Part shown: piece after piece, positions 1 to 64,000 of the stretch
How the letters are laid out: the number at the start of each line of letters is the position of its first letter
Numbering within the stretch: the first letter of the stretch is position 1
From: an uncultured Methanomicrobiales archaeon
Lineage (GTDB): Archaea; Halobacteriota; Methanomicrobia; Methanomicrobiales; Methanospirillaceae
Direction: 5' to 3'
DNA length: 64,000 nt
Assembly (NCBI GenBank): GCA_903832665.1
Contig: CAILCG010000024.1
Coordinates: 1 to 64,000, forward strand
Position numbers and translations under genes: made by a program
Notes under the pieces: generated by a model
Databases searched by the model: none
What the model saw: only the letters and a program-made list of their open reading frames with translations
Told to the model about the DNA's origin: nothing

Positions 1-321
1 AACCTGATATTCCGGCTCGCTAATTTCTTTATTGTCTCCTTCCTATTTGACGACACATCAAAGGAAGGAGATGCTGTACCTTAGATCTTTCGGTTGTCGG
101 TACATCTCTTTTGGATTAGGATTTCTACAGAGCAGATTTTTTATAAGTACCAGAGATTTCGGAGAGGGGAATTCCAGATAGCGTTGGACATTTACCCAAA
201 CCTGATAAAAAAATAAGATATTTCCGAGATAAAGCCGCGCTTCTTATCAGAAAAACCGTAATGGATCGATATTCGATGATCCAAAAATTTTCAATCGTAA
301 CTATCTAAAAAAAAGAATTTA
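1..321. other. Left-edge intergenic stretch with a hairpin
   Basis: No credible gene is seen. Positions 68-80 (GAGATGCTGTACC) and 99-108 (GGTACATCTC) form a stem of about nine pairs with one bulged base, followed on the plus strand by CTTTT. On the minus strand a GGAAGGAG sequence lies at about 45-52, facing the window edge, so a minus-strand gene may begin just outside. No ATG, GTG or TTG at proper spacing is visible inside the window, so I do not call that gene. Confidence 0.35.
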
Positions 322-1434
322 TTATCCGAGTTCATCCCAGCGGGAGCGTTTTCGGTATATCACAATACCTACAGCGACCAGAATGACTACCACCACACCT
401 AAAACGATGAAAATTCCACCGGGTATCTGAATCTGGGGCCAAGTAAAACCTCCCGTAAGTTGTTTCTGGCGTGCTAGTGCGTCATTGTACGATTCATTTC
501 CCTTAAGGTAAGCATCTTGAGCTTTTGACCGTGCCTGCGTATATTCTCCGCTTGCAATCTGATCAGCCGCAGCGGAAATGTAACTGACAGCGACTTCGCG
601 TTTCGTGATAATTGTTGGCAGTTGTTGGTCATTTGCGGTGCTCTGGTTACCTTTGAACCATGCGATTACAGCATCTACATTGTTGATAGGGATCTGGGCT
701 GCGTCAAGTTCATTCTGGGCCCAAGCCTTATCAAGCGCTTTTTCACCGTCGCTAATACTTGTCTGTGCCGCAGTAAGGTCAGCTAATGCTTCTGTATATT
801 GGGTTGGTGGGCGGGCACTCGCAGAATCAATCTTCTGTTTGGCTTCATTATATTTTGCTTCTGCTTCAGAGGTATCGATATCTAATACTGATTTTTCATC
901 AATATGAGTCCGGAACGTCTGAAGATCGGTATTTCTTGCGGCAATCGCACTCTGGACATCACCAGTATTAATGATTTTAGCTGTTTTTTCAACTTTGGAG
1001 CTATCAATTGCTCGTCCTTGAGCATCCATCTCCTGTATGCGGACGATTGTCTTATCCGTGGTCTGAGTAACGGTTGGTGCTTTACCTTCAAGAGTTGCCC
1101 GGACCGCAACAGTATCCGATGTTTTGTACGAAAGTTCAAAACCGGTGATGGTGAGGGTCTTTCCGCCCATGGTGGGGCGTGCATTTTCGACACCATTTAC
1201 AATAATTGTGTATGCCCACTTGGGGTTCTCGAGATCTGTATAGAATTGGAGATCATCCGCGGAATTAAAAACTCCCGACATTTCTACTTTGTATGATACG
1301 GTAACAGGAGTACCAGGAACCAGCGATCCTGAAGGATCTATTGATACCGATGCTACGGAAAAAGCTGATGCAGCCGAAATACAGAATAAAAGAATTGCAG
1401 TTACTATAATCAACGTTTTAAAACCCTTCATCAT
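322..1434 (-). CDS. Secreted, membrane-anchored coiled-coil protein
   Basis: Function unknown. The 370-residue product begins with a signal peptide (hydrophobic residues about 6-24, ending Ala-Ser-Ala). An extracellular beta-rich part follows to about residue 150, then a long Ala/Gln/Glu-rich helical stretch (about 165-320) that reads like coiled coil. A single C-terminal membrane helix (about 336-358) is followed by a short basic tail, so most of the protein should lie outside the cell. It starts five bases after the CetZ stop, with GAGG just upstream of two tandem ATG codons, so it is co-transcribed with and probably translationally linked to cetZ. This suggests, but does not prove, a link between the cytoskeletal protein and the envelope. 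The start could be either ATG. Confidence 0.75.
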   Translation of the reverse strand: MMKGFKTLIIVTAILLFCISAASAFSVASVSIDPSGSLVPGTPVTVSYKVEMSGVFNSADDLQFYTDLENPKWAYTIIVNGVENARPTMGGKTLTITGFELSYKTSDTVAVRATLEGKAPTVTQTTDKTIVRIQEMDAQGRAIDSSKVEKTAKIINTGDVQSAIAARNTDLQTFRTHIDEKSVLDIDTSEAEAKYNEAKQKIDSASARPPTQYTEALADLTAAQTSISDGEKALDKAWAQNELDAAQIPINNVDAVIAWFKGNQSTANDQQLPTIITKREVAVSYISAAADQIASGEYTQARSKAQDAYLKGNESYNDALARQKQLTGGFTWPQIQIPGGIFIVLGVVVVILVAVGIVIYRKRSRWDELG

Positions 1435-1439
1435 TTACC

Positions 1440-2618
1440 TCACTCAAATAACGGATCAATACCTTCCTCAAACATATTTGATTTCTTTTCCTTTGATTTT
1501 ATAACATCTTCTTTTGTTTCCTTCGCGATATCAAGAAGTTCTTTGATTCTTGGTGCATTGCCAACGGTGGCCAGCATCACCACTACGGCGATATATTCAC
1601 TGTTCACCGGGTAATCGCCGCCCCGCACTTCAACACCGGCGATATTTTCTTCAACCCAGCTTTTCGCCTTTTCTATACCTTTCCGGTCCATTTCCCCCGG
1701 TGGTCCGGCAATAAGGACTAGTGCCCGTTCGGCAGTAGAATAATCACAAGGAAGGGTTAGCCTTCCCAGCATCGCCCTGCGAACGAGCGATATTATTTTA
1801 GCTGATTTATCCTCTCCCATCAGGGCTTCTTCGTTCGCCTCTTTCTTTGGTCCGAACTTATCTTTTAACCCCCCGAAAATTCCACGTTTATCCTTCGTGT
1901 TTTTGCTCATCACTTCGCTGATTGCATAACCAACCGATGTGATTCCACCGCCGCGGAGAGTGTTGATGATCTCACTCGAATCGACCACCATCTCACCTAC
2001 CCCCATCTTACTGACTTCACCTGCTCTGAAAAGTACACTGAAACGACGGACTACTTCATTATTCAATCGGTTAAATGCTGTTTTCACACTTTCGCCTTCA
2101 TTTTTCCAGGCACTATTATCAAAAATAAATGTGTTATCTGCTTCATTCACAAGAGTTGTCAGACTTCTTGCGGCATTATATGAATAGAGGCGGCCTTCTT
2201 CAGGTGCCGGTATGATTCCCAACGCATAAACGGGTTCACGATAAATTCGTTTGAGATGGCGGGCAAGCACCGGAGATCCCCCGGAGCCCGTACCGCCTCC
2301 GAGACCCGCGACAATGATAAAAGCATCCACATCGTGAGTACCTCTCATATCAATTGCGCTGATGATGCTGTCAATTTCATCGGCAGTGACTCGTGCCCCG
2401 GTGACGTTATCTGTCCCCACCCCGTGACCTTTGACCATGGTCTGGCCGATGAGTATCCGATCCTTCATGTCAATATTTTTTAAACCCATCAGATCGGTTC
2501 GGGCAGTGTTGACGGCAATGCCTCTGAAACTGTTGGTACCGAGTTTTTTGTCCTGCTCGATAAACATATCAACAATTTTGCCGCCCGCCTGGCCGAATCC
2601 TATGAAAAATACGCGCAT
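1440..2618 (-). CDS. cetZ: CetZ/FtsZ-like tubulin-superfamily GTPase
   Basis: A 392-residue tubulin-fold GTPase of the archaeal CetZ group, which forms cytoplasmic filaments involved in cell shape. The nucleotide-binding glycine motif near the N-terminus (GFGQAGGK, residues 8-15) and the tubulin signature GLGGGTGSG (about 105-113) are intact. The protein ends in an acidic tail with a Phe-Glu-rich finish, as is common where partner proteins bind. Length and the AGGK motif fit CetZ rather than classical FtsZ1/2. It is the first gene of a two-gene minus-strand unit with the membrane coiled-coil protein, and is divergent from the envelope-glycan operon. Confidence 0.88.
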   Translation of the reverse strand: MRVFFIGFGQAGGKIVDMFIEQDKKLGTNSFRGIAVNTARTDLMGLKNIDMKDRILIGQTMVKGHGVGTDNVTGARVTADEIDSIISAIDMRGTHDVDAFIIVAGLGGGTGSGGSPVLARHLKRIYREPVYALGIIPAPEEGRLYSYNAARSLTTLVNEADNTFIFDNSAWKNEGESVKTAFNRLNNEVVRRFSVLFRAGEVSKMGVGEMVVDSSEIINTLRGGGITSVGYAISEVMSKNTKDKRGIFGGLKDKFGPKKEANEEALMGEDKSAKIISLVRRAMLGRLTLPCDYSTAERALVLIAGPPGEMDRKGIEKAKSWVEENIAGVEVRGGDYPVNSEYIAVVVMLATVGNAPRIKELLDIAKETKEDVIKSKEKKSNMFEEGIDPLFE

Positions 2619-2810
2619 CTGAAGACACCATCCAATGGGCTAAGAGATAATTATTTTATTTAATTCTTTTAAGTCCTTTTGCTCTTATGAACCTTTAATT
2701 CGACAATACAAAAACTTTCTTATAAAATCTTCGAGGGTACAGCGTAAAAGTTGCAATTTTTTGCGGAGCATTTTTCATTTCGCCCTGAAAAATACTATAG
2801 AATATTTATT
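2619..2810. promoter_or_regulatory. Divergent promoter region between cetZ and the glycan operon
   Basis: This AT-rich gap separates two diverging transcription units. A TATA-like TTCTTATAAAATC lies near 2714-2726 for the plus-strand operon. It would place transcription start near 2750 and leave a leader of about 60 bases. The minus-strand TATA box for cetZ probably lies in the T/A-rich run around 2650-2670. No operator is evident. Confidence 0.35.
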
Positions 2811-4049
2811 ATGAGGATCGCGATTATCGGTGGGGGATTGACCGGGCTCGTTGCAGCTCATGCCTTGTCCGGGGAACATGAAGTGGATATTTTTGAAAAG
2901 ATGCCCTTCCTCGGCGGGTGCCTCTCATCCTACCCCATTGATAATTACTGGATCGAACGTTATTACCACCATTGTTTTTCCAACGATACGCATCTTTTTG
3001 CCCTTCTCGGTACCCTGGGCCTCTCGGAAAAACTCGAATGGAAGACCGGTACAACCGGTTATTACGCAAAGGAAAAAATCCACCCTCTCAATACCCCTGT
3101 CGAGATCCTGCGTTATCCCGAACTTTCCCTTATCGACAAGGCCCGGTTAGGTTATCTTACTTTTACCGCAAAAAATGCCGATCTCAAAGCTCTCGATGAC
3201 ATCACGGCGGAATGGTTTATCATTCAGCATCTCGGGAAGAATGTCTATACCTCGTTTTTTGAACCGCTCCTGAAGAGTAAATTCGGGGAAAAACGAACCG
3301 AAGTATCTGCTGCATGGCTGATGAGCCGGATTGCCATCCGCTCAAACCGCGGGGTTGCGGGAGAACATCTCGGCTATCTCAACGGGGGCTTTCACCTTCT
3401 GATCGATGCCCTTGAGCAGGCCATTGAAAGAAATGGCGGAAAGATCCGGAAACAGCAACCGGTTTCATCAATTGCCCATGAAGACGGACACTGGGCGGTA
3501 AATGACAGCCGCTATGATGCGGCGATCTCAACGATCCCGCCCCAGGGACTGGAGAAGGCGGGTGGACCCTCAATGCAATCACTTCCTTACCAGGGGGCTG
3601 CCTGTATGACTCTTGCCATGGATCGGGAAGTGGCACAAGGAATTTACTGGCTGAACATGAAGGACGCCGCTCCTTACGGGGCAGTCGTTACCCATACCAA
3701 CTTCATTGAACGCGAACGCTACGGCGAACATATCGTTTACCTGGCCTCGTATTTTTCCGGAACCCTCTCGTCCAACCTGGATCGCCGTATGCTCGATGAC
3801 TTCTGCAGCCGGTTTTCCGTTGCCCAAACAGAGATTCACTGGCATAAACTTGCTGTCGATCACCTGGCAGGCCCGGTCTATACCACCGGCTATCGCTCGC
3901 TGATACCTGCGTACGAACAGAAAGGACTCTATATGGCAGGAATGTTTTCCCTGCCGAATTATCCCGAGCGGAGTATGGAAGGATCCATCCGGGCCGGGCA
4001 GGATGTTGCAGCATGCATAACCGAGCGGAGTACTCATGATGGGTCCTGA
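2811..4049 (+). CDS. FAD/NAD(P)-dependent amine-oxidase-like protein
   Basis: A 412-residue flavoprotein of the protoporphyrinogen oxidase/amine oxidase superfamily. The dinucleotide-binding motif IIGGGLTG sits at residues 4-11 and is followed about 20 residues later by an acidic residue in a FEK context, as in FAD-binding Rossmann folds. A downstream C-terminal AGMF motif resembles the second FAD contact region. An upstream in-frame ATG at 2751 exists, but the Rossmann fold begins directly at 2811, so I chose that start. The gene overlaps the next one by 14 bases. Its position with a glycosyltransferase and a flippase-like protein suggests a role in modifying a lipid-linked sugar or polyprenyl carrier. 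The substrate is unknown. Confidence 0.8.
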   Translation: MRIAIIGGGLTGLVAAHALSGEHEVDIFEKMPFLGGCLSSYPIDNYWIERYYHHCFSNDTHLFALLGTLGLSEKLEWKTGTTGYYAKEKIHPLNTPVEILRYPELSLIDKARLGYLTFTAKNADLKALDDITAEWFIIQHLGKNVYTSFFEPLLKSKFGEKRTEVSAAWLMSRIAIRSNRGVAGEHLGYLNGGFHLLIDALEQAIERNGGKIRKQQPVSSIAHEDGHWAVNDSRYDAAISTIPPQGLEKAGGPSMQSLPYQGAACMTLAMDREVAQGIYWLNMKDAAPYGAVVTHTNFIERERYGEHIVYLASYFSGTLSSNLDRRMLDDFCSRFSVAQTEIHWHKLAVDHLAGPVYTTGYRSLIPAYEQKGLYMAGMFSLPNYPERSMEGSIRAGQDVAACITERSTHDGS

Positions 4050-4752
4050 AGTCACGGCAATCATCCCTGTGTACAATGACCGGGATTCCCTCGGGTCTGC
4101 CATACCACGATCGATAGCAGTCCTCGCGACCATTACGGACAAGTTTGAGATTATCGTTGCTGAGGATGGAAGTAATGATGGCAGTGCAGAATTTGTCCGG
4201 GAGTACGCAACACGGGATGAGCGGGTCAGGCTCCTCCACAGCGATGAACGCCTCGGCAGGGGAAAAGCCCTCAACCGGGCTATCCGCGAAGCAAAAGGGA
4301 CCATTGTCTGTTATTACGATGTGGATCTCGCCACGGATATGCGCCATCTTCCCGAGCTGATCGCAGCGATCCGGGACGGCGCAGCAATATCTACCGGATC
4401 ACGGCTGATGCCTGCCAGTGATATCATCCGGACGGGCGGGCGGGAGATTGCGAGCCGGACGTACAATTTCCTTGTCAGGCTTTTTCTTGGCAGCGGGGTT
4501 TTTGATCACCAGTGCGGGTTCAAGGGTTTTGACAAAGTGCGTATACTCCCTCTTATTCCCACGATACAATCGGATCACTGGTTCTGGGACACGGAGATTC
4601 TTGTCCGGGCCCAGCGAAAGGGTTTCTTGGTGGCTGAATTCCCGGTACACTGGCGTGCGGGGAAGGGAACTACGGTAAAAGTAAAGGACGTCTTTGAGAT
4701 GGGATCATCCATCCTGCGTCTCTGGTGGCAGATACATGTACAAAAAAATTAG
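4036..4752 (+). CDS. Family 2 glycosyltransferase (dolichyl-phosphate glycosyltransferase type)
   Basis: A 238-residue GT-A fold transferase resembling ALG5/DPM1-type enzymes that move a sugar from a nucleotide donor to dolichyl phosphate on the cytoplasmic face. The N-terminal strand TAIIPVYND, the EDGSNDGS donor motif (about 40-47) and the DVD metal-binding motif (about 95-97) are present, followed by GSRLMP typical of this subgroup. There is no C-terminal membrane domain. It overlaps both neighbours (14 and 17 bases), so it is clearly part of the operon. The probable product is a lipid-linked monosaccharide donor, exported by the flippase-like protein encoded next. The sugar cannot be told from sequence. 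Confidence 0.85.
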   Translation: MMGPEVTAIIPVYNDRDSLGSAIPRSIAVLATITDKFEIIVAEDGSNDGSAEFVREYATRDERVRLLHSDERLGRGKALNRAIREAKGTIVCYYDVDLATDMRHLPELIAAIRDGAAISTGSRLMPASDIIRTGGREIASRTYNFLVRLFLGSGVFDHQCGFKGFDKVRILPLIPTIQSDHWFWDTEILVRAQRKGFLVAEFPVHWRAGKGTTVKVKDVFEMGSSILRLWWQIHVQKN

Positions 4753-5707
4753 CGCAATCCTCGTTCCTACAATTCTCGCCGTTGGCATCATCGGGTTTAT
4801 GCTCTACCGGGTCTGGGACGATCTCATCCAGGCACTCAAACTTCTGGAGCCCCAGTACCTGGCTATTGGGATTATTATCTGCCTTGTTGCCTGGTGGCTG
4901 AGAGGCTGGCGGTACCATACAATCCTCAGCAGCCTCAATTACCGGGTAAGTGTAGCGGTTGCAACAGCCTGTATATTTGTCAGCCAGACGGTGAACCTTA
5001 TCGTTCCCGCCCGGCTGGGGGACTTCGTCCGTGTATTCATCCTGAAACATGAGTACAACTCCACCTATTCAGAAGGTGTCTCCTCGCTGGTTGTGGAAAG
5101 GATTTTTGATATCGTTACTATAGCACTTCTCGGGGCAGTATCGCTCCTGTTTGTTCTCAATGCGCGTTCGGAATTTTATATTATTATTTTCGTGCCGATC
5201 ATTGCCTGCATGGTTTTTTTCGGCGTTTTGTTATTCCTTGGAAAAAATTCCTCGAAAAACCGGTATATCCAGATCGTCCTCACCATGCTTCATGAGATCA
5301 AACGTGCCTCGCTCTCCCCGCGTTCCATTGTCCTTCTGGGGGGTTCTTCCCTTGTTATCTGGCTCATTGATATCTTTGTATGTTATGCTGTAGTGCTGAT
5401 GTTCCAGCAACAGATTCCCTTTGCAGTGATCGTTCTGGCCATTGTGATTGGCAACCTGGTAAAAGCTGTTCCGCTCACACCCGGGGGAATTGGCACCTAT
5501 GAACTTGCGCTTGCCGTCACCTTCGGGCTGGGGGGAGTTGCACCGGCGATTGCAACCCTGATTGCCGTTATTGACCACCTCATCAAAAACCTTGTAACTC
5601 TTGCCGGTGGTATCGTCTCGATCTATTACTTCGGCGACTGGGTTATTCCCAGCATCAAGGATGCATTTAACTCTAAATTCAGCGGAGAGGATACCACTGG
5701 CCGTTGA
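4736..5707 (+). CDS. UPF0104/LPG-synthase-TM-like flippase family membrane protein
   Basis: A 323-residue polytopic protein with about eight hydrophobic segments, of the family that contains the membrane part of lysylphosphatidylglycerol synthase and archaeal AglD-associated domains. The conserved VPARLGDFVRVF-like segment (about 90-101) and the C-terminal PLTPGGIGTYE motif are family hallmarks. It starts inside the glycosyltransferase gene; the ATG at 4736 puts the first membrane helix at the N-terminus, so the upstream ATG at 4694 was rejected. Its role is probably to bind or flip the lipid-linked sugar made by the preceding enzyme. Confidence 0.8.
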   Translation: MYKKISAILVPTILAVGIIGFMLYRVWDDLIQALKLLEPQYLAIGIIICLVAWWLRGWRYHTILSSLNYRVSVAVATACIFVSQTVNLIVPARLGDFVRVFILKHEYNSTYSEGVSSLVVERIFDIVTIALLGAVSLLFVLNARSEFYIIIFVPIIACMVFFGVLLFLGKNSSKNRYIQIVLTMLHEIKRASLSPRSIVLLGGSSLVIWLIDIFVCYAVVLMFQQQIPFAVIVLAIVIGNLVKAVPLTPGGIGTYELALAVTFGLGGVAPAIATLIAVIDHLIKNLVTLAGGIVSIYYFGDWVIPSIKDAFNSKFSGEDTTGR

Positions 5708-7709
5708 ACAGCAGATCTTCTCGGTCGGCAGCTGGCTTTTTGTTCTCACCCTTATCCAGATCTCCCTCTACCCGTCTCTGAAGAAGACGTTTGGGAGTTT
5801 CGCATTTCCTGCTGCTTTCTCTGCTTCGCTTCTTATCTTTACGATTATCTCCTGGTACTGTGGGCTCAGTCACCTGCCGGTCCAGCTCTCCCTGCTTCCG
5901 TTTCTGATCCTTCTCGCATATCACGTCTTGTATCATCATTACACCCTTGATGAATTGAAAAAAGAGTGGCGCTGGGAATTTTTGTTCCTCCTCTGCTTTT
6001 TGCTCATGCTCGATGTGCGGTTTGTCAACCCCACCATCTCCTATGCAGAGAAGTTCATGGACCATGGATTTCTTGCATCGGTCATACGGGCACCTGTTGT
6101 TCCGCCCCTGGACCCGTGGTTTGCCGGGGGAACCCTGAATGTCTACTATTATCTCGGGTACTGGATGTTTGGCTGCCTTGCGATTGTGAGCGGTGTACCG
6201 TCAAACATTGCGTTCAACCTTGCACTCCCCACGGTTTTTGGTATTGCAGCAGTGAATGTTTACGCGATTGGCACCCTCGTACTCAACCGGTTCCGCTGGC
6301 TCCCGCTGGTCATCTTTTTCTTACCAAACCCCTCGTTCTTTTACCAGATCCTTCAGGGCAAAGCAATGAGCACCGTACTATGGGACAGCACGCGAACGAT
6401 AACCAACACCATCAATGAGTATCCTTTCTTCTCGTTTGTGTGGGGTGATGTCCATGCGCATGTAGTTTCCATCTTCAATCAGGTGTTCCTGATCTTCCTG
6501 CTCCTGTTCGCTTACCATCGGTGGGAGTCGCTCGAATCCCGGGGAAGATGGCTCATCTGCATACTTGCCGCACTCAGCCTGGGCTCGATGCCCCTCCTCA
6601 ACACCTGGGATGTGCTGATCTATGCTCCCATCACCCTCGTCTTTGGTGCACTGATTCTCTGGAGATGCAGGAAAGAATGGTACCCCAGCAACTCGTGGGC
6701 ATGGCTTGTTGTCTTCCCTCCTGCTGCTATCCTGTGCTACCTGCCATTCTACTTGCAGTTACAGACCAGCACCGGTGGATTATCCATCGTGCAGACACCC
6801 TCAAATCCATTCGAATTTCTCCTGGTAAACGGCTGGTTCATTGCACTGTTTTTTGTCTTCCTTATCCGGGATATCGTGAAACGGCCGTACCTGCTCCTGG
6901 TGGCCCTGCCCTTTGTACTCTTTGGTTATACCTCATCTGCAATTACCGTGATACCGGCAACGTACTTTATCGTGCGACTGGCACAGGAGAAAGAGACCGA
7001 CAGCGCCGGGCTGCTGGCCATCCTGGGTCTCGCAATTTTGATCTTCTGCGAATTGTTCTACATTAAGGATAACATGGGCGATACCTATTTCCGGATGAAC
7101 ACGATCTTCAAATGTTACCTGCCGGCCTGGATCCTGCTCGGTATTGCAGCGTTTGCCATAGCAGGAAATTGGCTGGAGACCTGGGGGAAAATTCCCATCC
7201 TGCCGACCCGGCAGTCGGCAGTTGTTGCCATCACCATTATCGGCGTACTTTTTATTGTGCCCTTCCTGGTGCCGTTTACGATCAGTTACGGGACCGATAC
7301 TCTTGACGGGCTGGCGTATCTTCAGGATTCGCACGCCTCAGATGCTCCGGCCATTGCCTATCTGCGCACTCTTCCCGGTAATGAGATTCTTGTTGAGGCT
7401 GAAGGAGGCGACTATACCTACTATTCGCGGGTATCGTCGTTTACCGGCATTCCCGGAATCATTGGCATGCCGTTCCACGAGTTCATGTGGCGCGGGGATG
7501 ATACCGGGTGGTTCAACACCCGGAACAATGATATCAGGGATATCTACGAGAAACCGGACCGGACAATTCCCTTAATGAAGAAATACAATGCCACCCTTCT
7601 CTACGTGGGTGAATCAGAGCGCGAGCGCTATAATGTAAGTATCTCCCCCGCAAATCTTGAATTAGTATATTCGGCAAGAGGAACCGATATTTATCGTCTT
7701 TCTAGATAA
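5661..7709 (+). CDS. DUF2298 / Chlor_Arch_YYY-domain membrane protein
   Basis: A roughly 680-residue polytopic membrane protein of the DUF2298 (TIGR03662) family. It carries the diagnostic triple-tyrosine segment (LNVYYYLGYWMFG) and the GDVHAHV and NTWDVLIYAP motifs seen in that family. About 12-14 membrane helices are followed by a C-terminal soluble part (about 570-680). The fold resembles GT-C glycosyltransferases, so transfer of lipid-linked sugars on the outer face is a reasonable inference. The start is uncertain: the ATG at 5661 overlaps the previous gene by 47 bases, and a GGAGAGG sequence near 5683 may serve a later non-ATG start. A member of the often co-occurring TIGR03663 family lies at 23584-25251. 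Confidence 0.82.
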   Translation: MHLTLNSAERIPLAVEQQIFSVGSWLFVLTLIQISLYPSLKKTFGSFAFPAAFSASLLIFTIISWYCGLSHLPVQLSLLPFLILLAYHVLYHHYTLDELKKEWRWEFLFLLCFLLMLDVRFVNPTISYAEKFMDHGFLASVIRAPVVPPLDPWFAGGTLNVYYYLGYWMFGCLAIVSGVPSNIAFNLALPTVFGIAAVNVYAIGTLVLNRFRWLPLVIFFLPNPSFFYQILQGKAMSTVLWDSTRTITNTINEYPFFSFVWGDVHAHVVSIFNQVFLIFLLLFAYHRWESLESRGRWLICILAALSLGSMPLLNTWDVLIYAPITLVFGALILWRCRKEWYPSNSWAWLVVFPPAAILCYLPFYLQLQTSTGGLSIVQTPSNPFEFLLVNGWFIALFFVFLIRDIVKRPYLLLVALPFVLFGYTSSAITVIPATYFIVRLAQEKETDSAGLLAILGLAILIFCELFYIKDNMGDTYFRMNTIFKCYLPAWILLGIAAFAIAGNWLETWGKIPILPTRQSAVVAITIIGVLFIVPFLVPFTISYGTDTLDGLAYLQDSHASDAPAIAYLRTLPGNEILVEAEGGDYTYYSRVSSFTGIPGIIGMPFHEFMWRGDDTGWFNTRNNDIRDIYEKPDRTIPLMKKYNATLLYVGESERERYNVSISPANLELVYSARGTDIYRLSR

Positions 7710-7774
7710 ATCCCGGTAATTCCTCCGTTAAAAATAATTATAATCAAAAGCCTGCAGAATCGACAGGCACAAAC

Positions 7775-7782
7775 CTTTATTT
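7775..7782 (+). promoter_or_regulatory. TATA box of the L7Ae ribosomal operon
   Basis: CTTTATTT preceded by A/C-rich sequence is a good archaeal TATA element. It predicts transcription start near 7803 and a leader of about 70 bases before the L7Ae ATG, so the kink-turn-like element at 7840-7861 would be transcribed. A small hairpin (GCCTG...CAGGC, 7750-7768) lies just upstream. Confidence 0.45.
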
Positions 7783-7839
7783 CAGTTCTTGTCGTAATAA
7801 TATGGCTACATCATGGCATCATTGCTGACTGATGAGTAA

Positions 7840-7861
7840 TGAAGGAGAACGCTACTCCTGA
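7840..7861 (+). promoter_or_regulatory. Kink-turn-like element in the L7Ae leader
   Basis: The leader reads TGA, AGGAG, a seven-base loop AACGCTA, CTCCT, GA. The five-base stem AGGAG/CTCCT is flanked by GA on the left and GA on the right. This gives the tandem sheared G.A/A.G pairs of a kink-turn, with U in the L3 position and a box-D-like CUGA. The outer (C) stem is weak, so it may be a k-loop-like variant. It ends only three bases before the GAGGTGA ribosome-binding site (7864-7870), so bound L7Ae would cover that site. Confidence 0.5.
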
Positions 7862-7873
7862 ATGAGGTGAGTT

Positions 7874-8242
7874 ATGTCAAAAGGTTACGTAAAAACAATA
7901 GCTCCAGAAGAGCTTCAGAACAAGGCTCTTGAAGCCCTTGAAGTTGCACGAGATACCGGTAAGATCAAGAAAGGTTCCAACGAGGCAACCAAGGCCATCG
8001 AGCGCGGTATCGCAGCTCTTGTCCTTATTGGTGCAGATGTCGAGCCCGAAGAGATCGTCATGCACCTTGCACCCCTCTGCGAAGAGAAGAAGATCCCCTA
8101 TATCTTCATCAACAAGCAGAACGATGTCGGCGCAGCAAGCGGTCTTGATGTTGGATCGGCAGCAGCAGCAATCGTCAAGCCCGGCAAGGCAAAAGAAACG
8201 ATCGACGACCTTGCAAAGCAGCTCATCGCGCTGAAGGCGTGA
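7874..8242 (+). CDS. rpl7ae: Ribosomal protein L7Ae
   Basis: A 122-residue archaeal L7Ae, the kink-turn RNA-binding protein shared by the large ribosomal subunit, box C/D and H/ACA guide RNPs and archaeal RNase P. The conserved [16 protein letters not shown] segment ([12 protein letters not shown], about 34-45), which contacts the k-turn, and the following hydrophobic core are intact. A strong GAGGTGA sits four bases before ATG. It is the first gene of the S28e-L24e-NDK operon. The leader contains a candidate binding site for the protein itself, which suggests translational autoregulation of the operon. Confidence 0.97.
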
Positions 8243-8252
8243 GGATATCACT

Positions 8253-8462
8253 ATGGCAGAAGATGCAACGCCAGCCGAAGTGATCGAGGTCATTGGCTCA
8301 ACCGGTATGCACGGTGAGGCAATGCAGGTCAAGTGCCGTATCCTCGACGGCAACAACAAGGGCAGGATCATCACCCGCAACACGGTTGGTCCAATCCGCG
8401 AAGGAGACGTTATCATGCTCCTCGAGACCGAACGCGAAGCAAAGAAAATGTCGAGGCGATAA
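8253..8462 (+). CDS. rps28e: Small-subunit ribosomal protein S28e
   Basis: A 69-residue archaeal/eukaryal-type S28e. The sequence [20 protein letters not shown] and the C-terminal [14 protein letters not shown] are typical of this OB-fold protein of the 30S head. It lies ten bases after L7Ae and three bases before L24e in the conserved archaeal order, so it is certainly co-transcribed. Length is normal. Confidence 0.97.
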
Positions 8463-8465
8463 GCG

Positions 8466-8657
8466 ATGGTAGAACAGCACGTCTGCAATTTCTGCGGCGG
8501 TCCGCTTGAACCCGGCACCGGAAAAATGTATGTCAAGAAGGACGGTTCAGTTATGTTCTTCTGCGGTTCAAAGTGCCAGAACAACCACAAACTCGGCAGG
8601 GTTCCCCGCCGTGTTGAATGGACCGTTGCCGGCAAGAAAGCATTAGGCAAGAAGTGA
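8466..8657 (+). CDS. rpl24e: Large-subunit ribosomal protein L24e
   Basis: A 63-residue zinc-ribbon ribosomal protein. Four cysteines (CNFCGG near the N-terminus and [10 protein letters not shown] around 36-43) form the zinc site, followed by the basic RVPRRVEWT segment that contacts 23S rRNA. It is the third gene of the L7Ae operon, with only six bases before ndk. Confidence 0.97.
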
Positions 8658-8663
8658 GCACTC

Positions 8664-9113
8664 ATGGACCGCTCATTCGTCATGATCAAACCCGACGGTG
8701 TCCAGCGCGGTCTTGTCGGGGAGATAGTTTCCCGGCTCGAAGCAAAAGGATTGAAACTTGTTGCTGCCCGCTTTGAGGTTCTTCCGGAACCAAGAGTAAC
8801 GGAGCAGTACAAGGAGCACCTTGCAAAACCCTTCTTTCCTTCTTTAAAGAAATACATCATGGGGGGACCCGTTTTCCTCATGGTCTGGGAAGGCAGGAAT
8901 GTAGTTGCGATCGTCCGTAAGGTGATCGGGGCTACGAATCCGCAGGAAGCCATGCCGGGAACAATCCGGGGCGATTTCGGTATCGATATCGGCCGGAATG
9001 TAATCCACGCATCCGATGCTCCCGAAAGTGCCGCCATCGAGATTGCGATCCACTTCAAACCCGCTGAACTGTTCACGTATACACGGATTGACGAATCCGT
9101 GATCTACGAGTAA
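8664..9113 (+). CDS. ndk: Nucleoside diphosphate kinase
   Basis: A 149-residue NDK, which balances NTP pools by transferring the gamma phosphate through a phosphohistidine. The N-terminal [14 protein letters not shown] and the active-site motif NVIHASD (His about 112) are intact. In many archaea this operon continues with the translation factor gene infB. Here it ends, with a T-run at 9119-9128 as a probable terminator, and the next gene is an unrelated MarC-family protein. Confidence 0.97.
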
Positions 9114-9184
9114 TAATCATTTTTTTTAGCCGTCTCTGGCTTTACCATAATCTCTATTATCCTCCGGCAACGCACTATTGCTTA

Positions 9185-9835
9185 ATGGCAGGCGATGTCC
9201 TCAGTTTTGCCCTCTTATCCATCTCGTCCATCCTTATTATTGTAAATCCTCTCGGAGCAACGCTGATCTACGTATCGCTTACTACCAATATGGAACCGCA
9301 TGCACGGGATATTGTTGCCCGTGATGCGTGCCGGTATGCGTTTTTTATCCTGCTCATCGTTGCCATTATCGGAACCTGGGTCCTTTCGCTCTTCGGGATC
9401 ACGCTGGAAGCATTACGGATTGCCGGGGGAATCCTCCTGTTCGGGATCGGCATGGAGATGGTCTATGCAAAAACATCCCGGACAAAACTGACCGCAACAG
9501 AGAAGTACGAGTCGCGGGACACCGATGATATCTCCATCATGCCCCTTGCCATTCCCATGATTGCCGGGCCGGGTGCCATAACTACTACGATCGTACTGAT
9601 GAATGAGGCGACCGCCATGACTCCGGTTGCGATTGGAATCGTTCTGGTCTCGATCGCAATCTCGATCGTGCTCACCTATTATATGATACGAAATTCAGAT
9701 TATATCCTGACCAAGATAGGACAGAGAGAATACCGGGCTATCAACCGCCTGATGGGCATGCTGCTTATCGCTATTGCGGTACAGTTTGTGATCAATGGCA
9801 TACGGCTCGCATTCCCGCTCCTTTCCGGAGGATAA
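9185..9835 (+). CDS. MarC-family integral membrane protein
   Basis: A 216-residue protein with six predicted membrane helices in the MarC/UPF0056 family, whose transport substrate is not established. The N-terminal INPLGA-like motif (VNPLGATLIY, about 22-31) and the matching central PLAIPMIAGPGAI (about 119-131) are the duplicated Pro-rich re-entrant motifs of the family. It begins a new plus-strand unit and is followed two bases later by a small membrane protein. Confidence 0.88.
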   Translation: MAGDVLSFALLSISSILIIVNPLGATLIYVSLTTNMEPHARDIVARDACRYAFFILLIVAIIGTWVLSLFGITLEALRIAGGILLFGIGMEMVYAKTSRTKLTATEKYESRDTDDISIMPLAIPMIAGPGAITTTIVLMNEATAMTPVAIGIVLVSIAISIVLTYYMIRNSDYILTKIGQREYRAINRLMGMLLIAIAVQFVINGIRLAFPLLSGG

Positions 9836-9837
9836 TT

Positions 9838-10038
9838 ATGGATAACTGGGATCTTACATCGGTAGGTCTGGTGCTGATAGGCTGCAGTATCACCGCTGCC
9901 GGCACCATCATTGCGGCGCTGCTTTTAGGAATTACTATTCGCATTGCCCCGTTTCTCCTGCTCACCACAGCCTTGTTGATCGTGATGAGCGCAGTCCTGA
10001 TCATCTACGGAGAACAGAAGGTCAATGGCGGGAAGTAA
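9838..10038 (+). CDS. Small two-helix membrane protein
   Basis: A 66-residue hydrophobic protein with two predicted membrane helices (about 8-30 and 38-58) and a short polar C-terminus. I do not recognise the family. It starts two bases after marC and overlaps the nitrilase-like gene by 14 bases. The tight spacing and good composition argue that it is real, perhaps a small partner of MarC. Confidence 0.6.
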   Translation: MDNWDLTSVGLVLIGCSITAAGTIIAALLLGITIRIAPFLLLTTALLIVMSAVLIIYGEQKVNGGK

Positions 10039-10858
10039 CCACCCCGCCGCGGATCCGGACCGGTGTATCCGTATCTGCAGTGCCCAATTCTCCGGAGTCT
10101 GGGAAGACCCTGAAAAAACCCTGGATAAAGCAGAGGTTTTTATCGCTCATGCTGCGAGAAGCGGCGCCCGGTTGATCTGTTTTCCCGAACAGTTTGCTAC
10201 CGGCTGGGATCCACGATCCGGGAAAAATGTGCAGACTCTGGAAGGGGGCATCATCACCCGGTTGCAGGCCTGCGCAAAAACGAACCGGATCGCGGTGATC
10301 GGGTCACTCCGCGAGGCATCATCCCCCTACCCGAAAAATACTTCGGTGGCGATCGGAAACGATGGGAAAATAGTATCCACCTATTCAAAAATTCACTTGT
10401 TTTCCCCGGCACAGGAAGACGAGCGCTTTCTTCCTGGAACAGACCTGGGCATTTTCTCTCTTGGCCCGCTTACCTGCGGGCTTGCGATCTGCTATGATCT
10501 CCGGTTCCCGTCGCTCTTCCGGATCTATGAACAAAAAGGAGTCCAGGTTGTATTTGTACCGGCGGCCTGGCCGGCCAGCCGCATCCGGCACTGGGAACTT
10601 TTTATCCAGGCGCGGGCGGCCGAGAACCAGATGTATGTTATCGGGGTGAATACAACCGGAACAACGCCGGTTGACCGGTATTCCGGCTCATCCCTGGCGG
10701 CCGATCCTCATGGCACAATCATCAGCCATGCTGGTGAAGCTGAGCAGCTGCTCTTTATAGATCTCGATCCAGCAGAGGTTGCCGCTGCACGTTCGGCTCT
10801 CCCGGTTGAAAAAGACCGGAAGGATGATCTTTACCACACACTTCTGAAAAAAACATGA
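10025..10858 (+). CDS. Carbon-nitrogen hydrolase (nitrilase superfamily)
   Basis: A 277-residue amidase-fold enzyme. The Glu-Lys-Cys triad is visible: Glu in CFPEQFATG, Lys in TYSKIHLF and Cys in GLAICYDLRFP. The LRFPSLFR context after the cysteine resembles omega-amidase (Nit2-like) enzymes, which hydrolyse 2-oxoglutaramate or 2-oxosuccinamate. The natural substrate is an inference. It overlaps the small membrane protein gene and precedes thrC, so it belongs to the same unit. Confidence 0.85.
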   Translation: MAGSNHPAADPDRCIRICSAQFSGVWEDPEKTLDKAEVFIAHAARSGARLICFPEQFATGWDPRSGKNVQTLEGGIITRLQACAKTNRIAVIGSLREASSPYPKNTSVAIGNDGKIVSTYSKIHLFSPAQEDERFLPGTDLGIFSLGPLTCGLAICYDLRFPSLFRIYEQKGVQVVFVPAAWPASRIRHWELFIQARAAENQMYVIGVNTTGTTPVDRYSGSSLAADPHGTIISHAGEAEQLLFIDLDPAEVAAARSALPVEKDRKDDLYHTLLKKT

Positions 10859-10933
10859 TCGGATCCCGGTATCGCAGTGAATGGACCGGTAAAACCGCAC
10901 TCCTATATGTATCTGGCAGCACAACACTATTCC

Positions 10934-12139
10934 ATGTATCATCTCGTGTGCGTCAACTGTGGAGCCACCTATCCCGCTGACGAGATTCTCTATAATTGTA
11001 CAAAATGCGGCCACCTGCTCGCGGTAAAATATCCGCTGGATGAAATCTCTGTCTCAAGGGCAGCCTGGAACCAGCGACCACTCTCGGTCTGGCGCTATAA
11101 GGAACTCCTGCCGGTCACCATCCCTCCCGTCACCCTTCACGAAGGTGGCACCCCCCTCTATCACCTCAAAAAGCTGGGTGAGGAGATGGGCCTGCCTCAC
11201 CTCTATGTCAAGCACGAGGGCATGAACCCCTCCGGTTCGTTCAAGGACCGGGGCATGACGGTCGGTGTCTCGATGGCCATCCAGCTCGGCAAGAAGAGCG
11301 TGGCCTGCGCAAGTACCGGCAATACCTCAGCAAGCCTGGCTGTGTATGCTGCAAAAGCGGGCATTCCTGCCGTAGTACTGCTTCCCGCAGGAAAAGTTGC
11401 TGTCGGGAAAGTTGCCCAGGCCCTGATGCACGGGGCAAAAGTCATCTCCATCCGGGGCAACTTCGACCGTGCACTCGAGATGGTCCACGATCTCTGCCTC
11501 TCCCACGGGCTGTACCTGCTCAACTCCATCAATCCCTACCGGCTCGAAGGCCAGAAGACCATCGGGTTCGAAGCCCTTGATCAGCTCGGTGAGATCCCGG
11601 ACCGGTTCGTGCTTCCGGTGGGAAATGCCGGAAATATCTCTGCGGTGTACAAGGGATTCCTGGAATTGCATGAACTCGGTTTTATCGACCGTCTGCCGAT
11701 GATGACCGGTATTCAGGCACACGGTTCCAGCCCGATTGTACGGGCTATCCGTGAGAACCTGCCGGTTGTGATCCCTGAAGAAAATCCCGAGACCATTGCA
11801 ACCGCCATCCGGATCGGCGCTCCGGTCAATGCGGAAAAAGCCTTGATGGCAATCCGCATGACCGGGGGACTTGCTGAAACCGTGACCGATGAAGAGATCC
11901 TGCGCATGCAGCGTGATCTCGCCCGCAAAGAGGGCATCGGTGTCGAACCCGCATCGGCCGCATCAGTGGCCGGCATACGAAAACTGGTAGAGATGGGAAT
12001 GATTGAGCGGAACGAAAAGATTGTCTGTGTAGTAACCGGACATCTGCTCAAGGATCCGGATACGGTGATCAAACAATGCGAACCCCCGATAGAGATCGAT
12101 GCCGATCTGCCCTCGCTGCTTTCTGCGCTGCACTTGTAA
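10934..12139 (+). CDS. thrC: Threonine synthase
   Basis: A 401-residue PLP enzyme converting O-phosphohomoserine to threonine. It has an N-terminal zinc ribbon (CVNCGATYP...CTKCG), common in archaeal ThrC, and the PLP-lysine motif NPSGSFKDRGM. The CASTGNTSASLAVYAAKAG phosphate-binding segment is also present. Upstream in-frame starts at 10877 and 10907 would add a tail unlike the family, so I chose the ATG just before the zinc ribbon. No clear Shine-Dalgarno sequence helps the choice. Its 3' end overlaps the next gene by 64 bases. Confidence 0.93.
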   Translation: MYHLVCVNCGATYPADEILYNCTKCGHLLAVKYPLDEISVSRAAWNQRPLSVWRYKELLPVTIPPVTLHEGGTPLYHLKKLGEEMGLPHLYVKHEGMNPSGSFKDRGMTVGVSMAIQLGKKSVACASTGNTSASLAVYAAKAGIPAVVLLPAGKVAVGKVAQALMHGAKVISIRGNFDRALEMVHDLCLSHGLYLLNSINPYRLEGQKTIGFEALDQLGEIPDRFVLPVGNAGNISAVYKGFLELHELGFIDRLPMMTGIQAHGSSPIVRAIRENLPVVIPEENPETIATAIRIGAPVNAEKALMAIRMTGGLAETVTDEEILRMQRDLARKEGIGVEPASAASVAGIRKLVEMGMIERNEKIVCVVTGHLLKDPDTVIKQCEPPIEIDADLPSLLSALHL

Positions 12140-12714
12140 TCCTGCTGGCGGTATTCCCTGCTGTGGGAGCCCTATCGGTAGATTACCATATTTTCCCTAA
12201 TGGGACCGCGTATGTGGCGTCCATAGAGATATCTGATAAAAACAGCTATGAGTTTGCTGACATCGGTTTCCTGGGTGAGAATGTCGCAGTAAATGTTGGT
12301 AATGTGAGTCTGACCGGGAATTGTTCTCCATTGTGTGAGTTCAACTGGAGTAAAGGGTGGGGCAGGCCCTCATCGATCACGTTCTTGCGTGGCAATTATA
12401 CTGTTTCGTACATCGCCCCGCTTAAGGATAATACCCTGCAGGCTGAATACGATAATCAGTATAATGTAAGTGTAAATCTCCCGACAGAACTGGATGTGAG
12501 AAATCCTCTGCTTACCAGTATAAATCCTGCTGCCAACGTAACACGATTCGCGGACAATACTACGGTTATCCAATGGACCAAAATCCGGGCATTTGAGATA
12601 CGGTTCTACGATCAATGGCGTGAGCAGCTGCTCTATCTCTTTGGGAACTTCTGGATTGTTATTGCAATTGTCCTGTTGTTGCCATTCCTGCTGATGATGA
12701 AACGATCAGAGTAA
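12076..12714 (+). CDS. Secreted/membrane-anchored protein of unknown function
   Basis: A 212-residue protein with a basic N-terminus and signal peptide (about 12-33), a beta-rich exported domain containing several Asn-X-Ser/Thr sequons, a C-terminal membrane helix (about 186-206) and the cytoplasmic end KRSE. Many sequons fit an N-glycosylated surface protein. I do not recognise the family. The first start lies 64 bases inside thrC, and no later start keeps the signal peptide whole, so the overlap is probably genuine and implies co-expression. Confidence 0.65.
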   Translation: MRTPDRDRCRSALAAFCAALVILLAVFPAVGALSVDYHIFPNGTAYVASIEISDKNSYEFADIGFLGENVAVNVGNVSLTGNCSPLCEFNWSKGWGRPSSITFLRGNYTVSYIAPLKDNTLQAEYDNQYNVSVNLPTELDVRNPLLTSINPAANVTRFADNTTVIQWTKIRAFEIRFYDQWREQLLYLFGNFWIVIAIVLLLPFLLMMKRSE

Positions 12715-12970
12715 GTTTTAAATTTTTCCGTTCTTTCGTTCAGGGGTCGAACTCCAAATCACCCCAGACATTTTTCTCGTTTTTCGTAATTTTTATTTAA
12801 TAGTTTCCGTTTCCCTGATATTGGTTCAGAATGGGAAATAGTGCATCATAAAAAATATGTGACCTGACCGTATTCAGGAACAAGAATATTCAGGTCCACG
12901 AAAGTGGCAGTGAGTGTTTCTATTCAGATAACAATAAGATCTTTATTCATAAATTTTGTAAATTTCGCAT

Positions 12971-13082
12971 CATGAAAATTTTGAAAATTTCAACTAACTG
13001 AGCGCCACTTGGGATATTGAGTCTCGAGTGGAAAATTTTCATTACTTTGGTGCAGGGACTTTAACTTCACATGGTTTTTTTT
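12971..13082 (+). repeat. Degenerate direct repeat A, copy 1
   Basis: This segment and 13665-13775 align along about 110 bases. Both have CAT, an A/T run with GAAAA, a TTCA block, TGAGC, ATTGAGTCT, AAAATTTTCATT, CTTTG, a TT(A/G)AA(C/T)TTCA block, and end in a T-run. Many substitutions separate them, so the duplication is old. Confidence 0.6.
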
Positions 13083-13096
13083 TTGAATTTATTTTG

Positions 13097-13453
13097 GTCA
13101 GACTCTGCCAGAAAAATTTCAATCGCGATCATGAGGTGTTAGTTAATGAGGCTACAATTGGATAATTATCCTACAAAACGCATATTTAGCCTACAAAATT
13201 TTTGCTTCTCCGGCGTGATGGCCCGGAAACTTCAATCAAGGTCTGCTTGAAAAATTTCGGGTAGGGGGCGAGGGGTCGATTGAAAAAAAATTTCCGGAGT
13301 TCGATTGAAATTTTTTTTGCGCGAACCGGATCCGGATTTTTGCGTAATGGATGTGACAAAAATGATCCGAGTTGATTCAAAATCCGCTCATAAAAATTGT
13401 TGAGATCGTACATGATAATAGAGAAATCCTGCATCAGGAGATCCCCAGGAGCT
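13097..13453 (-). repeat. Dispersed intergenic repeat B, copy 1 (inverted relative to copy 2)
   Basis: Read on the minus strand, this stretch aligns with 27472-27843 on the plus strand. Shared blocks include GGGGA(T/G)(C/G)TCCTGATG, CGGATCATTT-like, CGCGCAAAAAAA/CGCACAAAAAAA, TTTTCAATCGACCCC, GAAATTTTTCAAGCAGACC, TTGATTG(A/C)AGTTTCCGG, CGCCGGAGAA, ATAATTATCC, ACACCTCATGATCG and GCAGAGTCTG. Copy 1 still has an open frame of 92 codons; copy 2 does not. Confidence 0.7.
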
Positions 13454-13664
13454 ATGGGGGTCAAATTCGTGTGTATACTTAAGCGATTGAATCGCTATTG
13501 GGGCACTCCACGCTGATTTTTTGGGATTTTGTTTTTGTTGAAAAATAGTAGGGCATACAAATAAGATTTCTCGTATGCAAACGAGGGATATTTTTTCACA
13601 ATGGAGTTGTTTTTTTAACGCCGTGCTATCCGGCTGGTCGTTGGCGCGATAGGATCATTTTTGT

Positions 13665-13775
13665 CATAAAAATTTGAAAACTTCAGATGATTGAGCAGGC
13701 GAAGAGGAAATTGAGTCTGGTGTGCAAAATTTTCATTGCTTTGCTGTGAAGTCTTTGAATTCATGCCGCTTTTTT
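13665..13775 (+). repeat. Degenerate direct repeat A, copy 2
   Basis: Second copy of the repeat described for 12971-13082. It ends at the stop codon of the CDF transporter gene and begins at the inverted 15-mer GGATCATTTTTGTCA (13652-13666). Confidence 0.6.
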
Positions 13776-14760
13776 ACCGATGCTGTTCTTCTGGGTAGGA
13801 AGGCAGATCCCTATGTTTCTCATAATACGTGCAGAATGAACCACACCTGGTGCACCCTTCATTACACGGTTCTATGTATATCGTGATATTTGCACGAGGA
13901 TACTCGACTTTCAGATCGGATTCCAGATGATCCGCCAGATCGTGGGATTCCAGGACTGTTAGTGCACCGGGCATCACCAGATGAAATTCAATAAAGATCT
14001 CCGGACCTGATCGGCGGGTCTTCATGTCGTGGAATCCCGCATAGATACTGGCATGTTCGCAGATGATATCCTCGATACGTTTGTTGTCCTCTTTTGGCAG
14101 GCTATGGTCGATCAGATCTGAAAATGATCGAATTGTGAGATCATACGCAGCTTTCATGATCACGATGGCAACACCCAGTGCAAAGAGTGGATCAAAAATA
14201 GTGATACCGGTCAGATGGATTAAGATAAGGCCGCAGAACACTCCGAGGGATGTATAAACATCGGTCCGCAGGTGCCATGCATCACTTTCCAATGCAATCG
14301 ATTCGGTCTGTTTTGCGACTTTCATGAGCCTGTGAGAGACATACCAGTTGACCAGTGCCGATATACCCATGACCGCGATACCATAAATGAGCAGGTCCGG
14401 CGTAAAGTGCTCTGAAGGTTCACCGAGCAATTTTAGTAATGCTTCCCTGATGATCAGGATTGCAGCAATAAAGATCAGCAGGGCTTCAACAAGGCCGGAA
14501 ATATCCTCGAATTTTCCATGCCCGAACAAATGTGCAGCATCCGGAGGTTCTGCTGATTTCCGCACGGAGAAAAATGCTATCACTGCTGCGATGAGGTCCA
14601 TAGCGGAGTGGATAGCTTCTGAAATAATGCTTACCGAACCTATCGAAAATCCGACAACAAATTTCATCAGTACCAGGCAGGTATTGGACAAAACTGATAA
14701 CCGTGCTGTCTTTTCTTTGAGCTGGTCAAGTGATTGTTTGTCCAGGGAGGTTGCATTCAT
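13774..14760 (-). CDS. Cation diffusion facilitator (CDF) metal transporter
   Basis: A 328-residue CDF-family exporter that trades divalent metal for protons across the membrane. The N-terminal half has the family helices with SEAIHSAMDLIAA (helix II, metal-site Ser/His/Asp) and HLFGHGKFEDISGL. ESDAWHLRTDVYTS carries the second metal site in helix V. The C-terminal cytoplasmic dimerisation domain is followed by a Cys-rich tail (CNEGCTRCGSFC) that could bind metal. The ATG at 14760 was preferred to the upstream one at 14847, which adds a low-complexity tail. Substrate (Zn, Fe, Mn, Co) cannot be decided by eye. Confidence 0.9.
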   Translation of the reverse strand: MNATSLDKQSLDQLKEKTARLSVLSNTCLVLMKFVVGFSIGSVSIISEAIHSAMDLIAAVIAFFSVRKSAEPPDAAHLFGHGKFEDISGLVEALLIFIAAILIIREALLKLLGEPSEHFTPDLLIYGIAVMGISALVNWYVSHRLMKVAKQTESIALESDAWHLRTDVYTSLGVFCGLILIHLTGITIFDPLFALGVAIVIMKAAYDLTIRSFSDLIDHSLPKEDNKRIEDIICEHASIYAGFHDMKTRRSGPEIFIEFHLVMPGALTVLESHDLADHLESDLKVEYPRANITIYIEPCNEGCTRCGSFCTYYEKHRDLPSYPEEQHR

Positions 14761-14930
14761 GGAATTCTGAATAAGTATTTGCGAACAGCTCACTTCAATG
14801 TATGGAGAACTGTCACTGGAAATATCCTGACGGGCGGATAATACCAATTCTTTGGCTTTATTCCAAGAAAAACCCGTTCAGGGATTTTCAGGTCTTTTGG
14901 GAAAATCAGGAAAAAAGAGAAATTGGACTT

Positions 14931-15875
14931 TTATTGTAGTCCGAATGACTTCAGGGTCACATCGGCATTGACTGCACCGACATGGTAGACAGAACCCGTT
15001 GAGAGTTCGTTGATGATAACTTCTGCGGGTGAGAAGAGTGAGGTATCGATCTTATAGAAATCATACCCCGCTTCCTTGAATATGTCGTTGAACGGCTTTC
15101 CGTATCCCTTGGAGCTGCTGCTCGGGATCTTCGCGAGGTAATCCTTGATCTCGGGCGCATTCATCGTGAGATTGATCCTGCCGTGGTAGATCGTGGCATC
15201 GTTGGTGACACCCATAGCGAGCTTGGCTCCCCGGACCGGTGGAACCGGTGCGGTTCCCATTGCGGCAGTAATCTTTTTGGTGTCAAACCCGAGCTCGTTG
15301 AGTTTGTAGATCGCGGTTTCGACACAGCGGCCTGAAACCTGGATTGAACCGACGATTGACGATGTGGGTGCGACAACCGCACAGACATTGGCCACATCAA
15401 CGTGGCATTCATCGGCAATCTTTTGCATGACCTCTGCATTGGGCAGGTGGTCGCTCTCGAGGCAGATCACAGCACTGTCATAATCGTCTTCGTATTCAAT
15501 GACTTCGAACGTGTGTTTCGGTTTTAAGGATAGTGCCCGGGCCGGGCCGCTGCCCATTGCAAAGTAATTGCCTACCTTGACGGTCCAGCCGGCCTTCTGC
15601 GAACCAAGGCAGGAGATTGACGGGAAGTCCGTAGTGACGTCAACAAAGGGCATCGGGAATTCCTTGATCTGCCCCATGCGGAAGTTGACCTCGCCAAGTC
15701 CGCCCATGCAGATCTCGGTAAAAGCCCTGCCGGCTGCATAGCCGCCCCGTACGCTTACACCACAGTCGACAATCCGTGCCCCGTTATCCAGTTCATGATA
15801 GCAGGCGTTGAATTCTTCGGCCAGATCGGCCAGATTATCAAAAATTTCCAGTGCCAGTTCGTTTACACTCAACAT
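14931..15875 (-). CDS. mch: Methenyltetrahydromethanopterin cyclohydrolase
   Basis: A 314-residue Mch, which interconverts N5-formyl- and N5,N10-methenyl-tetrahydromethanopterin in the methanogenesis pathway from CO2. The family segments SVRGGYAAGRAFTEICMGGL, GSGPARAL and the C-terminal STGSVYHVGA are all present, and the length matches the family. The frame also has a TTG at 15881, but ATG 15875 lies about nine bases after a GAGGGG ribosome-binding site and gives the usual N-terminus. That GAGGGG is part of an inverted repeat described separately. It lies downstream of orc1 on the same strand but has its own AT-rich promoter. Confidence 0.97.
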   Translation of the reverse strand: MLSVNELALEIFDNLADLAEEFNACYHELDNGARIVDCGVSVRGGYAAGRAFTEICMGGLGEVNFRMGQIKEFPMPFVDVTTDFPSISCLGSQKAGWTVKVGNYFAMGSGPARALSLKPKHTFEVIEYEDDYDSAVICLESDHLPNAEVMQKIADECHVDVANVCAVVAPTSSIVGSIQVSGRCVETAIYKLNELGFDTKKITAAMGTAPVPPVRGAKLAMGVTNDATIYHGRINLTMNAPEIKDYLAKIPSSSSKGYGKPFNDIFKEAGYDFYKIDTSLFSPAEVIINELSTGSVYHVGAVNADVTLKSFGLQ

Positions 15876-15879
15876 CGAC

Positions 15880-15912
15880 AAAAACCCCTCTGTATCATAA
15901 AAGAGGGTTTTT
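15880..15912 (-). promoter_or_regulatory. Inverted repeat over the mch start region
   Basis: On the minus strand AAAAACCCTC (15912-15903) is followed by a twelve-base spacer and GAGGGGTTTTT (15890-15880). This is a ten-base inverted repeat with one extra G. The right arm contains the only plausible ribosome-binding site of mch, five bases before its ATG. The AAAAATATTAT TATA-like sequence around 15920-15935 predicts a start near 15900-15905, so the left arm may or may not be transcribed. It could be an RNA hairpin that hides the ribosome site or a DNA operator at the start site. Confidence 0.45.
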
Positions 15913-15962
15913 AGGATAGATAATATTTTTTAATCGCTTGCGGCGTCAAAAGGGAAAGGAAT

Positions 15963-17087
15963 CTATGATATGTATTCAAGCACTTTTGCCGGATCATAAC
16001 GAAGGGTAATTATCCGGGTCCTGCCTTTTCCTTCGCGATACTGGAGGTTGATCAGACGAAGCGCATCCATTTTCTTTACAATTTCATAGAACCGGGTGTA
16101 CCCTATAGACAACGATTCCTTGACAGACTTGTAAACCTCCCCTGCGTTCATCTCCGATTCCTTCAGACACCTTTCTGCAAAGAATTTGAGAATCTGTCGT
16201 TCTTCATCTTTTAAGGTCTTCACCGTGTAAGAGAGATGCAGGTATTTCGAGATTTCGTACGCGCCGCAGATGTCCTCGCGTTCGATACTACGCCGGGCAG
16301 CGCGCTCAGCGCTGAGTGTGGCCCGTTTCAGGAGATCGATGCCCACCCTGAGATCCCCGCACGCAAGTGTCTTTTCAACCACGAGACTGAGCAGGTCGTC
16401 GCTGAGTACTCCGGTAAACAGCCCCTCCTTTACCCTTGCACTCATGATCTCCCTCACCTCGGTATCCCCGTAGGGAGCAAAATAAATCTCCGTGGGCAGG
16501 AAGACCGAACTGACCCGAGCATCAACAGCCCGCGACAGGTCAACATCCATATCGCTGATGATCACGATCACACCAATACGGGTGCCTTCGTAGGCTTCGT
16601 GGGACCGGAGCAGGGTATAAAGTACTTTGTTGATCTCGTTCTCATAGAGAAGATAATTGGCATCATCGAGCGCCACGAGAAGTACAATCCCGTCTTTGAC
16701 CAGAATCCTGGCCACCGCGTCGAACACTTGCTTAAATGAAGTTCCGGACGAAGGTGGGAGATGGCCGACGAGTTTTTTATATATCTGGGAAATAATGGCA
16801 AACTTTGTGTTGTCAATCTGACAGTTGATGTATACCGGTACGAGTTTTTTTGTTGTCTCTTCGATCTCGGAAAAGAGTTTTCGGATGCTCGTGGTTTTTC
16901 CGGTGCCCGGCAAACCTTTACAAACCGTATTTAATGGTCGTCCTCCCCTGAGAGCAGGGCGGATCTGGAATGCGAGCTCACGCATCTGGTTGTCACGGAA
17001 CTCGAACTGCTCGGGGACATAATCAATCTCCAGCACCTCCGGATCGCGGAAGAGTGTTTCATCCCACATCAGCAGGTTCTTTTTCAT
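15963..17087 (-). CDS. cdc6: Orc1/Cdc6-family replication initiator
   Basis: A 374-residue archaeal Orc1/Cdc6 AAA+ ATPase that recognises origins and loads MCM. Walker A (GLPGTGKTT, about 58-66), Walker B (LLVALDDANYLL, about 140-150) and a C-terminal winged helix (about 290-370, with the SIGYTRFYEIVKKMDAL recognition region) are intact. In archaea such genes often adjoin a replication origin. The 282-base gap upstream (17088-17369) is the place to look, though I see only weak hints there. The start ATG follows a GAGGTG ribosome site. Confidence 0.95.
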   Translation of the reverse strand: MKKNLLMWDETLFRDPEVLEIDYVPEQFEFRDNQMRELAFQIRPALRGGRPLNTVCKGLPGTGKTTSIRKLFSEIEETTKKLVPVYINCQIDNTKFAIISQIYKKLVGHLPPSSGTSFKQVFDAVARILVKDGIVLLVALDDANYLLYENEINKVLYTLLRSHEAYEGTRIGVIVIISDMDVDLSRAVDARVSSVFLPTEIYFAPYGDTEVREIMSARVKEGLFTGVLSDDLLSLVVEKTLACGDLRVGIDLLKRATLSAERAARRSIEREDICGAYEISKYLHLSYTVKTLKDEERQILKFFAERCLKESEMNAGEVYKSVKESLSIGYTRFYEIVKKMDALRLINLQYREGKGRTRIITLRYDPAKVLEYIS

Positions 17088-17369
17088 AGTATTACACCTC
17101 GTGCGGCATCGGTATTAACTGCATCTGAATGTATCCGGCCCGGTAAATTCTGCTATTCGCAGGAAAACCGAGTACATTGACTAAAGGTTGGTGTTTCACT
17201 ATCAAATATTTTCAGCAGGAAATGAATTGGTGGTATATTCCTTGGGACATTCCAATGGGCCAAATCTATATCCTTCTATAAACAAAACAAAAATGAGTAT
17301 GAGTGCGGCAGATGATGAAAGTTACCCCCACTGATTTTGTGATGAAGCAGGGTACTGATGCCGTCCAAC

Positions 17370-18521
17370 TCAACTAAATAATAACGTAAGGAAATCCACT
17401 GCGTTTTTCGTCCCGAACCCCCCGGATTGGGCCGCCGTTTCTGAGAATTCCCGGGTACTATCCGTTCCTTTTCCCAGCACTGTGAAGGGCACAGGGTCGC
17501 GGGTATGTGTCTTTGCCCGGATCGGTGTCGGGTGATCTGGCAGAACTGCTACGACACCATTAAAGTTCTCGAGAATCGTCCCGGCAACATCGTCTACCCT
17601 CTCGATTGCTTTTACCTTTTCCTCAATACTTCCCATATGCCCGGCCTCATCAGGCGCTTCTATGTGCAGGTACAGGAAATCAAGGTGTTCCATCGCGGCG
17701 AGCGCGTACCGTGCCTTCGCATCATAATCGGTGTCCAGAAATCCGGTAGCACCCGGGACCCGGATCACTTCCATTCCTGCACAGCGTCCTATCCCCTGCA
17801 GGAGATCGACTGCGGATATGATACCGCCTTTTTTCCCGTACTTTGTTGAAAAAAGGGGGAATGCGGGCTTATGCCCTCCGCTCCACGCCCAGATTCGGGT
17901 GGCGATACGTTTACCGACCTTTTTCCTGGCCTCGTTTACCGGATGGCGATCAAGGATCTGGCGGCTTTTTCCTATGCAGTGGAGGAGCAGTTCCGCATCG
18001 CCGCCTTTTGGTAGATACGGAGAGATTCCCTGACCAACGATGTCATGCGGTGGAGTCGTTGCGGCCCCTTTTCCCTCGGGGATAACTAGCAGGTTGCGAT
18101 AGCTGACCCCGGCCTTCATCATCACCTCGGGAATTTCCCGCTGGAGAGATGTGAAAAGTTCTGCCCCTTCCTCACTGGAAATGTGCCCGGCAGAAAAATC
18201 CACCATCGTATTATCTTCCACTGTTACAAGATTGCAGCGATATGCGACATCGCCGGGCGCAAGGTCAACACCCATGCTCAAAGCTTCAAGGGGTCCCCTG
18301 CCGGTATAGTACTTTTCCGGTGCATACCCGAGAATCGACATGTTGGCGATATCGCTGCCCGCTTCAAAACCATCCGGGATCGTTCGTAACAGGCCGCAGG
18401 CCCCTTCACGTGCCATACGGTCCATATTCGGGGTTTTCGCATACTCGAGAGGGGTCTTGTTACCGAGTACTGCTATCGGCTCATCGGCCATCCCGTCCCC
18501 GCAGATGACAATATACTTCAT
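17370..18521 (-). CDS. apgM: 2,3-bisphosphoglycerate-independent phosphoglycerate mutase (archaeal type)
   Basis: A 383-residue metalloenzyme of the alkaline phosphatase superfamily converting 3- and 2-phosphoglycerate. The N-terminal GDGMADEP metal-binding aspartate, the nucleophile region GSDIANMSILGY and the C-terminal HTRDPVPF motif define archaeal ApgM. It serves gluconeogenesis from pyruvate made by the Por complex encoded nearby. It ends the epimerase-apgM minus-strand pair, starting ten bases after the epimerase stop. Confidence 0.95.
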   Translation of the reverse strand: MKYIVICGDGMADEPIAVLGNKTPLEYAKTPNMDRMAREGACGLLRTIPDGFEAGSDIANMSILGYAPEKYYTGRGPLEALSMGVDLAPGDVAYRCNLVTVEDNTMVDFSAGHISSEEGAELFTSLQREIPEVMMKAGVSYRNLLVIPEGKGAATTPPHDIVGQGISPYLPKGGDAELLLHCIGKSRQILDRHPVNEARKKVGKRIATRIWAWSGGHKPAFPLFSTKYGKKGGIISAVDLLQGIGRCAGMEVIRVPGATGFLDTDYDAKARYALAAMEHLDFLYLHIEAPDEAGHMGSIEEKVKAIERVDDVAGTILENFNGVVAVLPDHPTPIRAKTHTRDPVPFTVLGKGTDSTREFSETAAQSGGFGTKNAVDFLTLLFS

Positions 18522-18531
18522 GGCGCTCTCC

Positions 18532-19470
18532 TCATCGCTCTGCGAGCATAGCCTGGACGGCTATCCGTACGCTCTCACGGGACCCCACCTGGGGCTTCCA
18601 GCGCAGTGCCTTGATCTTTTCAACCGCGAGTTGCATCTTCGGCACATCGCCGACCCACCCGCGTTCGCCACCCGTGAACCGGAACTTCGTGTCAGGGAGG
18701 CGCATCTCTTCGCACACGATCTCCGCGATGCTCTTCACATCAATCCAGTCCTCTGAACCTACATTGAACGTATTGACCGTGCCCCGGGCATGCCCGACAG
18801 CAAAAAGCATGGCTGCAACGCATTCATGGACTTCGAGATAGGATTTGGTCTGTTTCCCGTCACCGAGAATCTCAAGCTCGCTTGGGTTATGTTCCAGTTT
18901 TTTTATGAAATCGGTGATAACTCCGTGACCACTTCGGGAGCCGATGATATTGGCAAACCGGAATACATAGGCCTTCATGCCAAAGGAGTGGCAGTAGGAC
19001 GAGATCAGCGACTCGCAGGCAAGTTTACTCGCCCCGTAGACGGAGATCGGTTCGAGCGGGGTGTAATTTTCCGGTGTAGGGATGATCGTTGCATCACCGT
19101 AAACGGTGGAGGTCGAGGTAAATCCCAGTTCAGGAACCTGGAACCTCCGCATGGCTTCGAGCACCCGGTACGTAGCAATAATATTGTTCTGGATTGTCGG
19201 ATCCGGGTTCACCGCACTCTGGCGGACATCGGGATCTGCCGCAAGATGAAAAAGCCTGTCCGCACCTTCAATGGATTCCTGCCAGCCATCGGTCAGCAGA
19301 TCTTTTTGTAAAAACCGGACCTTACAGGAATCAATGTGCTGTGCAATTGTCTCTTTACGCCCGGCGCAGAGGGAGTCAATCACCAGGACTTCATTACCCT
19401 GCGCCACGAGCGTGTCAACCAGATGCGAGCCGATGAACCCGGCTCCCCCTGTCACCACATCAAACATCAA
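18532..19470 (-). CDS. NAD-dependent nucleotide-sugar epimerase (GalE-like)
   Basis: A 312-residue extended SDR enzyme. The NAD motif GGAGFIGSH (about 7-15), the catalytic SVYGASK (Tyr-XXX-Lys, about 142-148) and SSTSTVYGD upstream are intact. It most resembles UDP-glucose/UDP-GlcNAc 4-epimerases used to supply sugars for surface glycans. The exact substrate is not shown by sequence. It is transcribed with apgM. Confidence 0.88.
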   Translation of the reverse strand: MMFDVVTGGAGFIGSHLVDTLVAQGNEVLVIDSLCAGRKETIAQHIDSCKVRFLQKDLLTDGWQESIEGADRLFHLAADPDVRQSAVNPDPTIQNNIIATYRVLEAMRRFQVPELGFTSTSTVYGDATIIPTPENYTPLEPISVYGASKLACESLISSYCHSFGMKAYVFRFANIIGSRSGHGVITDFIKKLEHNPSELEILGDGKQTKSYLEVHECVAAMLFAVGHARGTVNTFNVGSEDWIDVKSIAEIVCEEMRLPDTKFRFTGGERGWVGDVPKMQLAVEKIKALRWKPQVGSRESVRIAVQAMLAER

Positions 19471-19506
19471 TACCTATTATGTCACCCATGCTATAGGATT
19501 ACTGCT

Positions 19507-20379
19507 ATGTTTATCGGCATCGATCACGGCACGACTGCAATGCGTTTTGCCGGAGAGTGTGAGCAGTTTAAACTTTCACGTGAGGCTGCCAAGGATTTTT
19601 CAATACGTGCTCTTTCTCCGCTTTGCCCTGTTGATGAGATCGATGGAATTGCACTCTGCTATTCCATGGGCGACGGCATCACGAGTATCACTTCCATTGA
19701 CAAGGTTCAGAACCGGGGGATCATCAGCCGCGAGGGCGCGGGAAAGCACATTGGTGGCGGTACAAAGGTATACGATGAAATTGCCCGGAGTGGAATTCCG
19801 GCAATCGTTATTCCGGGAATTCACCGCGGTTCACCAACCGATCCGCGTTTTAAGGTGTATTCTCATCAGACGAGCCCGGAGAAGATCGGCATCGCGTACG
19901 AAGTCTGCCATGATCTCGGAAGGGACGTAATCGTCTCTGATGTAAGCTCCAATACCGTTTCACTGCTCATATCTCAGGGTACGATAACCGGTGCATTCGA
20001 TGCATGCATATTTGCCCCGGGGTGTGTGCATGGTGCCCTCGATGTGGACGCGATCCGGATGATTGATGCCGGGGAATGTACCGCAAACGAAGCATTCCAG
20101 CATGCGGGAGTGAATTTCTCTCTTCCCGAAAAAGAGCGCATCCCGGCGGTGGCCATGTTCTCCGCTATGGAATGTGCTGCGCTCCGGCTCTTGAATCCCT
20201 GCGCTGCGATCGCCCTTGCAGGGAGTCTTGCACCTGCAATTGCGCCTGAGGTCAGGAAACTTCTGGGCACAGATGTGGCGGTATATGACGAATGGTGCGC
20301 ATCGCGGGGTCTTGCCCGGATTGCGCGGGACGTTTTTTCCGGGAGTAAAAATATTCTCGGACTCGATGTGGATCTCTAG
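19507..20379 (+). CDS. Methanogenesis marker protein 12
   Basis: A 290-residue protein starting MFIGIDHGTTAMRFA, the hallmark of the putative methanogenesis marker protein 12 family (ASKHA/acetate-kinase-like fold, found only in methanogens and relatives). The phosphate-binding DHGTT motif (about 6-10) and a second GxxAPAIAPEV-like motif near the C-terminus suggest ATP binding. The biochemical role is not known. The start at 19507 was chosen because the longer frame from 19336 runs back over the divergent epimerase gene. It precedes the por operon by 41 bases. Confidence 0.85.
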   Translation: MFIGIDHGTTAMRFAGECEQFKLSREAAKDFSIRALSPLCPVDEIDGIALCYSMGDGITSITSIDKVQNRGIISREGAGKHIGGGTKVYDEIARSGIPAIVIPGIHRGSPTDPRFKVYSHQTSPEKIGIAYEVCHDLGRDVIVSDVSSNTVSLLISQGTITGAFDACIFAPGCVHGALDVDAIRMIDAGECTANEAFQHAGVNFSLPEKERIPAVAMFSAMECAALRLLNPCAAIALAGSLAPAIAPEVRKLLGTDVAVYDEWCASRGLARIARDVFSGSKNILGLDVDL

Positions 20380-20420
20380 ATTTATATTGATTTATCATGT
20401 AAGATTACTAGGGATTTTCC

Positions 20421-20963
20421 TTGAGAGAACTTCGTATCCACGGCAGGGGTGGCCAAGGGTCAGTCACTGCTGCCGAACTCATTGCTGTCGCCGCATTTGA
20501 AGGCGGCGTTTTTGCCCAGGCATTCCCGGCGTTTGGCGTTGAACGGCGCGGTGCTCCGGTGCAGGCTTTTGTCAGGTTAGACAATAAAAAGATCCGGTTG
20601 CGCAGCCAGGTGTATGAACCCGATTACATCATTGTTCAGGACAGCACCCTGATCAAAGATGTCAATGTTTTCATGGGCGTAAAGAAGGGTGGCATCGTGA
20701 TCGTCAACACAGAGAAGAAGCCGGATTATGTGATCCCTGAAGGTGTGAAACTTATCACGATCGATGCAACTTCTATTGCACTCAAGGCGATCGGTCTGCC
20801 CATCACCAACACATCTCTCATGGGAGCATTCGCTGCAGCGACCGGTGAGATCCAGTTTTTTGCACTGGAAAAAGCGCTCAATCACCGTTTCCCGAAGGAA
20901 CTTGCGTCGAAGAACATCGCGGCAGCGCGGATTGCATTCGATATTGTCAAGGGGGCAGCGTAG
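20421..20963 (+). CDS. porC: Pyruvate ferredoxin oxidoreductase, gamma subunit
   Basis: A 180-residue gamma subunit of the four-subunit archaeal pyruvate:ferredoxin oxidoreductase, which in methanogens makes pyruvate from acetyl-CoA and CO2. The N-terminal RELRIHGRGGQGSVTAAEL and AFGVERRGAPVQAF segments are diagnostic. Translation starts at TTG; no ATG lies near. A TATA-like TTTATATTG about 30 bases upstream (near 20391) suggests a leaderless or nearly leaderless message. It is first in porCDAB. Confidence 0.95.
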   Translation: MRELRIHGRGGQGSVTAAELIAVAAFEGGVFAQAFPAFGVERRGAPVQAFVRLDNKKIRLRSQVYEPDYIIVQDSTLIKDVNVFMGVKKGGIVIVNTEKKPDYVIPEGVKLITIDATSIALKAIGLPITNTSLMGAFAAATGEIQFFALEKALNHRFPKELASKNIAAARIAFDIVKGAA

Positions 20964-21223
20964 TGGCACTTGCAGTCGGGTGCCGGGCACGACCGGGAAA
21001 AGCGCGGGACAACAAGACCGGGTCCTGGCGTGTGTTTAAGCCCATCTTCGACCACGAGAAGTGCTCGAAATGCGGAATGTGTAAGACACTGTGTCCCGAG
21101 GGATGCGTACATGAAGATGCCGAGGGTTTGTTCAATCCCGATTATTCTTATTGCAAGGGCTGCGGGATCTGCGCCGTCGAATGCCCCAAGGAAGCCATTA
21201 CCATGAAACTGGAGGAAAAATAA
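20963..21223 (+). CDS. porD: Pyruvate ferredoxin oxidoreductase, delta subunit (2[4Fe-4S])
   Basis: An 86-residue ferredoxin-like subunit with two complete CxxCxxCxxxC motifs (CSKCGMCKTLCP and CKGCGICAVECP), each followed by the expected region for a [4Fe-4S] cluster. It moves electrons from the TPP site to external ferredoxin. It starts with GTG overlapping the porC stop by one base (TAGTG) and ends directly before porA. Confidence 0.96.
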   Translation: MALAVGCRARPGKARDNKTGSWRVFKPIFDHEKCSKCGMCKTLCPEGCVHEDAEGLFNPDYSYCKGCGICAVECPKEAITMKLEEK

Positions 21224-22378
21224 ATGATGGAGATAACCGAGGGCTCACATGCAGTCGCTGAGGCGGTCCGTCTCTGCCGTCCGCAGGTGGTCTCTGCCTA
21301 CCCGATCACTCCCCAGACCCATATTGTCGAAGCTCTGGCTGATTTTGTAGCAAATGGCCAGCTCGATGCGGAATATATCACGGTCGAGAATGAGCTCTCC
21401 GCTCTGTCTGCCTGTGTGGGTGCGAGCGCGGCAGGTTCACGGACCTACTCTGCAACCACATCGCAGGGCCTTATGCTGATGGCGGAAGTCGTCTTCAACG
21501 CCGCAGGTATGCGCCTGCCCATCATCATGTCCATTGCCAACCGGGCACTGGGAGCGCCGCTCTCGATCTGGAATGATATGCAGGACTCCATTTCCCTCAG
21601 GGATTCAGGGTGGCTCCAGTTCTATGCTGAGGACAACCAGGAAGCAACTGACCTGCACCTGCTCGCCTTCAAGGTAGCTGAAGATAATTCCATCCAGCTC
21701 CCGGCCTTTGTCTGCTTTGACGGATTTATCCTCTCCCACACCTACGAACCGGTGGATATGCTCACCCAGGAAGATGTGGACAAGTATCTTCCGAAGTTCA
21801 ACCCGGCGGAGCGTCTCGATGCCGCAGACCCGATCAGCTTCGGCATGTACGCTACGCCAGAATATTACCTTGAGTTCCGGTACGAAATGGACCAGGCCCA
21901 GAAGCGGGCAAAAGACGTGATCGCAAAGGCAGGTAAAGAATTCGGCGAGATGTTCGGCCGGGACTACAGTGCCCTGATTGAGGGCTATCGTCTCGAAGAT
22001 GCGGACACGGCGATCGTTGCAATGGGTTCCATCTGTGGGACGGTCAAGGATGCGATCGATGAGATGCGGACGGCAGGAATGAAAGTTGGATTATTGAAGA
22101 TTCGTGTCTTCCGACCGTTCCCCGCAGAAGAGATTGCAAAGATGCTCTCCCATGTCAAGCGTGTTGCCGTGCTCGACAAGAACATCTCGCTGGGTGCAAA
22201 AGGTGCAACAGCAATGGAAGTGCGGGATGCGCTCTACGGTTCCGCCATCCCGGTGAAAGGCTATGTTCTCGGTCTTGGCGGCAGGGACGTCAGGAAACGG
22301 GATATCAAAGAGATTGTTGCATTTTCCGAGAAGGGGCCGAACGATCAGTTTTACGGTCTTCGTAAGGAGTTGATCTGA
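21224..22378 (+). CDS. porA: Pyruvate ferredoxin oxidoreductase, alpha subunit
   Basis: A 384-residue alpha subunit. The N-terminal [36 protein letters not shown] and [16 protein letters not shown] segments belong to the family's pyrimidine-binding and substrate domain. The C-terminal [13 protein letters not shown] segment is also typical. It starts right after the porD stop with two ATG codons in a row (21224 and 21227). Confidence 0.96.
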
Positions 22379-22379
22379 A

Positions 22380-23279
22380 ATGGCAGAAAAAACCTGTGAG
22401 TTGTTCGACTGCGGCCACCGGGCCTGTGGCGGCTGTGGTGCAGCACTTGCGGCACGACTCGTAACCAAGGCAGCCGGCAAGGACTCGATCTTTGTCTCAT
22501 CTACGGGATGTATGGAAGTCTTCTCCACGCCATACCCCGAAACTGCATGGAAAGTCCCCTGGATCCACTCACTCTTTGAGAATGCGGCAGCGGTCGCATC
22601 CGGTATCGAGGCCGCGCTCAAGAAACAAGGAAGAAAGGAAAAGATTGTGATTATGGCGGGCGACGGAGCAACGTTCGATATTGGTATGATCTGTATCAGC
22701 GGCGCCTTCGAACGCGGCCATGACTTCACGTACATCTGCTACGATAATGAAGCCTACATGAACACCGGTATCCAGCGCTCCGGTGCCACGCCGTACGATG
22801 CCAGCACAACAACCAGTCCTGCTGGCAAATGTTCGTTCGGCAACAAGCGACCCAAGAAGGACATGCCGGCAATTCTGGCGGCACACGGTGCGCCCTATGT
22901 GGCGACTACCTCAATTGCCTATCCCGCTGATCTTCTCCAGAAGGTAGAGAAGGCAATTGCAACCCCGGGTCCCAGCTATGTGCAGGTCCATGCGCCCTGC
23001 TGCACCGGGTGGGGATTTGAAGGCGAGCAGACGATTGCGATCGCAAAACTCGCGATTGAGACCGGTCTCTGGGTCAACTACGAGATGATCGACGGCAAGA
23101 TCACGAAGGTAAAGAAAGTTGTGCGCAAACCGGTTGAGGAGTACTTAAAGACCCAGAAGCGGTTCCGCCACCTGTTCAAACCTATACGACAGGATGCGGA
23201 GATCGCCGCTATCCAGGCAATTGCTGATAAGAATGCTGAAAAGTACGGCATCGATATCAAGCTCAATAAAAAAGAATAA
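22380..23279 (+). CDS. porB: Pyruvate ferredoxin oxidoreductase, beta subunit (TPP-binding)
   Basis: A 299-residue beta subunit carrying thiamine pyrophosphate. Cluster cysteines [10 protein letters not shown] lie near the N-terminus, the TPP motif GDGATFDIG...N is at about 98-125, and a further cysteine pair CCTGWGFEG at about 202-210 provides the remaining ligand. The segment [20 protein letters not shown] is characteristic of PorB. It is last in the operon and is followed by tRNA-Val. Confidence 0.96.
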
Positions 23280-23349
23280 TTTTTTGTATGAACGGGGATC
23301 TTCCAATCAACACAATTAATAGTGTTCAGGGTAACATTAGTAAGAAATT

Positions 23350-23423
23350 GGGCTTGTGGTCTAGTTGGTTATGACGTCGCCCTTACACGGCGGAGGTCAC
23401 CGGTTCGAATCCGGTCAGGCCCA
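23350..23423 (+). tRNA. tRNA-Val (UAC)
   Basis: A complete 74-base cloverleaf. The acceptor arm GGGCTTG pairs with CAGGCCC with one G.U; the D-arm contains AGTTGGTTAT; the anticodon stem TCGCC/GGCGG carries the loop CTTACAC (anticodon TAC); the T-arm is CCGG-TTCGAAT-CCGG. The discriminator is A, and CCA is not encoded in full. No intron is seen. Confidence 0.95.
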
Positions 23424-23583
23424 TATCATTTTCTCAAAAAAGTGAATATAGTTCAAATTTTTTTTATTTCTTATCTCAGGTGTGATTTTTTCATTTTTTA
23501 ATCGTCTACCAAACGGGTTGTCTGACGAAAATTTTCAATATTCATAGCGGTTTTTCATATCCTTCAAATTCCAAAAAAGAAAT

Positions 23584-25251
23584 TCAGATCGTTTTTTGAA
23601 GGGTAAAAACTTCGATATTGATACTTCCCATCTTGCCATCCCTGTGGAGATAATAATCTGCCAGCCGTTTTTCATTATCATAGAATGAGAACCAGTAACT
23701 CAGTTTGTAAGTTTTTTTATCATAGCCCTGGAGCACAGGATAACTTTCAGTATCATGAAGAATAATAACCTCCGGTTTCTTTTCAGTTATCGTAGTTTCA
23801 TCTGCCCGATCCCCATAGAATTGGATTTTACTCCAGCGATCGCCACGATAATACCATGGAAGTGGCCAGTAATCTTTTGAAGCGATAACAACGTTGTTAG
23901 AAACATCGATCAGCTGCATCACTTCACGAAGGTCTTCGGAGTTCTGTACCTGGACGATCGGCTCATTGATATCAGTTGGAATAAATGCGACATGCCATGT
24001 CATTGTTACAAGGAAGATACAGCCTATGAGTGCAAATGCAATTTTCTGCCAGTTCAATTTGTATGTGGCGACAAAACACATCGGAAGCAACTGAGGAATG
24101 ACTAGCCAGGGCACTTTTTCTCCTACATACGCATAGAAAGCCATGGTCAGGATCATCCAGTAAATACAGAACCGGAAAAACTCATCGGATTTTGAAATTC
24201 CCACTGAGCGTGGATTTTTCAGCTGTTGGAGACTTGTTTCTGCTAATTGAGCGGTTGTCAGGGTAAATTTTCGGGTTAAGATGAAATTTTTCAACCGCTT
24301 GCATGCCGGGGATAAATCACTGCCAGAAAACATAAACTGAAGTGTTCCAATGATGGCAAGGATAAATATTGGCAATTCATACAGGAGGTAGAATGGGATG
24401 TAAAAGTAAAACGGACCGCCAAGCCGCTGCTGTTTGTGCATATCCGTCCAATGATCCACTGCCTTGTACCAGCCGGTTGTGTTCATTTCGAAGTGAACCC
24501 CCTGAGCGGAAATCTGAAAGTTCTGGCCGGCGAGTGTTTCAGGATGAGCTCCGAATCCCGTATAAAGAATACTCATTATCACCGTGACAAGAATCAGTCC
24601 CATAACCAGATCCCGTTTCCATGTGGGTGGCAGAGTAAATTTTCCTTTCCAGACGGCGAAGGCAAAAAATGATGCGAAGATGAGGACTATCACCGGCATC
24701 TCTTCCTTGCAGCTCAGGGCTCCGGCCATCGCTACTGCTGCGATAATTGCAAACCTGATCTGCCCGCGTTCAAAATAATACAGGAGGGCAACCAGGAGCA
24801 GGAACGTAAAAAAGAGCATGAATATATCATGTCTCAGGAAGCGGGCGAAATACACCATATCCGGAGATATCGCGATAAATAATGCAACCAAGAGTGTCTG
24901 GTTTTTGTTCGTATAGCCAATGCGATAAATGCAATAAACCAGGGGAATTAACAGCGCGCCGAAGAGTGCAGGGAGCAACCGGGCTACCAGATCGGAATCT
25001 CCAAAAACGGAGAACATACCTGCGGTAACATAATAGAGGAATGGTCCGTGGTAACTTGGATCGTATATCCATGACCCTTTTGTGAGCAACTCATACGAGA
25101 ACCATGAATGAATTGCTTCATCGTGGTGGAACAGTTTGAGATCAAGTGTCCAGAACCGGACAATGATACCAATCAGAAAGATACAAATAAAAATCCGATT
25201 AAAAGTGAAAAAATTTTTGATTTTATCTGATATAGTAGCGGCCTGCTGCAC
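23584..25251 (-). CDS. Agl23-like (TIGR03663) multi-membrane glycosyltransferase-fold protein
   Basis: A 555-residue polytopic protein with a GT-C/ArnT-like N-terminus. An acidic motif in the first external loop (LFHHDEAIHSW, about 47-57) and a YHGPFLYYVTAG segment match the TIGR03663 family, annotated as flippase activity-associated Agl23. Members of that family co-occur with TIGR03662 (DUF2298) proteins, one of which is at 5661-7709. It probably acts on lipid-linked sugars at the outer membrane face. It is followed by the tuf-rps10 pair on the same strand but is separated from tRNA-Val by AT-rich DNA. Confidence 0.75.
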   Translation of the reverse strand: MQQAATISDKIKNFFTFNRIFICIFLIGIIVRFWTLDLKLFHHDEAIHSWFSYELLTKGSWIYDPSYHGPFLYYVTAGMFSVFGDSDLVARLLPALFGALLIPLVYCIYRIGYTNKNQTLLVALFIAISPDMVYFARFLRHDIFMLFFTFLLLVALLYYFERGQIRFAIIAAVAMAGALSCKEEMPVIVLIFASFFAFAVWKGKFTLPPTWKRDLVMGLILVTVIMSILYTGFGAHPETLAGQNFQISAQGVHFEMNTTGWYKAVDHWTDMHKQQRLGGPFYFYIPFYLLYELPIFILAIIGTLQFMFSGSDLSPACKRLKNFILTRKFTLTTAQLAETSLQQLKNPRSVGISKSDEFFRFCIYWMILTMAFYAYVGEKVPWLVIPQLLPMCFVATYKLNWQKIAFALIGCIFLVTMTWHVAFIPTDINEPIVQVQNSEDLREVMQLIDVSNNVVIASKDYWPLPWYYRGDRWSKIQFYGDRADETTITEKKPEVIILHDTESYPVLQGYDKKTYKLSYWFSFYDNEKRLADYYLHRDGKMGSINIEVFTLQKTI

Positions 25252-25260
25252 GCCGCACCC

Positions 25261-25569
25261 TTAACTCTCTAAAACTATCTCTATGCCGATATCTTTTGGC
25301 ACCTGAATGCGCATGAGCTGACGAAGTGCACGTTCATCAGCATCCATATCGATAAGGCGTTTGTGTACGCGCATCTGCCAGCGGTCCCATGTGGCAGTCC
25401 CCTCGCCGTCTGGGCTCTTGCGGATTGGTACAACCAACCGTTTGGTTGGGAGCGGTATCGGACCGGCCAGATTCACTCCTGTGCGTTCTGCAATCTCACG
25501 GATTCTGTCGCAGACCATCTCTACTTTATTAAAGTCTGTACCTGTCAGGCGAATTCTGGCTTTCTGCAT
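25261..25569 (-). CDS. rps10: Small-subunit ribosomal protein S10
   Basis: A 102-residue uS10, the usual archaeal length. The sequence begins [17 protein letters not shown] and includes GPIPLPTKR, with the C-terminal [10 protein letters not shown] typical of archaea. It follows the EF-1alpha gene by 20 bases in the standard archaeal tuf-rps10 order. The ATG at 25569 is preferred to an upstream in-frame start that would enter tuf. Confidence 0.97.
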
Positions 25570-25589
25570 GGTTATGTCTCCAAAAAAAT

Positions 25590-26867
25590 TTATCTCATTT
25601 GTTTTGCCTTGATGGCAATGCACATGCCAGCGGCAATAGTTGTTCCCATATCACGGACTGCGAACCTGCCCAGCTGGGGGAGTTCCTTGATATTCTCGAT
25701 GACCATCGGTTTTGTTGGCTTGATAACGACGATTGCTGCATCGCCGGTCTTGAGGAATGCCGGGTTCTCTTCTTTGGTCAGTCCCGTGCGTGGGTCAAGT
25801 TTCTTCTGGAGTTCCATGAAGGTGCAAGCCGTCTGGGTGGTGTGGCAGTGGAAGACCGGGGTGTATCCAACTGTCAGTGCGCTGGGGTGCTGGAGCACGA
25901 CAATCTGCGCGGTGAACTCATCTGCAACTGTTGGTGGTACATCTGCTGGCCCGCAAACGTCACCGCGGCGGATTTCACCTTTTGCGATACCACGGACGTT
26001 GAACCCAATGTTGTCACCGGGTAATGCCTGGGGGATCTCTTCGTGGTGCATCTCAATGGACTTGATTTCACCATCTTTGTTGGCAGGCATGAAGGAAACT
26101 TTCATTCCTTTCTTCATAATACCTGTTTCAACACGGCCGACCGGCACAGTGCCGATACCGCTGATGCTGTAGACATCCTGAATGGGGAGACGGAATGGTT
26201 TGTCTGTTGGCTTTGAGGGCTCCTTGAACGTGTCAAGTGCCGGGATGAGTGCGAGGCCCTTGTACCAGGCCATTTCGGGGCTGTTTGCCTTGATGTTCTG
26301 GCCACCGAGTGAGCTGATTGGGACGAAGAGAGTCTCGTCTGGTTTGTACCCTACCATCTTGATAAGGTCAGAGAGATCCTTCTTGACCTCGTTGAAACGC
26401 TTCTCATCGAATTTTACCATGTCCATCTTGTTGATGGCGATGATGATCTGGGTAATGCCAAGGGTACGGGCAAGGAATACGTGTTCCTTCGTCTGGTCCA
26501 TTACACCATCAGGGGCGGCGACCACGAGAACTGCTGCATCAGCCTGTGATGCACCGGTGATCATGTTCTTGACGAAGTCTCTGTGTCCTGGGCAATCCAC
26601 GACGGTAAAGTAGAACTTGGGTGTATCGAACCGCTTGTGGGCGATATCAATGGTGATACCTCTCTCACGTTCTTCTTTCAGGTTGTCCATAACCCATGCA
26701 AACTCAAAGGTTGCCTTACCCTTTGATGTTGCCTCCTTCCGGTAACCTTCGATGATATGTGCAGGTACTGCACCTGTCTCAAACATCATTCTACCGACGG
26801 TTGTCGATTTTCCGTGGTCAATGTGTCCGATAACAGCTAGATTTAGGTGGGGCTTTTCAGATGCCAT
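25590..26867 (-). CDS. tuf: Translation elongation factor 1-alpha
   Basis: A 425-residue EF-1A GTPase that brings aminoacyl-tRNA to the ribosome. The G-motifs are intact: GHIDHGKST (about 14-22), the DCPGHRD G3 motif, NKMD (G4) and the effector region with RGITID. Domains 2 and 3 are full length. A GGAGGAAG ribosome-binding site precedes the ATG. Confidence 0.98.
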
Positions 26868-26893
26868 TAATCTTCCTCCAAATAAATGTCAGC

Positions 26894-26954
26894 GACTGTC
26901 CGCTTACAGTCAGTTTATGCGAGTATTACTTATATGAGACCCATCTATATAAAG
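26894..26954 (-). promoter_or_regulatory. tuf promoter and leader hairpin
   Basis: On the minus strand CTTTATATAG (26954-26945) is an excellent TATA box, predicting transcription start near 26920 and a leader of about 50 bases. Within the leader GACTGT (26911-26906) and ACAGTC (26899-26894) form a six-base stem around a six-base loop, ending 26 bases before the ATG. The hairpin may mark stability or control; no function is established. Confidence 0.6.
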
Positions 26955-27020
26955 CATTTTGATTGACGGTGATTGAGCTTTTTAAACTTGAAAAAATGCA
27001 CATCGACATTATCATATCCG

Positions 27021-27338
27021 ATGCTTGAATACCTTTTCTCTATGAAGACTTTGCCGTTTGAGCGGGATGAGAAAAAAAACCGGGTACTTGTGTCGTGTGC
27101 AGACGGTGAAGTGTCGGTATGCAGCCATTGCGCGTACTGCCGGTATTGTAAGGGTGTCTGGATCGGAAAGCGATTGACACCGACACCCCAGCAGCAGGCA
27201 CTTAACGATATCCGGAAAGGATCAGCATCCGATGATAACCTGATGAATGCGGCAATGTTGTTCAATTCCTTAATTCGCGATGGTTCGGCACTTGAATGTG
27301 AAGATGATGCGAATAAAGGATTTGCGGGAATGTATTAG
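27021..27338 (+). CDS. Small protein with a CxxCxxCxxC-type cysteine cluster
   Basis: A 105-residue protein of unknown function. A cysteine cluster CSHCAYCRYC lies at about 50-59 and could bind zinc or an iron-sulfur cluster. The rest is hydrophilic, ending in a helical part rich in Asp/Asn. It is divergent from tuf. A TTTTTAAAC sequence near 26978 could be its TATA box. Starts at ATG 27021 and ATG 27042 are both possible, since neither has a clear ribosome site. Composition resembles neighbouring genes, so it is likely real. Confidence 0.6.
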   Translation: MLEYLFSMKTLPFERDEKKNRVLVSCADGEVSVCSHCAYCRYCKGVWIGKRLTPTPQQQALNDIRKGSASDDNLMNAAMLFNSLIRDGSALECEDDANKGFAGMY

Positions 27339-28203
27339 ATTTTTTTTTAAAATAACACTTTTGGTAATTCAGGATCGATCTCGATCTAAAACTGAACTTG
27401 TCCACCCGCGCGTGACGCCGGTTCGGTTATGGTTCAATTATACCTGAAAAGACGAAATATTTACCTTCCCGTTCCTAGGGGAGGTCCTGATGGGGAAGAT
27501 CCACTTTAGGATTTTCATTACGATTCACCATTTCAATGATTCGTGTATTTTTATTACGGATCTATCTGGATCATTTCCGATATGCATCCTGGTGCAAAAA
27601 GCCCGAACTTTTTTCGCACAAAAAAATTCGCAATCAAAATCCGGCAAAAAATTTTCAATCGACCCCCCATCCCCTGCCTGAAATTTTTCAAGCAGACCTT
27701 GATTGCAGTTTCCGGACCCTCTCGCCGGAGAAATAAAATTTTTGTCGGTTGTACAAGCATTTTATCGGATAATTATCCGATAATCGCCTCATCAACTGAC
27801 ACCTCATGATCGTGATTGAAATTTTTTGAGCAGAGTCTGCCATGAAAATGTGCCTTGAAAACGTGTAACGAAAATGGGATACCGGGTCCGGTTCAGGTAC
27901 TATCCATCAAGGATTTGATTAGAATACTACTGATCGAAAACCTCCGGAATTATTGAGTTACTTTTCTAAGTCCATCAGATTCGTTAGCTCCTCTTTCGTT
28001 GGAAAAAAGTATCTTGTAAAATATGGCCCCCACCAAAAGTTATCACATTTTTTTTAAATGATGCTTGAGTCGCAGCGCGCGTTTACCATTTTCACAAATT
28101 TTTTATAGCAAATATTTCCGCGTTTCAGTTTCTGAGTGTGAGTACTTCTCGCTTGGTTCTTTACGGGAGGGTGAATCTCAACGAAAGAGTTATTCCACAA
28201 AAA
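27339..28203. other. Gene-free AT-rich stretch holding dispersed repeat B
   Basis: No gene is supported. Overlapping short open frames around 27490-27809 fall in repeat B and shift frame relative to copy 1, so they look like decay. The remainder (27844-28203) shows nothing I recognise. Confidence 0.6.
27472..27843 (+). repeat. Dispersed intergenic repeat B, copy 2
   Basis: This copy aligns with the reverse complement of 13097-13453 over about 370 bases. The 5' part, equivalent to codons 10-50 of the copy-1 open frame, and the 3' part, which translates to a segment ending in KQTLIAVSGPSRRR like copy 1, are in different frames here. The best-kept blocks are GAAATTTTTCAAGCAGACC and CACCTCATGATCG. 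Confidence 0.7.
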
Positions 28204-28914
28204 TCAGAATAGGACCAGGGCAAGGATAGCACAGGCCCGGGTAATCTCGTTTGTGGCACCGACAACATCCCCATTTACTCCCCCAAATAAACGGTTTGAA
28301 ACCGCGAGCATGATGGTTGGGCATAAGAGTGCTGCCATGACCGCTCCCATCAGTTTGAAGGGAGCAAAGGGAAAGAAGAGAATTGGCATACACAAGAGTG
28401 CTGCAATAACAGGAAAATAGGGTTGTGAAAACTGGTGGAGATAACTGTGCATTCCCTGCCTGAATGGTTTGCCATACGCTGTAAGGACTGCCATTGAAAA
28501 TTTTGCACACACTTCTCCGATGATAATGGCAAAAACAAGAGATGTTGAAGCCTGTAAACCAGCAAACAGGAGAAGGGTAATCACAACACCGGCAGCAACA
28601 CCCCCGGCCCCAATATAACGATCCGTGAGTGCCCTGATCCGCTTTTCGCGATCCCCATGGGCCATCAATCCATCCCCTAAATCCAGCAGTCCGTCAAAAT
28701 GATGGGCACCTGATATGAGTATTATCAGGGCAATGGCGACCGCGGCCGCAATGGTATGATCCGCAATAAAAAAAACCGGAATCGCGACAAGTGCCCCGAT
28801 GACATACCCCGCCATCGGGTAGAGATATGAATGGCGGGCAAATGGTTCGAGATCCTGTGATTTACCCAGCGGTAGAATTGTGGTGAATTGCATGAGTGAA
28901 AGAAGACTTTTCAT
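28204..28914 (-). CDS. cobS: Adenosylcobinamide-GDP ribazoletransferase
   Basis: A 236-residue integral membrane enzyme that joins adenosylcobinamide-GDP to alpha-ribazole(-5'-phosphate), the last assembly step of cobamide synthesis. The N-terminal FTTILPLG, the DGLLDLGDGLMAHGDREKRI motif split by Asp residues (about 75-94) and several membrane helices define CobS. The ATG at 28914 overlaps the cobZ stop as ATGA, which I prefer to the ATG two codons upstream. It is translationally coupled to cobZ. Confidence 0.95.
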   Translation of the reverse strand: MKSLLSLMQFTTILPLGKSQDLEPFARHSYLYPMAGYVIGALVAIPVFFIADHTIAAAVAIALIILISGAHHFDGLLDLGDGLMAHGDREKRIRALTDRYIGAGGVAAGVVITLLLFAGLQASTSLVFAIIIGEVCAKFSMAVLTAYGKPFRQGMHSYLHQFSQPYFPVIAALLCMPILFFPFAPFKLMGAVMAALLCPTIMLAVSNRLFGGVNGDVVGATNEITRACAILALVLF

Positions 28915-29345
28915 ACGCATTCGCTATAGAGCCGGGATGTGCAGCCTGCTATCAGACCCGCGACCGCATCATCGAGAAACGGCCCGAGTTTTGCTAATAT
29001 TCCTGGTTTTTTCTGGTCGTACCGGGTGAATTCAAAACGTGCGTACGTGCCGCCGATACATTCTGCAATTGCCATGCCTATGATCTCATCGCTCAGCAGA
29101 AAGACCGGGTCATCTGCAATTTCTGAATTTTTTCGTTTATTGTAGAGTTCGTCTTCAAGAAGAATTGCCCCCAGAAGGAGTGAAGCAACGTTGGGATCGG
29201 TCAAATATTTCTTGATTTTGCGCATGATCTCTTCGGCCGCCTCCTCCTCCGGCATGCCGTGGGATACATAGAGTCCCATTGCAGCCTCGACAATATCTTC
29301 AAGCGTGATGCCGTTATCGCGCAACCGCTGTTCAATCTCAAACAT
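28911..29345 (-). CDS. cobZ: Alpha-ribazole phosphatase CobZ (PgpA-like fold)
   Basis: A 144-residue protein of the PgpA-like family. In methanogens members next to cobS act as the alpha-ribazole-5'-phosphate phosphatase CobZ. The motifs DDPVFLLSDEIIGMAIAE, IGGTYARFEFTRYDQKKPGI and LDDAVAGLIAG are present; the acidic residues in them probably bind metal. Coupling to cobS supports the cobamide role over a phosphatidylglycerophosphatase one. Confidence 0.88.
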   Translation of the reverse strand: MFEIEQRLRDNGITLEDIVEAAMGLYVSHGMPEEEAAEEIMRKIKKYLTDPNVASLLLGAILLEDELYNKRKNSEIADDPVFLLSDEIIGMAIAECIGGTYARFEFTRYDQKKPGILAKLGPFLDDAVAGLIAGCTSRLYSECV

Positions 29346-29441
29346 ATGAATAGGTGTTGTACCGAATGGACTATTATATCGTTGTGAATTTTACCGATAT
29401 CTTCAAACTGGAAAAGCGGCAAAATATATGAGTAGATTCTT

Positions 29442-30452
29442 ATGGGATTCCTCTCGGAAATACCTGATATTACTTTCAAAAAACCGCTCTTTTGTGCAAT
29501 TTTGGGAAATACCCTGCTCTCAACGGTGCCGGGAGTATCCGGTGCAGGATCAACACCTGATAACACCTTGCTCACCCCCATTCTGGATGCGGAGCTTATC
29601 GTACAGGGTGCAATTACGAGCCATCCAATAAAACCAAATACACCTACCGGCTGTCCAACACCGGCATCCATTACCCAGTCAATGATGGAACTTTGTGAAC
29701 TGCAACCCTTATTTATCAATGCTGGTCTCCGTCACAATCCCACCGTCACCTGTATGGATGTATATGGGGATATCGGCGATGATCCCCGGTTCCGGAATGC
29801 AGTTCCCCTGGCGCAGAAACTTTTCGAACAGGGAAAACAAATTGGAACATTTCTTTCGAAATGCAGCGATCTCATTGTGTTGGGAGAATGTGTACCTGGG
29901 GGAACAACTACTGCGCTCTGTGTACTTCGTGCCCTTGGGTATGATGCATCGGTGAGCAGCAGTTTTGTCAACAATCCTGTGACTCAAAAAGAAGAAATCT
30001 GTCGGGCAGTACTGGCACGACTTACAGCAGATTACGTCACAGCACCCCTGGAAATTCTAAAGTATGCCGGAGATCCTATGATGCCGGTTGCTGCCGGAAT
30101 ATCCAGCACCTACTCCGGAAAACTCCTTCTGGCCGGAGGTACCCAGATGCTCGCTGTAAGTGCGATAATAAAGGCAATGGAATTGCCCCTCCCCTCTGTG
30201 GTGACAACATCCTATGTAAGGGATGATTTTTCAGCGAATGTCGGGCAGATTGCGCAGGACATCGGAGTAACTATATTTTATGTAGATCCGGGTTTTGGGG
30301 CAATCGGGCATGCGGGCCTTGCGAGATATTGCATCGGGGAAGTGAAAGAAGGAATGGGGGCTGGCGGGGCGATGTGCCTTGCCTATCTCCTTGGACATTC
30401 TCCGGAACAAATACGGGAAAAAATCCTGAGTACCGTGAGTGCCTATAACTGA
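29442..30452 (+). CDS. cobT: CobT-family nicotinate-nucleotide phosphoribosyltransferase
   Basis: A 336-residue archaeal CobT-like (TIGR00303 type) enzyme activating the lower-ligand base as an alpha-ribotide. The N-terminal LGNTLLSTVPGVSGAGSTP, the GECVPGGTTTALCVLRALG motif (about 147-165) and the C-terminal GAGGAMCLAYLLGHS agree with the family. It diverges from cobZ-cobS across a 96-base promoter gap, forming a small cobamide-assembly locus. Confidence 0.9.
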   Translation: MGFLSEIPDITFKKPLFCAILGNTLLSTVPGVSGAGSTPDNTLLTPILDAELIVQGAITSHPIKPNTPTGCPTPASITQSMMELCELQPLFINAGLRHNPTVTCMDVYGDIGDDPRFRNAVPLAQKLFEQGKQIGTFLSKCSDLIVLGECVPGGTTTALCVLRALGYDASVSSSFVNNPVTQKEEICRAVLARLTADYVTAPLEILKYAGDPMMPVAAGISSTYSGKLLLAGGTQMLAVSAIIKAMELPLPSVVTTSYVRDDFSANVGQIAQDIGVTIFYVDPGFGAIGHAGLARYCIGEVKEGMGAGGAMCLAYLLGHSPEQIREKILSTVSAYN

Positions 30453-30488
30453 ACAGAATTATAGTACATCAATACAAACCTCACCATG

Positions 30489-31049
30489 ATGCGTCCAATC
30501 TATGTTGTCAATAATTTCGGTCAATTCAATCATCTTATTCACCGTGCATTGAGGGATCTGGAGATTGATGTTGAACTGGTTCCCAATTCAACTTCCCGGG
30601 AGCAGGTTGCGGAAGGATGTCGGGGAATTATTCTTGGCGGTGGTCCGGCTATTGAGCGTGCAGGAAACTGTAGTCAGTATCTTGATCTCGGGTTGCCGGT
30701 GCTCGGGATCTGTCTTGGATTGCACATCATTGCAAAAAAATTTGGTGGTGATGTGAACCCCGGGCGAAGCGGAGGGTACGGTCCGATAGATGTAGAAATC
30801 TGCGAACCGGATCAAATCCTCAAAGGATATCCGGGTAAAGTGAATGTCTGGGCATCGCACGCGGATGAAGTATCCCGATTACCTGATGGATTTACCTTGC
30901 TAGCCCGATCAACTATCTGCAACAATGAGGCGATAGCCTCTCTTGATAAACAGATCTATGGACTACAGTGGCATCCTGAAGTGAGTCACACCTTTGAAGG
31001 AAAGCGCGTTTTCGTGAATTTCAACCGGCTTACTCTTGAGAATAAATAA
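30489..31049 (+). CDS. guaAa: GMP synthase, glutamine amidotransferase subunit
   Basis: A 186-residue class I glutaminase that supplies ammonia to the separate ATP-pyrophosphatase subunit (GuaAb), as in archaea where GuaA is split. The catalytic Cys is in GICLGLH, a variation of the usual GICLGHQ, and the His-Glu pair is in LQWHPEVSHT. Two adjacent ATGs exist; the second gives the usual MRPIYVVNNFGQF start. The partner subunit is not in the window. Confidence 0.93.
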   Translation: MRPIYVVNNFGQFNHLIHRALRDLEIDVELVPNSTSREQVAEGCRGIILGGGPAIERAGNCSQYLDLGLPVLGICLGLHIIAKKFGGDVNPGRSGGYGPIDVEICEPDQILKGYPGKVNVWASHADEVSRLPDGFTLLARSTICNNEAIASLDKQIYGLQWHPEVSHTFEGKRVFVNFNRLTLENK

Positions 31050-31152
31050 AAAAAATATCATAAATTCTTAAAAAAAATCTTTGGCGGGAATGTTTTTTTT
31101 AACGATTTCCCCTTTTGTTAAATATATATATTAGAAAAAAAGATGGGTGAAT

Positions 31153-32190
31153 ATGATAAACAAAAACACAAAATGCTGTGCTTTGTTGATTTTAGGGATT
31201 CTGCTTTTGATTAATCCTGCATATGCTGCAATCAACACCATTGGCCCGGGTCAAACGGTCTTTATCGGGGAACAGGGACTGGATATTTCCGGTGCAATTG
31301 GTGCTTCCCCTGCAATCGGTTGGTGGGCATCGGGAGCCTCAATTGCGGGAAGCGCTCCGGATTACTCCATTAATGTTGCGAACCCCGCGAGTTTCTATGT
31401 CACTCCGAATGAATTCTCTACCCGAACCGGATCGTGGTACGCGCTGCCTGCGAAAACATTAGCATTTAATGTTGCAGATCCTCAACTGGATATCATTGTT
31501 GAGGATACAACCGTGAACGTTGATGTGATAGACAGGTGGGTGCCAACAGGGGATGAACTCCGTTTCAGGATTGATACGAATCTCTATCCCATTGGTGGAA
31601 GAGCCGGGCAATCATGGATACCAGTTACCATCAAAGTTAAGTCCCCGGATGGAGCAATTTTTTCATCTCTCATCAGTAACAGCGGAGTGTCAACATCCAT
31701 CGTAGACTACCATGTTACTTCGGCCCCTCAATATACCGATTCAATCTGGGGTACTAATAATCGCGACAGTTACCCCCCCGGGACGTATTCTATCTGGGCA
31801 GAATGCAATGTCAACGGCATGAAAGACAATTATGGCGTAACGGGGAAGACGATCAGCAGGACCGTCAGTCTGCTCAACCAGGACCAGAATCCTCTCATTG
31901 GTGGAAACGTTCCCACGCCGAATCCTACCCAAACTATCGTACCTACCAGTCAACCGACAAACACTCCTACTAAAAAAGTGACTACCGTATCAACCCCTGT
32001 GCCAACAACTTCACAAAATACCCCATTACCCACTCTGACAGCCTCTCCGGTGATCACTTCAGCGACCCCCGAAATTGCTGCCACTCAACAGCTCCCGATT
32101 CCTACAAAGACCAAATCACCTGGGTTTGAAGGTATATTGGCAGGGTTTGCGCTCCTGGCGGCCATGGCGATTTGCACAAAGAATGAATAA
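31153..32190 (+). CDS. Secreted DUF3821-type protein with PGF-CTERM-like tail
   Basis: A 345-residue surface protein. A signal peptide (about 8-26, ending AYAA) precedes a DUF3821-like domain (INTIGPGQTVFIGEQGLDI onward, to about 250). A Thr/Pro-rich linker follows (about 255-320), probably O-glycosylated, then a C-terminal SPGF motif with a hydrophobic helix and charged end. That tail fits archaeal PGF-CTERM sorting signals cut by archaeosortase and replaced by a lipid anchor. GGTGA six bases upstream supports the ATG at 31153 over GTG 31147. Ligand unknown. Confidence 0.78.
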   Translation: MINKNTKCCALLILGILLLINPAYAAINTIGPGQTVFIGEQGLDISGAIGASPAIGWWASGASIAGSAPDYSINVANPASFYVTPNEFSTRTGSWYALPAKTLAFNVADPQLDIIVEDTTVNVDVIDRWVPTGDELRFRIDTNLYPIGGRAGQSWIPVTIKVKSPDGAIFSSLISNSGVSTSIVDYHVTSAPQYTDSIWGTNNRDSYPPGTYSIWAECNVNGMKDNYGVTGKTISRTVSLLNQDQNPLIGGNVPTPNPTQTIVPTSQPTNTPTKKVTTVSTPVPTTSQNTPLPTLTASPVITSATPEIAATQQLPIPTKTKSPGFEGILAGFALLAAMAICTKNE

Positions 32191-32245
32191 AAATCCTTTT
32201 TTCTCCTGCGCAACCTTTTATTAATTCATTTTCCCATTTCAGTGT

Positions 32246-32746
32246 ATGAACGTTGTAACAACGGTAATAAAATCCCGTCATAGTGTACGGAAATTTAAAC
32301 CAGATCCTGTCAGTGATTCCATAATCAAAGATGCGCTTGAATGCGCAGCGCAATCCCCTACCGCGATGAATATTCAGCCCTGGTTGTTCGGGGTCCTGAA
32401 AAATAACGAGACTCTCGATAAAATTGCTGCAATCGCGGATCATGGCAAGTTCATTGCGGAATGCCCGTTATGTTTTGCAGTTTTTGGCGAAAAGAAAGAG
32501 ATCTACTATCTTGAAGATTGTTGTGCAGCAACAGAAAACATCATTCTTGCGTTGCAGGCCCATGGCGTTACGTCATGCTGGGTTGCGGGTGAGAAAAAAG
32601 CCTATGGTGAACAGATCCGGCTGATGCTGGGGGTTCCTGAAAAGTATTCCCTTGTGAGTCTGATTGCAGCAGGGTATCCTAAAGAGATTACCCTTACCGG
32701 TAAAAAAGAGATGAAAGATCTGATTTTTAATGAAAAATATGGATAA
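32246..32746 (+). CDS. Nitroreductase-family flavoprotein
   Basis: A 166-residue FMN-dependent oxidoreductase of the nitroreductase fold. The N-terminal SRHSVRKFKPDPV and the SPTAMNIQPW segment (FMN contacts) and a C-terminal AAGYPKE motif are typical. Physiological substrates of such archaeal enzymes are mostly unknown. It stands alone between the surface protein and a convergent pilin-like gene. Confidence 0.88.
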   Translation: MNVVTTVIKSRHSVRKFKPDPVSDSIIKDALECAAQSPTAMNIQPWLFGVLKNNETLDKIAAIADHGKFIAECPLCFAVFGEKKEIYYLEDCCAATENIILALQAHGVTSCWVAGEKKAYGEQIRLMLGVPEKYSLVSLIAAGYPKEITLTGKKEMKDLIFNEKYG

Positions 32747-32827
32747 TGATAATTTTTTTGAAAAAAATCTTCCTCGTTTTCGTCAGAAAAATGTTGAATG
32801 AGAACAGGGGGTTATAAAAAGTGAGAA

Positions 32828-34096
32828 TTATCCCGGACAGAGGTTACCTGCAATCTCTGTTTGCGATAATGCCCGGTCATATAATGATATTGCGCCAATG
32901 TTGCCATTGAAATTGAAATCATTTGCTGAATTATATCCGTTCTGTTTTCCGACCGTAACATCGTTGCCAACATTCATGAGGCGGACTCCGGTCGCTGGGG
33001 GGGTCAGACCTGTTCCTCCGATTGGGTTAACGCCCGGTGTATTGCTCTGGTAATACGTGAGGGGCTGGGAAATTCCATTGTTGTATATTGCCAGATTTCC
33101 ATTCTGAACAACCACGTTGATTTGATCCCACTGACCTGCTGAGACAATTCCTGTAGGGGTCATCGCATGATAGTGGATACCACTTACCCTGTCATTCCAT
33201 TCGAAATATAACCTGTCGCCCATCTGGAAGAGCTGGTAATTATCAATCTCCGTATTATTGGGATACAGTACTCCTTTTCCAATGATCTGGTGCCAGTTGG
33301 CAGAAACACTGGAATCCTCGGTCGTCGTTGGCTGTATCATGACAGAAATTGTTGCATCCCCGGTGTACTGGAGGGTGGGATCGTCAGGAAACGTGAGGTA
33401 GTTGCTTCCATTGTAAGACGAGTACGTCGCGTTGCAGGGACTGATATTAGATACGGAGGGACATCCATTATGACAGGATCCCCCGGTCTGGGAACAATCT
33501 GCTCTGTACGATGTTACGGTGACAGTTCCGGTGAGGACTGTACGTGGCAGAGCAGTCGTGCCCTTGATAATGTCCGCTGTGTACGAATTGGCGAGGACGT
33601 GAACATTCTCATCAATCAGCATGATCTGATAACGACCTGTCACCATTTTCGGCAGTGTCTTTACGGTAGAAAGCGGAGGTTGAACGTCCGTTACTTTATA
33701 TTGGCATTCATTTGCAGTACTTAATGGATATACGTACAATTGTTTGCCATACAGGGAACCCGTCAGAGTGCTTGCATCAGGAGAAATATTTCTCCCATCC
33801 GGACTGATTATTCTCATTGTTGTCTGTGTTCCAGATTTCGTCGTCTGTCCGGTGAGATAGAACGGGTCCCCGGCTTTTGGCGAGAATGTGAGGAGTTGAT
33901 AGGGATCCGCTCCTGAGGGAATACCGGTCATTTGCGCACTTCCGGCAACATAAACCGATTTTTTCAGATATTTTTGATCGACTGAACCAAACACAAGCAG
34001 ATATACCGCGATCGCCAGAACAAGCACTAATGCTATAACCAGTATAACGGACACCACTTCAGAGATGGCTGTTGAATTTGTTTTTTCTCCTTTCAT
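32828..34096 (-). CDS. Archaeal type IV pilin-like protein with LamG-like domain
   Basis: A 422-residue protein with a type IV pilin N-terminus. A short basic leader is followed by SAISEVVSVILVIALVLVLA-type hydrophobic sequence (about 8-36), the part that packs in pilus cores. A beta-rich middle follows, then a concanavalin/LamG-like C-terminal domain (about 230-420, with FPDDPTLQYTGDATISVMIQ and ISLYDRALSQTEI). The large lectin-like domain suggests a minor, adhesive pilin or surface binding protein. The carbohydrate partner is unknown. Confidence 0.8.
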   Translation of the reverse strand: MKGEKTNSTAISEVVSVILVIALVLVLAIAVYLLVFGSVDQKYLKKSVYVAGSAQMTGIPSGADPYQLLTFSPKAGDPFYLTGQTTKSGTQTTMRIISPDGRNISPDASTLTGSLYGKQLYVYPLSTANECQYKVTDVQPPLSTVKTLPKMVTGRYQIMLIDENVHVLANSYTADIIKGTTALPRTVLTGTVTVTSYRADCSQTGGSCHNGCPSVSNISPCNATYSSYNGSNYLTFPDDPTLQYTGDATISVMIQPTTTEDSSVSANWHQIIGKGVLYPNNTEIDNYQLFQMGDRLYFEWNDRVSGIHYHAMTPTGIVSAGQWDQINVVVQNGNLAIYNNGISQPLTYYQSNTPGVNPIGGTGLTPPATGVRLMNVGNDVTVGKQNGYNSANDFNFNGNIGAISLYDRALSQTEIAGNLCPG

Positions 34097-34356
34097 ATCC
34101 TGATATCTCCTAAAACGGGGAATACAAGTTTATGGCAAATGATTCCCGGACAGTGTAATTTATTATTCACGTTTTGTTGTATTTTAATCTGCTCTTTATA
34201 TTCATTGGCCAATGAGTGTGTTTTGATAGATATTTGTCCGATCTCGGGACAATATTGTAAATTATTTCCTTCAACGATGATATTTTCCTTCAAACCTGTA
34301 TGAAAAGTGCAATTGAAAAATGATTCTCCATTCAAAATAATTATGAAAATTTCCAA
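34093..34356 (-). CDS. Possible small or truncated ORF upstream of the pilin gene
   Basis: An 87-codon frame ending in an ATGA overlap with the pilin start. It is AT-rich, begins with TTG, and has three cysteines plus a C-terminal [14 protein letters not shown]. The frame stays open a further ten or so codons upstream to a stop, so it may be a 3' fragment of an older gene. Composition looks protein-like but no family is recognised. I rate it as uncertain. Confidence 0.25.
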
Positions 34357-34419
34357 TACTGTTTTTGTTTTGGCCTCGTCACGGAATTATTAAGCATCAG
34401 GCAAGTCACATCATTGATC

Positions 34420-35706
34420 ATGAAAAAAGTGATTCTGCAAGTAGCACTGGATCTTCTTGAATTAAAAAGGGCTTTGCAGATCGCACAAGAAGCGGTTGAT
34501 GGAGGTGCAGACTGGATAGAGGTGGGAACACCCCTCATAAAAAGTGAAGGTATGTCTGCTGTCCGATCGATGAGAGAACGTTTTCCGGGCCTGGTGATTG
34601 TTGCCGATATGAAAATCGCCGATACCGGCACCCTTGAAGTGGAGATGGCCGCTAAGGCGGGTGCGAATATTGTATGTATACTCGCTGATGCTGACGATGC
34701 GGTAATTGAAGAGGCAGTCCGTGCCGCCCGACTCTATGGCATCAGGCTGATGGCGGATCTGATCAATGTCAGGGATCCGGTATCCCGTGCCTGCCTTCTC
34801 GAATCTCTCGGTGTTGATCTGATCTGTGCTCATGTTGGTATAGACCAGCAGATGACCGGCAGGAATTCGATCGACCTCCTCACTGCAATTTCGGACAATG
34901 TTCACATCCCCCTTGCGGTCGCAGGAGGGATTGATGCCGGGAGTGCCGGGGATGCAGTACGATATGGAGCGGATATCATCATTGTTGGCGGGAATATTGT
35001 CCGTTCAGCAGATGTTACGGGCTCAACAAAAAAGATCCGTGCCTCAATGGATAATCCATCGATCAAATCGAATGAAAGACAAACGACAGATGAAGAAATT
35101 CGTTCTCTTTTTATGCAGGTGTCTGCACCGAACATAACGGATGCGATGCATCGTAAAGGGGCGATGACGGGGATTTTTTCTATTTGTGGCAATGTGAAGA
35201 TGGTGGGGCGTGCTGTAACCGTTCAGACGATTGCCGGTGATTGGGCAAAACCCGTGGAAGCCATCGATGTTGCCACAAAAGAAGATGTGATCGTGATCAA
35301 TAACGATGGATGTACGCACGTTGCACCATGGGGAGAACTGGCAACGTGGAGTTGTGTGAAAAAAGGGATTTCCGGCGTTGTTATCGATGGGGCGGTTCGG
35401 GACGTAGACGATATCCGCGCAATGAAGTTCCCCCTTTTTGCAAAAGCCATTGTACCAAATGCCGGCGAGCCCAAAGGATTCGGAGAGATCAATGCTGAAA
35501 TCCAGTGTGCCGGGCAGTATGTTTGCCCGGGTGACTGGATTGTTGGTGACGAAAGTGGCGTTGTTGTGATCCCTGCAAAGAGAGCATATGAGATCGCACG
35601 AAGGGCATTGGAAGTCAGGAAGAACGAAGAGCGAATCCGGGAAGAGATCCGGAGAGGGAGTACATTATCTGAGGTAGCGGAATTAATAAAATGGGAAAAA
35701 ATGTAA
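34420..35706 (+). CDS. 3-hexulose-6-phosphate synthase fused to an RraA-like domain
   Basis: A 428-residue two-domain protein. Residues 1-205 form an orotidine-decarboxylase-fold hexulose-6-phosphate synthase ([23 protein letters not shown]; active Asp-Lys-Asp). Residues about 230-410 are RraA/aldolase-like ([20 protein letters not shown]). In methanogens lacking the oxidative pentose phosphate pathway, the reverse ribulose-monophosphate route through HPS makes ribulose-5-phosphate and formaldehyde. The fusion is known in methanogens; the role of the second domain is not settled. The ATG at 34420 was preferred to TTG 34414. Confidence 0.9.
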
Positions 35707-35713
35707 GAAGCCT

Positions 35714-36148
35714 TTAGTGGAACACGCTTCGTTCCAGAAGCGTTGCACCGGAAGTTTTGATCTTTTTTATCGCATCGTCGACCTGATCGACACGAAGGAT
35801 GAGGACTGCTCCCTCTTTCCCGGAGTAGGCATAGGAATATTCGATATTGATGCCCGCGTCACCCAGAATTTTTGCTACTTCATAGAGTCCGCCGGGTTGA
35901 TCTTTCATGTGAACTGCAATGACATCGGTAAATGCGATATTGAATCCCAGCGATTGCAATTTATCATGCGCTTTTTCGGGGTGATCTACCAGCGCCCTCA
36001 CGACGCCGAATCCATTTGCTTCCGCGATGCTGAATGCAAGGATATTGATCTTCTCCTCTCCCAAGGCATGAGCGATTGCTGCAAGCCTGCCCGGGCGGTT
36101 CTCAGAGAATATCGAGATCTGCCTGATCACATACTTTTTCATGTCCAT
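35714..36148 (-). CDS. Tandem ACT-domain protein
   Basis: A 144-residue protein made of two ACT domains (about 1-70, starting IRQISIFSENRPGRLAAIA, and 72-142, with VHMKDQPGGLYEVAKILGDAGI). ACT domains bind small ligands, usually amino acids, to regulate enzymes. It starts one base after the paaK stop in the same unit as two phenylacetate-CoA ligase genes, so it may sense aromatic amino acids or aryl acids. The ATG 36148 was chosen because the earlier start lies inside paaK. Confidence 0.85.
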   Translation of the reverse strand: MDMKKYVIRQISIFSENRPGRLAAIAHALGEEKINILAFSIAEANGFGVVRALVDHPEKAHDKLQSLGFNIAFTDVIAVHMKDQPGGLYEVAKILGDAGINIEYSYAYSGKEGAVLILRVDQVDDAIKKIKTSGATLLERSVFH

Positions 36149-36149
36149 T

Positions 36150-37454
36150 TTACATCGACCTCTTATCGATAACTTTCTTTGATTTCCCCTCAAATCTGGG
36201 TAATGAGCCCGCTTCGACTAGTTCGATATCTACATTCACGTTCAGGGAATTCCTGAGCCGGTGTTCAACTTTCTGCCTTACCAGCATAAGATCATTGATT
36301 TTGTCACTGAATGATTCTTTGTTCAGTTCTACGCGAACAAGCATATCGTCAAGGGCCCCTTTACGGGTAACTTCGATCTGGAAATGTTCACCTACTTCGG
36401 GAATTGCCATGAGGGCATACTCGATCTGTGACGGGAAGACGTTGATACCCCGTATGATTAGCATGTCGTCAACTCTCCCCTGGATCCGCTGGATCCTCGG
36501 GTGTGTTCTGCCACAGGCACACACATCTTCCTCCATTGTCGTGATATCCCCAATGCGATACCGGATCATGGGGAGTGCTTCTTTCTGCAGGATGGTGATG
36601 GTGAGTTCACCCTTTTCCCCGGTTTCAAGGGATTCGCCGGTCTTGGGATCGATAATTTCCACAAGGGCGATGTCTGACCAGATGTGGAACCCTTTCTGTT
36701 CCGCACATTCGGTAAACATCGGGCCGGACAGTTCGCTCGTGCCGTAAATATCATAGGCGCAGATACCAAGCCATTCCTGGATGCGGTTGCGCATACCTTC
36801 GGTCCACGGTTCAGCACCAAGAATTCCGGTGCGCAGCTGGGTATCTTTTTTGATATTTACCCCCATTTTCTCTGCAACTTCTCCGATATGCAGGAGATAG
36901 GAAGGGGTACAGGCTATCGCGGTTGCTCCAAGATCCTGCATCAATTCTATCTGGCGTTCCGTGTTTCCTACACTGGTTGGAAGTACTGTTGCCCCGATAC
37001 GCTCGGCGCCATAATGCATCCCCAGCCCTCCGGTGAAAAGGCCATATCCATAACTTACCTGGATCACATCTCCCCTGCCCAGACCGATTGAGGTGAGACC
37101 TCTGGCAAGCGAGGTTGACCAGTTGTCCAGGTCGTTTTGTGTATACCCGACGACGGTGGGTTTCCCTGTTGTTCCTGAAGATACATGATAGCGGACGAGT
37201 TCGTCTTTTGTTGCGGTGAAAATCTTATCCGGGTAATTGTCCCTGAGATCACGCTTGAACATGAACGGGAGTTTATGAACATCAGAAAGTTTGTGGATAT
37301 CATCCGGGTGAACTTTCTGCTCTTTCATCCGATTATGGTAAAATAGAGAGAAACTGTACAGCCGGTACACAAGGCTCTTGAGCAGTTTGTACTGCATTCT
37401 CTGCAGATCTTCTCTGGGCATTTCCTCGATTCGTGGATCCCAACACTTCATCAA
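36150..37454 (-). CDS. paaK: Phenylacetate-CoA ligase family protein (second of pair)
   Basis: A 434-residue acyl-adenylate enzyme of the PaaK family. The ATP motif SSGTTGKPTVVGYT (about 90-103), YGTSELSGP and the C-terminal LPRFEGKSKKVIDKR region are intact. In methanogens, aryl-CoA ligases of this type recycle phenylacetate, indoleacetate or similar acids for aromatic amino-acid synthesis through 2-oxoacid ferredoxin oxidoreductases. It overlaps the upstream paralogue by four bases (ATGA). Confidence 0.9.
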   Translation of the reverse strand: MMKCWDPRIEEMPREDLQRMQYKLLKSLVYRLYSFSLFYHNRMKEQKVHPDDIHKLSDVHKLPFMFKRDLRDNYPDKIFTATKDELVRYHVSSGTTGKPTVVGYTQNDLDNWSTSLARGLTSIGLGRGDVIQVSYGYGLFTGGLGMHYGAERIGATVLPTSVGNTERQIELMQDLGATAIACTPSYLLHIGEVAEKMGVNIKKDTQLRTGILGAEPWTEGMRNRIQEWLGICAYDIYGTSELSGPMFTECAEQKGFHIWSDIALVEIIDPKTGESLETGEKGELTITILQKEALPMIRYRIGDITTMEEDVCACGRTHPRIQRIQGRVDDMLIIRGINVFPSQIEYALMAIPEVGEHFQIEVTRKGALDDMLVRVELNKESFSDKINDLMLVRQKVEHRLRNSLNVNVDIELVEAGSLPRFEGKSKKVIDKRSM

Positions 37455-38740
37455 ATTGCCTCCCTTCTGTCTATCACGCGCTTCGCCTTCCCTTCAAAAC
37501 GGGGTAATGATCCGGGCTCAACAAGCCTGACCGTTGTTCGCAGTTCTAGGGTACCGCGAAGTTCTTTTCCCACTTTTTTCTGGATTTTTGCCAAATCCGT
37601 CAATTCACCACTGAAAACGTCCCGGTTAATCTCGACTTCGACAGTCATTTCGTCCAGATGATTAATTCTGTCGATATATACCATAAATTGATTGCCGACT
37701 TCCGGGATCTTGAGAAGCACGTGTTCAATCTGGGAGGGGAATACATTGATACCACGGATTACCAGCATGTCATCGCTCCTGCCGGTGATCCTGGCGATCT
37801 TCTGTGCTCTCTTACAAAGGCAGCCATCTTCCATCAGCATCGTGACATCCCCGGTACGGTATCTCAGGAGAGGCATAGCTTCTTTGACCAGCGGGGTCAC
37901 GACCAACTCCCCCCGCTCCCCGTCAGCGACGCGTTCTCCGGAAATCGGATCACTGATCTCAACCAGATAGGAATCATGCCAGATATGGAGCCCGTCGCGT
38001 TCCTTGCATTCGAATGCCACTCCGGGTCCAAAGAGTTCGCTTAATCCGTATGAATCAAATGCTGTAATTCCTAATCGTTTTTCAAGGGTTTTTCGTACAC
38101 TCTCTGACCATGGTTCGGCCCCAAAAATTCCGGTCTTAAGACTATCGAGAGATTCATCCATCTCTTCAGCAACTTCCGAAAGATGCATGGCGTAACTCGG
38201 TGTACAGTGAATGGCAGTCACGCCAAAATCCCTTATCATCTCTATCTGGCGCTTGGTGTTACCGGTTGCGCTGGGTATAACCGTCATACCGATCTTTTCT
38301 GCTCCATAGTGGAACCCGAGACCTCCGGTGAACATTCCATAATTTACCATGTTCTGGAAGATGTCTTCTTTTCCTATCCCGATCATCGTCATATTGCGTG
38401 CAATCAGGTCAGACCAGACATCCAGATCTTTTTTGGTATACCCTACGACCGTGGGTTTCCCGGTTGTTCCTGAAGTTGTGTGGATGCGGACAATTTCCCT
38501 GAGAGGTACTGCAAAAAGCCCGAAAGGATACCCATCCCGAAGATCCTGTTTTTTTGTAAAGGGGATTTTCTGGATATCATCCAGTGTTTTAATTGATGAC
38601 GCTGTTATTCCTGCATCAGAGAGACGTTTTTTAAAAAAACCAACCTTTTGTGCCTGCCTGATCGTTTTCTTCAAACGTTTGAGCTGAAGTGCCTGCAAAT
38701 CATCAGGTTTCAGGGTCTCAATCTTTTTATCCCAGAACAT
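37451..38740 (-). CDS. paaK: Phenylacetate-CoA ligase family protein (first of pair)
   Basis: A 429-residue paralogue of the next gene, sharing the TSGTTGKPTVVGYTKKDLD motif, YGLSELFGPGV and the same C-terminal LPRFEGKAKRVIDRR region. The two align end to end, which points to tandem duplication with possible specialisation for different aryl acids. It is the first gene of the paaK-paaK-ACT unit. Confidence 0.9.
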   Translation of the reverse strand: MFWDKKIETLKPDDLQALQLKRLKKTIRQAQKVGFFKKRLSDAGITASSIKTLDDIQKIPFTKKQDLRDGYPFGLFAVPLREIVRIHTTSGTTGKPTVVGYTKKDLDVWSDLIARNMTMIGIGKEDIFQNMVNYGMFTGGLGFHYGAEKIGMTVIPSATGNTKRQIEMIRDFGVTAIHCTPSYAMHLSEVAEEMDESLDSLKTGIFGAEPWSESVRKTLEKRLGITAFDSYGLSELFGPGVAFECKERDGLHIWHDSYLVEISDPISGERVADGERGELVVTPLVKEAMPLLRYRTGDVTMLMEDGCLCKRAQKIARITGRSDDMLVIRGINVFPSQIEHVLLKIPEVGNQFMVYIDRINHLDEMTVEVEINRDVFSGELTDLAKIQKKVGKELRGTLELRTTVRLVEPGSLPRFEGKAKRVIDRREAI

Positions 38741-38927
38741 CTACGACCTCTGTTATGCTATCGCATGACAAAATATGTCGTGGCTACGGTATATAATCAC
38801 TGAAATTTTGGAATTGAAAAATAGATATTAGGAGATTCTTGAATTTCTTTTGGAAAATGTGCAACGATGATTTAATCTGTGGAAATGTGGTAGTAATTAT
38901 CTGAATTGTGCAGGATCATACAAAGTT

Positions 38928-39860
38928 ATGCAGACAAATTATTCTTGGCTGTCGGTAAGTGGGTTTGGCTCTCACATAAAATCGACACAAAAAACATTGA
39001 TTATCCAGAAAAAAAACGGGCTTGAGGAATACCCTTTTGAATCGATAAAAAATCTTCTCATTGTCGGCGGGCATACCATAAGTTCAGCAACGATAACCCA
39101 ACTCATAAAAAAAGGTGCGGTCATCACTTTTTTTGAACCTGATGGCAATCCGATCGGGACTATCAGCCCTTTTGGCATTAATAATGACAGTGAGATTAAT
39201 CGCGTTCAGCAAACCGGATCACGGCACCGGTTTGCAACAGCCATTGCGCACGGGGCGTTAAGGTCCCGTCTTGTGGCCATCAATCGCTTACAGGAGAAGC
39301 AGAACATCTCACTGTTTTATGAAGGTGAGTCGGATTTCCTTCACAAATCCCTGGAGGAAATGGCATACCTGATCAAACTCGATGAGATTCGCCGGCTTCA
39401 CCGCATGACTTCCGATATGTACTATGAAATTATGTCGCGCAGCCTAAGGCCTGACATTGGATTCCGGCGAAGGACACTTCGCCCTCAGATAGATCCTGTG
39501 AATGCGATGCTATCATTTGGCTATGCAATGCTGTATGGGAATTGCTGTGTCTCCCTTATTGGTGCGAGGCTGGATCCTGACCTGGGCCTCCTGCATGAAG
39601 GTCATGGAAGCCTGGTGACAGATATTTCCGAATCGATGAAATCAGCAATGATTGATGATATGGTTTTTACCATCGCACGGGATTCCCTTACGCCGGATGA
39701 TTTTGAAGTTACTCACGATCGGTGTATGTTATCGGATGATTTGGCAAAAAATCTCATAAAAACATTTCATACAACAATAAATAATAATCAGATAACTGAA
39801 CAGGTCTCCAATCTTTCAAATGCGATCAGAAATAATGCTGAATTTAAAGCCCAGTACTGA
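38928..39860 (+). CDS. cas1: Solo Cas1-like integrase (no CRISPR locus)
   Basis: A 310-residue Cas1-family protein. The N-terminal beta domain (about 1-85, with NLLIVGGHTISSATITQLIKK) and the helical catalytic domain are recognisable. The core segment RPQIDPVNAMLSFGYAML (185-202), GARLDPDLGLLHEG with His223, and SLVTDISESMK with Asp232 and Glu235 match Cas1. At the position of the first catalytic Glu (Cas1 consensus IEG) the sequence reads LHRM, giving His158 by my manual alignment. No Cas2, other cas genes or repeats lie near. It fits the 'Cas1-solo' proteins reported from Methanomicrobiales. Function is unknown. Its 3' end overlaps acyP by 17 bases, tail to tail. Confidence 0.88.
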   Translation: MQTNYSWLSVSGFGSHIKSTQKTLIIQKKNGLEEYPFESIKNLLIVGGHTISSATITQLIKKGAVITFFEPDGNPIGTISPFGINNDSEINRVQQTGSRHRFATAIAHGALRSRLVAINRLQEKQNISLFYEGESDFLHKSLEEMAYLIKLDEIRRLHRMTSDMYYEIMSRSLRPDIGFRRRTLRPQIDPVNAMLSFGYAMLYGNCCVSLIGARLDPDLGLLHEGHGSLVTDISESMKSAMIDDMVFTIARDSLTPDDFEVTHDRCMLSDDLAKNLIKTFHTTINNNQITEQVSNLSNAIRNNAEFKAQY

Positions 39861-40137
39861 TATTCCCTTCACCTTTGATAATGGAAAAGTCCTCGAAATT
39901 TTTTAACTGAATTTCCGACTGTCGGAGATCCCTGATTACAGCACGGGGACATCCATACACCATTGATACAAATTTTTCTAGAATCATCAATTCCCCGGTT
40001 GCACAAATGTGAACCCTCCCGTCCGGTAGATTCATAACCGTGCCGCAGACTTTCAGATCGGTTGCGATTCTTCGAACGCATGCTCTGAATCCAACTTTCT
40101 GGACCCTTCCCGAGATTACTATCTCGATTGTTTGCAC
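39844..40137 (-). CDS. acyP: Acylphosphatase
   Basis: A 97-residue acylphosphatase hydrolysing carboxyl-phosphate bonds. The active-site loop GRVQKVGFRACV with its Arg (about residue 18) and the CGTVMNLPDGRVHI segment with the catalytic Asn are present. It starts two bases after the stop of the giant helical-repeat gene, so the two are co-transcribed. It overlaps the end of cas1. Confidence 0.92.
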   Translation of the reverse strand: MQTIEIVISGRVQKVGFRACVRRIATDLKVCGTVMNLPDGRVHICATGELMILEKFVSMVYGCPRAVIRDLRQSEIQLKNFEDFSIIKGEGNISTGL

Positions 40138-40139
40138 GT

Positions 40140-43100
40140 TTAGATCTCCTGCATTATTTTAATTGCAAGGCCTAGTTCATCGAAGACTTCATCCCGGAGA
40201 TTTGACTGGCGGATATTTGTGGCCGCGTCGATGGCGTAATCAAGTACTTCCTGTGCGGCTATTTCACAGCCAACCGCATGAATCTTCATTGCAATATCGC
40301 ACATGACAAACGCCCTGCGGGAAAGTGGCCGGATGATACGGGCTTCTTTTATCGCACTCTGCAGCATTCGTTTGGAAAGTTTTCCATTTCCCTCATTTCT
40401 GAACAGAATTGAAAGACTACAGAAAAAAAATGCTTCTTTTCCCCGATCGGCCACCGAATTGATAATGCGTTCAAGAGTTGCGATCTGATTGGGATGAGCT
40501 CCGTCAGAGATAATTTTCTCGGTAATTGCCCTGATTTTAACATAGTGGGGAGAGATCTCATAACTATCCTTTTGTCCCATCTGCACAAGGCGGTGAAGTC
40601 TTAAGCCGTCATCATCAATGGTCTGTGTGGTATCAATTGCGAAATTGAGATGTTTTTTATCATTACGCGTCGAGTAGAGCATTGAATATACTTGGGCAAC
40701 TTTGTCGCGGATTGTATCTGCTATATACTGGATGTTGATGCTTTTTGTCAATGAATCTGCCTTTTTTAACAGCGGCAGGACCGATTCATCATTATTACAT
40801 TGTAAAGCGAGCGGGATAATGTCCAGAATAATTGAGGCACGCTCATATGGTGAGGGAATTTTTTCTGTAGTTTCCATCATCAGTTTGAGGAGCTCAGCAC
40901 AGCGATCATCATCTTGTTTTATCATCCTGGATATCGCTATGAGGGAATTGATGTAATCGACCGGTACTTTAATAGGAGATACAACATCGAATGCAATATT
41001 TATCAATGCATCATCTGGAGCGATCGTATAAAGGTTGACTAGAGAAAACACAATCTGTTTGCGGGCTTTTGCACTATCCGGAAACTCTCCCGCATGCAGA
41101 ATAGTAATTCCTTCCTCCAGGCATTTTTCCGCTTTTTTCTGATCGATGTGGCAAAACAGGGTGGTAAGGTCTGCCAACACCATTACTTTGGAATACTGGT
41201 CGGGAAGATAATTCACTGAATCGAATATCGTATTGAGAATTTCTGATGCATACTCTGATTCTCCGGATTTAATAAGAGAGTCGGCCAGGTTTGATAATCC
41301 CATGAGGCGGTTGTAGGGATCCTGTATCAGATGAAGGACCCGATATATCAGATGGGAAATAACGGTATTTGATCGAGCCTGCACATTTCTTTGCAGGAGG
41401 TATGCCAATATTTCGTAAGAATCTGTTGAACCCGGCAGGGGGGTCTCCTCGTTGAGATTGGAGATAATCCGGGACATCATCGCATCCCGTTCCAATGGGT
41501 TGCCAATCTCAACAGCGTACATCGCCAGGGGGATGATAAAATCAGGGTTATCGCTTGTTTTGGAATAGGAAATTATCACATCAATTAATCCGGCAATTTT
41601 TAGTGAGATATGAGGTGTTTTTACATTTACCTTAATGATTTCCAGTGCACGTTCGAATGGAGGGATTGAGGTTGAAAAATCCAGAATCTGGGATTGGAAT
41701 TTTGAATCCTTCAGAATAATGCAACCGATTTTGATAAAATTCTCAGAGATCCGTTCACATAATTGAGTTTTTAGTACCGGATCGCCAATTTCCTGTGCGA
41801 TGAGGTACGCTTTTTCGAGTGCATCAGGGGACCGGTTGTCAATAGCATATTTGATGATCCCATCGATGATATTTGCCATTGCATAGGTTGCCAGATCTTT
41901 TTCAAGGAGGGAATTACTCCATTCTTTCATTCGTAAAAGGAGATCCAGATCACCCTGCTGAGCTGCCAGGATTGCTGCTTCATCAATAATTCTCCCCAAT
42001 GTGGCAGACCGGGTATTCTGTCCCTCAATCTGGCAGGTAAGTCCCACTGCTCTCTGAAGGAAATCACGGTTTTTTGTCTGCACACCCATTTGGGCAATTT
42101 TTATAACAATATTTGATATCGCTCGTTCTTTTATGGGTAATTCTTTGATAGAATCTGCGAGTTTAATCAGAATGCCCGGCTCATGGGAGTTGAGGAATGC
42201 TCTGTCTACCAGAAGGGTAATACATTCAAGGATAAGTGAATCCCGTCTTGGATGCAAGAGAAGGAGGTCTCTAAGCGAATGGATATGAACGACGATGTCA
42301 TCGAACGGAAAATTACGGGAAATTTCCATGATGGCTCTGGATATGGCACTATGAGAAATTTCTGCGGGAATGTTACAGAGAATTGAATCGTTTACTATGG
42401 CGATCGAATTATTTTTCACTCCCGCAATTAAAAGATTGGTAACACAATCGGTATATGAAGAGATATTTTCAGATTCAAAATTGACTTTCCCAAAGATATT
42501 GAGGGTAGATTCGAAATTTCCGGCACTGAGCATAATCTGCGAAAACTGAAGATAAACATGGGACAGATATACGTGATTGCAGTTTTTTTCTATAATGGGA
42601 ATCAGGTCGGAAAGGACGTTTATCTCATTTGAATGGCGGGCAACTGAAATCCCGGCTTTAATAATTTCCCGGATTGGATATTTATCCGGATTTGAAATCA
42701 GGTGCTGCAGTTTCATTGCGGATTCAAAGTACCAGGTATCCCCGCATTTCTCTGCTTTCCTGAGAAGATCAATGACAAGGGTCCCCGTAACAAATGGAAG
42801 GGCACTGCAGAGTGTCTGAAGGACTTTTACAATCTGTTTTTTATCTTTTTCGCGCTCGAGGAATTGCTCTGTCAGAGCGCTGATAATTTCGAGTTGTTTT
42901 TCAACAGAAATATCTTTGAAATTCCCGGAAAATTCTACAACGTCCGACAGATCCCGGGAAAATTCTGATCTGGCCCCCTTCTCAATAATGGAATTTATAC
43001 AATTCTGCCTGCGAATCTTCTGATGGATATCGGTGGCTATCCTGATACTTTCAAGCAATAACGATCGATTTTTTTCCAGAATCGCTATGGTTGCAGTCGC

Positions 43101-43697
43101 TTTTGCAAGTTCGGAATGAAGGACTGCACGTTTTGAGATATCTCCGATATCTTCAATGAGACTCAATGAGGTGTGGAGGCGTTTTTCATCGCGGGTGGTA
43201 ATTGCCCAGACGATCAAAAGCGGTATGATATCGATCATAATATCCGATCGGTATTTTCTGAAACTGATCCGATCGAGCATCAACATTCCTTCTTCTATGA
43301 ATGAAGTGTCTGCACGAGAAACTCCTGACTCAATGAGATCCCGTGCCATAAAGGCAAAAACACGTGACTGGTAACTTTTTTTCCCCAATATATTGGATAA
43401 GAAAAGAAGGGATTTTAACCAGGCTTCATCTTTTGTTTTAATGTATTGGGAGAGAATGCAGGAGAATAATGTTTCGATTTCATTGCTGGGAACATCTGAA
43501 AGTGCGTATAAAATTGAGGGAGTATTTGTTTTTATAGCAGTGTCAACCAGGAGATGATCCAGATCGGAGACAATTGTTTTTCTTGCATGTCTTCCCTGTG
43601 TAAGGTGGAGATTGTCAATACTACTTTTAACAATCTTCCAATCTTCTGGGGATAGCGCCTGCTGAACCTTATCGAATATTTCTGTGGGTTTTACCAT
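40140..43697 (-). CDS. Giant alpha-helical repeat protein of unknown function
   Basis: A 1185-residue soluble protein without signal peptide or membrane segments. It consists almost wholly of amphipathic helices, with recurrent blocks of about 35-60 residues of the type hydrophobic-xx-I..A...R...L..I, resembling HEAT/TPR-like superhelical scaffolds. Recurring elements such as SRIISNLNEE and ISRMIKQDDD illustrate the pattern. I recognise no catalytic motif. Such proteins usually act as scaffolds. It is in one unit with acyP and next to the solo cas1; whether that is functional is unknown. Confidence 0.7.
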   Translation of the reverse strand: MVKPTEIFDKVQQALSPEDWKIVKSSIDNLHLTQGRHARKTIVSDLDHLLVDTAIKTNTPSILYALSDVPSNEIETLFSCILSQYIKTKDEAWLKSLLFLSNILGKKSYQSRVFAFMARDLIESGVSRADTSFIEEGMLMLDRISFRKYRSDIMIDIIPLLIVWAITTRDEKRLHTSLSLIEDIGDISKRAVLHSELAKATATIAILEKNRSLLLESIRIATDIHQKIRRQNCINSIIEKGARSEFSRDLSDVVEFSGNFKDISVEKQLEIISALTEQFLEREKDKKQIVKVLQTLCSALPFVTGTLVIDLLRKAEKCGDTWYFESAMKLQHLISNPDKYPIREIIKAGISVARHSNEINVLSDLIPIIEKNCNHVYLSHVYLQFSQIMLSAGNFESTLNIFGKVNFESENISSYTDCVTNLLIAGVKNNSIAIVNDSILCNIPAEISHSAISRAIMEISRNFPFDDIVVHIHSLRDLLLLHPRRDSLILECITLLVDRAFLNSHEPGILIKLADSIKELPIKERAISNIVIKIAQMGVQTKNRDFLQRAVGLTCQIEGQNTRSATLGRIIDEAAILAAQQGDLDLLLRMKEWSNSLLEKDLATYAMANIIDGIIKYAIDNRSPDALEKAYLIAQEIGDPVLKTQLCERISENFIKIGCIILKDSKFQSQILDFSTSIPPFERALEIIKVNVKTPHISLKIAGLIDVIISYSKTSDNPDFIIPLAMYAVEIGNPLERDAMMSRIISNLNEETPLPGSTDSYEILAYLLQRNVQARSNTVISHLIYRVLHLIQDPYNRLMGLSNLADSLIKSGESEYASEILNTIFDSVNYLPDQYSKVMVLADLTTLFCHIDQKKAEKCLEEGITILHAGEFPDSAKARKQIVFSLVNLYTIAPDDALINIAFDVVSPIKVPVDYINSLIAISRMIKQDDDRCAELLKLMMETTEKIPSPYERASIILDIIPLALQCNNDESVLPLLKKADSLTKSINIQYIADTIRDKVAQVYSMLYSTRNDKKHLNFAIDTTQTIDDDGLRLHRLVQMGQKDSYEISPHYVKIRAITEKIISDGAHPNQIATLERIINSVADRGKEAFFFCSLSILFRNEGNGKLSKRMLQSAIKEARIIRPLSRRAFVMCDIAMKIHAVGCEIAAQEVLDYAIDAATNIRQSNLRDEVFDELGLAIKIMQEI

Positions 43698-43950
43698 TAT
43701 TTATTTCCCGATTGCGTAAATTCAGGTTATTTATTCTCAATTTAACCAAATTAATTAATAAACTTTACTATTCTATTTACGCATAATTTTATTTTTTTTC
43801 GGATACTAAAGCAAATTTAACGGTTTTTTAATTGATATCTCAATAATTGGACATTCCTTTTTAATAAATTCCAATAATTTCGATTAATACTCAAATCTGT
43901 CCATAAAAAGCAGTTTGTTTGGATAATCCTCAAAAATTATTCGGGTAGGC

Positions 43951-45324
43951 TCAGGTATTTCTTCCGGCAACTTTTTGGATTGAATTCATAATATCGTCAC
44001 GCAATTCCTTGCCCATTTCGATATTTTCAGCATCAAGAAATATTCTAATCAGGGGTTCTGTTCCCGATGCCCGTACCAGTGCCCAGGAATTTCCCTGAAA
44101 TATTTTCAGACCATCGGTCTCATCAATAATTTCATGAGAATAAGCAGATTTGAGTGCCTCGAGTATTGCTGCTCCACCGATTGCAGGAATTTTATCTTTG
44201 ATCATGTGCCGCTGCGGTAATTGTTCGAGTAAAAGTGATAATTTTTGTTTGCGCGACGCAAGGATAGCAACCATCATCGCAGCGGTCATCCCACCGTCGC
44301 GACAGAACTGGTGGTCGGGGAATATGAGTCCGCCATTCCCCTCACCCCCAAAGATAACAGGAGATCCTTTTTCAATAAGTGAACGCATCGTTCGGGCTAC
44401 ATAGATGCTTCCAACCGGGGTATAGATCACCGTACAGTTGTAATTTTTAGCTACGATCTCAACCATTTGTGAGGTGCTGACCGGTGTAACAATTACTCCT
44501 TTTTTGTCGCGGCATATGTGATCTGCGACCAATGCAAACTCCTGGTTTTCTTCAACAAATTGCCCTTTTTCATCAATGAAAACGGCGCGATCTGCATCCC
44601 CGTCGTGAGCACCGCCAAATGAAGCACCACTGCTGATTACGAGCGCTGCGAGCCCCATCAGCCCCTCCGGAGATGGCTCGGGAAGCCTTCCGGGAAATGT
44701 ACCATCCATAATTGCGTTGATCGTCAGCACCCTGCAACCCATTCCGGTGAGTATTTTCGATGTGGTTGCACAAGCGGGACCAGAACCCGGATCGACAACT
44801 ACCGTTATTCCATTCCCTATTTTTCCGGGAAAAAGATTGACGATCGCAGTGATGTAGTCTTCAATAAGATGAAGCGCGATGGTCTCTTTTCCCGCACCTT
44901 CCCAGGAGGTCGTTGAATACGAACGATCAAATATTCTTTGTTCGAGTTTGATGGTTTCCTCATCACCCATCTCGGTGCCATCAGATTCGATAATTTTTAC
45001 TCCATTATATTCCGGAGGATTATGAGAGGCAGTGATCATCGCCCCGCCATCAAAGTGTTCCTTAACAAGGTACTGCAGTGCCGGGGTAGGAAGTATGCCG
45101 CAGTCAATAACGTCGCATCCCACAGCGAGGAGACCGGCTTTGATCGCATTAATGAGTGTTTCACCACTGGTCCTTGTATCCCTGCCAACAGCGATACGTC
45201 CGTTTCTCATGGTACCAAGCGATTCTCCAATGGAGAGAACAAGTTCAGGTGTCAGGTCTTTTCCTACAATCCCTCTGACACCGTTAGTACCGAACAGCCG
45301 TTTCTGGATCTTTTTCGCTTCCAT
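43951..45324 (-). CDS. glmM: Phosphoglucosamine mutase / phosphomannomutase family
   Basis: A 457-residue alpha-D-phosphohexomutase. The phosphoserine loop TASHNPPEYNG (about 93-103), the metal loop DGDADRAVF, the sugar loop GGEGNGG and the phosphate-binding RASGTEPLIRIF are all intact. The FGTNGVRG start favours the GlmM-type subgroup making GlcN-1-P for UDP-GlcNAc. The ATG at 45324 follows a GGAG ribosome site and is preferred to GTG 45333. It is last in the DUF5806-mobB-glmM unit. Confidence 0.92.
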   Translation of the reverse strand: MEAKKIQKRLFGTNGVRGIVGKDLTPELVLSIGESLGTMRNGRIAVGRDTRTSGETLINAIKAGLLAVGCDVIDCGILPTPALQYLVKEHFDGGAMITASHNPPEYNGVKIIESDGTEMGDEETIKLEQRIFDRSYSTTSWEGAGKETIALHLIEDYITAIVNLFPGKIGNGITVVVDPGSGPACATTSKILTGMGCRVLTINAIMDGTFPGRLPEPSPEGLMGLAALVISSGASFGGAHDGDADRAVFIDEKGQFVEENQEFALVADHICRDKKGVIVTPVSTSQMVEIVAKNYNCTVIYTPVGSIYVARTMRSLIEKGSPVIFGGEGNGGLIFPDHQFCRDGGMTAAMMVAILASRKQKLSLLLEQLPQRHMIKDKIPAIGGAAILEALKSAYSHEIIDETDGLKIFQGNSWALVRASGTEPLIRIFLDAENIEMGKELRDDIMNSIQKVAGRNT

Positions 45325-45346
45325 ATTTTTCACTCCATTTTAATAT

Positions 45347-45763
45347 TTAAGGGCAAAAATCTTCGAATGCACCGATCGACGCAAGGACATCTTCCGGACA
45401 AGGATTGGTAAGAATGCAATTTTCTGTCTCGAGATTCCCGATGACGATCCGGGGAAAAGCTATTTGTTTAAATCCTTCGATGACTGCAAAATCAATTCCC
45501 TGGTCAAAGAGGAGATTCAGCGAATTATCTAAAGTGTTGTTACGTATCGCAACCACTGATTTATGAGCGTCGATTCCTACTGAAATTTCCGCCCCGGCCT
45601 CAAAAAAACCCGTGGTATCTTTTCCTTTTTCCAGCTCAAATTCATGGTCTCCCAGATGTTTGATGACTGCCACGCGACCCAGTGTTTTGAGGTGAGGGAC
45701 AAGCTGTTTGATGAATGTTGTTTTACCAGAATTCGATCTGCCAACAACCTGAATTATTTTCAT
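45347..45763 (-). CDS. mobB: Molybdopterin-guanine dinucleotide biosynthesis protein B
   Basis: A 138-residue P-loop GTPase that assists attachment of GMP to molybdopterin, needed for formylmethanofuran and formate dehydrogenases. The Walker A motif GRSNSGKTTFI (about 8-18), the AVIKHLGDHEFE segment and DFAVIEGFKQ are typical. The ATG at 45763 begins the P-loop fold directly; the longer start overlaps the upstream gene. Confidence 0.9.
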   Translation of the reverse strand: MKIIQVVGRSNSGKTTFIKQLVPHLKTLGRVAVIKHLGDHEFELEKGKDTTGFFEAGAEISVGIDAHKSVVAIRNNTLDNSLNLLFDQGIDFAVIEGFKQIAFPRIVIGNLETENCILTNPCPEDVLASIGAFEDFCP

Positions 45764-45774
45764 GGTTCCTGATC

Positions 45775-46650
45775 TCAAGTAATTTCCGGTTCTTTGTTAT
45801 TGGGGCTGATTTCCTGAATATTTTTGTCATCGCTTTCCAGCAAAAGGCTAGAGGGGGGATGCAAAATGGTTTCATCCATCGGGATGTTGACATTTGGGGG
45901 TACTGATGGATTATTTTCTGTTGACGCGACCTCCGTTATTGCTATCGTTCCGGTAATGTCGGGAAGGTCCTCCATTTTCTCCTTGAGTGCCGGTTCTGTG
46001 GGTTTGGTATTCGGAGATGATACTTCACCGGATTTTTTTCTTCCCCGTGTTTTTTTCGGTATGGGGATATTCGTCTCTTTAACATCCGGCAATTTCCTTA
46101 TCGCATTCTCTTCTCCATCAGGCCGGATATTTCCCGGTTCTGTGGAATCCCCTCTTGTGCGGAGAATTGTTTTTGCGGCCTCTCCCACGCTTCGCATGAC
46201 TTTGGTGATTCGATCTTCTATATCGATCTCTTCATCGATATCCAGGGTGGTCCCTTCAACTTCGAGCAAAAATCGTGCTACTTCACTAGCCTCAAAGAGC
46301 AGATCGTCCAGTTCGTCCGTAGTGAAAAACCCACACATTGCGCCGTAAAAAAACGTGGCGCTTGATTTGCGGACCTTCTTCTTAAAGGAGTTCCGCGCCT
46401 GGTTTACGGCCTGGGGGGTGTAGGTCTCTTCCATAAACGGTACGAGTTCGGGCAGATGATTTCCAATGAACGTCATCTCTGCCCCCCCGGACGTGCGGAA
46501 ATCGGTACACAATCGTGCGAGTGCCCATTCCCGGGCGGTGATGTAGGTCCTTTTGCGCAAAAACTGGTTTACCTTTCGGTAAGTTGCTCCATTTACTTTT
46601 TTAAATTTTTTATATTTGTTAATCTCCTGCTGGATATTTGCGCTTTCCAT
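45775..46650 (-). CDS. DUF5806-family protein with acidic C-terminal extension
   Basis: A 291-residue soluble protein. Residues about 8-160 match what I recall as the DUF5806 family of Euryarchaeota (INKYKKFKKVNGATYRKVNQ, TYITAREWALARLCTDFRT, ELDDLLFEASEVARFLLEVEG). The remainder is a low-complexity Pro/Glu/Ser tail, probably disordered. A basic patch near KRTRGRKKSG could touch nucleic acid. The function of the family is not established. It heads the unit with mobB and glmM. Confidence 0.65.
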   Translation of the reverse strand: MESANIQQEINKYKKFKKVNGATYRKVNQFLRKRTYITAREWALARLCTDFRTSGGAEMTFIGNHLPELVPFMEETYTPQAVNQARNSFKKKVRKSSATFFYGAMCGFFTTDELDDLLFEASEVARFLLEVEGTTLDIDEEIDIEDRITKVMRSVGEAAKTILRTRGDSTEPGNIRPDGEENAIRKLPDVKETNIPIPKKTRGRKKSGEVSSPNTKPTEPALKEKMEDLPDITGTIAITEVASTENNPSVPPNVNIPMDETILHPPSSLLLESDDKNIQEISPNNKEPEIT

Positions 46651-46737
46651 TATTGCCCTCCTATGAATAATTGGTTTATTGCTTAGGATATTGCTTAGGA
46701 TTATTCTTCTTCAAGAGAGTTGTTCATTTGGCTACTT

Positions 46738-46755
46738 AGTATATAGCGCTATAAG
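46738..46755 (-). promoter_or_regulatory. Promoter with perfect palindrome upstream of the DUF5806 unit
   Basis: TATAGCGCTATA (46742-46753) is a perfect twelve-base palindrome placed in a TATA-like context (CCTTATAGC and TATATAC on the minus strand), about 90 bases upstream of the gene start. It may be a TATA element overlapped by an operator. A related CTTATAGTGCTA occurs before tRNA-Gln at about 53290. Confidence 0.35.
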
Positions 46756-49700
46756 GTTTATTACAATTTAACATTACGTCGGATGTAGTTGTTCAGATTC
46801 CAGAATTAAATGGCTGTTAAAACCGGTTCAAAAAATTGATTTTGGCTGTTTTTTAGGGGCTGATTTAATCCGTTATAATTACCGGATAATTGGTGTGTGG
46901 GGGTTTCCATGTTTTTCCCTTTACGGGGGTCCATAAAAGAGGCTCGGGTATTTTAAATGGTATTAAAAGGCAACTCTGTTGTGGCACTATGAGTTGCGTA
47001 TATTTTCAGTGAATGAAGTAATGGGTATTGTTGCGTGAGTGGGAAATTAATGACTTCTTTTTTCATTTGATCTATTGGCCGCTCAACCAATTATCCACAA
47101 AATCTGCGTGTCCCCTTGGTGGCATAAGAGAGAGTTAATTCAATAATTTTATTTTTCCCGAATGTATGGTTCAAATCTCAACATCAAGGGTTGTGGGTGC
47201 TCATGGGGACCATCAAAATCACGCTCTCCAAATTTATTTATCAGCGATGGGCTGGAAGTCCATATTTTTATTTTAGAATGGACTAGCCATAGAATTTGAG
47301 ATTCGCATAGTGCTTGGTGTGTACTAGATTTTTATCGGTAGATCTTATTTGGGCTAAACAAAAAAAAATGCGAATAAGTTCCTTTTTTGATATAGCATCA
47401 TATGGTTTATTGTAAAATTAAAAATATTCTCTCATCTTTTTAAAAATGGCAAAAATGAACGTATTTTTAGATAATATTCCTAAAATGAGCGCTTTGCTGA
47501 TTTCCCATCGTTTGAATATTTCTCCAATTAACGCATTGATAAGATCGAAAGTAAATAGCTTTACAAAATATTTTTCAGGATCAAAATAAGGTTTCGGCCT
47601 GATTCCAATGACCTTAGATTTCTCCATCCGAATGATCTGGCCATGATTTGTCGATATTTTCCGATATTTTCCGGAAAACATATGATTCGTGCCGATATCG
47701 GATAAATTACTGATTGAGATTCAAAATCCTCATTAATCAAATTACTAATTCGTTCAGAATCGAAGTTTTATCCATGACATAAAACTTCGATTTTTATCCC
47801 GATGAAATGCTCTGTTGAAATCATCGTTCTCCTGTTACTTGCTTGCCCTCTACGATAGGTGGGAGGGGGACCTCCATTTCGGAAGGTCTTTTCGATCTTA
47901 CGACGTTATCGTTATAGGTAGGGATGCCCGAGCGGCGGGGACGGAAGCACGAAATTCATGCCCCATAAGAGCGACTCCTCAATACTCCGCAAGGATTTCT
48001 TCAACATACGATGAAGTACACGATTATGACCGGGGCTATTTTAGTGTCATGTCAACGACGAATTGTGATATATAACATAAAAAGAGAGATCTGGTCTGAA
48101 TCGAAAGAGAGCGTCGTTTTGGGATAGTCCGTGGAGGATCTTTCCCGGCTCTGAAATAAGATCTGCCACAATCCGTCGTGAAACCTGGCGAATCATTCCC
48201 ACAACTGACATTATAATTTTTTTCTAATCCGTCATGAATGAACGTGTTTTTCAAAAATAGCTTGTTTAAGATATTTTGCAGGATTTTTTTTAGAAAATTT
48301 ACAAGTGAGTGGAATATTGAGAGATCTCATGAGATGGCAATTTGTATCTCGATACGGTCCCGGAAATTTCGGTAGCGAGCTCCGAGGTATTCTCCAAAAA
48401 AGTACGTGAGAATTGAGTATGAGTAAAATCCTCTCCGAATAGCGAGAGAAATATTCGGCACGTCAGTAAACATAGATCATCCTGGCATATTGTCAGAAAA
48501 CGAATAGTATGATCAGGGAAGAAGGTGCGCAGCTTGGTTTGGTTTGCCATACCTTTTACGAATTGCAACCCGCTATTCCGGCAACTCAGAGTCGCGACAG
48601 TGCCTCCAGAATCATAAAATCCACCCACTCTTTATCACCGAGAGAAATCATGCCATAAGGAAAATTATGACGCTATTTTTTCCATGGTTCCAATTAAAAA
48701 AAACGCAATTTTTTTATTAAAAGTTTTTTTTCCCATTTCTAAAAAAAATACTACTCCACAAAATGAACAAAAATTACGGGAAATTATTGAAAATTGGCAC
48801 CACCTGGCCTGTTTTATCCCGAATTTTTTAGGGAAATTTTGCCTTGTAGTGTTTGACGTCGACTCAATTGATTCTTATTATTTTTTGATGAAACCCAACC
48901 AAATTGCCGTTTTTAGATTATTTATCTCTGTCCGAAATGAATTAAATTCCTTTCAGGATTATTACCGTTTTTGCACATATGGATTTCCCGATGGAATGTT
49001 TTTTTATATATTTTTCAAAACTATCTTGATTGAATGTAATCCTTTCATAAATTTTGATCTCAAAGCTGACGGCCGGTGACAGATCAGAATCAGGTCTATC
49101 CTTAGATTGCGATTTACGGTCCAATAATCTATTTTGTGGGGTGTCGCATATGATCTTCTTTATTTATTATGGCAGGGAATATGCCGAAAAAATTTACTTC
49201 AGTTTCCTGAAATACCCGGGCTCTCAACTACATATTTTAAAGAATATCATCGTCAGATGATCATTTTGGGCGATAAAAAAAATGATGAACAATTATTGAC
49301 GGTATAAACAAAATTTTGATCGTAAAAAACACCCAAAAATATCGATATCCTCAAATATGTTTTCCGAAAAAAGGGATTGACGAAGGATGATTATGGTAGT
49401 TGAGTAATTTTTCCTTTGTGTTGTGAGTATTCTCTGGAAAAAATGAAATCCAATTGCATCGATTGTTGAATTTTTTTTTATTTTTTTTGAGGACTGAAAT
49501 TCGTACTTAAAATTTTTAAGATTGGTTCTCTCTCCTGATTCTTGATTCCGATGATCATGTTTTGAGACTTGTATCAGATTAAAATCCTCAATTTTATCCC
49601 GATATCAACAGATCATAAGAGGGAGTCCACCAAAATTTAAAAATTTCTCTGGTCCGATATATTCTCCCTGTAAGAAAAAATTTTACTAATCGGCCTTTCC

Positions 49701-50042
49701 AAAAAAAACCTGTGACAGAAAATAAAGGCCTGGCTTTTAGCCAGGTGTCCTGGCTCTGGATGTCCGATTGATTCATCGACGGTAATATCTTCAAACAGCG
49801 ATAGTGGTGCTTTTTGTCCACGATCGTCAATGTGTTGGGGTAATGGACCCTCGCGAGGGAAAAAATGCTGTTTTTAGAATATTTTATTCATTCCATTTCA
49901 TAATTATTTGTTCTATTTTCTCTGGGCTTTCGTGGATTTTCCGGTTTGAATAAATACAGAATCTTTTCTTGTTTTAATTAATTTTGATTGTTGAAAATAA
50001 TTCTCTATAAATAAAATGGCAAAAAGGGTCGGATATTTAAAC

Positions 50043-50066
50043 TTCGCAGAATAGGTATTCTACGAA
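50043..50066. promoter_or_regulatory. 24-base near-perfect palindrome upstream of the recombinase gene
   Basis: TTCGCAGAATA and TATTCTACGAA are inverted eleven-base arms with a GG centre and one mismatched pair. The palindrome lies just after a TATA-like ATATTTAAA (50033-50041), covering the expected start site about 36 bases before the ATG. It could be a repressor operator, or a recombination site of dif type, though a dif site normally has a six-base spacer between its eleven-base arms. Confidence 0.5.
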
Positions 50067-50101
50067 AACCTTTAATTATTCGAGCAAAGATAGAATAGAG
50101 C

Positions 50102-51016
50102 ATGGAAAGCGGGTATTTCTCGGAGTGGCTCAAAAGTTACCGTAATTATCTTCGGATGCGCAATTACTCCCCCCGCACGCTCGATAGTTATGAGCAGGTG
50201 ATCAAACACTTCGCGTACTATGTCTGGCTTCGGAGACATACCGAAGTAACAAAACTGGTTATCTACTGGAAGGATTTTGAGAACGCCCGTCTCGATACCG
50301 GTGTAGAAGTCGCGCCCCTGATGGTGACCGATTATCTCTCGTTTGTCTCTTCCATGAGAACTTACAAGCCAAAGACTCTCCATCGCGTCATCTCGACGAT
50401 GAGTTCGTTCTATCGTTTCCTCTATACCCAGGGGGCTGTCAGTTCAAACCCTCTGATGGGTATCGAACGACCGCGGATCAAACAACAGGACGTGAAATAT
50501 CTCAAGCACAGCCAGGTGCTCAGGCTGATCGATTCCATTGAGGATCCACGGGACAAACTGATCGTCCGGACCATCTACGCCACGGGTGTTCGCGTGTCAG
50601 AACTGTGCGGAATGAATGTTGATGACGTGGATTTTGATGAACATACTATCCGAATCAAGGGGAAAGGTGACAAGATTCGGATTGTTTTTGTTGACGACGA
50701 CACGCTTGCGGACATCCTTAAATTTGTGGGCAATCGTATTGTCGGACCGCTCTTTATTGGGCAGCAGGGTAAGCACATCTCCTCGCGTGCAATCCAGCAT
50801 ATTTTCAAACATTATGCCCCCAATGGAATAACCCCTCACAAGATCCGTCATAGTTACGCCAGTGAGCTGTACAAGCGTTCAAAAAATCTCCGGGTGGTCC
50901 AGGAGAATCTCGGTCATACATCCATCAAGACGACTGAGATTTATCTCCATACTGACATTGACGAACGCCGTCAGGTCTACCAGCAGTTCTTCCCCCTCTC
51001 AAGGCCGAACGAATAA
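50102..51016 (+). CDS. xerA: Tyrosine recombinase, XerA type
   Basis: A 304-residue archaeal XerA-like recombinase that resolves chromosome dimers at a dif site, or acts as an integrase. The N-terminal core-binding domain (about 5-112) is followed by the catalytic domain. All active residues are visible: Arg164 (GVRVSEL), Lys near 188 (GKGDK), His246 and Arg249 (PHKIRHSYA), His272 (LGHTS) and Tyr281 (TTEIYLH). It is isolated within gene-poor DNA and has no associated element genes, which favours a housekeeping XerA over a mobile integrase. Confidence 0.9.
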   Translation: MESGYFSEWLKSYRNYLRMRNYSPRTLDSYEQVIKHFAYYVWLRRHTEVTKLVIYWKDFENARLDTGVEVAPLMVTDYLSFVSSMRTYKPKTLHRVISTMSSFYRFLYTQGAVSSNPLMGIERPRIKQQDVKYLKHSQVLRLIDSIEDPRDKLIVRTIYATGVRVSELCGMNVDDVDFDEHTIRIKGKGDKIRIVFVDDDTLADILKFVGNRIVGPLFIGQQGKHISSRAIQHIFKHYAPNGITPHKIRHSYASELYKRSKNLRVVQENLGHTSIKTTEIYLHTDIDERRQVYQQFFPLSRPNE

Positions 51017-52718
51017 AAAATTGATTTCGATCGTTCAGTTGCAACAGCAGGTGGAATAGCTGTTATTTCCCTCTTTTTTTTTAAAGAAAAATATTCGTGA
51101 GAGCCATTTTTTTAGCATTTCATGCTCATGAGCTGACTGAAAGTACCTAGTTGTTTCCTTCTCCTGGGATTTCACCGCTCACTCCCGGGAGTTATCGATT
51201 GGCCGGTCGCTGCTGCAGAAATTCCTGGATTCATTCGAAAGCCGGGTTACTGTTGTGAATTTCCCTGAAGGAGTTATTTTTATCAGGGGATACCGGGGGA
51301 TTCTGCAGGGATGTTGGGGTGCTTTAGTAGTCACTTCGTACTGGAGGTCCGAGTGTTTTCAGTACCACTAGCCGTACTGCAGGGAATTCTTTAATGGCAT
51401 TGACCATTATTTCTTTTTTGGATAAACGCGCAAAAATCTCCCTATTTCTTTGTTTAACCCTCAAATCGGTGAATTCTGATTTTGTGGCCCCCTCTATGAT
51501 TCTTAACATAAACCGTATGATGCTATACAGTAATCTTGATTTTTTGTCTTTGATTTTGTTGAGGTAAAACGGGATGACTTGGCTTGCAGTTTGCAGCAGG
51601 TACGGAAAAAAATTCAGGCTGGGTGGTAAATTTTAAAATTTTGTGGACCAAAGAAATTTTCTGATTCATCTGGCACAATATCTCCCGTGCTATTCCTGTA
51701 CCGGGTGGGCTCTTCCGGATGTCCTGATGGCCGGGTATCCCCGATTGTGCAGATTTGATGATAATCCGGGCGGTAACCCGCCATGACCCCGGTCTCGGAT
51801 TATGCCGGGATACCTGGGAGAAATTTATCGAATCCCCCGCGATCCCTTCACTTCCTTGCGCAGTATTCTGCCTGGACCCGTGCACCGGAATTATTTTTGG
51901 GGTCTCGTTAAAACTACGCGGGAAGGCCGGGGGTAACGGGAGCCACTCCTCTTTTGTAGTGAAAGAGGTAGTTTTGAAGGGGGAATGGGGCTGCAGTTAT
52001 GGGTGGGATAAGGCGGTCCGGCATATGAGATTGGAAATTTCTCGATACGCAGATCAAATCCATCCCGTTTTCAGGGATTGGAAATACATAACTCAAATAT
52101 TTTGTTAAATCTAATCTCTTAAGTTAAACCGCAGATTCAAATTTAATTTTTCAATCTTATCTAATTTTACTTTATACCATTTTTGGATTCAAATTAATTG
52201 GATTATCCAATTTTATGAAGTGATTTTTTACCAAAAATCTTATTTGTTTCAAATATTTATATTCATTCTCTGGGATTATGTTGACCAATCAAATGTTTGA
52301 GGAAAACTAATTCAAGACGTTAATTTGCCCGGGATCTGATTATTTCAATTTTTTTACGGTACGTAATTTATAATCATCCGATTCTTTCGAATTCATTCTT
52401 TTCGTCCCGCAGAGATTGTTTTTATTTCGGCAAATTTACCTCATTCAAATATGATCAAATATTGTGGAAATGTTTGTTTGTATGAGGACAATTCACATAT
52501 CCAATTTAACTTCTCAAAATGATGTAACTTTTTCATCGTAATGACTTAACTATATAATATTTTCGCAATTCCAATTACTGACGTATTTCTCTTAAAAATC
52601 CAATTTTTACCCATTCAGAACTTTACATGTACGCAATTTCCAATTATCTGTTCAGTACCATTCGCCGGTATTCTGATGAAGATACTTTCAAATCACAAAA
52701 AATCCAATATTTCCCCAT
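51017..52718. other. AT-rich stretch with short decayed frames
   Basis: No gene is supported. A 61-codon minus frame at 51324-51509 has protein-like composition and may be a remnant. Frames at 51523-52108 are not convincing. From about 52110 onward the DNA becomes strongly AT-rich and carries repeated TCCAATT motifs, described separately. Confidence 0.5.
52196..52709 (+). repeat. Array of TCCAATT motifs
   Basis: TCCAATT occurs at 52206, 52500, 52570, 52599 and 52639, and as TCCAATA at 52703. The first copy is half of the perfect inverted repeat AATTGGA-TTA-TCCAATT (52196-52212). Copies at 52570 and 52639 share a longer context (CGCAATTCCAATTACTG and CGCAATTTCCAATTATCTG). The last five lie within 210 bases before the next gene, all in the same orientation. 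Confidence 0.5.
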
Positions 52719-53174
52719 ATGCCAAAAGCCCATAAAAGAAAATACGAAAAAATAGACGAGGCCGAGATCGAACTTGTCGTACAATGTAATGACAGTCATG
52801 AATTTTACGAACGGTACCGGCAGGTATTCCCCACTAAGAAGAAAGGTATCGACAGCATCAGTAAAATCTGGAAACGCCGCAGTGAATTCTTAAAAAAAAT
52901 CCAGCCTGAAGAACTGCCCCTTGAAATTCCGGTTGGCTCAACATCCCGGGAGATTGAGAATCTCATCATTGCACAAAATAAAATTCTTATTGAAATGTCC
53001 AGCGTGATGAAGGAACAACTCAAAGCGAGCAGGGATATCCTGGCACATCTTTCGAAACCTGCCCCAAAACCCGAAGAGCCTGTTTCAAAACACCACGAAA
53101 GGATACCGGAACAAAAAGAGCCGGTCAAAAAAGCCTGTCTAGATAAGCCTGCAGAGATTATGATTGGATCCTGA
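52719..53174 (+). CDS. Small basic protein of unknown function
   Basis: A 151-residue soluble protein. The N-terminal part (1-65) is basic and helical (KAHKRKYEKIDEAEIELVV and KKGIDSISKIWKRRSEFLKK), which could bind nucleic acid. The middle (about 75-115) is a likely coiled coil, and the C-terminus is a Pro/Glu/Lys-rich linker. I recognise no family. It is flanked on both sides by TCCAATT-type motifs, so it may bind or be controlled through them; this is inference only. Confidence 0.6.
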   Translation: MPKAHKRKYEKIDEAEIELVVQCNDSHEFYERYRQVFPTKKKGIDSISKIWKRRSEFLKKIQPEELPLEIPVGSTSREIENLIIAQNKILIEMSSVMKEQLKASRDILAHLSKPAPKPEEPVSKHHERIPEQKEPVKKACLDKPAEIMIGS

Positions 53175-53208
53175 AATACTATTTTTTTTAACGGCGTTTT
53201 AAAACCGA

Positions 53209-53242
53209 TCCAAAATTATCTGGATTGTTCCAAATTATTCTG
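53209..53242 (+). repeat. Two further TCCAA-TTATCTG-like copies
   Basis: TCCAAAATTATCTG (53209-53222) and TCCAAATTATTCTG (53229-53242) lie just after the 151-residue gene and resemble the extended copy TTCCAATTATCTG at 52638-52650. They are 20 bases apart start to start, on one face of the helix. Confidence 0.4.
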
Positions 53243-53368
53243 ACCCCTGTCAGTCTTGATTCGTAAATCCCATTGACTGCGACGCTAGTCTTATAGTGCT
53301 AAAAAGCATACAGGATATAGCATTTTTCTCAAGGAAAAATGTCGGGTTTAAGTTCCCGTAATCCAAAA

Positions 53369-53441
53369 ACCCCCGTAGTGTAGCGGTCAATCATGCAAGC
53401 CTTTGGAGCTCGCGACACCAGTTCGAATCTGGTCGGGGGTA
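53369..53441 (+). tRNA. tRNA-Gln (UUG)
   Basis: A 73-base cloverleaf. The acceptor ACCCCCG pairs with CGGGGGT, the discriminator is A, and the T-arm is ACCAG-TTCGAAT-CTGGT. The anticodon loop CTTTGGA gives anticodon TTG. The D-stem GTGT/ATGC has G.U pairs. The anticodon stem CAAGC/GCTCG has an A.C mismatch at the second pair (28-42). Overall sequence agrees with archaeal tRNA-Gln. A TATA-like CTTATAG lies about 80 bases upstream. Confidence 0.88.
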
Positions 53442-53592
53442 TTGACCATCTTCAGGGTCTTTTTTGCAGGTTCTCAATTGAGTGGATGTGAGGACCTGTG
53501 TTCTCCACAATTGCCCGGCTAGCTCCATTGAAACCCGGGAAGATCAGGAATTTTTCGTTTTTAAAAAATCCAGAAATCACTCATCAGTAACT

Positions 53593-53639
53593 CCCGGATA
53601 ATTTCCGGGAAAAATTATCTTGAAAAAAAATTAAAAAAA
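53593..53639 (-). terminator. Terminator of the fum-kor-suc operon
   Basis: On the minus strand, directly after the sucD stop, come two T-runs (TTTTTTTAATTTTTTTT, 53639-53622), the usual archaeal termination signal. A hairpin CCCGG-AAATTAT-CCGGG (53609-53593) follows. Confidence 0.55.
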
Positions 53640-54515
53640 TCAGCACCCGCAAAAGAGCTTCCGGACCATATCCGGAATCTCAGAGGGTCGGGATGCAACC
53701 GGAACACCGTTCTTTTTCAGCCGGGCAATCTTGGACCGGGCATCGCCTTCACCGCCCTCCACGATCGCACCCGCGTGCCCCATCCGCTTGTCGGGTGGTG
53801 CCGAGATGCCGGCGATATACGCAACAATCGGGAGGTCGGTGCATTTCGCTCCCTCCTCTTCCAGGTTGCCGCCCACTTCCCCAATCAGCACAACCGCCTT
53901 GGTCTGTGGATCGTTCTCGAACTCTTTAAGCACGTCCACAAAGGTCTGACCGATGACCGGGTCGCCGCCGATCCCGACCACCGTGCTCTGGCCAATGCCG
54001 GCCCGGGTGAGTTCGTCCACAACTTCGTACGTCAGGGTCCCGCTCCGGGAAATAACCCCAACATTCCCGCGTGAAAACAAGCCCGCCGGCATGATTCCCA
54101 TCTTCACTTCGCCCGGCGAGAGGAGCCCGGGGCAGTTGGGGCCGATGACCGCAGATCCCTGCATGGTCGCGTACGCGATTGCCTTCATCGTGTCATGCAC
54201 CGGGATGTGTTCCGTGATGCAGACGATCGTCTCGATACCGGCATTCGCTTCCTCCATGATCGCGTCGGCTGCCGCACCCGCGGGGACAAAGATAACGCTG
54301 GCCCCGATATCGTGCTCGCCCATCGCTTCCTTCACGGTATTGTACACCGGCACGCCGTGCACCTGCAGGCCGCCCTTGCCGGGTGTGACTCCCGCAACAA
54401 CGCCCCGGCCCCCGACTTCGCGGGCATAATTGTTCATGAGCCCGATGTGGAACTCGCCCTGCTTGCCCGTGGCTCCCTGCACGAGAATGCCGGTCTTCTT
54501 GTCACCGTAGATCAT
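53640..54515 (-). CDS. sucD: Succinyl-CoA synthetase, alpha subunit
   Basis: A 291-residue alpha subunit. It binds CoA through the N-terminal Rossmann fold (VQGATGKQGEFH) and carries the phosphohistidine in GHAGAIVEGGEGDA (about 246-259). The GPNCPGLLSPGEVKMGIMP segment is also conserved. In this operon it works in the reductive direction, making succinyl-CoA for the Kor complex. Its ATG overlaps the sucC stop (ATGA). Confidence 0.96.
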   Translation of the reverse strand: MIYGDKKTGILVQGATGKQGEFHIGLMNNYAREVGGRGVVAGVTPGKGGLQVHGVPVYNTVKEAMGEHDIGASVIFVPAGAAADAIMEEANAGIETIVCITEHIPVHDTMKAIAYATMQGSAVIGPNCPGLLSPGEVKMGIMPAGLFSRGNVGVISRSGTLTYEVVDELTRAGIGQSTVVGIGGDPVIGQTFVDVLKEFENDPQTKAVVLIGEVGGNLEEEGAKCTDLPIVAYIAGISAPPDKRMGHAGAIVEGGEGDARSKIARLKKNGVPVASRPSEIPDMVRKLFCGC

Positions 54516-55597
54516 CTGGTCACCTCGACTGCTTTCTTGACCACAAGGTCCATGGTCGGGAGCATCTCGTAACCCTTCTCGGTCAGGAGACGCCGGCCCT
54601 CTGCCTCGTTCGTGCCCGCGAGCCGGACGATCACTTTCTGGGAGATATCGGCGTCGATGATGCCTCTCGCTACTTCATCGCACTTGGTGATGCCGCCGAG
54701 CAGGTTCACCACGATGACCCTGACCGTAGGGACGCTCGCAACAAGCCGCACCGCATGCCTCACCCGCTCGCTCTCGGCGCCGCCGCCGACATCAAGGAAG
54801 TTTGCCGCTTTCCCTCCATAGAATTCTATCAGGTCCAGCGTCGACATCGTGAGCCCGGCACCATTGCCGATCACGCCGATCGCCCCGTCGAGTTCCACGT
54901 ACGAGAACCCGTGTTTCTCTGCTTCGCATTCGCGTTCCGTGAGATCGCGGTTGACCGTGAAACCCTGCCGCCCGAGCGCATTGTCGTCCACAATGATCTT
55001 CGCATCTGCGGCAAAGATTCCCAGGGGGGTCGTGACGAGCGGGTTGATCTCGGCGAGCAGGGCATCCTTCTCCAGGAAGACCCGGTAGAGCTTGTTGATG
55101 ATCGGCATGATCTCTTTCGGGGCTTTGCCCGCAAGCTCCCGGAGCATGAAGGGTGGGAGGTCCCGCATGAGGGGGTTGGCGATCACTCTTCGGATCGCGG
55201 AAGGATTTTCCTTTGCCGTGATCTCGATGTCCACGCCGCCCTCTTCCGTGAAGAGGATGAGCGGCTGCTTGCTGGCGCGGTCGACCGTGATCGAGAGATA
55301 ATATTCGTGCTGGATATCGAGCCGCTGCTCGGCAAGGATCTCTTTGACCGGGAGCCCCTTGATCTCTTTTCGGAAGAGTTCCTCTGCGGTCTCGACGGCC
55401 GACTTCCTGTCCGCCATCAGGATACCGCCGGCCTTGCCCCGGCCGCCGACATCCACCTGGGCCTTTAAGACAATCTTGTCGCCAAGCGCATCGAGATGTG
55501 CCGGTAATTCTGCTGCGGTACGGATCAGGAATCCTGCCGGGACGGGGATCCCGAACTCCCTGATGACCATCTTTGCCTCATGCTCACGTAACTTCAT
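54512..55597 (-). CDS. sucC: Succinyl-CoA synthetase, beta subunit
   Basis: A 361-residue ATP-grasp beta subunit. MKLREHEAKMVIREFGIPVP opens the family. KAQVDVGGRGKAGGI holds the nucleotide lysine loop, and EINPLVTTP plus GGIT(K)CDEVARGI belong to the C-terminal flavodoxin-like domain. The ATG at 55597 follows GGGAG within the korC end and gives the normal N-terminus; the longer frame from 55624 would add a spurious tail. It overlaps korC by 14 bases. Confidence 0.96.
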   Translation of the reverse strand: MKLREHEAKMVIREFGIPVPAGFLIRTAAELPAHLDALGDKIVLKAQVDVGGRGKAGGILMADRKSAVETAEELFRKEIKGLPVKEILAEQRLDIQHEYYLSITVDRASKQPLILFTEEGGVDIEITAKENPSAIRRVIANPLMRDLPPFMLRELAGKAPKEIMPIINKLYRVFLEKDALLAEINPLVTTPLGIFAADAKIIVDDNALGRQGFTVNRDLTERECEAEKHGFSYVELDGAIGVIGNGAGLTMSTLDLIEFYGGKAANFLDVGGGAESERVRHAVRLVASVPTVRVIVVNLLGGITKCDEVARGIIDADISQKVIVRLAGTNEAEGRRLLTEKGYEMLPTMDLVVKKAVEVTR

Positions 55598-56132
55598 GTG
55601 CCTGTGCTCCCTTTCCCAGCTCAATGCCGAGTTTCATTGCCTTGATGTTGAGCGTCTCGGTGCCCTTGGGCACGGAATCAAGGATCGCCTTCTCGAGTGC
55701 TGCCTCGCTGACCACGTGCGTGGATGCGACGAGCGCCCCCAGCATCACGATGTTGGCCACGATATCCTTGCCGAGCGTCTGCTTTGCTTCCCGAGTTCCC
55801 GGGATCTCAAGATATTTGCACTGGGGCCGCGAGTGGACGAGCGTGGCATCGACCAGCATCACCGCATCCTTCGGCGCACCGGCCCCGTACTTCTCGAAGC
55901 CTTCCTGTGACATGATCACGAAGATGCCGGGATTCGCCACCTTGGGATAGAGGATCTGCTCGTCATCGATGATCACCTGGCTCATCGATGCCCCGCCCCG
56001 GGCCTCCGGCCCGTACACCTGCGTCTGCACCGCGAACTTATTGTCGTACATCACGGCTGCCCGGCCGAGAATCACGGCCGAGAGGATGATGCCCTGCCCG
56101 CCGAACCCGGAGAACCGTACCTCGTGTCTCAT
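55584..56132 (-). CDS. korC: 2-oxoglutarate ferredoxin oxidoreductase, gamma subunit
   Basis: A 182-residue gamma subunit. The N-terminal RHEVRFSGFGGQGIILSAVI and YGPEARGGASMSQVIID segments are the family's markers. It is encoded separately from the other subunits but coupled to korB (ATGA overlap). With KorA, KorB and KorD it reductively carboxylates succinyl-CoA to 2-oxoglutarate. Confidence 0.95.
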   Translation of the reverse strand: MRHEVRFSGFGGQGIILSAVILGRAAVMYDNKFAVQTQVYGPEARGGASMSQVIIDDEQILYPKVANPGIFVIMSQEGFEKYGAGAPKDAVMLVDATLVHSRPQCKYLEIPGTREAKQTLGKDIVANIVMLGALVASTHVVSEAALEKAILDSVPKGTETLNIKAMKLGIELGKGAQAHEVT

Positions 56133-56917
56133 GGCTTAACCCCCAGGGCCGGCCGGTTGCGCCGGGCCAGTTCCCCGACCACAAACATATCCTCGGGAAT
56201 GGGCTTGCCCTCCGCGAGCAGCCGGTCGCTCTTGGCCTTGAGCAGCGAGTGGGCCCGCAGGTACTCCACGTGGTCCGCCACCTGCCGGAACTTGTTGCGC
56301 CGGCCAAAGGCGGTCGGGCACTGGACCAGCGCCTCGATGAACGAGAAGCCGGGGGTCTCGAGCCCGACCTTCACCGCCTTCTCCAGTTCCTTGACATGGT
56401 ACGAAGTCCAGCGCGAAACGTAATTCGCACCGGCGGCTATCGCGAGCTCGCAGAGATCGAAGGGCATCTCGGCACAGCCGGCCGGTGTCGTTGAGGAGAG
56501 GCACCCCTTGGGGGTTGTCGGGCTTCCCTGTCCCCCGGTCATGCCATAGATCTGGTTGTTCATGCAGACGACCGTGAGATCGATGTTGCGCCGGCAGCCA
56601 TGGATGAAATGGTTCCCGCCAATTGCGGCGAGATCCCCGTCGCCTGTGAAGACGATCACGTGCAGGTCCGGGTTCGCCAGCTTGACGCCGGTTGCGAACG
56701 CAATCGCCCGGCCGTGGGTGGTGTGGAGCGAGTCCGTCACGATATATCCCGGTGCACGGGACGAGCACCCGATGCCCGAGACAAAGACCGTGTCGTCCTT
56801 CTTCCAGCCCATCTGGTCAACGGCGGCAAGCGTGCAGTTGATGATCGTGCCGTTGCCGCAGCCGGCGCAGTAGATGTGGGGGAGCCGGTCCTGCCGGTAC
56901 CAGTCATCAAAACTCAT
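56129..56917 (-). CDS. korB: 2-oxoglutarate ferredoxin oxidoreductase, beta subunit
   Basis: A 262-residue TPP-binding subunit. The YCAGCGNGTI iron-sulfur region, GIGCSSRAPGYI and GDGDLAAIGGNHFIHGCRRN (TPP-binding Gly-Asp-Gly to Asn) are intact. The segment NNQIYGMTGGQGSPTT matches KorB rather than PorB. It overlaps korA and korC by four bases each. Confidence 0.96.
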   Translation of the reverse strand: MSFDDWYRQDRLPHIYCAGCGNGTIINCTLAAVDQMGWKKDDTVFVSGIGCSSRAPGYIVTDSLHTTHGRAIAFATGVKLANPDLHVIVFTGDGDLAAIGGNHFIHGCRRNIDLTVVCMNNQIYGMTGGQGSPTTPKGCLSSTTPAGCAEMPFDLCELAIAAGANYVSRWTSYHVKELEKAVKVGLETPGFSFIEALVQCPTAFGRRNKFRQVADHVEYLRAHSLLKAKSDRLLAEGKPIPEDMFVVGELARRNRPALGVKP

Positions 56918-58014
56918 AACGGCGCCTCCAGTGCCGCGACCAGTTCAGTCGGTGTGGTAAGTTCCCCGCCCAGTTTCTGGATGCTGACAACCGGCACCCG
57001 GACATGCCGCTCAACTTCGCGTGCCATCTGCCCGAGGTTCAGCTCCGGCATCAGGAAACGCTTCACGTTTTTGAACTCCCTGAGTGCGAACTCCGGGAAC
57101 GGCCAGACTGTCCGGAGCCGGAGGAACCCAATGTTTTTGTCGGGATGGTCGTGCATCACCTGCTGCACGGTGCGGACCGGGGCGCCGTACGCGATGAAGA
57201 CCTGCTCGGCATCCGGGTTGATGATATCGAAATCCGCAATCGCATGGCGGGCATTTTCGATCTTGTCCACCAGCCTCCTGACGAGCGCCTCGTGCAGCTG
57301 GGGATTTGTGGCGGCAGGGTACCCCCGCTCATCGTGCGTGAGACCCGTGACGTGGACCCCATAGCCCTTGCCGAACTGCGGGAATCCCGGCACAAGATCT
57401 GCACCGGCCTTGAACGGCAGGGTCCCCTTCACGAGTGGCCTCCGGGGAATCTGTGGCATGGAGTCCGGGATGATGATCTTCTCCCGCATGTGGCCTACGA
57501 TCTCATCGGCCATGAGAAAGACCGGCACCCGGTACTGGTCGGCGAGGTTGAAGGCCCTGGCCGTGAGCTCGTACATCTCCTGCACGTTGGCCGGGCAGAG
57601 CGCGATGATGGCATAATCGCCCTGCGAGCCGAATCGCACCTGCATCATGTCCCCCTGGGCCCCCATGGTGGGCTGCCCGGTTGACGGACCGCCCCGCTGG
57701 ACGTTCACGATCATGCAGGGTGTCTCGGTCATCGCCGCGTACCCGATGTTCTCCATCATGAGGGAGAAGCCCGGGCCGCTCGTTGCGGTCATGGAGCGGG
57801 CGCCGGTCCAGGATGCACCGATGATGGACGCAATACCGGCAATCTCGTCTTCCATCTGGATGAAGACCCCGCCTTTTTTGGGCATCTTTGCGGCCATGAT
57901 CTCGGCCACTTCGGTTGAGGGGGTGATGGGGTATCCCCCGAAAAAATTGCATCCCGCTGCCAGTGCCCCTTCCGCACAGGCAGTATTTCCCTGCCAGAAT
58001 TCAATTCGTGTCAA
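56914..58014 (-). CDS. korA: 2-oxoglutarate ferredoxin oxidoreductase, alpha subunit
   Basis: A 366-residue alpha subunit. GGYPITPSTEVAEIMA, QMEDEIAGIASIIGASW and TATSGPGFSLMMENIGYA are strongly conserved KorA signatures. It binds the pyrimidine of TPP in partnership with KorB. It starts inside the last codons of korD and ends in the korB start. Confidence 0.96.
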   Translation of the reverse strand: MTRIEFWQGNTACAEGALAAGCNFFGGYPITPSTEVAEIMAAKMPKKGGVFIQMEDEIAGIASIIGASWTGARSMTATSGPGFSLMMENIGYAAMTETPCMIVNVQRGGPSTGQPTMGAQGDMMQVRFGSQGDYAIIALCPANVQEMYELTARAFNLADQYRVPVFLMADEIVGHMREKIIIPDSMPQIPRRPLVKGTLPFKAGADLVPGFPQFGKGYGVHVTGLTHDERGYPAATNPQLHEALVRRLVDKIENARHAIADFDIINPDAEQVFIAYGAPVRTVQQVMHDHPDKNIGFLRLRTVWPFPEFALREFKNVKRFLMPELNLGQMAREVERHVRVPVVSIQKLGGELTTPTELVAALEAPL

Positions 58015-58283
58015 TATTCAATCGCCACCTTCTTGAGTTCGTACGGCTTCTCTTCAATCCAGTCGATCGCCTGGTCCGGGCAGGTGAGCTGGCAGACCCC
58101 GCAGAGGGTGCGCCCATAGAGATGCTGGAGCCGGCAGTTCGTGCAGCGTTCCGGCCGGTCCAGCTCCGGTACGACAATCCCCCGGCGGTTGGGCTTCTTT
58201 CCTTCCTTGAAAATTTTATACGGGCAGACCTTTGTACAGAGGTTGCAACCCTTACACCGGGTCTCGTCAATGGCGAGTTTCAT
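58011..58283 (-). CDS. korD: 2-oxoglutarate ferredoxin oxidoreductase, delta (ferredoxin) subunit
   Basis: A 90-residue ferredoxin subunit. The first cluster motif is canonical (CKGCNLCTKVCP, Cys10-20). The second is unusual: Cys47 and Cys50 (CTNC) are separated by ten residues from Cys61, Cys64 and Cys68 (CGVCQLTCP). The first ligand of a normal CxxCxxCxxxC is therefore replaced by a distant cysteine with a short inserted loop. It is first of korDABC and lies 76 bases after the fumarase beta gene. Confidence 0.92.
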   Translation of the reverse strand: MKLAIDETRCKGCNLCTKVCPYKIFKEGKKPNRRGIVVPELDRPERCTNCRLQHLYGRTLCGVCQLTCPDQAIDWIEEKPYELKKVAIEY

Positions 58284-58359
58284 GGAAAATATCCTAACGT
58301 TATATGTGACTGCTGAAGTGAAAAAAACCTATTCTTTCTGTCAGCTCCCCAATGCCCGG

Positions 58360-58923
58360 TCATGACTGCCGGTACCGGGCATATTCCGCTTCCGCATGAG
58401 AGCTGACATCACCGAAGATATCGTTGCCGTGCGCATCGATCCCCACCACGAGCGGCAGCCGGTCGAGTTCGATCACCCACACGGCTTCTGCCATACCGAG
58501 ATCCTCGAAGAACACTCCTTTGAGGGTCATGCGATCCGCAGCCAGGGCCGCACACCCGCCGGTGAACGCGAGGTATACACCCTTACCTTTCAGCTGGTCC
58601 CGCACGCGCGTCCCCATGCCGCCTTTCCCGATGAGGGCCCGCACTCCCTTCTCGATTAAGAAGCCCGAGAGTTCGTTCATCCGGGCGGAGGTCGTGGGCC
58701 CGGCTGCGACTACCCGCTTGTCCTGGATGACCGGGCCGCAATGGTAGATGACCGCACCTTTCGGATCGAACGGGATGCCTTCCTTCTGCATCCGGAGGTG
58801 CGCCTCGTCCCGGGCCGTATAGACCAGACCCGAGAGTTCGACATGATCCCCCGCGTGGAGTGCGAGGACTTCCTCACCAAGAGGCGTGCGAAGCTGCACG
58901 GGCTTTGCCGTCTTCGCGCTCAC
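58360..58923 (-). CDS. Fumarate hydratase (class I), beta subunit
   Basis: A 187-residue beta subunit of the two-subunit oxygen-sensitive class I fumarase/tartrate dehydratase. KGAVIYHCGPVI, AGPTTSARMN and IGKGGMGTRVRD are its conserved motifs. Together with the alpha subunit it interconverts malate and fumarate. Its start overlaps the alpha stop by four bases. The tartrate dehydratase alternative cannot be excluded by eye, but the operon context favours fumarase. Confidence 0.92.
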   Translation of the reverse strand: MSAKTAKPVQLRTPLGEEVLALHAGDHVELSGLVYTARDEAHLRMQKEGIPFDPKGAVIYHCGPVIQDKRVVAAGPTTSARMNELSGFLIEKGVRALIGKGGMGTRVRDQLKGKGVYLAFTGGCAALAADRMTLKGVFFEDLGMAEAVWVIELDRLPLVVGIDAHGNDIFGDVSSHAEAEYARYRQS

Positions 58924-59756
58924 AGCGGCACCTCAACCGTTGCATGCCGGTTGGCCCAGCACTGGATATTCACCGCAACCGGCAGCGATGCCGTGTGACA
59001 CCCGGCGGTCTTGACCTTTACCGCCAACGCTGTGAAGTCGCCGCCCAGGCCCATGGGACCGATGCCGAGCCGGTTCACGGCCGCAAGAATCCCGCGTTCG
59101 TACTCCGTCATGCAGTCGAGTGGCTGGAGGAGGGCTTCCTTCGCCATGGCGGCTGCCCCGTCAAAGGTCCCGCCGATACCGACCCCGATTACGATGGGCG
59201 GGCAGGGCCGGGAGCCCGCAAGGTAGACCGTCTCGACTACGAACTTCTCAATCTGTCCCACTTGCGAGGGGAGGAGCATGCCGATCCGGGACATGTTTTC
59301 GGCGCCCGCCCCCTTGGGAAAGACGGTGACAGTGAACATTTCCCCGGGTTTTACGTGGATGGTCGGCATGCCGTGGCCGGTATTGTCACTGGTATTGTGG
59401 CGGGTGAGGGGGTCGACGACATTTGGCCGGAGGGGTACTTCTTTCGTTGCTTTTCTCACGCCTTCAGTAACTGCTGCGTAGAGTTCCTGCGTGAGCGGAA
59501 CATCCGGGGGGATGGTGAGGTAAATTACCGGGACACTGGTATCCTGGCACATCGGGACCCCGAGTTTTTCGGCCATGGCAATGTTTTGTAAGATGTTGGC
59601 AAACTCTCCGCGGGCTACCGGGGATGTCTCAGTGGCAGCGGCCTGTTCGATCACCCGGAGGACATCCGGGGGGAGGCGGATGACGGCACTTTTGTACGCT
59701 TCAAAGGTTGCTTCGGCAAGGGCTTTTTGAATACGGGTCTGGTCCGTAGACTTCAT
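58920..59756 (-). CDS. Fumarate hydratase (class I), alpha subunit
   Basis: A 278-residue iron-sulfur alpha subunit. Cluster cysteines are seen in MCQDTSVP (about Cys70), SRPCPPIVIG (about 190) and near DCMTEYERG. HNTSDNTGHGMPTIH and GGTFDGAAAMAKEALL are family segments. It heads the eight-gene operon. A TATA-like GTATTTATCA about 27 bases upstream suggests a leaderless message. Confidence 0.93.
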   Translation of the reverse strand: MKSTDQTRIQKALAEATFEAYKSAVIRLPPDVLRVIEQAAATETSPVARGEFANILQNIAMAEKLGVPMCQDTSVPVIYLTIPPDVPLTQELYAAVTEGVRKATKEVPLRPNVVDPLTRHNTSDNTGHGMPTIHVKPGEMFTVTVFPKGAGAENMSRIGMLLPSQVGQIEKFVVETVYLAGSRPCPPIVIGVGIGGTFDGAAAMAKEALLQPLDCMTEYERGILAAVNRLGIGPMGLGGDFTALAVKVKTAGCHTASLPVAVNIQCWANRHATVEVPL

Positions 59757-59780
59757 TCAATTATACTGATGATCGGGGAG

Positions 59781-59790
59781 TGATAAATAC
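59781..59790 (-). promoter_or_regulatory. Promoter of the fum-kor-suc operon
   Basis: On the minus strand GTATTTATCA lies about 25-34 bases before the fumarase alpha ATG. The spacing fits a TATA box of a leaderless transcript; no ribosome-binding site is seen before the ATG. Confidence 0.4.
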
Positions 59791-59968
59791 TGTGGGAGGG
59801 TGGGGGGAAGCCAGGGGGTCGGAAAGTGTAGTCTGCATCCAGTGGGTTTGCTCCTAATTGATGGAGATGGTGAGGGTAGAATCTGATTAAAGAAAATTAT
59901 TTTATTATTATTTTCAATTCTGAGAAAAAATGATAAACATATCCTATCATAGATGAATTGTTTTTTAC

Positions 59969-60904
59969 ATGATTGATCAGGAGTTCTTAATTAGAGATTT
60001 TATATATCTAGACTGGGAGAGATTACGTTCCATTGCTGCTCAAGTCTTTGAGGGATTGCCTGAGGATAAGGCGTATGAAAAAAGTGAAGAAAATCTTGTC
60101 ACCTCAGAGATTGGCGCCAATTTTTGGCCATTAAAAAGCAAAATTGGCGGTGATATAAGATATTTTAATAGCGAACGTGAAACGCGAAGTTTGCACCACT
60201 ATGTTTACTCTCTCACTGAAAAAAAATTACTCGAAAGCGGATGTTTGAAAAATTTTTCTTCAGATTTTAATTTTGACTTGTGGACCGAGGATTATTTCTA
60301 TGATGGTCAATTTGTAAAGATTCAAGGTTTAATCAGAATAATCGATTTTAATTGGATGTATATGTGGATGGATAACTTCCAACAAAGTATGAAAACAATA
60401 CAAATGTATGAATTGAAGGGAATTTCCGACAAACAATCCCAAACTACTAAGAGAAAGGCACAAGAAAAATCGTTAGAGGAAATTAAAAATTTAAAACTTG
60501 ACGAAATGAAAAAGTTGATGAAACAACTTTATGGAGATACTAATCGAATAAAAGTTGTTCCCAATATAACTCATCCTATGAATATTTTTGTTGGATCGGG
60601 AGATCCGAAGTATTTTAATGAAACTGGAAAATCACTAAGTGAAAAATATGGATATGATATTGAAGCCAATTGGACCGTTTTTGGGCAAATCAATTTTTCT
60701 AAAAAAGGGAGAGAAAAACAAGCAGTTGTCTTTCCCACTGGAAACAAGATGGAAGATGCGATTGAAAATATTATTATTGGTCTGAACGAAGTTCAGAAAG
60801 TTGCTAGTCATATTGCTTTTCCCGCGATTGCATTCACACCAATTAGTATCTACAGAACGAATCTTAACAAATCAAATGTAAATTCAATACAGGATTCCCA
60901 TTAA
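59969..60904 (+). CDS. DUF6414-like protein
   Basis: A 311-residue soluble protein. The N-terminus (IRDFIYLDWERLRSIAAQVFEG, given here in part) resembles the DUF6414 family as I remember it, whose members start with a similar 'DFIYLD.ER..S...Q' segment; the family function is not known. Charged helices (about 150-185) precede a second globular part. Codon use and base composition are much more AT-rich than the preceding operon, suggesting transfer. It converges with the TIGR02391-type gene, whose restored stop would lie six bases after its own. Confidence 0.55.
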   Translation: MIDQEFLIRDFIYLDWERLRSIAAQVFEGLPEDKAYEKSEENLVTSEIGANFWPLKSKIGGDIRYFNSERETRSLHHYVYSLTEKKLLESGCLKNFSSDFNFDLWTEDYFYDGQFVKIQGLIRIIDFNWMYMWMDNFQQSMKTIQMYELKGISDKQSQTTKRKAQEKSLEEIKNLKLDEMKKLMKQLYGDTNRIKVVPNITHPMNIFVGSGDPKYFNETGKSLSEKYGYDIEANWTVFGQINFSKKGREKQAVVFPTGNKMEDAIENIIIGLNEVQKVASHIAFPAIAFTPISIYRTNLNKSNVNSIQDSH

Positions 60905-60910
60905 CCCAAA

Positions 60911-61617
60911 CTACCCTTTTTTAATTAGATTGGCTTCGTCAATTCTGCGAGCAAGTAAACTTGCGAATATCAAATACTGAGCTGCTTTTTTTCAGTTAAA
61001 TCGTGCTCTAAAGTATGAGCTTTTGGATTGCGAATACCAATATACGCTCCTTGTAATATTGATAAAAATCCTTTTTGATCGTTCATGCCAGATTCGGAAT
61101 TTAGATCACTTAAAACGAGAAAAGGATCATTAATGGAAAGGGCTTTTGTAACAAGCTTATCACCATCCCCTTTCAGGCCGGTTTTATCGCGAATCTGATC
61201 AAATATCGCAATAATTGAATTCAAAACTGCATTTCGATAATCACCATTCTGAAATAGATCATATGCATGAAGCTGAATTATCGGATGCAAAAAATTTTTG
61301 AAGCCAGACTTCTCCAACTTAATCTCATCACGAAGTTTTCTTTCAAGAATATCTTCAATCTGTGGAATATCTTCCAATAAAATATCCCTATAATCTTGTT
61401 CTTTTCCAAAATGGATATGTCGACTGAGTTTTATCAAATCGTTGATAGAATTTTTCTTCTTCCAAACCCGTTCCAATTTTTCATAGTCTCGTTTTATGTA
61501 GCCCTTGATCAAGGATGCTGATGATTTATCTTCAGACAGCTCCTTTTCGAGTGCATCAAAGGATTTTTCTCTTATCGCTCGAAGTAGTTTATTGATCTCA
61601 AAAAATTCATCAATCAT
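60911..61617 (-). pseudogene. TIGR02391-family protein with a -1 frameshift at a slippery A7 run
   Basis: The frame from 61617 to 60970 encodes 215 residues with the TIGR02391 (Ymh-like) domain: FLHPIIQLHAYDLFQNGDYRNAV and IGIRNPKAHTLEHDL are its hallmarks. It then stops after EKKQLSI. In the -1 frame the sequence runs on as AAQYLIFASLLARRIDEA to a stop at 60911, which is the expected family C-terminus. The junction is A-AAA-AAG (A7 at 60986-60992 on the plus strand), a classic slippery heptamer. It may be a decayed gene, a sequencing slip, or programmed frameshifting. Function of the family is unknown. Confidence 0.7.
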
Positions 61618-62688
61618 TTTTGCCCCTGTTCTTTATTCTATGCCTAGTTTTAAAAAATATTGTAATAAACGGACGACAGAACAAATTGCATTTCGATAAT
61701 TATTATCCCGCTATGGGTTTTAAAAAAAATCCGATTGAATCCAATCACCAGATTAGATCATGCGGCCGGAAAAATTTTCCGGGCTCATACACCCTCGCGC
61801 CGGAATAGTCTCCGATCCGGTGCCGGCACGAAAAAAAATATTTCCCGGACAAACCCGGGACCATAAAAAAATTCCCACAACTCCAGCCTCCCTGCCCCTT
61901 CCCGAACGCTTTGTTTCCGGTTCTTTCTCCGACGGTGGAATGCACATCTCCGACGTGAACCTGATCCGGAAATCAGGGGTTCTTTCGTCCTGCCATGCCC
62001 CAGCCCGTTTTAAAAAAGGTTGGCCAACAGAACGCTGCTGTTAGTTACCCCCCCAATTCCCGTCGGAGAATGCCCCTTAATTCCGGCTTAATTCCGCGTT
62101 TTTCACGTTAGTTGCCTCCCGTATTGGGAAAAAGGGGTAATCGGAGCCCTGTGGAGGCCCGGATTGGTTCACCCCCCGGGCGGGACCGCTCTCCGACGGA
62201 GACCTCCTTCCTGGGAGACCTGGAGGCCCCCGGGAGAATTCTGGTACAACGGAGCCCACAACGGTACCGGTTGTACCTCTTTTCCCGAAAGCATCAGATT
62301 CAGAGGTCATAATTCGCAAAAACGCGGAAACGGGCCCGGAATTTACCACGGTTTGTCGACGGGAATAATTGTGGTCATATTTAGCCGCATTTGGATGGCA
62401 AAAGTCACAGCGGATGATGTTTATGAGGTTTGGGGTTCTGGCAGGAGGCCGGATTCGTGATCCCAGAACCAGGTTCCGGAAGAGGGGCTCGCAAGAAAAC
62501 ACATATCCGATTCTCGTTTTTTGCACACGCAAATCTCAAAGCATCACGCTCCGTTAGCTCCCAATCGCTCCCAAAATCCTCCGTTTTCACGGTTTCAGAT
62601 TTATTCATACAAGCGCTTATATACCCACAGCTAATCCTCTTCTGTCAAGGGGCCCCGCGACACCACAACACACAGGAGGAAAAACCAA
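61618..62688. other. Gene-free stretch with palindromes
   Basis: No gene is supported over about 1.07 kb; frames on both strands are low-quality. A perfect palindrome CCGGAAAA-A-TTTTCCGG lies at 61766-61782. The second half is GC-rich with many CCGG-containing words. It may be eroded accessory DNA. Confidence 0.5.
62618..62624 (+). promoter_or_regulatory. TATA box before the mini-ORF pair
   Basis: TTATATA in an AAGCGC...CCC context is a strong archaeal TATA box. It predicts transcription start near 62645, giving a leader of about 45 bases that ends in a strong AGGAGGA (62674-62680). Confidence 0.55.
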
Positions 62689-62763
62689 ATGAGAGAATCC
62701 AAAACCCGGCCGGTACAGGATCCGGCAACCAAACCAGAGACTATCCGGAGGCGCCACCTATGA
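62689..62763 (+). CDS. 24-residue leader-like ORF translationally coupled to the next gene
   Basis: ATG at 62689 lies nine bases after a perfect AGGAGGA. It encodes a 24-residue, strongly basic and Pro-rich peptide ending in ETIRRRHL, and stops in an ATGA overlap with the next start (62760). The second gene's own GGAGG (62746-62750) lies inside it. The arrangement indicates a real translated leader peptide or tiny gene. Function unknown. Confidence 0.55.
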   Translation: MRESKTRPVQDPATKPETIRRRHL

Positions 62764-63131
62764 CCCGCGGTCCGCGTCCCCACCGGGCGCTTACCGAAGC
62801 GATCCCGATCGCACAGCTCCGCGGCGTCGTCCAGCTCGCGGGTATCAGCCCCGAGCGGATCTACGATATCTCGATCATCTCCCGGCTCCCCATCGCGTTC
62901 ATCCGGGTGATGTTCGCGGCCCGGATCTTCGGGGCTGTGAGCGAGATCACCGATGACTTCAAGGATGAGATCGGACAGCTCCGGATCATTGCCCCGGATA
63001 AGGCCGTCTCGACCGAGCTCTGGCTCCGGTCAAAGCACGGGACCTGGAGGTTCTTCCTTGTCATGGCCTCCGGGCTCATCGAGATCGACAGGAACGGCAA
63101 ACCACTCGCGGCCGGTTTGACGGTGGCGTGA
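62760..63131 (+). CDS. Small unknown protein of the accessory tail
   Basis: A 123-residue soluble protein with a basic start (MTRGPRPHRAL), mixed alpha/beta composition and no signal peptide, membrane segment or cysteines. I do not recognise a family. The GC-rich codon use fits the core genome better than the AT-rich genes upstream. It is coupled to the 24-codon ORF, preceded by GGAGG, and followed by a good hairpin terminator, so the gene unit appears complete. Confidence 0.65.
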   Translation: MTRGPRPHRALTEAIPIAQLRGVVQLAGISPERIYDISIISRLPIAFIRVMFAARIFGAVSEITDDFKDEIGQLRIIAPDKAVSTELWLRSKHGTWRFFLVMASGLIEIDRNGKPLAAGLTVA

Positions 63132-63134
63132 GGG

Positions 63135-63161
63135 CCGGGAATATTTCCCGGTAATTTTTTT
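63135..63161 (+). terminator. Hairpin terminator
   Basis: CCGGGAAATA-type stem CCGGGAA...TTTCCCGG (63135-63151) is followed by TAATTTTTTT. It is well placed directly after the stop of the preceding gene. Confidence 0.65.
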
Positions 63162-63328
63162 AACACACCTTTTTTTATCATGGGCATCTTTGCTGGGGCT
63201 GTTCCGTGCCCCCAGTTACGGAAATTGACGACGCGTCCGGTACCGTTCCGGGCCCGGATCCGTCAATCAAACTGTGGATGGGTCCGCACCATCACGTATG
63301 TAGAAAAAGCCCGGCAAAAATATTCATA

Positions 63329-63346
63329 CTTACAATGCTTACAATC
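63329..63346 (+). repeat. Tandem 9-base direct repeat before the antitoxin gene
   Basis: CTTACAATG and CTTACAATC stand back to back, ending five bases before the antitoxin ATG. A TATA-like AAATATTCATA lies immediately upstream. The position suits an operator bound by the antitoxin or toxin-antitoxin complex. Confidence 0.4.
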
Positions 63347-63351
63347 TGATC

Positions 63352-63552
63352 ATGTCTGCGGTAAAACGGATACCCGTAACAGAACCGGTGTGGAAGGATC
63401 TCGCGGAGATGCGCTCGGCCGGGCAGACCTATACGGATCTTCTTGCAGAGATGATCGAGGACCGGAAGAAACGTCGACTCGAGGAAGATGTCAAAACGTG
63501 GAGCGCTCGTAAGAAAAAAGGGTACGTTTCACTTTCGGAGATTAAGGATTGA
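63352..63552 (+). CDS. Antitoxin-like protein of a type II toxin-antitoxin pair
   Basis: A 66-residue protein. The N-terminal strand-helix-helix (VKRIPVTEPVWKDLAEMR, then QTYTDLLAEMIEDRKKRR) resembles DNA-binding ribbon-helix-helix-like antitoxins, followed by a charged tail that would wrap the toxin. Its stop overlaps the toxin TTG start (TTGA). Promoter-proximal direct repeats support autoregulation. Confidence 0.7.
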   Translation: MSAVKRIPVTEPVWKDLAEMRSAGQTYTDLLAEMIEDRKKRRLEEDVKTWSARKKKGYVSLSEIKD

Positions 63553-63839
63553 CATTTTCTCTTGTGCTCTGGCACGAGTTATCTGATGAGATCAATCGTC
63601 TGCCGGAGAAGTCACGAAGGATAATCAAAACTGCCCTGAAACGACTCGAAGAGGATCCCTTCCCGGGAAGCCAGGGGGATAAAGAAAAACTGGTTTTACG
63701 AGGCGGGATTGTAATTTACCGGCTTCACATTTCCCGTAGTTATACTGCATTTTACGATATTGATAAAGAGGAAAAACTCGTGATTGTCCAAGAGATCCTG
63801 CCTATCGAACAGGCTCATAAAAAATACGGGTACTATTGA
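63549..63839 (+). CDS. RelE/ParE-family toxin
   Basis: A 96-residue protein of the RelE/ParE fold. A first helix pair (LSDEINRLPEKSRRIIKTALKRL) is followed by the strand block KLVLRGGIVIYRLHISRSYTAFYDI and a final strand EKLVIVQEILPIEQAHKKY. Such toxins cut mRNA on ribosomes or poison gyrase; the type cannot be told here. It starts with TTG in overlap with the antitoxin gene. Confidence 0.8.
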   Translation: MTFSLVLWHELSDEINRLPEKSRRIIKTALKRLEEDPFPGSQGDKEKLVLRGGIVIYRLHISRSYTAFYDIDKEEKLVIVQEILPIEQAHKKYGYY

Positions 63840-63866
63840 TTCTTTTTCTCACCGTTTTTATCTGGG

Positions 63867-63968
63867 ATCTCATTTAATCATGGAGAACGTGAACCAATTG
63901 TTATCACGGCATACGAACCTGATCCTGCTGCATGGTCAGAAAATTTCTCAATGAGGAGAAAATCATGA
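63867..63968 (+). pseudogene. Remnant of a DUF4258-like toxin gene
   Basis: In this frame the sequence reads NHGEREPIVITAYEPDP then AAWSENFSMRRKS and stops. It matches the C-terminal end of DUF4258-type proteins, which are commonly paired with YgiT-type zinc-finger antitoxins. The frame has no start and opens just after the RelE-type toxin stop, so the 5' part is missing. Its stop overlaps the next ATG. Confidence 0.55.
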
Positions 63969-64000
63969 AATGCGTAATCTGTAAACACGGGCAAACGAAA
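63965..64000 (+). CDS. YgiT/MqsA-type zinc-finger antitoxin, 5' end only
   Basis: The first twelve codons (MKCVICKHGQTK) show the CxxC zinc-knuckle start of YgiT-type antitoxins. A GAGGAGA ribosome site precedes the ATG, which overlaps the stop of the DUF4258 remnant. The rest lies outside the window. Confidence 0.55.
   Translation, partial: MKCVICKHGQTK

Follow-up and report, generated by a model that had tools for sequence, protein, structure and literature searches.

Cas1 is known as the integrase of immunity and of casposons. The locus considered here, located in a window of 64,000 nucleotides (the whole stretch of DNA that was analysed) from a Methanoregula genome, raises the question of what such a protein does when it stands outside both settings and carries a histidine in the position of its first catalytic glutamate. 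The reading that we favor, and that we consider fairly probable as a whole, is that a Cas1 was captured, lost its catalytic activity and was kept for a non-catalytic job.

A solitary Cas1 gene

The gene is a 310-codon open reading frame with an ATG start:

38928..39860, forward strand: Cas1-solo (group 1) gene, full Cas1 fold with H158-H223-D232-E235, assigned by Pfam and NCBIfam matches and an AF2 model

The Pfam family Cas_Cas1 (PF01867) covers residues 9-280 of the 310-aa product (E=1.1e-56), which is also matched by TIGR00287 of NCBIfam (E 2.8e-47). An AF2 model derived from 45 orthologues (pLDDT 88.9, pTM 0.85) aligns end to end with solved Cas1 structures, predicting that the Cas1 fold is intact. 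Among these, the closest was casposase 6opm_B (Z 29.1, rmsd 2.4, 298 residues), tied with Synechocystis Cas1 7cr6_B (Z 29.0). The first-pass annotation had described a full-length protein of the Cas1 fold that lacks CRISPR and cas partners as well as CRISPR repeats and casposon ends, a description that held in all its parts. The gene is the sole PF01867 match in the host genome (2.88 Mb, 98.8% complete), and profile searches of the whole genome yielded no match for Cas2 or Cas3-HD, nor for Cas6, the latter searched with one family model that is narrow and detects 2/14 controls. Within the window, neither CRISPR repeats or tandem arrays around the gene nor long terminal inverted repeats flanking it were seen.

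This gene represents a known family, Cas1-solo group 1, in Methanoregula, in agreement with the initial assignment to a solo group of the Methanomicrobiales. Group 1 was described as confined to this order, with no evidence for horizontal transfer and with a full active site in no member (Krupovic 2014, PMC4046053). The present locus shares these traits, being order-restricted and apparently vertically inherited, with no CRISPR link seen and with an incomplete quartet, and we see no essential difference between the two. To the description of the group we add its near-universality, purifying selection, a new set of invariant residues, an upstream element and a single member whose quartet is complete. 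The group is also said to go back to Makarova in 2013.

Decay of the catalytic columns

The four positions of the metal site are encoded as follows:

39399..39401, forward strand: His158 codon, sharing its alignment column with E141 of E. coli Cas1, the first catalytic Glu
39594-39596, forward strand: His223 codon
39621-39623, forward strand: Asp232 codon
39630-39632, forward strand: Glu235 codon

Column 158 is Glu in 10/10 and then in 31/31 CRISPR Cas1 proteins (all of the 31 controls being from the phylum and 30 from the same order), and residues 153-162 of the window protein align with the IEG region of 7cr6 in phmmer comparisons. His223, Asp232 and Glu235 match H208, D218 and D221 of the E. 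coli protein in the alignment. Both the replacement of the first catalytic Glu by His158 and the presence of the other three residues, as initially read from the sequence, are thereby confirmed.

All four residues are retained by each of the 31 CRISPR Cas1 controls, and none of the four columns changed in these proteins on the tree. The picture is a different one in the solo proteins, for which redundancy-weighted column frequencies were calculated from 124 orthologues. Column 158 is occupied by H (0.55), S (0.14), E (0.11), F (0.09), Q (0.04) and Y (0.03), and column 223 by H (0.51), S (0.16), Y (0.10) and R (0.08) as well as N. Column 235 has E (0.52), D (0.36) and N (0.08), with D/E in about 88-95%, leaving D232 as the single member of the quartet that is invariant across all 124 orthologues. 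Columns 158 and 223, both invariant in CRISPR Cas1, take ranks 169/310 and 177/310 in solo conservation, and the solo tree records 17, 26 and 17 changes at columns 158, 223 and 235 versus 0 at column 232, with a median of 20 per column. Since their change counts are near this median, the three catalytic columns behave much as ordinary positions do. In addition, the Gly of the catalytic motif at position 156 is replaced by Arg, and that at position 159 mostly by Arg or Lys.

These findings bear on the two readings of the altered active site that had been proposed at the outset. His158 turned out not to be conserved within the solo group, and altered metal use centered on this residue was not borne out either, as columns 158 and 223 are both freely variable; the idea that His158 had become a new and conserved ligand of the metal was therefore rejected. 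Lost integrase activity, in contrast, gained support, as the activity has very probably been lost, judging from the catalytic columns. That the solo Cas1 is catalytically inactive and exapted is, in our view, highly probable. Residual metal binding would be possible, considering the invariant D232, the mostly acidic residue 235 and one orthologue with a complete quartet. Glu occurs at position 158 in five solo proteins, and the complete quartet is missing from 123/124 orthologues. The remaining one, from a Lac Pavin MAG (L160, JAPKXR010000189.1), combines a complete E-H-D-E quartet, either retained or regained by reversion, with the solo-specific R156, MYYE and R171 residues, and in the larger set studied here it is one exception to the published statement that the quartet is absent from every member.

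New invariant residues and charge

Conservation in the solo proteins is concentrated elsewhere on the helix that contains residue 158:

39378..39440, forward strand: former catalytic helix, residues 151-171, with the solo-specific invariants R156, M164-Y165-Y166-E167 and R171 (zero entropy in 124 solo proteins)

Six residues, namely R156, M164, E167, R171, E134 and C266, show no variation among the solo proteins but are variable in CRISPR Cas1; on the tree, R156, M164, E167, R171 and E134 changed 0 times within the solo group versus 3-18 times within CRISPR Cas1. Assuming 100 degrees per residue, the conserved face of helix 151-171 is displaced from residue 158 by 27 degrees (bootstrap 19-36) in CRISPR Cas1 and by 193 degrees (186-198) in solo proteins, with helix moments that are modestly significant (shuffle p 0.01 and 0.04, respectively). 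Most of the new invariants lie on the side of this helix opposite to the one formerly used in catalysis, and this shift of conservation makes exaptation for a non-catalytic role likely. From the sequences, we infer a loss of catalysis combined with the gain of a new interface. The median net charge is -5 in solo proteins versus +3 in CRISPR Cas1, with a pI of 6.1 versus 8.5; the drop from +3 to -5, as calculated from sequence, would argue against general DNA binding. At the same time, arginines 114, 155, 156, 171, 180, 181 and 265 become conserved in the solo group, with new conserved arginines close to the helix of the former active site.

Gene neighborhood and possible alternative uses of the old active site

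Downstream of the gene, two features on the opposite strand are relevant:

39844..40137, reverse strand: acylphosphatase gene (PF00708, E=2e-18), convergent to cas1-solo, with 17 bp shared by the two 3' ends
40140..43697, reverse strand: gene for an all-helical repeat (solenoid) protein of 1185 aa, an order-specific neighbor (AF2 model all-helical, pLDDT 87)

The neighbors originally listed, namely two phenylacetate-CoA ligases, an acylphosphatase and a giant helical protein, were corroborated by Pfam and AF2. Comparison across the order revealed conserved synteny, with paaK-paaK / cas1 / acylphosphatase-giant-glmM-mobB-DUF5806 as a widespread gene order; a cas operon around solo cas1 was never observed in the loci examined. 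The acylphosphatase gene is the most constant neighbor, being found at most 1.5 kb downstream in 87/94 loci (not fully de-duplicated), and the gene for the 1185-aa protein lies downstream in 60/94. Judged from orientation, the neighbors of cas1 are divergent or convergent and none is co-transcribed with it. Upstream, positions 36150-38740 (reverse strand) harbor tandem phenylacetate-CoA ligase-like genes and an ACT-domain-like gene, a unit that precedes cas1-solo in much of the order. The 1185-aa solenoid protein matched no Pfam or NCBIfam family, and its orthologues, found in 21 genomes of a 197-genome phylum sample, belong to Methanomicrobiales only and usually adjoin the acylphosphatase gene and cas1-solo.

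Such a neighborhood invites a metabolic interpretation, according to which the old active site has become a pocket rich in arginine that accepts a phosphorylated ligand or other small anion, or a protein partner, with a functional link to acylphosphatase, GlmM and PaaK. The persistence of the convergent acylphosphatase gene, the newly conserved Arg positions and the loss of global positive charge are all in line with this idea. However, the divergent or convergent neighbors form no operon with cas1, and the 17-bp 3' overlap can by itself hold the acylphosphatase gene in place, such that its adjacency need not imply a common function. We regard a metabolic role as rather unlikely.

Very unlikely, in our estimate, is a protein that still cuts or joins DNA through a rewired metal site in which His158 or other residues take the place of the Glu. 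Histidine is a possible metal ligand, D232 is invariant, column 235 has largely retained its acidic character and the Lac Pavin protein keeps E-H-D-E; yet columns 158 and 223 change freely, with aromatic or small residues among the replacements, and the two motif glycines have given way to Arg or mostly Arg/Lys.

Distribution, origin and selection

Searches with a profile of 47 orthologues detected solo cas1 in 217/232 genomes of the class, including 133/135 high-quality ones, and in 38/40 genera, nearly always as a single copy. Two high-quality genomes of the order (G005 and G161) are those in which the gene was not found, reflecting either a gap in the assembly or a true loss. In the phylum sample, it was present in 83/83 members of the order, while the 310 phylum genomes outside the order contained no true member; one weak match among them branched with CRISPR Cas1. 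In a maximum-likelihood tree, 68 solo proteins fall on one side of a branch with 100/100 support and a length of 1.49 changes/site, opposite to 31 Cas1 proteins of the phylum. Covering these 68 and 31 proteins, the tree separates the solo clade from Cas1 of the phylum and gives no indication of the parent Cas1 branch. The restriction to one order, the conserved synteny and the lack of members in viral contigs provide no signs of horizontal transfer; a viral origin was rejected because no viral relative of solo Cas1 was found in IMG/VR. One contig labeled Geobacter sp. UBA4074 (L136, DFYU01000109.1) contains a cas1-solo locus that resembles those of Methanoregula, shows the customary gene order and has 58% protein identity; it is most likely mis-binned or mislabeled.

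The same distribution bears on whether the protein might serve CRISPR adaptation as an accessory subunit or a regulator, pairing with an active Cas1 or with Cas2 of the host's own systems. Many genomes of the order also have 1-4 CRISPR Cas1 genes, and the fold and a probable dimer interface are common to both kinds of protein. Against this, no further Cas1 and no Cas2 match was found in the genome studied here, and 7/32 near-closed genomes likewise have no Cas1 besides the solo one, pointing to a role independent of CRISPR; its absence from cas operons among the loci examined adds to our impression that an accessory function is highly improbable.

Selection on the gene was estimated by simple counting after Nei-Gojobori, with dS values of up to 2 admitted. 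The resulting dN/dS values are approximate, with a median of 0.156 (range 0.06-0.26) for 334 close orthologue pairs and values of 0.08-0.13 for the window gene versus its nearest relatives. This is the pattern of a working protein under purifying selection and not of a relic. Group 1 proteins were indicated in a later paper as probably vestigial because of their lost catalytic residues (PMC9755687), and this loss would fit a relic of a CRISPR or casposon Cas1 that is decaying and no longer serves a purpose, but intact reading frames in 133/135 high-quality genomes, a dN/dS of about 0.16, newly invariant residues and a conserved upstream element make this extremely unlikely. Retention and selection thus correct the published suggestion.

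A conserved element upstream of cas1-solo

Two adjoining segments precede the start codon:

38863..38877, forward strand: conserved cis element AACGATGATTTAATC, 15 bp, 65 bp upstream of the start codon
38878..38907, forward strand: lineage-specific extension of the element, in close Methanoregula only, with 45/45 identity in five close relatives

In close relatives, this upstream block is far more conserved than its flanks. The 15-bp core AACGATGnnTTAATC at 38863-38877 occurs as one exact copy in the genome; when 45 genomes, i.e., this one and its relatives, were searched, 20 of the 21 exact matches were located just upstream of cas1-solo, and a reversed control pattern gave 0 matches. With a weight matrix derived from 17 close sequences and a threshold set at 1% null, 20/45 distant orthologues scored above the threshold at positions -53 to -90, compared with 1/45 for the reverse complement and 0.9% for random genomic windows; the element can therefore be recognized in much of the order. 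As the element persists where the upstream neighbor is not paaK, it belongs to cas1. Within the genus, paaK has a comparable 15-mer at -21 (13.6 mean matches versus 13.9 for the cas1 element), and the best upstream 15-mers of other genes are less uniform (minimum of 8-11 matches versus 13 of 15 for cas1). The element is a candidate promoter or operator on sequence grounds, and it may be an ordinary core promoter.

Three further interpretations were discarded. A C/D-box RNA was rejected owing to a box D that is not conserved, no covariation and no Rfam match. A two-codon uORF (ATG NNT TAA/TGA) would be compatible with many genera, but not with the orthologues of one family (f4, CGATCnnTTCATC) or with one further locus (L189). 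A regulon was dismissed because the genome contains no further exact copy and 1-mismatch copies are at chance level. One such one-mismatch copy was noticed elsewhere (L212, positions 1507-1521); it is flanked on one side by a small gene of the lipoprotein-like kind and on the other by a helix-hairpin-helix gene resembling the N-terminus of PolX, which is followed by uvrB.

Proposed role and relation to known systems

Single origin, near-universal presence, purifying selection, decay of three catalytic columns and a new invariant set with D232 kept are established at the level of sequence comparison. Building on these, we propose that Cas1 was captured once by the ancestor of the Methanomicrobiales, that integrase and nuclease catalysis was then lost and that the gene was retained as a single-copy core gene. 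The protein would still fold as a Cas1 and probably dimerize like one, but metal would no longer be positioned for strand transfer. A new conserved interface may have arisen where the helix once used in catalysis faces away from the old active site, possibly assisted by a putative local arginine cluster (R114, R155/156, R171, R180-182 and R265). Its likeliest role would then be that of a structure- or sequence-specific nucleic-acid binder or scaffold that does not cut; for nucleic-acid binding without cutting, we see a chance just short of even. The most accessible candidate DNA ligand would be AACGATGnnTTAATC, although autoregulation by binding to its own upstream element is a conjecture that we consider doubtful. 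Bolder still, and in our opinion improbable, would be an essential or near-essential core protein throughout the order, i.e., a dead Cas1 acting as a non-cutting, self-regulated DNA binder at a unique chromosomal element, unrelated to immunity or mobility. The family suggests that a Cas1 fold was domesticated once, lost catalysis and joined the core genome of an archaeal order. As a constrained core gene with its own residues and cis element, it has a function that is testable: the invariant R156, E167 and R171 and the single-copy upstream element are handles on a question that has been open since 2013.

Casposases (Cas1-solo group 2, 6opm) provide the best structural match, tied with 7cr6, and are likewise found outside CRISPR loci, but they keep the four catalytic residues where the solo protein has His158, and they sit with PolB and HNH between terminal inverted repeats, whereas housekeeping genes and no long inverted repeats flank the gene here. 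CRISPR Cas1 proteins (A. fulgidus 4n06, Synechocystis 7cr6) have the fold, D232, Y165, R182, N192 and D243 in common with it; they possess the E/H/D/E quartet, Cas2 and an array, whereas the solo proteins form a separate clade (100/100), with no Cas2 match in this genome and no array in the window. Exapted, catalytically defective CRISPR-Cas variants (PMC6452270) resemble it in that catalysis was lost and the protein kept for another role; those are effector modules, however, and here a lone adaptation protein would have turned into a core chromosomal gene. Finally, among the genomes of the order compared in 2009 (PMC2686161), one is listed as having a single CRISPR-associated gene but no array; going by the gene counts, we infer that this genome is that of Methanoculleus marisnigri and that the gene in question encodes the solo Cas1 of this species.
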